From: a virus
DNA length: 20,479 nucleotides
Virus record (IMG/VR): IMGVR_UViG_3300032288_000978
Coordinates: 1-20,479 of that record
Direction: 5' to 3' (one strand)
In this document: positions 1 through 20,479 of the stretch, one piece after another
How the letters are laid out: each line of letters starts with the position of its first letter
How positions within the stretch are numbered: position 1 is the stretch's first letter
Position numbers and translations under genes: made by a program
The notes under the pieces: generated by a model
The model's database searches: none
Seen by the model: the letters and a program-made list of their open reading frames with translations, nothing else
What the model was told of the DNA's origin: nothing

Positions 1-42
1 ATCTTCTGCATCCGCAATCGGTGCATTTAAAATATACATCAT
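1..42 (-). CDS. Start of an unknown protein, cut by the window edge
   Basis: Only the first 14 codons are inside the window, beginning with two adjacent ATG codons (40-42 and 37-39) and reading MMYILNAPIADAED with no stop. It lies 33 bp downstream of the stop of the preceding minus-strand gene, so it probably continues the same operon. The opening YILNAPI faintly recalls the start of STIV B116-like (DUF1874) proteins, but this is too short to assign. Confidence 0.4.
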   Translation of the reverse strand, partial: MMYILNAPIADAED

Positions 43-75
43 GCAAAATACCTTTGGAATCTAGGTGCTGAATCA

Positions 76-756
76 TTAGTATTCGTTTTGTTGTTCAATC
101 AATTCCCGGTAGCGTTCCTTCCTGTATTCAGTAAACTGGTAAGGGCGGTTGTTGTAAACGCGAAAGCGCATGTCGTTATCCCATGTGGGCAGGGAATCGT
201 ATTCGTCCATGAGCATTTGCTCAAGTCGTGAAGGTGTGGCACGCTTTATATCTTGTGCCGGTGCTTCTGCAATTTTAAGTTTATCCGCTGCCTGTTGGAT
301 AGCATCCACCACCTGCGGATGTTGGAACATTTCGTAGATGTTGTTTTGTTTTTGTTCTTCAATACGTAAAGCTTCAATGTGGGTATCCCTTTCTTGCTCA
401 AACTTTAGTATCCATTCATTCAATATCGACAAATCCAAACGATTGTAGATAGTGCCATACATCCCCGCCGCACCACGATCTAAACATAACTGGATATCTT
501 CAAGACTGTACTTCCAGTGATGCTGTACAAAATGCTCGGCTGCAAAATTAATTTGGTCAGCATTCATGTTCTTATCGATGTTCACCAATGCGCAGCATCT
601 TGTGATGAGCATTGCAATTTTCATCTTTGTTTCAGTACGGTCTACTTTTCGTAATGTCGCAATCTTGTTAGATGTTACGCTCTCGCTGAATGTTAGCTGC
701 GACTTGGGCTGCCACATTTTGATAGTGTGCAACGTTGTCAAATTTTGGTTTTCCAT
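76..756 (-). CDS. Unrecognised phage protein, probably replication-associated
   Basis: A soluble protein of 226 residues if translation begins at ATG 756. A start at 795 is possible, but it would deepen the overlap with the upstream gene from 89 to 128 bp. The AT-rich leader just before 756 also looks more like the other starts here. The centre (MNADQINFAAEHFVQHH, then SLEDIQLCLDRGAAG) is helical and looks like a small DNA-binding or helicase-loader-type domain. The C-terminal part is charged and rich in E, Q, R and Y. It resembles uncharacterised proteins that follow DUF1376-type replication genes in Bacteroidota phages (possibly DUF6633), but I cannot confirm the family. Its place next to the replication protein suggests a role in DNA replication; that is inference from context. 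Confidence 0.7.
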   Translation of the reverse strand: MENQNLTTLHTIKMWQPKSQLTFSESVTSNKIATLRKVDRTETKMKIAMLITRCCALVNIDKNMNADQINFAAEHFVQHHWKYSLEDIQLCLDRGAAGMYGTIYNRLDLSILNEWILKFEQERDTHIEALRIEEQKQNNIYEMFQHPQVVDAIQQAADKLKIAEAPAQDIKRATPSRLEQMLMDEYDSLPTWDNDMRFRVYNNRPYQFTEYRKERYRELIEQQNEY

Positions 757-1399
757 TGTGATTTGTTTTTTGATTATTATTCTTTTCCCATTCATTACGC
801 ATCCATCTGCGCGCTGTGCTTTGCCAGTCCTTCATTGCATTCTTGCCTATCTTCCATCCATTGCCTTCATAGTAATCCATGAATTCCCGGGCAAAGTTAG
901 TTAGTCTTTCATCGGTTAAAAAGCTATTGCCCTTAGAATTTAATTCACCCATGTAGTTATACACGTCATTCTCATCAGGCTTCACAAATTTGTTCCGACT
1001 TATCTTCTTTTCATTTACATCTTTAATTTCATTTTCATTTTCATTTTCATTTTCCATATGTGGAACATATGTTTTACTAGTCTTCGACATATGTATATCA
1101 CTTGTTTTTTTCATTCGGTTATTACGTCTTGATTCGGCAAATGCTTTACGCTTGTTGATTTCAAGCATCAAACGTTCATTGCAATAGTTGCCATCTTCAT
1201 TGCGCAAAAACTTTTGTGATACAGTATTGAACACGTCTTGTCTTAAACATATCTTCATCATATGTTTTTCACTGATGCATCCTTTTGATGCTTGATGACA
1301 AAGACATCTAATGTATGCACCAACTTCATCATTATCCATGTCGTCAGTGCCTACTAAGAAATCTTGATAGTAAAAAAGAAATGCCGGGTCTTGTGCCAT
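668..1399 (-). CDS. DUF1376 (YdaU-like) phage replication protein
   Basis: A 243-residue protein with two parts. Residues 3-55 match the start of the DUF1376 family: DPAFLFYYQDFL, then DDMDNDEVGAYIRCLCHQ and KGCISE. This winged-helix-like domain is common in phage replication initiators. A low-complexity hinge follows, including MENENENENEI, encoded by four copies of a 6-bp repeat. The C-terminal part (about 140-215) contains FAREFMDYYEGNGW and KDWQSTARRWMRNEW, the helical end typical of phage replication proteins with this architecture. It probably binds the phage origin and helps recruit helicase. It starts 4 bp after the upstream gene and overlaps the next gene by 89 bp. The hinge DNA carries phased CATATG repeats that could be the origin itself. 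Confidence 0.82.
   Translation of the reverse strand: MAQDPAFLFYYQDFLVGTDDMDNDEVGAYIRCLCHQASKGCISEKHMMKICLRQDVFNTVSQKFLRNEDGNYCNERLMLEINKRKAFAESRRNNRMKKTSDIHMSKTSKTYVPHMENENENENEIKDVNEKKISRNKFVKPDENDVYNYMGELNSKGNSFLTDERLTNFAREFMDYYEGNGWKIGKNAMKDWQSTARRWMRNEWEKNNNQKTNHNGKPKFDNVAHYQNVAAQVAANIQRERNI
1025..1094. repeat. Hexanucleotide repeat plus phased CATATG motifs inside the replication gene
   Basis: Four perfect tandem copies of ATTTTC occupy 1031-1054, preceded by a near copy. Immediately beside them CATATG occurs at 1055-1060, 1066-1071 and 1088-1093, so the motifs are 11 and 22 bp apart, one and two helical turns. The last two are extended to ACATATGT. The tract is AT-rich and encodes the non-conserved linker of the replication protein. 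Repeats with an AT-rich tract within a replication gene are how the lambdoid origin inside gene O is built, so this may be the origin. That is inference. Confidence 0.45.
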
Positions 1400-1403
1400 A
1401 TTG

Positions 1404-2072
1404 TTATTGTTTTGATTTGAATAGGCACAAACCTATGAAAGTACTGCGATGATTTCGCAAATTTCCTACAATTAATCTATCCCATTTAGGACTATTGTAG
1501 GTATTAGGTAGGCATCCATTACGTTCTAAGCCAATATAAAAATGACTTTCGTTGTAACTTAGATTGCGATATCCTTGATCTGTGCGCTTGTCTTCAAACT
1601 GGATGCGAATATCTTTGTGTACACTATCAGCATGGCTGCGTATAATCGGTTTTGCAACAGCCACATCATCGAATAAACAAGACTGCGTTGCATATACCTC
1701 TTGCATATTAGTTTGCACCAATAGCTTTTTGCTTGACGCATCCACAATACCCATCGACAATCGGTCGTCATTCAATCTATCAATGGTAGTAATGGGTATT
1801 TTGTTAAGCAGCAAGTCAGTTTCTTCACGTTGTTGCTTTCCGATAAAACGAGTACGCACCGGCTTGTATGAGTTTTCACGCTTGCACGTCATTGGCTCGA
1901 CTTGTATTTCATACTTGCAATGTTTGTACATCGTATTCAAACCGACTGGATACAACCTTGTAAGTTCATTTGTATCCAAATCCAACCCGATGCTGCAATG
2001 GTAATAACCACCAAGCTTGTTATTCATTTCGAATTGGGCAATGGCTATTTGTAGGAATCTAATTTTTTGCAT
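1404..2072 (-). CDS. Unrecognised protein, possibly with a dual OB-like fold
   Basis: A 222-residue protein without signal peptide or membrane segment. The N-terminal third (GGYYHCSIGLDLDTNELTRLYPVG, broken here into GGYYHCSIGLDLD and NELTRLYPVG) looks like an OB-type beta barrel. It has the layout of short proteins that begin with a Gly-rich strand and an 'L.RLYPV' turn. The C-terminal third contains SHFYIGLERNG and SPKWDRLIVGNLRNHRSTFIGLCLF, again strand-rich. A dual OB-containing domain would fit but is weakly supported. The start overlaps the end of the upstream DUF4326 gene by 14 bp and the stop is 4 bp before the replication gene, so it is a tight operon member. A nucleic-acid-binding role is a guess from context. 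Confidence 0.65.
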   Translation of the reverse strand: MQKIRFLQIAIAQFEMNNKLGGYYHCSIGLDLDTNELTRLYPVGLNTMYKHCKYEIQVEPMTCKRENSYKPVRTRFIGKQQREETDLLLNKIPITTIDRLNDDRLSMGIVDASSKKLLVQTNMQEVYATQSCLFDDVAVAKPIIRSHADSVHKDIRIQFEDKRTDQGYRNLSYNESHFYIGLERNGCLPNTYNSPKWDRLIVGNLRNHRSTFIGLCLFKSKQ

Positions 2073-2868
2073 CGATAATTGCTTTTAAGGTATCACAATG
2101 ACAGCGAAGCGGTGCGCACCAACAACCAAGTGCCTTACCTTTTAGATTCATTAGTTGTTTGTGTATGCTGGGTTTGAATGGCAGGTAATGTTGTTCGTAG
2201 TTATCACATACGGTATCACGGTCACCATCTTTATCCATCTCAAATGGATTACCGAAATCACTGAAGCGATCGCAACGAACATACTTCCCTTGCGTTTCTG
2301 CGTATTTGATTGCGGCTAAATCTACTTTCTGATTTACTACCACCGTTTCACCACGCTTCAACGCTTCAATCAATTGTTGGTCACGTGTGGTAATTTGTGC
2401 TTCATCTTTTTTCTTTTGTTGCTCGTACTCTTTAGCAGCAAACAACACCCGGCTCGTTGTAAGTTCAACACGCTTTTCGCTTTCTTCTTTGGCAACTGCA
2501 ATCTCACGTTCAAAGACTTCTTCAGGTAGTGCAGCAATCTTTTGGAATGCGCTGCTTTGGTCTTTGCTTATTCCAAAACTTTGCAAAGTTGGACTGGTCG
2601 TGTTATCCGACTGGTCCAATTTACCAGTGTATTGATTTCCCTTACTTGCTTTTGCTAAATCACTTTCCTTCAACAACTGTCCTAAGATTCGCTGTGTGCG
2701 TATCTTCTGCTCAGCAATCATGTTTTGCAATTCGGCATCTTTCTTTTCTGCCTTTGCCCATACTTCAATCGCTTTGACTTTGTTAAGATAATCAACACCT
2801 GATTCCAGTGTTTTGATTTGCGCTAATTGCGCTTGTGCGTTTTCACGCAATGCTAATGCATCCATCAT
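2059..2868 (-). CDS. Helical/coiled-coil domain fused to DUF4326
   Basis: A 269-residue two-domain protein. Residues 1-165 are helical and charged, with a run resembling phage ParB-like or methyltransferase-associated proteins (RILGQLLKESDLAKASKGNQ, SFGISKDQSSAFQKIAALP, then EVFEREI). Residues 197-265 match DUF4326: YVRCDRFSDFGNPF, DKDGDRDTV, then KGKALGCWCAPLRCHCDTL with the clustered Cys and His. The DUF4326 function is unsettled; the conserved Asp, Cys and His suggest a metal- or nucleotide-binding site. Two start codons are adjacent (2868 and 2865). The gene is the first one after an internal promoter and a structured leader, so it is probably controlled apart from the genes before it. 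Confidence 0.78.
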   Translation of the reverse strand: MMDALALRENAQAQLAQIKTLESGVDYLNKVKAIEVWAKAEKKDAELQNMIAEQKIRTQRILGQLLKESDLAKASKGNQYTGKLDQSDNTTSPTLQSFGISKDQSSAFQKIAALPEEVFEREIAVAKEESEKRVELTTSRVLFAAKEYEQQKKKDEAQITTRDQQLIEALKRGETVVVNQKVDLAAIKYAETQGKYVRCDRFSDFGNPFEMDKDGDRDTVCDNYEQHYLPFKPSIHKQLMNLKGKALGCWCAPLRCHCDTLKAIIDAKN

Positions 2869-2885
2869 AGTTAAGAAATAAAATA

Positions 2886-2976
2886 CCCACCACTACACAC
2901 AAAGGCGTACCCTCAGCTGAATAGCTTATGGCAATGCGGTAATGGTGGGATTTATAAATGTTTTCATAGGGTACGC
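2886..2976 (-). promoter_or_regulatory. Structured 5' leader with interleaved (pseudoknot) stems
   Basis: Reading the minus strand, GCGTACCCT (2976-2968) is the exact complement of AGGGTACGC (2913-2905), and CCCACCA (2949-2943) is the exact complement of TGGTGGG (2892-2886). The order of arms is 1, 2, 1', 2', which is the topology of an H-type pseudoknot with connecting segments of 18, 29 and 12 nt. The first arm starts at the predicted transcription start and the last arm ends 17 nt before the gene start at 2868. A 13-codon ORF covers arm 2. No known riboswitch or RNA family is recognised. Confidence 0.5.
2926..2967 (-). CDS. Possible 13-residue leader peptide
   Basis: ATG at 2967 opens an ORF reading MKTFINPTITALP and ending in TAA. 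It begins about 9 nt after the predicted transcription start, immediately after the first stem arm, and its codons 7-9 overlie the CCCACCA arm. A ribosome on it would therefore disrupt stem 2, which is the logic of translation-dependent leader control. No amino acid is strikingly repeated, so classic amino-acid attenuation is not indicated. It could be chance. Confidence 0.3.
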   Translation of the reverse strand: MKTFINPTITALP

Positions 2977-2980
2977 ATTG

Positions 2981-3011
2981 CAAAGATAATTAAACTACCT
3001 ATGCTTCCAAA
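2981..3011 (-). promoter_or_regulatory. Bacteroidota-type promoter for the DUF4326 gene and genes after it
   Basis: On the minus strand TTTG (3011-3008) is followed after exactly 19 bp by TATCTTTG (2988-2981), matching the -33 TTTG and -7 TAnnTTTG elements of Bacteroidota vegetative promoters. The -33 box lies inside the last codons of the VRR-NUC gene. Transcription should begin near 2976, at the start of the structured leader. Confidence 0.7.
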
Positions 3012-3361
3012 TAACTTTTAATAGTTAACGTGAATTCTTCAAATGACCTGCACACTTTCACGCAATATCCTGCGTTGATAAGTTGTGCGTGAACGATTTT
3101 TTGCGTGTCTGAAAGTTTCCCCTTTTCGGTTTTCATCTCGATGAACAGGGCATGGTATGAACCTGATGGAATGCATATCATAAGGTCGGGCATGCCGGGC
3201 ATTGCACCTTCTGCTTTCAACAAGTTCCAGCGTTTGGCTCTTTGCACAGGTGTACCGCCTATGAACACACCATTAGGGAAGGAAGCGATTAATACGCGCG
3301 GGAAGGAATAACGAAACCATTCCACGCAGCGTTGTTGTATCTTGCTTTCTTCGTGCTTCAT
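2999..3361 (-). CDS. VRR-NUC domain nuclease
   Basis: At 120 residues this is a complete stand-alone VRR-NUC domain of the PD-(D/E)XK nuclease superfamily. Visible motifs in order are acidic E4/E5 near the N-terminus, PNG at 29-31, GMPDL with D59, IEMKTEKGKLSDTQ with the E75-x-K77 pair, and Q87. These are the usual metal-binding and catalytic positions. Small phage VRR-NUC proteins are thought to act on branched DNA, as Holliday-junction or structure-specific nucleases, during replication, recombination or packaging. The start overlaps the stop of the upstream gene as ATGA, suggesting coupled translation. The stop is inside the promoter of the next transcription unit. Confidence 0.88.
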   Translation of the reverse strand: MKHEESKIQQRCVEWFRYSFPRVLIASFPNGVFIGGTPVQRAKRWNLLKAEGAMPGMPDLMICIPSGSYHALFIEMKTEKGKLSDTQKIVHAQLINAGYCVKVCRSFEEFTLTIKSYLEA

Positions 3362-3954
3362 GCATTAAGGGTATTAGATATGGCTAGCCAAAACTTACCG
3401 ATGTAATCCTCATCTGCTTCAATGTTGATCACGGGCAAATCTTTCTCCAGTTGCATGTATTCCCAATGGCCTAACGAATGCACGGTATAGTCACAGCCTA
3501 ACGACACCGGGCAATAACTTACCGATGTGCGCTCTACTGGTATATCAAAGCGCACTATAACGCTGCGCTCGTGGTCAATAGTCACCAGGTAGCACATGCG
3601 GTTTTCGTTTACTACTTTCTTTTTGACTATGTACATGCTCTTACCATTGACTGTGCGTATATCATGCACATCGTATTCACTTTGCATTGAGTCTGTGAAC
3701 TGCTCATAGAACTCTAACTCATCTAGCTTCCTGTTCATCTCATTCCATTTCGCTTCTTTCTTGTCCGTGCTAAAGATAAACTTACACCATTGAATGAGTT
3801 TGGCATTGCTTACCTGTAGGTGCAGCCTCATCTTCTCAAAACTCATCTTATCAAAGTTCTTCATGATGTACAGGATATCGCTGCGGGTGGGTAGTGGGTT
3901 ATTGCGCAGCTTGTGTACGTGTGGTTTGATTAGTGCTTTGCGTTGTTTACTCAT
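3358..3954 (-). CDS. Unrecognised protein with a possible N-terminal helix-turn-helix
   Basis: A 198-residue soluble protein. Residues about 25-60 (ILYIMKNFDKMSFEKMRLHL, then QVSNAKLIQWCKFIF) have the spacing of a homeodomain-like helix-turn-helix: a first helix, a turn at QVSN, and a recognition-like helix with the 'IQWCK' end. The rest is mixed alpha/beta with a charged linker at about 65-90 and no catalytic motif I recognise. It overlaps the upstream HTH gene by 8 bp and the downstream nuclease gene by 4 bp (ATGA), so it is in the middle of a compact operon. A DNA-binding role in early phage development is plausible but unproven. Confidence 0.7.
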   Translation of the reverse strand: MSKQRKALIKPHVHKLRNNPLPTRSDILYIMKNFDKMSFEKMRLHLQVSNAKLIQWCKFIFSTDKKEAKWNEMNRKLDELEFYEQFTDSMQSEYDVHDIRTVNGKSMYIVKKKVVNENRMCYLVTIDHERSVIVRFDIPVERTSVSYCPVSLGCDYTVHSLGHWEYMQLEKDLPVINIEADEDYIGKFWLAISNTLNA

Positions 3955-4183
3955 CGCCTTCGTTTTTAATTGTTATTGATTTAATTAATTCGCACACCGG
4001 CACGTTCATGGCTTTGGCAAGATTGGTAAGCTGTGCAAGTTTGATAGTCTTTGCATCGGTACACCAGTTGTACAAAGTCTTTTCTGCGATGGGTGTGCTG
4101 CTTCTTTGCATCGCACGAAGGAGGGCAGCCTTACTGCCCACCGTTCGCGCAATCAATCCATTGAGTTGGTTTTGCTTTCTCAT
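3947..4183 (-). CDS. Small XRE/Cro-like helix-turn-helix protein
   Basis: This 78-residue protein is mostly a helix-turn-helix fold: GSKAALLRAMQRSSTPIAEK, then TLYNWCTDAKTIKLAQLTNL, then AKAMNVPVCELIKS. The segment 'AEKTLYNWCTDAKTIKLAQLTNLA' corresponds to helices 2-4 of the Cro/CI-type fold, and 'LAKAMNVPVCEL' is the standard last helix of that family. Such small regulators usually control phage early promoters, so the palindromic sequence at 4783-4799 in front of this operon is a candidate target. Its start overlaps the previous stop as ATGA. Confidence 0.78.
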   Translation of the reverse strand: MRKQNQLNGLIARTVGSKAALLRAMQRSSTPIAEKTLYNWCTDAKTIKLAQLTNLAKAMNVPVCELIKSITIKNEGDE

Positions 4184-4515
4184 AGTTTTGGTCTCAGTTC
4201 AGGGTTAACCATGTAGAACATTTCGCGATGCGACTCGCTAAACTTGTGATGGAACACAGCCTCGTCAATGGTCGCATATTCCGGGTCACAAAACTCACGC
4301 TCCAAACGGTCTGCAATCTCATCCGCATCATCATGTGGTGTAACCTCAATGTGCCAATAACCCCCCTGTGAATAGACCTGTACTAGGTTGCCATCAGGCT
4401 GCATGCAACAATAGTGTGGAGCGTACTTGCCGCACTTGTAAAAAAAAGGTAATGTTACCTGCACAGTATCAACTGTAACAGGCAACTTGTGTTTAACTTC
4501 GATTGTGTGTGTCAT
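4180..4515 (-). CDS. Small unrecognised protein
   Basis: An ORF of 111 residues from ATG 4515. An in-frame start at 4563 exists, but it would overlap the upstream zinc-ribbon gene by 29 bp. The start at 4515 leaves a 19-bp gap holding an A-rich translation leader like those of other genes here. The protein begins MTHTIEVKHKLPVTVDTV, a strand-rich N-terminus, and has YKCGKYAPHYCCMQPDG in the middle with four Cys or His candidates for metal binding. An acidic helical segment follows (DDADEIADRLEREF). It has no membrane segment. Function unknown; the position in the early operon suggests an accessory or host take-over role. Confidence 0.65.
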   Translation of the reverse strand: MTHTIEVKHKLPVTVDTVQVTLPFFYKCGKYAPHYCCMQPDGNLVQVYSQGGYWHIEVTPHDDADEIADRLEREFCDPEYATIDEAVFHHKFSESHREMFYMVNPELRPKL

Positions 4516-4534
4516 TTTATTATTTGGTTTTAAA

Positions 4535-4765
4535 TTAGTAATCGTATCCATCATAGCACTCATCGCATTGAGTGTTGGTGTCTTTATACTTAGCGACTAT
4601 ATCAATTGCCTCATTTTCGAAATCCCTCCAGTCTATAGACTGCTCATCTTCATCGTGTGATGAATTCCATTTAGCCATGAGTTCAATGGCTGCATCCTTT
4701 ACTTCGTCGTAGTAGTATTCCTTGTAATCGCAGTGGATGCATGTGTGTGGTTGACTTCTTTTCAT
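4535..4765 (-). CDS. Small zinc-ribbon-like acidic protein
   Basis: A 76-residue acidic protein, the first gene of the leftward operon. It has paired cysteines at both ends, C9xxC12 and C67xxC70, arranged like a split zinc ribbon that brings the termini together around one metal. The middle (about 15-62) is helical and very acidic, with WNSSHDEDEQSIDWRDFENE. The likely start is 4765, about 20 nt downstream of the predicted transcription start. Phage early first genes are often host-take-over proteins and zinc ribbons often bind nucleic acid or RNA polymerase; which applies here is unknown. Confidence 0.7.
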   Translation of the reverse strand: MKRSQPHTCIHCDYKEYYYDEVKDAAIELMAKWNSSHDEDEQSIDWRDFENEAIDIVAKYKDTNTQCDECYDGYDY

Positions 4766-4782
4766 TTGTTCTTGTTTTGTGT

Positions 4783-4799
4783 TATCTTTGGCAAATATA
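4783..4799. promoter_or_regulatory. Palindromic, divergent TAnnTTTG elements
   Basis: TATCTTTG (4783-4790, plus strand) and TATATTTG (4799-4792, minus strand) are back to back around one central G, forming a 17-bp palindrome with a single mismatched pair. The minus-strand copy is the -7 box of the leftward promoter. The plus-strand copy also fits TAnnTTTG, but its nearest TTTG is only 14 bp upstream, so it is a weak promoter by itself. The palindrome may instead be an operator seen by the HTH protein at 3947-4183. Confidence 0.4.
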
Positions 4800-4822
4800 G
4801 TAAGAATTTACACACCTGCAAA
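4792..4822 (-). promoter_or_regulatory. Bacteroidota-type promoter for the leftward early operon
   Basis: On the minus strand TTTG (4822-4819) and TATATTTG (4799-4792) are separated by exactly 19 bp, the same geometry as the promoter at 2981-3011. The predicted transcription start is near 4786, about 20 nt before the zinc-ribbon gene's ATG at 4765. Confidence 0.72.
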
Positions 4823-4869
4823 TATTTACATACTTTTTTTTGGATAACTGTGTAAGTAGACATATATCA

Positions 4870-5397
4870 ATGTATTATGATAGGTGGCTAAGTAAGGCTA
4901 CAGGACTTGCACACGATAAAATAAAGGGCAGTGATCTACTGCACGAGGTGCTTGCCAGGTTAATGGATAGGCCCGAACAGGATGTTGAGGAAATAGTGTG
5001 CGGTGGTAAGATAGAAGCATATGTAAATAGGGCCTTGTGGCTATCGTGGCACAGCGCACGCAGCGATTACGCTATCAAATACCGTAAATACTACGAGCTT
5101 CACACAGAGAAACAGGTAGAAGATATCAAACAGGATGAGACATGGCTAGGTGCTTTCATAGATGGGGAGTATCTATACAGCGCAATCGGTAGACTAAACG
5201 AATTTGACGCTATCTTGTTACGGCTATATAGCAAACCTGACTTTGACTACAAAGAATTAAGTGAGCAGACTGGTATACCCTACGCCTACCTGCGCACATC
5301 TATACATAGGGCATTAAAACGAATACGAGAATATGTTAAACTTCAACGCTCCATTGCACATTCAGAGAGAGAGGCTGGCGATTTGCAAAAAATGTAA
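4870..5397 (+). CDS. Sigma-70-like factor
   Basis: 175 residues from ATG 4870. An extension to TTG 4840 is open, but TTG starts are rare in this host group and the sequence there is a poor translation leader. Residues about 10-60 (DLLHEVLARLMDRPEQ, then YVNRALWLSWHSARSDY) resemble sigma region 2. Residues about 105-156 (LNEFDAILLRLYSKPDFDYK, ELSEQTGIPYAYLRTSIHRA, LKRIREYV) match sigma region 4, with the helix-turn-helix for -35 recognition. It is the first gene of the rightward late cluster. A diverged ECF-like factor there probably redirects host RNA polymerase to late promoters, though it could be a packaging-linked HTH protein derived from a sigma factor. Confidence 0.75.
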   Translation: MYYDRWLSKATGLAHDKIKGSDLLHEVLARLMDRPEQDVEEIVCGGKIEAYVNRALWLSWHSARSDYAIKYRKYYELHTEKQVEDIKQDETWLGAFIDGEYLYSAIGRLNEFDAILLRLYSKPDFDYKELSEQTGIPYAYLRTSIHRALKRIREYVKLQRSIAHSEREAGDLQKM

Positions 5398-5785
5398 GTT
5401 TTACAACGGCACATTTGGGACTTGTGGCACGCCATTGATAGGCGGCACAGTCAACCCTGAAGAAAACGATGTGACCTACTACAAAGAAAAGATAAAGCTG
5501 TGCGGTTGCTTCATGGATGTAAAGACCAAGTTCCGTTTTACATCATGCCCGGCACACAAATGGTTCGCCATTGACATGAAGCCTGAAGAAATACGTGCAT
5601 TAGATGAATTTATACAGCGAGTAAACAAGGCCAACAAGATAGCACAGGATGATTTGCAATTGCTTTACTACTGGTATAGCAAGGTAACAAAGAAACACGA
5701 GAAGCCAAGCGGGTGCGCATCATGTATCCGTGATCTAATAAACGAATTCAGAAGACAACTAGGAAAAGTAGAACAAACAAAATAA
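5333..5785 (+). CDS. Cysteine-rich, probably zinc-binding protein
   Basis: A 150-residue protein. Cysteines lie at 18, 21, 31, 57, 59, 72, 128 and 131: a first cluster (C18xxC21, C31, C57xC59, C72) that could hold one or two zinc ions, and a separate C128xxC131 pair near the end. Helical segments lie between them (82-120). The start, the only ATG near the N-terminus, is 65 bp inside the end of the sigma-like gene, in a different frame. Both frames code through the overlap, so the two genes are translationally linked. No enzyme motif is visible. I recall similar Cys-rich proteins beside terminase genes in Bacteroidota phages, but no function is known to me. Confidence 0.72.
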   Translation: MLNFNAPLHIQRERLAICKKCKFYNGTFGTCGTPLIGGTVNPEENDVTYYKEKIKLCGCFMDVKTKFRFTSCPAHKWFAIDMKPEEIRALDEFIQRVNKANKIAQDDLQLLYYWYSKVTKKHEKPSGCASCIRDLINEFRRQLGKVEQTK

Positions 5786-5790
5786 ACATT

Positions 5791-5931
5791 ATGCCCCTAC
5801 CAACACCCACACCTGAAGAATCAAAGAATGAATTTGTGGCTCGCTGTATGAGCGATGCAAAGACACAAGAAGAATTTCCCGATTCACAGCAGCGCATAGC
5901 TGTGTGCATTGCACAGTATGAACAGAAGTAA
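5791..5931 (+). CDS. Small (46-residue) phage head-cluster protein
   Basis: A short ORF beginning 5 bp after the preceding stop and reading MPLPTPTPEESKNEFVAR, CMSDAKTQEEFPDSQQR, IAVCIAQYEQK. The pattern E-x-x-x-EFVARCM...EFPDSQQRIAVC is recurrent in Bacteroidota phages and related to a motif found near the ends of some portal or prohead proteins. Two Cys (19 and 39) are spaced as in those copies. The gene is compact and A-rich upstream, and its high information content argues against chance. Role unknown; the neighbouring genes place it with packaging or head formation. Confidence 0.75.
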   Translation: MPLPTPTPEESKNEFVARCMSDAKTQEEFPDSQQRIAVCIAQYEQK

Positions 5932-5955
5932 TTTGTAAACATCAAAATAACAAAT

Positions 5956-6246
5956 ATGGGACTGCAAAAAGGAATGACCAATAACCCCAATGGTAGACCA
6001 TTAGGAAGCCTAAACAAGAAGACCCTTGAATGGGAGGAGTTTGGGCGCACATTCGTAGCTGAAGCATTGCCAAAGGTTGCCGAGTTCATTAACGAATGTA
6101 TGGATAGCCGTGACGAAGATTTAAAGTTTAAGGCATCAGCACTTACACTGGATGTACTCGAATACTTTAAACCAAAACAGGCACGCATCACGCATAGCGG
6201 TGACGAGAAATCACCCGTAATTATTCAGGTGCATTCCGACCTGTAA
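5956..6246 (+). CDS. Terminase small subunit-like protein
   Basis: A 96-residue basic protein. It opens MGLQKGMTNNPNGRPLGSLN, the 'NPNGRPxGSxNKxT' signature seen in phage small terminases and DUF5681-type packaging proteins. A helical region follows (FGRTFVAEALPKVAEFINEC, then DLKFKASALTLDVLEYFKPK). The N-terminal tail is likely DNA-binding and the helices form an oligomer. In packaging, small terminase recognises the phage DNA and stimulates the large terminase. The usual partner, a large terminase, does not follow; the next gene is a tail chaperone. It may therefore have another role, or the large subunit may be encoded outside this window. Confidence 0.62.
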   Translation: MGLQKGMTNNPNGRPLGSLNKKTLEWEEFGRTFVAEALPKVAEFINECMDSRDEDLKFKASALTLDVLEYFKPKQARITHSGDEKSPVIIQVHSDL

Positions 6247-6280
6247 CAAATAACGGTTAAAAACTACAATACAACAGAGC

Positions 6281-6880
6281 ATGAAGTTAAAGTTCAGCAT
6301 AGCAGCTAACGCAAAGGGTGTGACACTTGGCAAGTACATCGACTATCAAAACGCAGTCGATAAGGTTGAACAGGTGCATATAATCACGGGCAAGTCTAGC
6401 GAAAGCATTAGACAGCTCCAGTCGCATGTGATAGATGAAATCATTATGCGCTTTGAGGCTGCGATTAAGTTAGGCGGCAGCCACTTTGAACGTAAGGTGC
6501 GCATAGGTGCAATAGAGTTAGGCTTTGTGCCTAACCTTAACGAGTTGACATTCGGTGAATACATCGATTTAGACACGCACTGCGGCAGCATCTACAAAGA
6601 CGGCAAGATAAACGGCGAGGCTGCATTCAAAATGATGTGCATACTATACCGCCCTGTGAAAGCTAAGTTCGGCAAGTATTACGATATCGAGCCGTACCAC
6701 CCTAACGCCAAACGGAAGTATGAGAGCGAAGTATTGCAGCTGACGCTTGACCATGTACTGAATGTACTGCTTTTTTTTTCGAGTTTAGAAATAGAACTAT
6801 ACAACAGTTCCCTCGAATATTTGGCAAAGGAGATAACGGAGATAGTGAAGGAGATGAAGGAACAACCCCAGACGGCTTAG
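6281..6880 (+). CDS. Tail assembly chaperone, short (0-frame) product
   Basis: A 199-residue protein, the in-frame product ending at TAG 6878-6880. The N-terminal 160 residues are a helical and strand-rich domain (KLKFSIAANAKGVTLGKYID, then ELTFGEYIDLDTHCGSIYKD) of the type seen in tail assembly chaperones of long-tailed phages. After codon 166 a T9 run (6771-6779) gives a slippery TTTTTTT. The remaining 33 residues (SLEIELYNSSLEYLAKEITE and on) form a charged helix. Tail chaperones bind the tape measure protein and tail tube subunits before assembly and are absent from the virion. In most such phages a rarer, longer version is made by frameshifting. Confidence 0.8.
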   Translation: MKLKFSIAANAKGVTLGKYIDYQNAVDKVEQVHIITGKSSESIRQLQSHVIDEIIMRFEAAIKLGGSHFERKVRIGAIELGFVPNLNELTFGEYIDLDTHCGSIYKDGKINGEAAFKMMCILYRPVKAKFGKYYDIEPYHPNAKRKYESEVLQLTLDHVLNVLLFFSSLEIELYNSSLEYLAKEITEIVKEMKEQPQTA

Positions 6881-7044
6881 CTGTATACGGATGGTTTCAC
6901 ATCATCGAATCACTTGCAGAACGGGACATAACAAAGTTTGACGCTGTGACAGAGCGCGGAGTATATGAAGTATTTACGCATCTAACGTACCTAGCGGATT
7001 ACGTGTATGTGCAAAAAGTAGAAATGAGAAAACGACATAACTAA
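6281..7044 (+). CDS. Tail assembly chaperone, long product by -1 frameshift
   Basis: The same start as the short product, with a switch to the -1 frame at the T9 run, giving about 254 residues (166 in frame 0, then 88). From 6778 the -1 frame is open to TAA 7042-7044. It reads TTPDGLAVYGWFHIIESL, AERDITKFDAVTERGVYEVF, THLTYLADYVYVQKVEMRKR, a well-formed coding sequence with the W...AERDITKFD pattern of chaperone C-termini. It contains no ATG, TTG or GTG before the DAVTE stretch, so independent translation is unlikely. Its stop overlaps the next gene's ATG as TAATG. This parallels the gpG/gpGT frameshift in lambda tails. A homopolymer sequencing error at T9 would look similar, but the 0-frame tail is also plausible coding. 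Confidence 0.78.
6771..6779 (+). promoter_or_regulatory. T9 slippery run for programmed frameshifting
   Basis: Nine consecutive T residues, read in frame as CTT TTT TTT TCG, contain a perfect T-TTT-TTT heptamer. Slipping back one base puts the ribosome into the open -1 frame that runs to 7044. Transcriptional slippage at the same run could give a similar result. No clear downstream stem was worked out. Confidence 0.75.
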
Positions 7045-9302
7045 TGAATAGTTACAACTATAGTTACAACGTGCTAATCAATCGACTTGAGGCATTTGCT
7101 GCAGGTCACTTTTTGATTAAGCGATTTACGCACGGGCAAATTGATTTAGCCGACCAACTTCAGGATGATCAATACCCATTCATGCACGTAACACCTGATA
7201 CGATAGAACCTGTACAGGGTGGTATGCAGTTTGGCTTTCACATTATGTTTGCGGATATACCCCGTGACAAAGAATACAAAGCCGAATACCAGCGTGAAGT
7301 CATTAGCGACTGTGTGCGATTAGGTCAAGACCTTGTAGCCGAAGTCAAGAACGGACTACAGTTATTTGGATTTGATGTGCAGCTTATCAATGATGTGGTC
7401 TTTGAACCTTTTATGGAGGAACAAAAGAACACGGTCACGGGTGTAGCTTTCACAATTAAACTAGAAGTGCCGTGGGACTGGAGCGCATGTGATATCCCGG
7501 CTATTTGGTCTGTGGGTGGTGCATCAGGCAGCGGTGGTAGTGGCACAGGTTACGGCATCACACTACAGACAAACGGAGTAGATAACGTGGTGCAAACGCT
7601 GCTAAACTTAGAAGCAGGTACAAACATCACAATAACGGATAACGGAAATGGTACAGTAACTATTGATGCTGCAGGTGGTGGAGGTGGAGGCGGTGGGCCT
7701 TATGTGTCTACCGAGTGGAATGCAAACCACACCACAGCACAGGGCAACCCGTATCAGATTGGTGACCGTGTATGGTACAACGGCAGCGTGTATGCTTGCA
7801 TTGCCAATAACGACGGAATCAATCCAAGTAACCCAGCGTACTGGACATTGCAAAGTGCAGGCTATCGCTTGCGTCAAACGCCTGTGGATTGGAATGCAGT
7901 AAATGGCGACTATCAAATACTGAATAAGCCTTTTATACCTGCCTATCTTGACGACCTTGCAGATGTTAATGCAGGCAGTCCTAACGATGGGGACATACTC
8001 GTTTATTTTGCATCAGGCAACGAATGGAAAAACCAACCCAACACAGGCGGTGGTACGGTAACGAGTGTAGGTTTGTTGGTACCTTCACCCGGTGTTCCTG
8101 CCTTTAGTGTATCGGGTAGTCCTGTTACCACATCGGGCAACCTTCAAATCAATGCGCTGGGTACATCATTACAGTATATAGACGGAGAGGGTGCGCTGCA
8201 AACGTTCCCGAATGTACCTAAGTTCCTTTCAGACCTTATCTCAGGTAGTGCGCCGGGTCAATTGTTACAATGGAACGGTACGCAATGGGTGGTAATTAGC
8301 ATGCTTGCGCTTGATGATCTGTCTGATGTTAGTGCTACCACACCATCGAACGGTCAAGTGCTTGCGTATAATACAGGCACAGGTAAATGGGAAGCCTATA
8401 CACTTCCATCGCTTAGCGGATATGTGCCATATGTAGGTGCAACACAAGACGTAGACCTTGACACATTTAAGTTAAGTGCAAGCAGCGTTTATATTGAAGG
8501 TACAAGCGGCAATGGTCATTTGCATTTAAAGCATCAAAGCGCGGATGCAACAGCCACAGGTCAAAGCACATCGCTGTGGGCAGATACGAATGGAGATATA
8601 AAATGGAAAAATGATGGTAATTATAAGACTACATTAAAGACCAGTGCTAACGTAGCCGACCGCACGTATACATTCCCGGATGAAGATTGTACATTAATGC
8701 CTCGCAATGCAGCCATAACGGGTGCGACAAAGACCAAGATTACATATGATGCAGATGGACTCGTAACAGCGGGTGCAGATTTGGCTGCGGGTGATATGCC
8801 AACGGGTATCGACGCGGCTAACATCGGAAGTGGTGCGGTATCTAATACTGAGTTCGGTTATTTGGATGGTGTTACTTCAGCCATTCAAACGCAGTTAAAC
8901 AATAAAAAAGACACGGTCACCTATGGTAACGTTTACGCTGTTACGGTGGGTGCATCCTCTACGGTATATGCAGCGGTAAGTGGTCTTACTACTTTCAATG
9001 CAACAGAATCGAACCGACACTTTGCCGTGCCTGTTGCGGGTACGCTTAAGAACCTGTATGTAAAGATGAGCGGAACACAAAGTGCAACGGGAACGCTTGT
9101 GATTACCATGCGTAATAACGCATCATCAAGTGCAGTAACCGTAACCGTGTCTAATGCAGACGGTGCTTCTCCTACAAAGAGCGATAATGCAAACACTCTT
9201 GCGGTTGCAGCGGGTGATTTATTAGCTATCCAGTTGATCAATAACGCAACTGTGGCAAGTGCGTCTGTTGTATCTATCTCATTTGTAATTGAGCGTAGCT
9301 AA
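7044..9302 (+). CDS. Tail-completion-like domain fused to a tail fibre with carbohydrate-binding repeats
   Basis: A 752-residue modular protein. Residues 1-155 are a compact alpha/beta domain (FMHVTPDTIEPVQGGMQFGF, then IPRDKEYKAEYQREVISDC, then TVTGVAFTIKLEVPWDW) like tail completion or terminator proteins. A Gly-rich linker follows, with eight Gly at 211-218. Residues 222-268 (GDRVWYNGSVYACIANNDG and PSNPAYWTL) look like a CBM5/12-type carbohydrate-binding module. Three repeats of an LxDLxDV...GQxLxYN...WE type follow at about 301-330, 394-417 and 422-455, then typical fibre sequence (ITGATKTKITYDADGLVTAG, YLDGVTSAIQTQLNNK). The C-terminal 120 residues are strand-rich, possibly the receptor-binding head. 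It probably adsorbs to a host surface glycan. Confidence 0.78.
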   Translation: MNSYNYSYNVLINRLEAFAAGHFLIKRFTHGQIDLADQLQDDQYPFMHVTPDTIEPVQGGMQFGFHIMFADIPRDKEYKAEYQREVISDCVRLGQDLVAEVKNGLQLFGFDVQLINDVVFEPFMEEQKNTVTGVAFTIKLEVPWDWSACDIPAIWSVGGASGSGGSGTGYGITLQTNGVDNVVQTLLNLEAGTNITITDNGNGTVTIDAAGGGGGGGGPYVSTEWNANHTTAQGNPYQIGDRVWYNGSVYACIANNDGINPSNPAYWTLQSAGYRLRQTPVDWNAVNGDYQILNKPFIPAYLDDLADVNAGSPNDGDILVYFASGNEWKNQPNTGGGTVTSVGLLVPSPGVPAFSVSGSPVTTSGNLQINALGTSLQYIDGEGALQTFPNVPKFLSDLISGSAPGQLLQWNGTQWVVISMLALDDLSDVSATTPSNGQVLAYNTGTGKWEAYTLPSLSGYVPYVGATQDVDLDTFKLSASSVYIEGTSGNGHLHLKHQSADATATGQSTSLWADTNGDIKWKNDGNYKTTLKTSANVADRTYTFPDEDCTLMPRNAAITGATKTKITYDADGLVTAGADLAAGDMPTGIDAANIGSGAVSNTEFGYLDGVTSAIQTQLNNKKDTVTYGNVYAVTVGASSTVYAAVSGLTTFNATESNRHFAVPVAGTLKNLYVKMSGTQSATGTLVITMRNNASSSAVTVTVSNADGASPTKSDNANTLAVAAGDLLAIQLINNATVASASVVSISFVIERS

Positions 9303-9832
9303 TGAGCAATGAGTTTGAAAACATATTAAACGAGTATGCGCTTGCAGTTGTGGAGCGTGCGCAAAGTAACCTGCGCATCAAACGCAGGGTGCGTGGCAAG
9401 ACGGTTAATCGTGTCGCTTCAGGTCGTTTGCTCAACTCGCTGTACTATAACCTAAAGATACGATATAACAAACCTACAATAGACTTTACCGTGTCTAATG
9501 ATGAGGCAGGTAAGTACGCAGATGTTATCGAGTTTGGGCGTAAACCTTATCCAGGTGACCCAACTAAACGTCCACCATACAAGGACATCATGAAGTGGAT
9601 TAAGTTGAAACCACTAAAGCTGCGCAATAGGCAGGGTGAATTTATAAAGGCAACGGAAAGCAACATAAAGAGTGCCGCAATTGCTATCGCAAAGAGCATA
9701 GGTGAAAAGGGTATAGAGGGCATTAACTACTACAGCGAGGCAATAGACGATACATGGGACGAATACAAAGACAGACTAATGGAAGGCTATATTAAATCAG
9801 TTGAAAACCGACTACTACTAAATAAAAGATAA
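9302..9832 (+). CDS. HK97 gp10-like neck/tail-completion protein
   Basis: A 176-residue protein with the signature of the HK97 gp10 family: GRLLNSLYYNLKIRYN, YADVIEFGRKP (72-82) and RPPYKDIMKWIKLK (90-103), then helices up to the end. Members form the ring joining the head to the tail and are usually beside the tail tube and connector genes. The start overlaps the previous stop as TAATG and the stop overlaps the next ATG likewise, so translation is coupled along this stretch. The N-terminus is very basic (RIKRRVRGKTVNRVASGR), which fits a DNA-facing surface. I would expect the major capsid gene in front of it; instead a fibre fusion is there. Confidence 0.8.
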   Translation: MSNEFENILNEYALAVVERAQSNLRIKRRVRGKTVNRVASGRLLNSLYYNLKIRYNKPTIDFTVSNDEAGKYADVIEFGRKPYPGDPTKRPPYKDIMKWIKLKPLKLRNRQGEFIKATESNIKSAAIAIAKSIGEKGIEGINYYSEAIDDTWDEYKDRLMEGYIKSVENRLLLNKR

Positions 9833-11115
9833 TGGCAATTACTATAAATGACCAGCCATACAACTGGGCGGTACGAGGGCAGAAGCTAATGATCATTGCA
9901 ACGAGTACGGAAACTGCGCAAATCGGTTTTCGTTACGGTGTTGAGGTAGTGATTGAGGGCAAAACCTATAACTTTTATATACCCGCTGCGCCCGATAATA
10001 AGTTATACTTTGACCTCAACCCGCTAGTCGATGATATGCGCAATGTGTTAGGCCCAAATGAACACTACCAAACAGATGACACTGTAGATGATGATAGCAA
10101 ACTAAATCTAAGCTTTACGCTTAGCGAGTGGTGGTTAGTTGCGGGTGTGCTAACACAGGCAGAAGGTAGCGAAATATCAGGTACTGAAAAGATAGTTATC
10201 AATGGCTACTACCAAGTCATTGACGGGTACAAACCAAACGTGCAAACAGGTAGCAACAAAGTCAAGTACTCGCTAACATCGACAAGCAGTCTACCGATGT
10301 CGGATAGGTTTGAGGGCATGGTCAATAATCTCCTTGCATCTACGTGGGGATTTGGCCCTACTGCAAACGCTGTGTGGATTCCTGTATTTGAAACAGACTA
10401 CGGATTGCTATCGATACCCGGCAATGATACATACTTGACCAATAACACGGTAGACAGTTATAAGATTACTATCTATTCTAGCGCAGGCGCACCTACTACT
10501 GCAACGCTCAATCTAAACGGTTACGATATAGAAGGCTTGCCTGTTTACCCTGCCAACCTAAACGACTACACGGTGCTTGCTGTTAAGCCTTCGCTATTCC
10601 CTAACTGGAGATGTTACACGGTTACCGTGTTCAATGGTGGAACACAAAAGAGTGAGCCGTACATATTCTATAACGCGGGTGTGTATGGACAGCGTGACTG
10701 CAAGTATTACAACATGCGCCTCGCGTGGGTGAATAGCCGTGGCGGATGGGACTATTTTAACTTCATTAAGAAGTCTGAAACTACAGACGAGATAGATCGC
10801 AAGAAATTCCGCAAGGTGTTGTTTAATGGTACTACTACGGTATTCAATGCAACAGACCGTGGATTGCAAGAACGTAGAAACTTAGTGCAACAGGTTATAA
10901 CCATAACCAGTGACTACATTAGTGAGGGTGAGTTTAAGTTCTTGCGTTCATTGCTTGTGAGCAATCAGGTTGAATGGCTAACAGAAGATTCAGGTAAGGC
11001 TATCAACATACCTGTCAACTTAGATGATACCTCGTATGTGGAAAAGAACACACGCGATGGTAAGCTTTACAACGTAACTTTAAAGATGCGAATCGCAAAC
11101 GAATACTGGACATAA
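9832..11115 (+). CDS. Phage tail structural protein, exact role unknown
   Basis: A 427-residue soluble protein rich in beta strands and aromatic residues, with no signal peptide. The N-terminal part (QIGFRYGVEVVIEGKTYNFY, then DNKLYFDLNPLVDDMRNVLG) and the segment near residue 292 (YNMRLAWVNSRGGWDYFNF) are of a type I associate with long-tailed Bacteroidota phages near tail hub genes. It is 1 bp upstream of a 1068-residue tail protein and overlaps the gp10-like gene by one base. Likely roles are tail tip (Dit-like) or tube attachment. I cannot choose from sequence alone, and no enzymatic motif is visible. Confidence 0.7.
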   Translation: MAITINDQPYNWAVRGQKLMIIATSTETAQIGFRYGVEVVIEGKTYNFYIPAAPDNKLYFDLNPLVDDMRNVLGPNEHYQTDDTVDDDSKLNLSFTLSEWWLVAGVLTQAEGSEISGTEKIVINGYYQVIDGYKPNVQTGSNKVKYSLTSTSSLPMSDRFEGMVNNLLASTWGFGPTANAVWIPVFETDYGLLSIPGNDTYLTNNTVDSYKITIYSSAGAPTTATLNLNGYDIEGLPVYPANLNDYTVLAVKPSLFPNWRCYTVTVFNGGTQKSEPYIFYNAGVYGQRDCKYYNMRLAWVNSRGGWDYFNFIKKSETTDEIDRKKFRKVLFNGTTTVFNATDRGLQERRNLVQQVITITSDYISEGEFKFLRSLLVSNQVEWLTEDSGKAINIPVNLDDTSYVEKNTRDGKLYNVTLKMRIANEYWT

Positions 11116-11116
11116 C

Positions 11117-14100
11117 ATGAACGGAGAAGTACAACTAATAGTTAAAGTACCCGGCACAGCACCGAGTGGTGTTGTATTGGCTACTGAATCGGGTGTAATA
11201 AATGATAGCGTTAACCCTCAAGAGGTGTTTAGCTATCCAAATGATATGAGCGCATATGTTGGTGGATATGTTCAAATACAAAGTGCAGTATATGGTGATT
11301 TAGGTACTTTTTTTATTAGCGCAGTTACAATAGACAACCCTGCCTTCTCCTATATTAGTCCAACCAATACGCAAATATTTACAACCGTTCCGTGGAACTT
11401 TAATGTCGGTGGTGCTGACTTACCGAACTTTAACTATATGCAGGCCGTGCCTTCCACGACCGATTACTATCTTGATTTATTTGAGAATGAGAGCATCAGT
11501 CAAAACTGGAAGTTTCAAGACCTCACTAACTTTACCTCACAGGGCGCATTCTCGCGTGAGTTCCGTGTCCCGTATAGCTTAAATAATCAGGAAGCATTAG
11601 GCGCATTGTTTGATGTAAACGTAACAGCCGGGACTGAAAACTATTTTCACTATAAGCTACCTGCGGAAATACGGGTGGATACCTTGCCCATCGCAACGGG
11701 TTATGTTCGCGTGCGCAAAGTATACAAGCAACAGAATAGAATTAATGAGGTAGAGTTAGCATTCTATGCTGAAACTCCAGACCTCGTGCGTAACATCGGG
11801 GAAAAGAAGCTAAGTGATATTGCTGCGCTTAGTACGCTAGATGAAACTATTAACTATGCATCTGTGACCAATCCAAACGCTAACCGTATTTGGACAATCT
11901 TAGATCGTGGTCAGTTATGGAGTGAAGGCGGTGAAGAAAACACTAGACCATTGACCTCGTCAACATCACCTGTATATGCGGGAGATTTAACACCTGCTAT
12001 CAGTTGGTGGTGGCTATTTGAAAACATTATAAGTGATGCAGGTTTTGAACTAGCGGCAGGTACACTTGAGAATATACTTGAAACATACTGGATGCCGTGG
12101 CTTAACACGCAAAAGTTAAGCACTAGTAGCAATCTTAATTCTTATAATTTTCAAGCCTACCCTACTGCACAAACAGGTATCAATAATTTCTTTACTACTA
12201 TACCTATCAATACGGAATTATTTGATAATAATAATGACTTTAATACTGCCACATATACCTACACAGCATCAGCGGGTGGTATACATACATTTAGAGCCAT
12301 AGTTGAATTTACAAATCTATTGCCTAATCCAGTCGATGTAATCATTGCCTTGTCCATTAATGGTAGTACGGCATATAATGAGATGTGGCTAGGGGATATT
12401 AATAACGGTAGCATTATAGATACCACACTTTCAAGACCATTAGTAGCTGGTGATACGGTACAACTTCAGGTGTTGCAGGGCGCATTGCCAGCTAACGCAT
12501 TTGTGTTTGTAGAGCCGGGTGATGGTACAACAAATAGTACATTCTTTACACTAGAATCAACTGACTTATTTTATGGGCAAACAATGTTCTATCAATTGAA
12601 TGCGCCTGATATGAAGCAGATTGATTTAGTGACGGATGTAATCAAAATGCACAACTGTGCTATTGTCCCAGATAGGACAATTGCAAATAAAATATACATT
12701 GTGCCACAAAATAGTTACTTAGGTAGTGGCGATACTTTAGACTGGACACCTAAACTTGACATATCAAAAGACATTGTATTAAGTAGCACTACGGATCTAC
12801 AGAAGGCAAAGTTCCAATTTACTTATACGGCAGGTGAAGAACTTACAGCTAAACCTTATAGAAATGTAAATAGAATTTACGGTGATTACGAAGCGGTAGG
12901 ATATACAGTAAATCCAAATACTGCACCTAGTGACTTTGCAATAGGTGACCAAAAGATACAGCTTGTTACACGCTCTACACCATCAGGCGTGTTAAATGGT
13001 AGTGGCTACGTGATACCGTTATTTTATAATGATAGTTTAGAATTTGTTGCACCTGGGCCTCGTTGTCTATTTGAAGCTGGAACGGTTAACATCAAACTAT
13101 TTAATGATTCAACTCTAACTGTTGTTACTGAACCAATACCCGTTTTAAATAATTACAGTCAAGTCAACGCAAACATTGATGATGAGGATTTGAATTGGGC
13201 ACCTGAAGTGCCGCCCCACGCCATTACAGCAAACCCATACAATAACTTATTCAATAAGTACTGGCGCAGTTATATGAATGCTTTGTATTCACCAGAGGGT
13301 CGAATTATGGAAGCATCGTTTGCGCTTGATCTAAAGGATATACTCACATTCAAGTTTAGCGATAAGGTTTGGATACAGGATAGCTATTGGCGCATCCTTG
13401 AGATTACCGATTACAAGGTTGGCAATTACGAAAGCACAAAGGTTAAGCTGCTGAAGATAGTTGAAGAAAGTGAAGATTGCAGCGGTACACCCGCATCGAT
13501 TAGTGTGAATGGTGAAGTGAATTTTGAAGATGCAAATGGTGACCCAATAGAAGCGACTCAAGATTGTTGCTTGCGTTATGGTTATGATTGGGATGAAACA
13601 GCGGGGGTTTGCTGGGCGTTTACCTTAAATGGTAATAGACCAATACCACCAACTCAAGGCAGTCCTACTAATCCTTCGCCACGTGTCATTAAAACAGCAA
13701 GGCAAACAAGAGCCATACTCAACAGTACCATTAATGGTCAAGAGGTATCTATTGTAGACGGTAATAAGAACATGCTTGCCGTAGGTGAGAACTTGACACT
13801 AACAGCCGATGTGCAGGGCAGCACCCTGTTAGGTAAAAATGTTGATACCAATCTACCCGGTATTCACATAGGTGGTGGTTATCGTGATGGTCTTGTAGGC
13901 AATTCAGCATATACAGGATGGGCGCAGCATGGCACGGTTATCTTGCACAAACAAATAAATTTTGCTGCTTCACCACAAACTGATGAACTCTATGTGGAGG
14001 GTGTAGTGGGTACGCATATTAACATACCCGAGGATTCTCTATGGTCTTGTATTTTGAACTTTACAATTAAAGACATTGCATCTACTTTGTATGAATCAAG

Positions 14101-14323
14101 CGTGTATCATTTTAGCATTGATAAACAAGCAGGGGCAACTGTATTAGCGGCCATTAATCAAATAAGCGTGACGGGTGCAATACCGGGTGTTGCTATAGTG
14201 GTGGGTGTTGATGTGGTAACGAATCCAATTGAGGCACGCATCAATGTAACAATGACAGGTACACCAACGGGAAACATGGTAGCCGTTGCATCAGTAGAAT
14301 ACCAACAGCACAAAACAACATAA
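11117..14323 (+). CDS. Large tail hub/baseplate-type protein
   Basis: At 1068 residues this is the largest protein in the window. Near residue 130 it has a motif common in Bacteroidota phage tail proteins (WKFQDLTNFTSQGAFSREFR, then VPYSLNNQEALGALFDVN), followed by strand-rich sequence. From about residue 815 a cysteine-rich insert (QDCCLRYGYDWDETAGVCW) precedes a C-terminal domain of about 220 residues with repeated strands (IDNPAF type, and THINIPEDSLW). The layout, a large N-terminal tail domain plus a C-terminal domain, suits a central tail-hub protein with a host-contacting end. It starts 1 bp after the previous stop. It could instead be a side-fibre attachment protein; the position before the tape measure is less usual for a hub. 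Confidence 0.72.
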   Translation: MNGEVQLIVKVPGTAPSGVVLATESGVINDSVNPQEVFSYPNDMSAYVGGYVQIQSAVYGDLGTFFISAVTIDNPAFSYISPTNTQIFTTVPWNFNVGGADLPNFNYMQAVPSTTDYYLDLFENESISQNWKFQDLTNFTSQGAFSREFRVPYSLNNQEALGALFDVNVTAGTENYFHYKLPAEIRVDTLPIATGYVRVRKVYKQQNRINEVELAFYAETPDLVRNIGEKKLSDIAALSTLDETINYASVTNPNANRIWTILDRGQLWSEGGEENTRPLTSSTSPVYAGDLTPAISWWWLFENIISDAGFELAAGTLENILETYWMPWLNTQKLSTSSNLNSYNFQAYPTAQTGINNFFTTIPINTELFDNNNDFNTATYTYTASAGGIHTFRAIVEFTNLLPNPVDVIIALSINGSTAYNEMWLGDINNGSIIDTTLSRPLVAGDTVQLQVLQGALPANAFVFVEPGDGTTNSTFFTLESTDLFYGQTMFYQLNAPDMKQIDLVTDVIKMHNCAIVPDRTIANKIYIVPQNSYLGSGDTLDWTPKLDISKDIVLSSTTDLQKAKFQFTYTAGEELTAKPYRNVNRIYGDYEAVGYTVNPNTAPSDFAIGDQKIQLVTRSTPSGVLNGSGYVIPLFYNDSLEFVAPGPRCLFEAGTVNIKLFNDSTLTVVTEPIPVLNNYSQVNANIDDEDLNWAPEVPPHAITANPYNNLFNKYWRSYMNALYSPEGRIMEASFALDLKDILTFKFSDKVWIQDSYWRILEITDYKVGNYESTKVKLLKIVEESEDCSGTPASISVNGEVNFEDANGDPIEATQDCCLRYGYDWDETAGVCWAFTLNGNRPIPPTQGSPTNPSPRVIKTARQTRAILNSTINGQEVSIVDGNKNMLAVGENLTLTADVQGSTLLGKNVDTNLPGIHIGGGYRDGLVGNSAYTGWAQHGTVILHKQINFAASPQTDELYVEGVVGTHINIPEDSLWSCILNFTIKDIASTLYESSVYHFSIDKQAGATVLAAINQISVTGAIPGVAIVVGVDVVTNPIEARINVTMTGTPTGNMVAVASVEYQQHKTT
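13560..13620 (+). other. Cysteine motif inside the hub protein
   Basis: This stretch encodes DCCLRYGYDWDETAGVCWAF, with two adjacent Cys and a third 13 residues on. The pattern 'CCxxYGYxWDxxxGxCxW' is compact and distinct from the surrounding sequence, suggesting a small disulfide- or metal-stabilised loop in the virion. Confidence 0.4.
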
Positions 14324-14324
14324 T

Positions 14325-14498
14325 ATGGACAACATCAAAAACTCATTGCGCTATTTACAGCTAGGCATTAAGACCTTACCACAACACGTGTATTCACTTC
14401 GCCCGTGGCAGCGTGTGCTGTGGTTTGTCACCTTGTATGTATGGCGCACGTTTCTTTTTTTTACTATAATTTACCTAATAGCTAAACTTATTTACTAA
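14325..14498 (+). CDS. Small membrane protein of 57 residues
   Basis: A complete ORF filling the gap between the hub and tape measure genes. It reads MDNIKNSLRYLQLGIKTL, PQHVYSLRPWQRVLWFVT, LYVWRTFLFFTIIYLIAKLI and a last Tyr. Residues 31-56 form one long hydrophobic, aromatic membrane segment interrupted by R41, after a basic amphipathic N-terminus. ATG 14325 is 1 bp after the hub stop, and its TAA overlaps the ATG of the tape measure protein (TAATG). These tight junctions on both sides argue for a real gene. Candidates are a holin or a membrane-associated tail protein used during DNA entry. No family is recognised. Confidence 0.7.
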   Translation: MDNIKNSLRYLQLGIKTLPQHVYSLRPWQRVLWFVTLYVWRTFLFFTIIYLIAKLIY

Positions 14499-16861
14499 TG
14501 GCTGAACCTATTGTACGGAGTTTTGTAATTGACACAACGCAGGCTGAGCAAAATCTGAAGAGCCTTGATGCAGTAACGAGCACAACTAATGCTGCGCTTG
14601 ATACTTTGTATAACCAACTTATAAGCTTGGATGCACAGCTTCAGAAACTTGACCCGAATAGTCAAGCCTTTGCTGAAGTCAATACCCAAATACAGCAATT
14701 AGAAACCACAATTACAGGTATTGAAACGGGAAAGATTGATGATATTGGTAAGGCTATTGAGAGCATTGACGCTGGCAATGCAGCACAAAGCATCGAGCAA
14801 GTAGGTGATGCTGTGCAACAGGTTGTTGCGCCTGTAGATAATCTTGCTACTGCGACCGATAAACTTAACACCGAACTCAAAGAAACGAAGGTAGACACCA
14901 CAAGCATAGAGGGTGCATCTCAAGACTTTAAAGAGTTAGCCGTACAAGAGGAAACAGTAGTTACATCCAGCAAGTCACTTAAGGCGCAGCTACGTGAATT
15001 ACAGGCACAGCTTGCAGCTACTGACCCGCAAACAGAAAAGTATCGTCAGTTATCACAGGCAGCGGGTGAACTTAAAGATAAGATACAGGATGCAGCACAG
15101 GCAGTAGGCACACAGGCGGGGGGTGCGTTCGAGCGTGTAGGTGGATCATTAGGACTGGTCACATCCCGTATTGCTAACCTTGACTTTGAAGGTGCGGCAG
15201 AAGGTGCAAAGCTACTTGCACAAAACATTACGCAGATTAAGCCGGGTGATATTGCCAAAGGTATAAGCAGCATTGGTAGTGCATTTGCATCTGTTGGTAA
15301 GGCACTACTTACTAACCCTATATTCTTAATAGGTGCAGCCATTGCTGCTGCTATTGTGTATGCAGAAGAACTGCTGTCGCTTATTGATGGTGTGACTGAT
15401 GCGGAAACTAAAGCACTAGATGCACAAAAGGAACGTGCGGCATTAGCAAAAGAACAAGTCGATGCTATAGGTGCACAGGAGGAATCTTTAAAGCGTCAAG
15501 GCTTAACTGAAAAACAAATTACTGACTTAAAATTACAAGCATTAGACACAGCTATACTTGAACAACAGGCAGTACTTGAAACTACACGCATACAAGCAGA
15601 AGGGCAAATAAAAGCAGCAGAACGTAATGCGCAATACCTAAAGACATTCCTCGACTTTGTTACGTTTCCACAGCGCAAACTTGCTGAGTTCTTTGAAGGA
15701 TTTGTAAATGGTAGCATTGATATTCTTAACAAGTTAGGACTGGGAATAGAAAAGATTGATGTTACATCGGTCTTTGAAGATGTAAACAACTTTGTAGTTA
15801 AGAAGATATTCGACCCCGAGAAAGAGCGCAAAGAGCAAGAACAAATAGTTAAAGATGCTGAAAAAACTTTGGTGTCCTTAAACAACCAGCGTGATGGAAT
15901 ACTTAACGCACAGGATGCAAAAGAAAAGGCGGCTGCTCAAAAGGCAGCGGATGATAAAGCTAAAGCCGCAAAGGATGCAGCAGATGCACAGCTAAAAGCT
16001 GAACAAGAAGTTAGTGATTTGCTGAATCAGTTATACGAGGAAAACCTGAAGGAGTTTGAAGATGCGGAAAAGGCAAAGACAGCAGCAGCAGAACTTGAAG
16101 CGGAAAAAAGAAAAAAGGCTGAAGAAGAATATAACACAGCTATTGCGGCATTACGCGCTGAACAAGACGCAGCCAACTTAACGCAAGATCAAAAGGAAAT
16201 TATTGCAATTGATAACAAGTATTTAGACCTACGCGAAAAGGCAATAGCGGCAGGTAAAAGTACTGTAGAGATTGATGCTGCATATAAGGCGGCATTAGAA
16301 CAACAAGAAAAAGATTCTGCTGAAAGAAGAAAAGCGAATGAAGTCGCAGTACAAGATGCAAAATTGCAGGCAACATCGGACGCATTAGGCGCAATTAATG
16401 GACTAGTAGGTGCATTTGCCAAAGGAGATGAGAAGCGTGCAAAGGCAGCATTTAAAATACAGAAAGCTGTAAGCATAGCACAGGCAACTGTGGATACGTA
16501 CAAAGGTGCTAACGCAATTTTTGCAAGTGCAGCTGCTAACCCAGCAACAGTTTTATTCCCCGCTCAACCATTTATTGCAGCGGGTGTAGCAATTGCATCA
16601 GGTTTGGCAAACGTGGCTACTATAGCACAGCAACAATTTCAAGGTGGTGGTCAACCCGGTGGTGGTGGTAATAATGATAGTGTGCCTAACCTTCCTGATG
16701 GAGGGGGTGGTTCACAACCTGCACAGTTCAATCCGCTTGCATCTTCATTCTTGCAAGATAGACCAGAGCAATTAACGCCCCGTGCGTATGTACTTGCGGG
16801 TGATGTGGCAAGTCAACAGGAAGTAAGAACAAAGGTTGAAGACCTTGCACGGATAGGATAA
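14498..16861 (+). CDS. Tail tape measure protein
   Basis: A 787-residue protein with long stretches of coiled coil and Ala, Gln, Lys and Glu richness. Residues 1-210 are coiled-coil (LYNQLISLDAQLQKLDPN, LKAQLRELQAQLAATDP). A hydrophobic segment lies at about 270-293 (LTNPIFLIGAAIAAAIVYAE), then another coiled coil at about 440-640. The C-terminus (IAQATVDTYKGANAIFASAA, then AAGVAIASGLANVATIAQQQ, a Gly-rich run, and RAYVLAGDVASQQEVRTKV) is characteristic of tape measure proteins in this host group. The protein sets tail length and its membrane segment helps DNA enter the cell. At roughly 0.15 nm per residue, a familiar rule for such proteins, the tail would be near 120 nm. The chaperone at 6281 is its expected partner. 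Confidence 0.9.
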   Translation: MAEPIVRSFVIDTTQAEQNLKSLDAVTSTTNAALDTLYNQLISLDAQLQKLDPNSQAFAEVNTQIQQLETTITGIETGKIDDIGKAIESIDAGNAAQSIEQVGDAVQQVVAPVDNLATATDKLNTELKETKVDTTSIEGASQDFKELAVQEETVVTSSKSLKAQLRELQAQLAATDPQTEKYRQLSQAAGELKDKIQDAAQAVGTQAGGAFERVGGSLGLVTSRIANLDFEGAAEGAKLLAQNITQIKPGDIAKGISSIGSAFASVGKALLTNPIFLIGAAIAAAIVYAEELLSLIDGVTDAETKALDAQKERAALAKEQVDAIGAQEESLKRQGLTEKQITDLKLQALDTAILEQQAVLETTRIQAEGQIKAAERNAQYLKTFLDFVTFPQRKLAEFFEGFVNGSIDILNKLGLGIEKIDVTSVFEDVNNFVVKKIFDPEKERKEQEQIVKDAEKTLVSLNNQRDGILNAQDAKEKAAAQKAADDKAKAAKDAADAQLKAEQEVSDLLNQLYEENLKEFEDAEKAKTAAAELEAEKRKKAEEEYNTAIAALRAEQDAANLTQDQKEIIAIDNKYLDLREKAIAAGKSTVEIDAAYKAALEQQEKDSAERRKANEVAVQDAKLQATSDALGAINGLVGAFAKGDEKRAKAAFKIQKAVSIAQATVDTYKGANAIFASAAANPATVLFPAQPFIAAGVAIASGLANVATIAQQQFQGGGQPGGGGNNDSVPNLPDGGGGSQPAQFNPLASSFLQDRPEQLTPRAYVLAGDVASQQEVRTKVEDLARIG

Positions 16862-16867
16862 AACAAA

Positions 16868-16889
16868 AGCCGCCCACGTTTGGACGGCT
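16868..16889 (-). terminator. Hairpin that looks like a minus-strand intrinsic terminator
   Basis: AGCCGCCC (16868-16875) and GGACGGCT (16882-16889) flank a 6-nt loop. In a minus-strand RNA the stem is 8 bp with one G-U pair and is followed by a U-rich TTTGTTTT. In a plus-strand RNA one pair is C-A and no U tract follows. Its orientation therefore suits stopping antisense transcription. It lies between the tape measure stop and the XkdF gene, with no minus-strand gene ending nearby. Confidence 0.45.
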
Positions 16890-16954
16890 CGTGCCTTGAA
16901 AACAATTGATTGAATTATGACGAAAACCGTACAAATATAAAATAACTTTGAAAC

Positions 16955-17551
16955 ATGGAAAAAAGAAAAGTAGTCAAGTGTGTAATAGATGATGAAGGTC
17001 GTTTGGGTATTACGGCAATGGGACTTGTGGACATGCCCGCAATAGAAGAAAACTGGATTGCACTCAGCAAGATGAAGCTAAGTGCATTGAATGAGGAGCG
17101 TAGAATGTTGTACGGCCCTGCACTTATCCCGGATAAAGAGATACTACGTTATGATGATAAAGGCGAAGCCTACTATGTGTACTTTGAAAAGGCTACGGTG
17201 CAAGCAATCGCGCATCAATTCTTTAAAAAGAACCTGCAACACACCACTAACCTGCAGCATGAGATACCTGTAACGGGTGTGACCGTTGTAGAATCATGGC
17301 TTAAAGAGGGCAAGAATGATAAGAGCATCGAACTTGGATTGCCTGACTTGCCCGATGGTACATGGTTTATCGGTACGAAGGTAGACGAAGAGCATGTGTG
17401 GAATGATGTGAAAGAAGGCAAGATAAAAGGCTATAGCATTGAAGGCTTTTTTAACGAGGTAGGTGTAGCCATGAGTGGTGTCAAGAATTACGAAGCTGAG
17501 TTGGTGCTAGAACTTGACCAGCTACTGAGCAAAGTAAACCCATCCAAATGA
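16955..17551 (+). CDS. XkdF-type prohead maturation protease
   Basis: At 198 residues this matches the XkdF family of phage prohead proteases. Matching segments are GITAMGLVDMPAIEENW near the N-terminus, YGPALIPDKEILR (53-65), NLQHEIPVTGVTVVESW with H102, GTWFIGTKVDEEHVWNDV, and KGYSIEGFF with S161. The His and Ser are the probable catalytic pair. These enzymes cut the scaffold and capsid N-termini during head maturation. A scaffold-like gene lies downstream, with an S8-type protease gene and a small minus-strand gene in between. The stop overlaps the next gene's ATG as ATGA, so the two proteases are translationally coupled. The ATG at 16955 is the first in frame and follows an A-rich leader. 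Confidence 0.85.
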   Translation: MEKRKVVKCVIDDEGRLGITAMGLVDMPAIEENWIALSKMKLSALNEERRMLYGPALIPDKEILRYDDKGEAYYVYFEKATVQAIAHQFFKKNLQHTTNLQHEIPVTGVTVVESWLKEGKNDKSIELGLPDLPDGTWFIGTKVDEEHVWNDVKEGKIKGYSIEGFFNEVGVAMSGVKNYEAELVLELDQLLSKVNPSK

Positions 17552-19617
17552 AAATAAACAGCGTCAAATTCAAAGACCGTGCGTCTTTTGACAAGAACAA
17601 AACCAAGCCTAATGTAGTTGCAGTACACGAGCCGTTTGGCATCATTGTGTTTCAAGATGAACAGCCAGTTAAGGCTGACCATACAAAGGTATCACAGGTC
17701 AACGAGGTTGATGGATCACTAGACCAAATTGCTACAGGTCTTGCTATACTTGTTGCACCTGACTTAGATGCAGCAATTGCATATTGCAAAAAGAATAAGG
17801 TGCAAATTACGGAAACATTCCACCTTACTAATACGCTATTCGTAGAAGTACCTGCCTTTGCTGCCTTCAATGAGTTCTACATTTCACTTATGAATAGCAA
17901 ACTATTCACGAGTGTAGAGCCTGATTATATACAGCCATTTGATACCAATGCAGATGCATATACTTACAGCGGTCAATGGCACTTACCTAATATGCAAGCG
18001 GCAGAAGCTTGGAGTCTGATTGATGGTGCAGCCTATGGTGAGGTTGCAGTACTGGATATTGCATGTGATGTTGACCATGAAGATTTAGTAGGTAGAATAA
18101 GTGATACATCATGGAACTGTGTGACGGATGCTCCCGATGTAAGACCCGTAAGTGAGTATGAAAGGCACGGCACACCCTGCAGCGGATTGATATGCGCAGC
18201 AACAGATAACAGCATAGGTGTGTCCTCACTAGGTAACAACAAACTGAAGGTGCAATTTCTGCACATCGGTTACGGTTCGAGTTCAAGTGGTAGCTTTTCC
18301 ACATCGGACACCATCGTAACACGTGCTGCTAATAAGGCAATAGCTAACCCTAACTGCCTTGCTATATCAATGAGTTGGGGAGGTAGTAGTTCAAACGCAT
18401 ATCCGCTATTTCAAAACGCATTAACGGCAGCAAAAACAGTAGGGCGTAATGGTAAGGGTATACCAATCTTTGCAAGTTCAGGTAATCAAAACAATCCTAA
18501 CTTTACACAGGCACCTGCAATATACCCAATGGTACATGCAGTAGGTGCATCTACTCAGTCAAACGCCCGTGCATCATTTAGTAACTACGGGCCAAAGACA
18601 TTTGCTGCTGCTCCCGGCACATCATGCCCAACAACTGACCGTATGGGTGCAGCGGGTTATAAGCCTGATAGTAACTATACAGCGTTTAGTGGTACATCAT
18701 GTTCATGCCCAGTCATGGCAGCGGCAGCGGCTAGTGTAATACTTGCTAATCCATCACTTACAGAGGCGCAGGTAACTGATGTGCTTAGACAATCATGCCG
18801 CAAGACTGGAGGATATACCTACGATGTAAACGGTAAGAGTTTAGAGTTGGGTTATGGTGTGGTAAATATGTACAATGCCGTGACTATTGCAAAGACTTTA
18901 GACGGTGGCGACCCTACACCCGTACCTGTTGCTGAATACAACCTGTTTGGTAATATCTCTACACTTGCAACGGCTGTGCAAGGCTCTAGTGTTAATGTTA
19001 CATACAGCGTTAATTTGGATAAAGTGCATACATCCGATGTAATTGCTACCGTGCAGCTTACATTCACTAGACCCGATGGTACTAAGTTTATATTCTATAC
19101 CGGGGATGTGACCATACCGAAAGGTCAAACCGTAGTAACTAAGACTGCACCTTTTGCATTACCTAATAATCAAACAGGCAATGCTCTTTTCTCACTTACC
19201 ATTGACCCGAATATGGTCATAAAGGAAACCAATGAGAATGATAACACGATTAGCACAGGTACAACTATTACACTTGTTAACCCACCTGCCGCAGGACTGG
19301 ATGCAAGCGTAACAATAGACCGTTACGAATGGCTCGATGCTAACCGTGTGCGTATCTATTACACCTTCTACAACAAAGGCAGCGTGGTAATTACCAGCAT
19401 GAAAGTAAACCACGGCCTTGTTGGTGGGTACACGGGTACATGGAACCGTACAGATCGTATAGAAGTTGGTAGAACTGCGACCTTTGCGAGCGTGTATAAT
19501 GTGACTATGCCACCTGTTGCATTGCCTACGGATTACGTGCTTACAATTACAGCCGTTAATGGTGTGCCTGATAATGATGTGACAAATAACACGGCACGTT
19601 TGCAGATTAAAAAATAG
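17548..19617 (+). CDS. Subtilisin-like (S8) serine protease with CARDB-like repeats
   Basis: At 689 residues this has an N-terminal pro-domain-like region (1-130; TNTLFVEVPAFAAFNEFYIS, then KLFTSVEPDYIQPF). An S8 peptidase domain with a complete triad follows: D170 in VAVLDIACDVDHEDL, H207 in ERHGTPCSG, oxyanion N313 in ASSGNQ, and S384 in FSGTSCSCPVMAAAA. After residue 450 two CARDB/Ig-like repeats follow, ending in NETNDNTIS-type (IKETNENDNTIS) and PDNDVTNNTARLQ turns. There is no signal peptide, so it stays in the cytoplasm or enters the virion. Genes beside it (an XkdF protease and a scaffold) suggest head maturation or a virion-carried protease. A role in cell-wall or capsule attack at entry is also possible. 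Confidence 0.85.
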   Translation: MKINSVKFKDRASFDKNKTKPNVVAVHEPFGIIVFQDEQPVKADHTKVSQVNEVDGSLDQIATGLAILVAPDLDAAIAYCKKNKVQITETFHLTNTLFVEVPAFAAFNEFYISLMNSKLFTSVEPDYIQPFDTNADAYTYSGQWHLPNMQAAEAWSLIDGAAYGEVAVLDIACDVDHEDLVGRISDTSWNCVTDAPDVRPVSEYERHGTPCSGLICAATDNSIGVSSLGNNKLKVQFLHIGYGSSSSGSFSTSDTIVTRAANKAIANPNCLAISMSWGGSSSNAYPLFQNALTAAKTVGRNGKGIPIFASSGNQNNPNFTQAPAIYPMVHAVGASTQSNARASFSNYGPKTFAAAPGTSCPTTDRMGAAGYKPDSNYTAFSGTSCSCPVMAAAAASVILANPSLTEAQVTDVLRQSCRKTGGYTYDVNGKSLELGYGVVNMYNAVTIAKTLDGGDPTPVPVAEYNLFGNISTLATAVQGSSVNVTYSVNLDKVHTSDVIATVQLTFTRPDGTKFIFYTGDVTIPKGQTVVTKTAPFALPNNQTGNALFSLTIDPNMVIKETNENDNTISTGTTITLVNPPAAGLDASVTIDRYEWLDANRVRIYYTFYNKGSVVITSMKVNHGLVGGYTGTWNRTDRIEVGRTATFASVYNVTMPPVALPTDYVLTITAVNGVPDNDVTNNTARLQIKK

Positions 19618-19677
19618 TGCTATATTAGCTGCGGTTAAATAGCATATTAGTGGTTAAAGGTATTTAGATTAAAAAGA

Positions 19678-19705
19678 AAGGCCCTAACGAGGGCCTTCTT
19701 TTTTT
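19678..19705. terminator. Bidirectional intrinsic terminator
   Basis: AAGGCCCT (19678-19685) and AGGGCCTT (19690-19697) form a perfect 8-bp stem around AACG, followed by CTTTTTTT and preceded by an A-rich run. It can end plus-strand transcripts from the S8 gene and minus-strand transcripts from the ribbon-helix-helix gene. Confidence 0.88.
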
Positions 19706-19721
19706 AACCAAAACAAAACTA

Positions 19722-19856
19722 TCAGATGATACAAGCGCGGACATATTCAGCAACATTCATCTTATGCTGCTTAGCCGTTTTCTGAAGTGTTTTCAATTGC
19801 CTTTCGGTTAGTCGTACTGTAACCTTTGAGTGCATCGCGGTCGGTTGTGTCTTCAT
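19722..19856 (-). CDS. Small ribbon-helix-helix DNA-binding protein
   Basis: A 44-residue ORF from ATG 19856 to TGA 19722-19724. It reads MKTQPTAMHSKVTVRLTER, QLKTLQKTAKQHKMNVAEYV, RACII. The KVTVRLTERQ strand, the helix QLKTLQKTAKQ and the second helix VAEYVRACI are the ribbon-helix-helix layout of CopG/Arc/MetJ-type repressors. Such proteins bind short palindromes as dimers, with the beta strand reading the major groove. It is the only minus-strand gene in the late region. It lies between a bidirectional terminator and a promoter with an inverted repeat, so it is probably self-regulated. It might also repress the scaffold gene start opposite, whose leader begins close by. Confidence 0.75.
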   Translation of the reverse strand: MKTQPTAMHSKVTVRLTERQLKTLQKTAKQHKMNVAEYVRACII

Positions 19857-19860
19857 ATTG

Positions 19861-19878
19861 TATGTATTTTTTTACATA
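19861..19878. promoter_or_regulatory. Operator-like palindrome near the ribbon-helix-helix start
   Basis: TATGTA (19861-19866) and TACATA (19873-19878) are exact inverted copies separated by six T residues. The site spans the predicted transcription start of the minus-strand ribbon-helix-helix gene, where a bound repressor would block initiation. A hairpin role in RNA is the alternative. Confidence 0.5.
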
Positions 19879-19879
19879 G

Positions 19880-19911
19880 CGAAGATAATGAAAATTGTTG
19901 GATGTAACAAA
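19880..19911 (-). promoter_or_regulatory. Promoter for the ribbon-helix-helix gene
   Basis: On the minus strand TTTG (19911-19908) and TATCTTCG (19887-19880) are 20 bp apart. They differ from the two well-formed promoters by one base in the -7 box and one base in spacing. Transcription would start near 19875, about 20 nt before ATG 19856. Confidence 0.5.
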
Positions 19912-19948
19912 ATCATCTTTTGTCTACTATATCCAAATATCCAACAAT
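19894..19948 (+). promoter_or_regulatory. Nested inverted repeats covering the scaffold start codon
   Basis: ATTGTTGGAT (19894-19903) and ATCCAACAAT (19939-19948) are a perfect 10-bp inverted repeat with a 35-nt interior. The right arm includes the first two bases of the scaffold ATG. Inside it, ACAAAA (19907-19912) and TTTTGT (19918-19923) form a 6-bp hairpin. In a transcript beginning upstream the start codon would be paired. No plus-strand promoter of the TAnnTTTG type was found here, so which RNAs contain the structure is unknown. Confidence 0.5.
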
Positions 19949-20479
19949 GTCGAATATCAAAGAACAAATCAAATCCGTTTTCAATAAGTACGGTATTGAC
20001 CCTTCAACAGTTGGTATCAAGTTCGAAGAAGAAACTGCGGCTGCTGAAGCTCCGGCAACGGAAGTAAAGTTTGCAGTAGAAGGCACTTTGGCCGATGGTA
20101 CTAAAATCTATTCTACCGCTGATGAGTGGGTAGTAGGTGTAGACATCTACACACAAGATGCTGAAGGTAATCCAGTGCCAGTGCCTGCGGGAGAATACCT
20201 GCTTGAGGACGGTGTTACCAAAGTCGTAGTAGGCGAAGATGGTAAAGTTGCTGAAATCGAACGCGAAGAACAATCTACCGAAATGAGCAGCGAAGACCTC
20301 GTTGCTGTTATTGGTCAATTGTCTGAGCGCATTGCTGCATTAGAGGTTGAAAAAACCGAACTAGCTGCGGCAGTAGAAAACGCTAAGAATGATGCGGATG
20401 CTGTAAAGGCTGAACTTGCTTCAGTTAAGAAAGCACCTGCTGTACCTTCTGTAAAATCTCAAGAATTTAAAAAGAATGC
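19947..20479 (+). CDS. Scaffold-like head protein, incomplete at the window end
   Basis: At least 177 residues from ATG 19947, still open at 20479. It begins MSNIKEQIKSVFNKYGID. Next comes a beta-rich part (EGTLADGTKIYSTADEWVVG, then EYLLEDGVTKVVVGEDGKVA), then a coiled-coil stretch (VAVIGQLSERIAALEVEKTE, LAAAVENAKNDADAVKAELA) and a Lys/Pro-rich tail. An acidic N-terminal part, a coiled coil and a C-terminal basic end are the architecture of phage head scaffolds, which are removed by the maturation protease. An XkdF-type protease upstream fits this. A major capsid protein would be expected just beyond the window. The codons look rich in GAA, GGT, GTT and GCT, as in a strongly expressed gene. 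Confidence 0.7.
   Translation, partial: MSNIKEQIKSVFNKYGIDPSTVGIKFEEETAAAEAPATEVKFAVEGTLADGTKIYSTADEWVVGVDIYTQDAEGNPVPVPAGEYLLEDGVTKVVVGEDGKVAEIEREEQSTEMSSEDLVAVIGQLSERIAALEVEKTELAAAVENAKNDADAVKAELASVKKAPAVPSVKSQEFKKN

Follow-up and report, generated by a model that had tools for sequence, protein, structure and literature searches.

A conserved T9 run and an open -1 frame in a phage tail-module gene point to a probable two-product chaperone of the lambda G/GT type

Does the gene that starts at position 6281 of this virus DNA end at its own stop codon, or is it also read beyond that stop in another frame? The window, which is the whole analysed stretch of 20,479 nucleotides, contains a 0-frame ORF at 6281-6880 encoding 199 amino acids. 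Near its end lies a run of nine Ts (6771-6779), read in the 0 frame as CTT TTT TTT TCG, with the heptamer T_TTT_TTT (6772-6778) in phase. No stop interrupts the -1 frame for 88 codons, from 6778 to a TAA at 7042-7044, and this TAA overlaps the ATG of the following gene (7044-7046) in the junction TAATG. Judging from the sequence and from the analogy with lambda, the gene at 6281-7044 very probably yields two proteins through programmed slippage at the T9 run, and these would be chaperones similar to lambda G and GT. Most readings would end at 6880 and yield the 199-residue chaperone, while a minority would slip into the -1 frame at CTT TTT TTT and add a helical domain of 88 residues. The short and long forms have residues 1-166 in common, up to and including Phe-Phe, and the predicted long form has about 254 amino acids in all. 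The features of the locus are listed below, with the evidence in brackets.

6281..6880, + strand: 0-frame product, the short, G-like putative chaperone (ORF, dN/dS, model, phrog_32199)
6771..6779, + strand: T9 run, the putative slip site (sequence, conservation across clusters)
6778..7044, + strand: -1 extension (88 aa and its TAA stop), forming the T-like domain in the putative long form (dN/dS, model)
6780..6880, + strand: dual-coding overlap, encoding the C-terminal tail of the short form and the linker of the long form (dS drop, dN/dS in both frames)

An earlier sequence-only reading had described the T9 run, the 88-codon open -1 frame and the TAATG junction, and all of them were found again in the sequence. 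It had also seen no early ATG, TTG or GTG in the -1 frame. Codons 1-56 indeed contain none of the three, the earliest start being a GTG at codon 57. Its slip site, T-TTT-TTT, is in phase as claimed, and only the junction needs correction: Phe-Phe is kept and the first -1 codon is TTC (6778-6780). Among the 20 genes of the window, the T9 gene alone has a -1 frame that stays open so far past the gene's stop. At another heptamer in the window, at 17536, the -1 frame merely enters the next gene and forms no substantial new extension.

The codon substitution test that had been suggested for the -1 frame was performed on 50 distinct close relatives, mostly 73-96% identical. Upstream of the run, the dN/dS of the 0 frame is 0.22. 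Past the 0-frame stop, the -1 frame has a dN/dS of 0.17 and is free of stops in all 50 relatives, whereas the other two frames give 1.55-2.0 and are stopped in every one of them. Within the overlap (6778-6877), the -1 frame has a dN/dS of 0.39 and the 0 frame one of 0.47, and in the same relatives dS drops from 0.62 to 0.16-0.19, as is expected where two frames are read. The end of the 0 frame is variable in length, its stop coming a few codons earlier in 8 of the 50. The -1 frame is a real, conserved protein-coding sequence, and both frames are under purifying selection in the overlap. Therefore, a decaying gene or a base-calling error is ruled out as the cause of the two-frame arrangement.

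Conservation over greater distances was followed in relatives collected by searches of IMG/VR and GTDB, with additional seeds from odd members and one search seeded on the -1 domain alone, so that the run was not presupposed. The T run and the open -1 frame, for which the earlier reading had wanted a comparison of relatives, are kept across the resulting 353 usable loci (in 78 clusters, with identities as low as about 25-30%; some contigs are present twice). Runs of at least nine Ts occur in 77 of the 78 clusters, L332 having T10, and the remaining one (L243/L245, GGT TTT TTT TAC) has eight Ts and keeps just the in-phase heptamer. In-phase T_TTT_TTT is present in all 78. The run is missing only in L062, L130 and the truncated L064 of one locus set and in the truncated L354 of a later set. 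Broken -1 frames and T8 or T10 runs giving a single frame, either of which would speak against the frameshift, were looked for; practically all relatives with sequence that reaches this region have an open -1 frame, and independent assemblies from many metagenomes repeatedly show T9. In L062 (match 2475-2951) a deletion removes the slip site and joins the 0-frame protein and the -1 domain in one ORF of 220 aa, which is either a natural variant or an assembly artefact.

Homopolymers are error-prone, and one might suppose that the T9 run is a sequencing or assembly error, or that the gene is decaying, the true run giving a single frame. Two loci of the same project series, where relatives have T10, have longer runs: T11 in L345, which reads as one ORF of 245 aa, and T12 in L351 (match start 1501). 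These lengths are either homopolymer errors or real variants. As an account of the window, error or decay is nevertheless extremely improbable. T9 is found in many independent metagenomes and also in a cultured phage's GenBank entry, and selection acts on the 0 frame beyond the run as well, unlike what a single fused frame would bring about.

The cultured phage is Nonlabens (Persicivirga) phage P12024S (GenBank JQ823122), a direct relative that has the sequence CTT TTT TTT TAT, a T9 run, with an open -1 frame. Its 0-frame protein is 28% identical to that of the window, and its tail module corresponds to that of the window as far as the tape measure gene. In the deposit, genes 38 and 39 (L082 9001-9695; JQ823122.1 23136-23830) appear as two unrelated hypothetical proteins with no frameshift annotated. 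Gene 39 begins at an internal ATG and is missing the first 26 residues of the extension. Probably, genes 38 and 39 are one frameshifted gene. Gene 38 corresponds to phrog_32199, which is also matched by the window 0-frame protein and by all 29 representatives, and phrog_38404 covers residues 27-81 of the extension; both PHROGs are of unknown function.

The annotated start of gene 39 inside the -1 frame, together with the restriction of phrog_38404 to residues 27-81, would agree with a -1 frame that is a separate gene, translated from an internal start or by restart after the 0-frame stop. We consider this very unlikely. The -1 domain is marked by a conserved F.FR.R block at its start and a WGWY.S.Y.LA.GD core, and the F.FR.R block begins directly after the run, ahead of any start codon. 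Moreover, ATG, GTG and TTG are all absent from -1 codons 2-36 in 187 of 224 loci (ATG is absent in 209), and a separate gene would leave the conservation of the run unexplained. We infer instead that the extension is reached by slippage and that both proteins are produced.

The frameshifted gene heads a tail module whose order is shared with P12024S. Three further members of the module are listed here.

7044..9302, + strand: next module gene, its ATG overlapping the -1 stop, its N-terminus weakly similar to P12024S gene 41
9302..9832, + strand: counterpart of P12024S gene 42, phrog_29822
14498..16861, + strand: final module gene, encoding the tail length tape measure protein (phrog_1506, E 1e-8; P12024S counterpart)

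The window proteins at 9302, 9832 and 11117 match P12024S genes 42 (E 8e-13), 44 (E 1e-5) and 45 (E 5e-9), respectively, and the module ends in both genomes with the tape measure gene (14498 versus gene 49, E 4e-15). The match between the N-terminus of the 7044 protein and gene 41 is weak (E 0.01), and gene 42 itself has a weak match to the tail completion/Neck1 family. P12024S carries extra small genes ahead of its tape measure gene. With named phages as the target, tblastn of the window proteins at 9832 and 14498 and of a distant -1 domain gave no match.

Several neighbours deserve mention in their own right. The product of 7044-9302 (752 aa) looks like a composite tail protein from its sequence: the gene 41-like portion makes up the first ~150 residues, and after it come linkers rich in Gly, repeats and a weak match to CBM5/12. 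At 17548-19617, after an XkdF-like protease gene, a 689-aa protein resembles subtilisin-type serine proteases (HGT and GTS motifs seen by eye), an unusual cargo for a phage structural region. Just upstream of the tail module, 4840-5397 encodes a sigma-70 region-4-like protein that falls below the Pfam cut-off, and P12024S has a sigma-70 region 2 gene at a similar place.

The best reading of the two products, from their architecture and the shared tail module, is that they are probably a tail assembly chaperone pair of the lambda G/GT type, with the tape measure protein as the presumed client. By analogy with lambda, the role of the part common to both forms would be to coat the tape measure protein, and that of the -1 domain to recruit tail tube subunits. 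In lambda, the low-level G-T shift and the resulting 30:1 ratio are important for tail assembly, and G/GT chaperones are typified by a -1 gene with two forms within a tail operon (PMC5009743). Such -1 shifts are widespread among tail genes despite low sequence similarity (PMC5009743); their conservation was described by Xu, Hendrix and Duda (2004), as cited in PMC5009743. The likeness to G/GT that we propose is one of similar working. The chaperone role named by the sequence-only reading is borne out by this architecture and by the P12024S module ending in the tape measure gene, but not by homology to a named chaperone family: neither part matched a tail chaperone family in Pfam, NCBIfam or the PDB.

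The two parts were modelled separately, not as a fused protein, with a pLDDT of 86 for the 0-frame product and of 70 for the -1 domain, which is helical. A PDB fold search with the -1 domain and the 0-frame model returned nothing usable. The best matches to named viral structures are weak (E 0.17-0.18), and the best structural neighbours are uncharacterized phage proteins. Two candidate relatives were discarded. First, hhalign of the 0-frame profile gave no match to T4 gp26 or gp51. Second, phrog_166 ('tail protein') is matched weakly by 7 of 29 members and does not occur in T4, lambda, P12024S or the window. Separately, in Flavobacterium phage 6H (L311, NC_021867; 10048-10351, minus strand), an unannotated gap after gene 10 contains an open -1-frame domain. 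With 191 aa (576 bases), gene 10 agrees in length with the structural match R9VW65, and a T_TTT_TTC site is present, but with a -1 stop immediately after it.

The frameshifted gene might also serve the tail module in another way, for instance as a two-form head-tail joining or baseplate factor. Such a function could account for the lack of homology to named chaperones, for the uncharacterized structural neighbours and for the distance from the tape measure gene, which lies 7.6 kb and four genes (7044-14323) downstream; the lambda-like position directly before the tape measure gene is absent here, although synteny was taken as non-defining. We regard a role of this kind as improbable, given that G/GT-type genes are recognised by just such a minor form, extended in the -1 frame, within a tail operon, and that no other gene of the module combines a slippery heptamer with a substantial new -1 extension.

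A G/GT-like pair could be made by two routes. A -1 slip of the ribosome on U_UUU_UUU is slightly favoured, and it fits the in-phase heptamer of every cluster, which is just what the T8 cluster retains. In the serious alternative, the same two products arise when RNA polymerase adds a U at the T9 run and the U10 mRNA is translated normally into the long form. This we hold to be quite possible, if on balance not probable, and both routes may contribute. Where the earlier reading had both forms made through T-TTT-TTT, the conserved -1 extension and the two products are strongly supported by comparison; the ribosomal slip is possible, and the polymerase route, which that reading had not considered, also fits. 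Since either route gives the same junction peptide, LFFFEFR in the window, mass spectrometry cannot separate ribosome from polymerase.

Several observations are consistent with polymerase slippage. First, seven Ts suffice for the ribosomal slip, yet all clusters but one have at least nine, and in many bacterial genomes A/T runs begin to be visibly selected against at a length of nine (PMC1088944). Second, the L085 clade has lost a 3' T and gained a 5' T (TTT TTT TTT CTN), so that it stays at nine Ts in another phase. Third, no downstream RNA structure was detected in 28 representatives (mean z +0.08 versus +0.20 in controls). Fourth, the coding sequences outside the T9 gene, taken from 74 nonredundant loci, contain 3 A runs of nine or longer where 15.5 are expected (minimum of 9 in 100 synonymous shuffles). 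This depletion is expected if such runs slip, and it suggests that these phages pay a price for long homopolymers. There is also a precedent in Shigella mxiE, where slippage on a U run gives the longer product (PMC1088944). However, coding constraints can account for the outer Ts, which would belong to a hydrophobic codon (NTT) in the 0 frame and to a Phe/Leu codon (TTN) in the -1 frame. T8 occurs in one cluster, a single clade shows the compensating change, and the tail-chaperone shifts described in a review are ribosomal (PMC5009743). The evidence for polymerase slippage is overall suggestive only. That this mostly environmental phage family makes its long chaperone mainly by polymerase slippage, in place of a lambda-like ribosomal shift, is less likely than not.

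The locus is a real, well-supported conserved two-product tail gene of a type already known, and what is unusual about it is that a run of at least nine Ts is conserved. The family does not appear to carry such an annotation, and literature searches found no paper on this T9 frameshift. It is a large family, mostly environmental, and its one cultured member here infects a marine flavobacterium. The comparison offers a likely function for phrog_32199 and phrog_38404 and corrects the split annotation in P12024S. Moreover, the hundreds of natural variants provide a test case for whether phages can replace a ribosomal frameshift by polymerase slippage and still make the same two products, a swap of mechanism known for dnaX between E. 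coli and Thermus (PMC1088944).

Compared with lambda G/GT, the gene shares two overlapping ORFs in a tail operon, an in-phase X_XXY_YYZ site, a C-terminal extension in the -1 frame and a stop of this extension that overlaps or adjoins the next start. Unlike in lambda, the slip site is a homopolymer of at least nine Ts, and four genes separate the frameshifted gene from the tape measure gene. Similarity to named chaperone families in Pfam, NCBIfam or the PDB was not detected in sequence or fold. Thermus dnaX and Shigella mxiE are bacterial genes; polymerase slippage in the phage gene is putative, and its run always holds an in-phase ribosomal heptamer as well. In common with the A9 run of Thermus dnaX and with mxiE, the phage gene has a long homopolymer on the sense strand, where one extra U would give the -1 frame.
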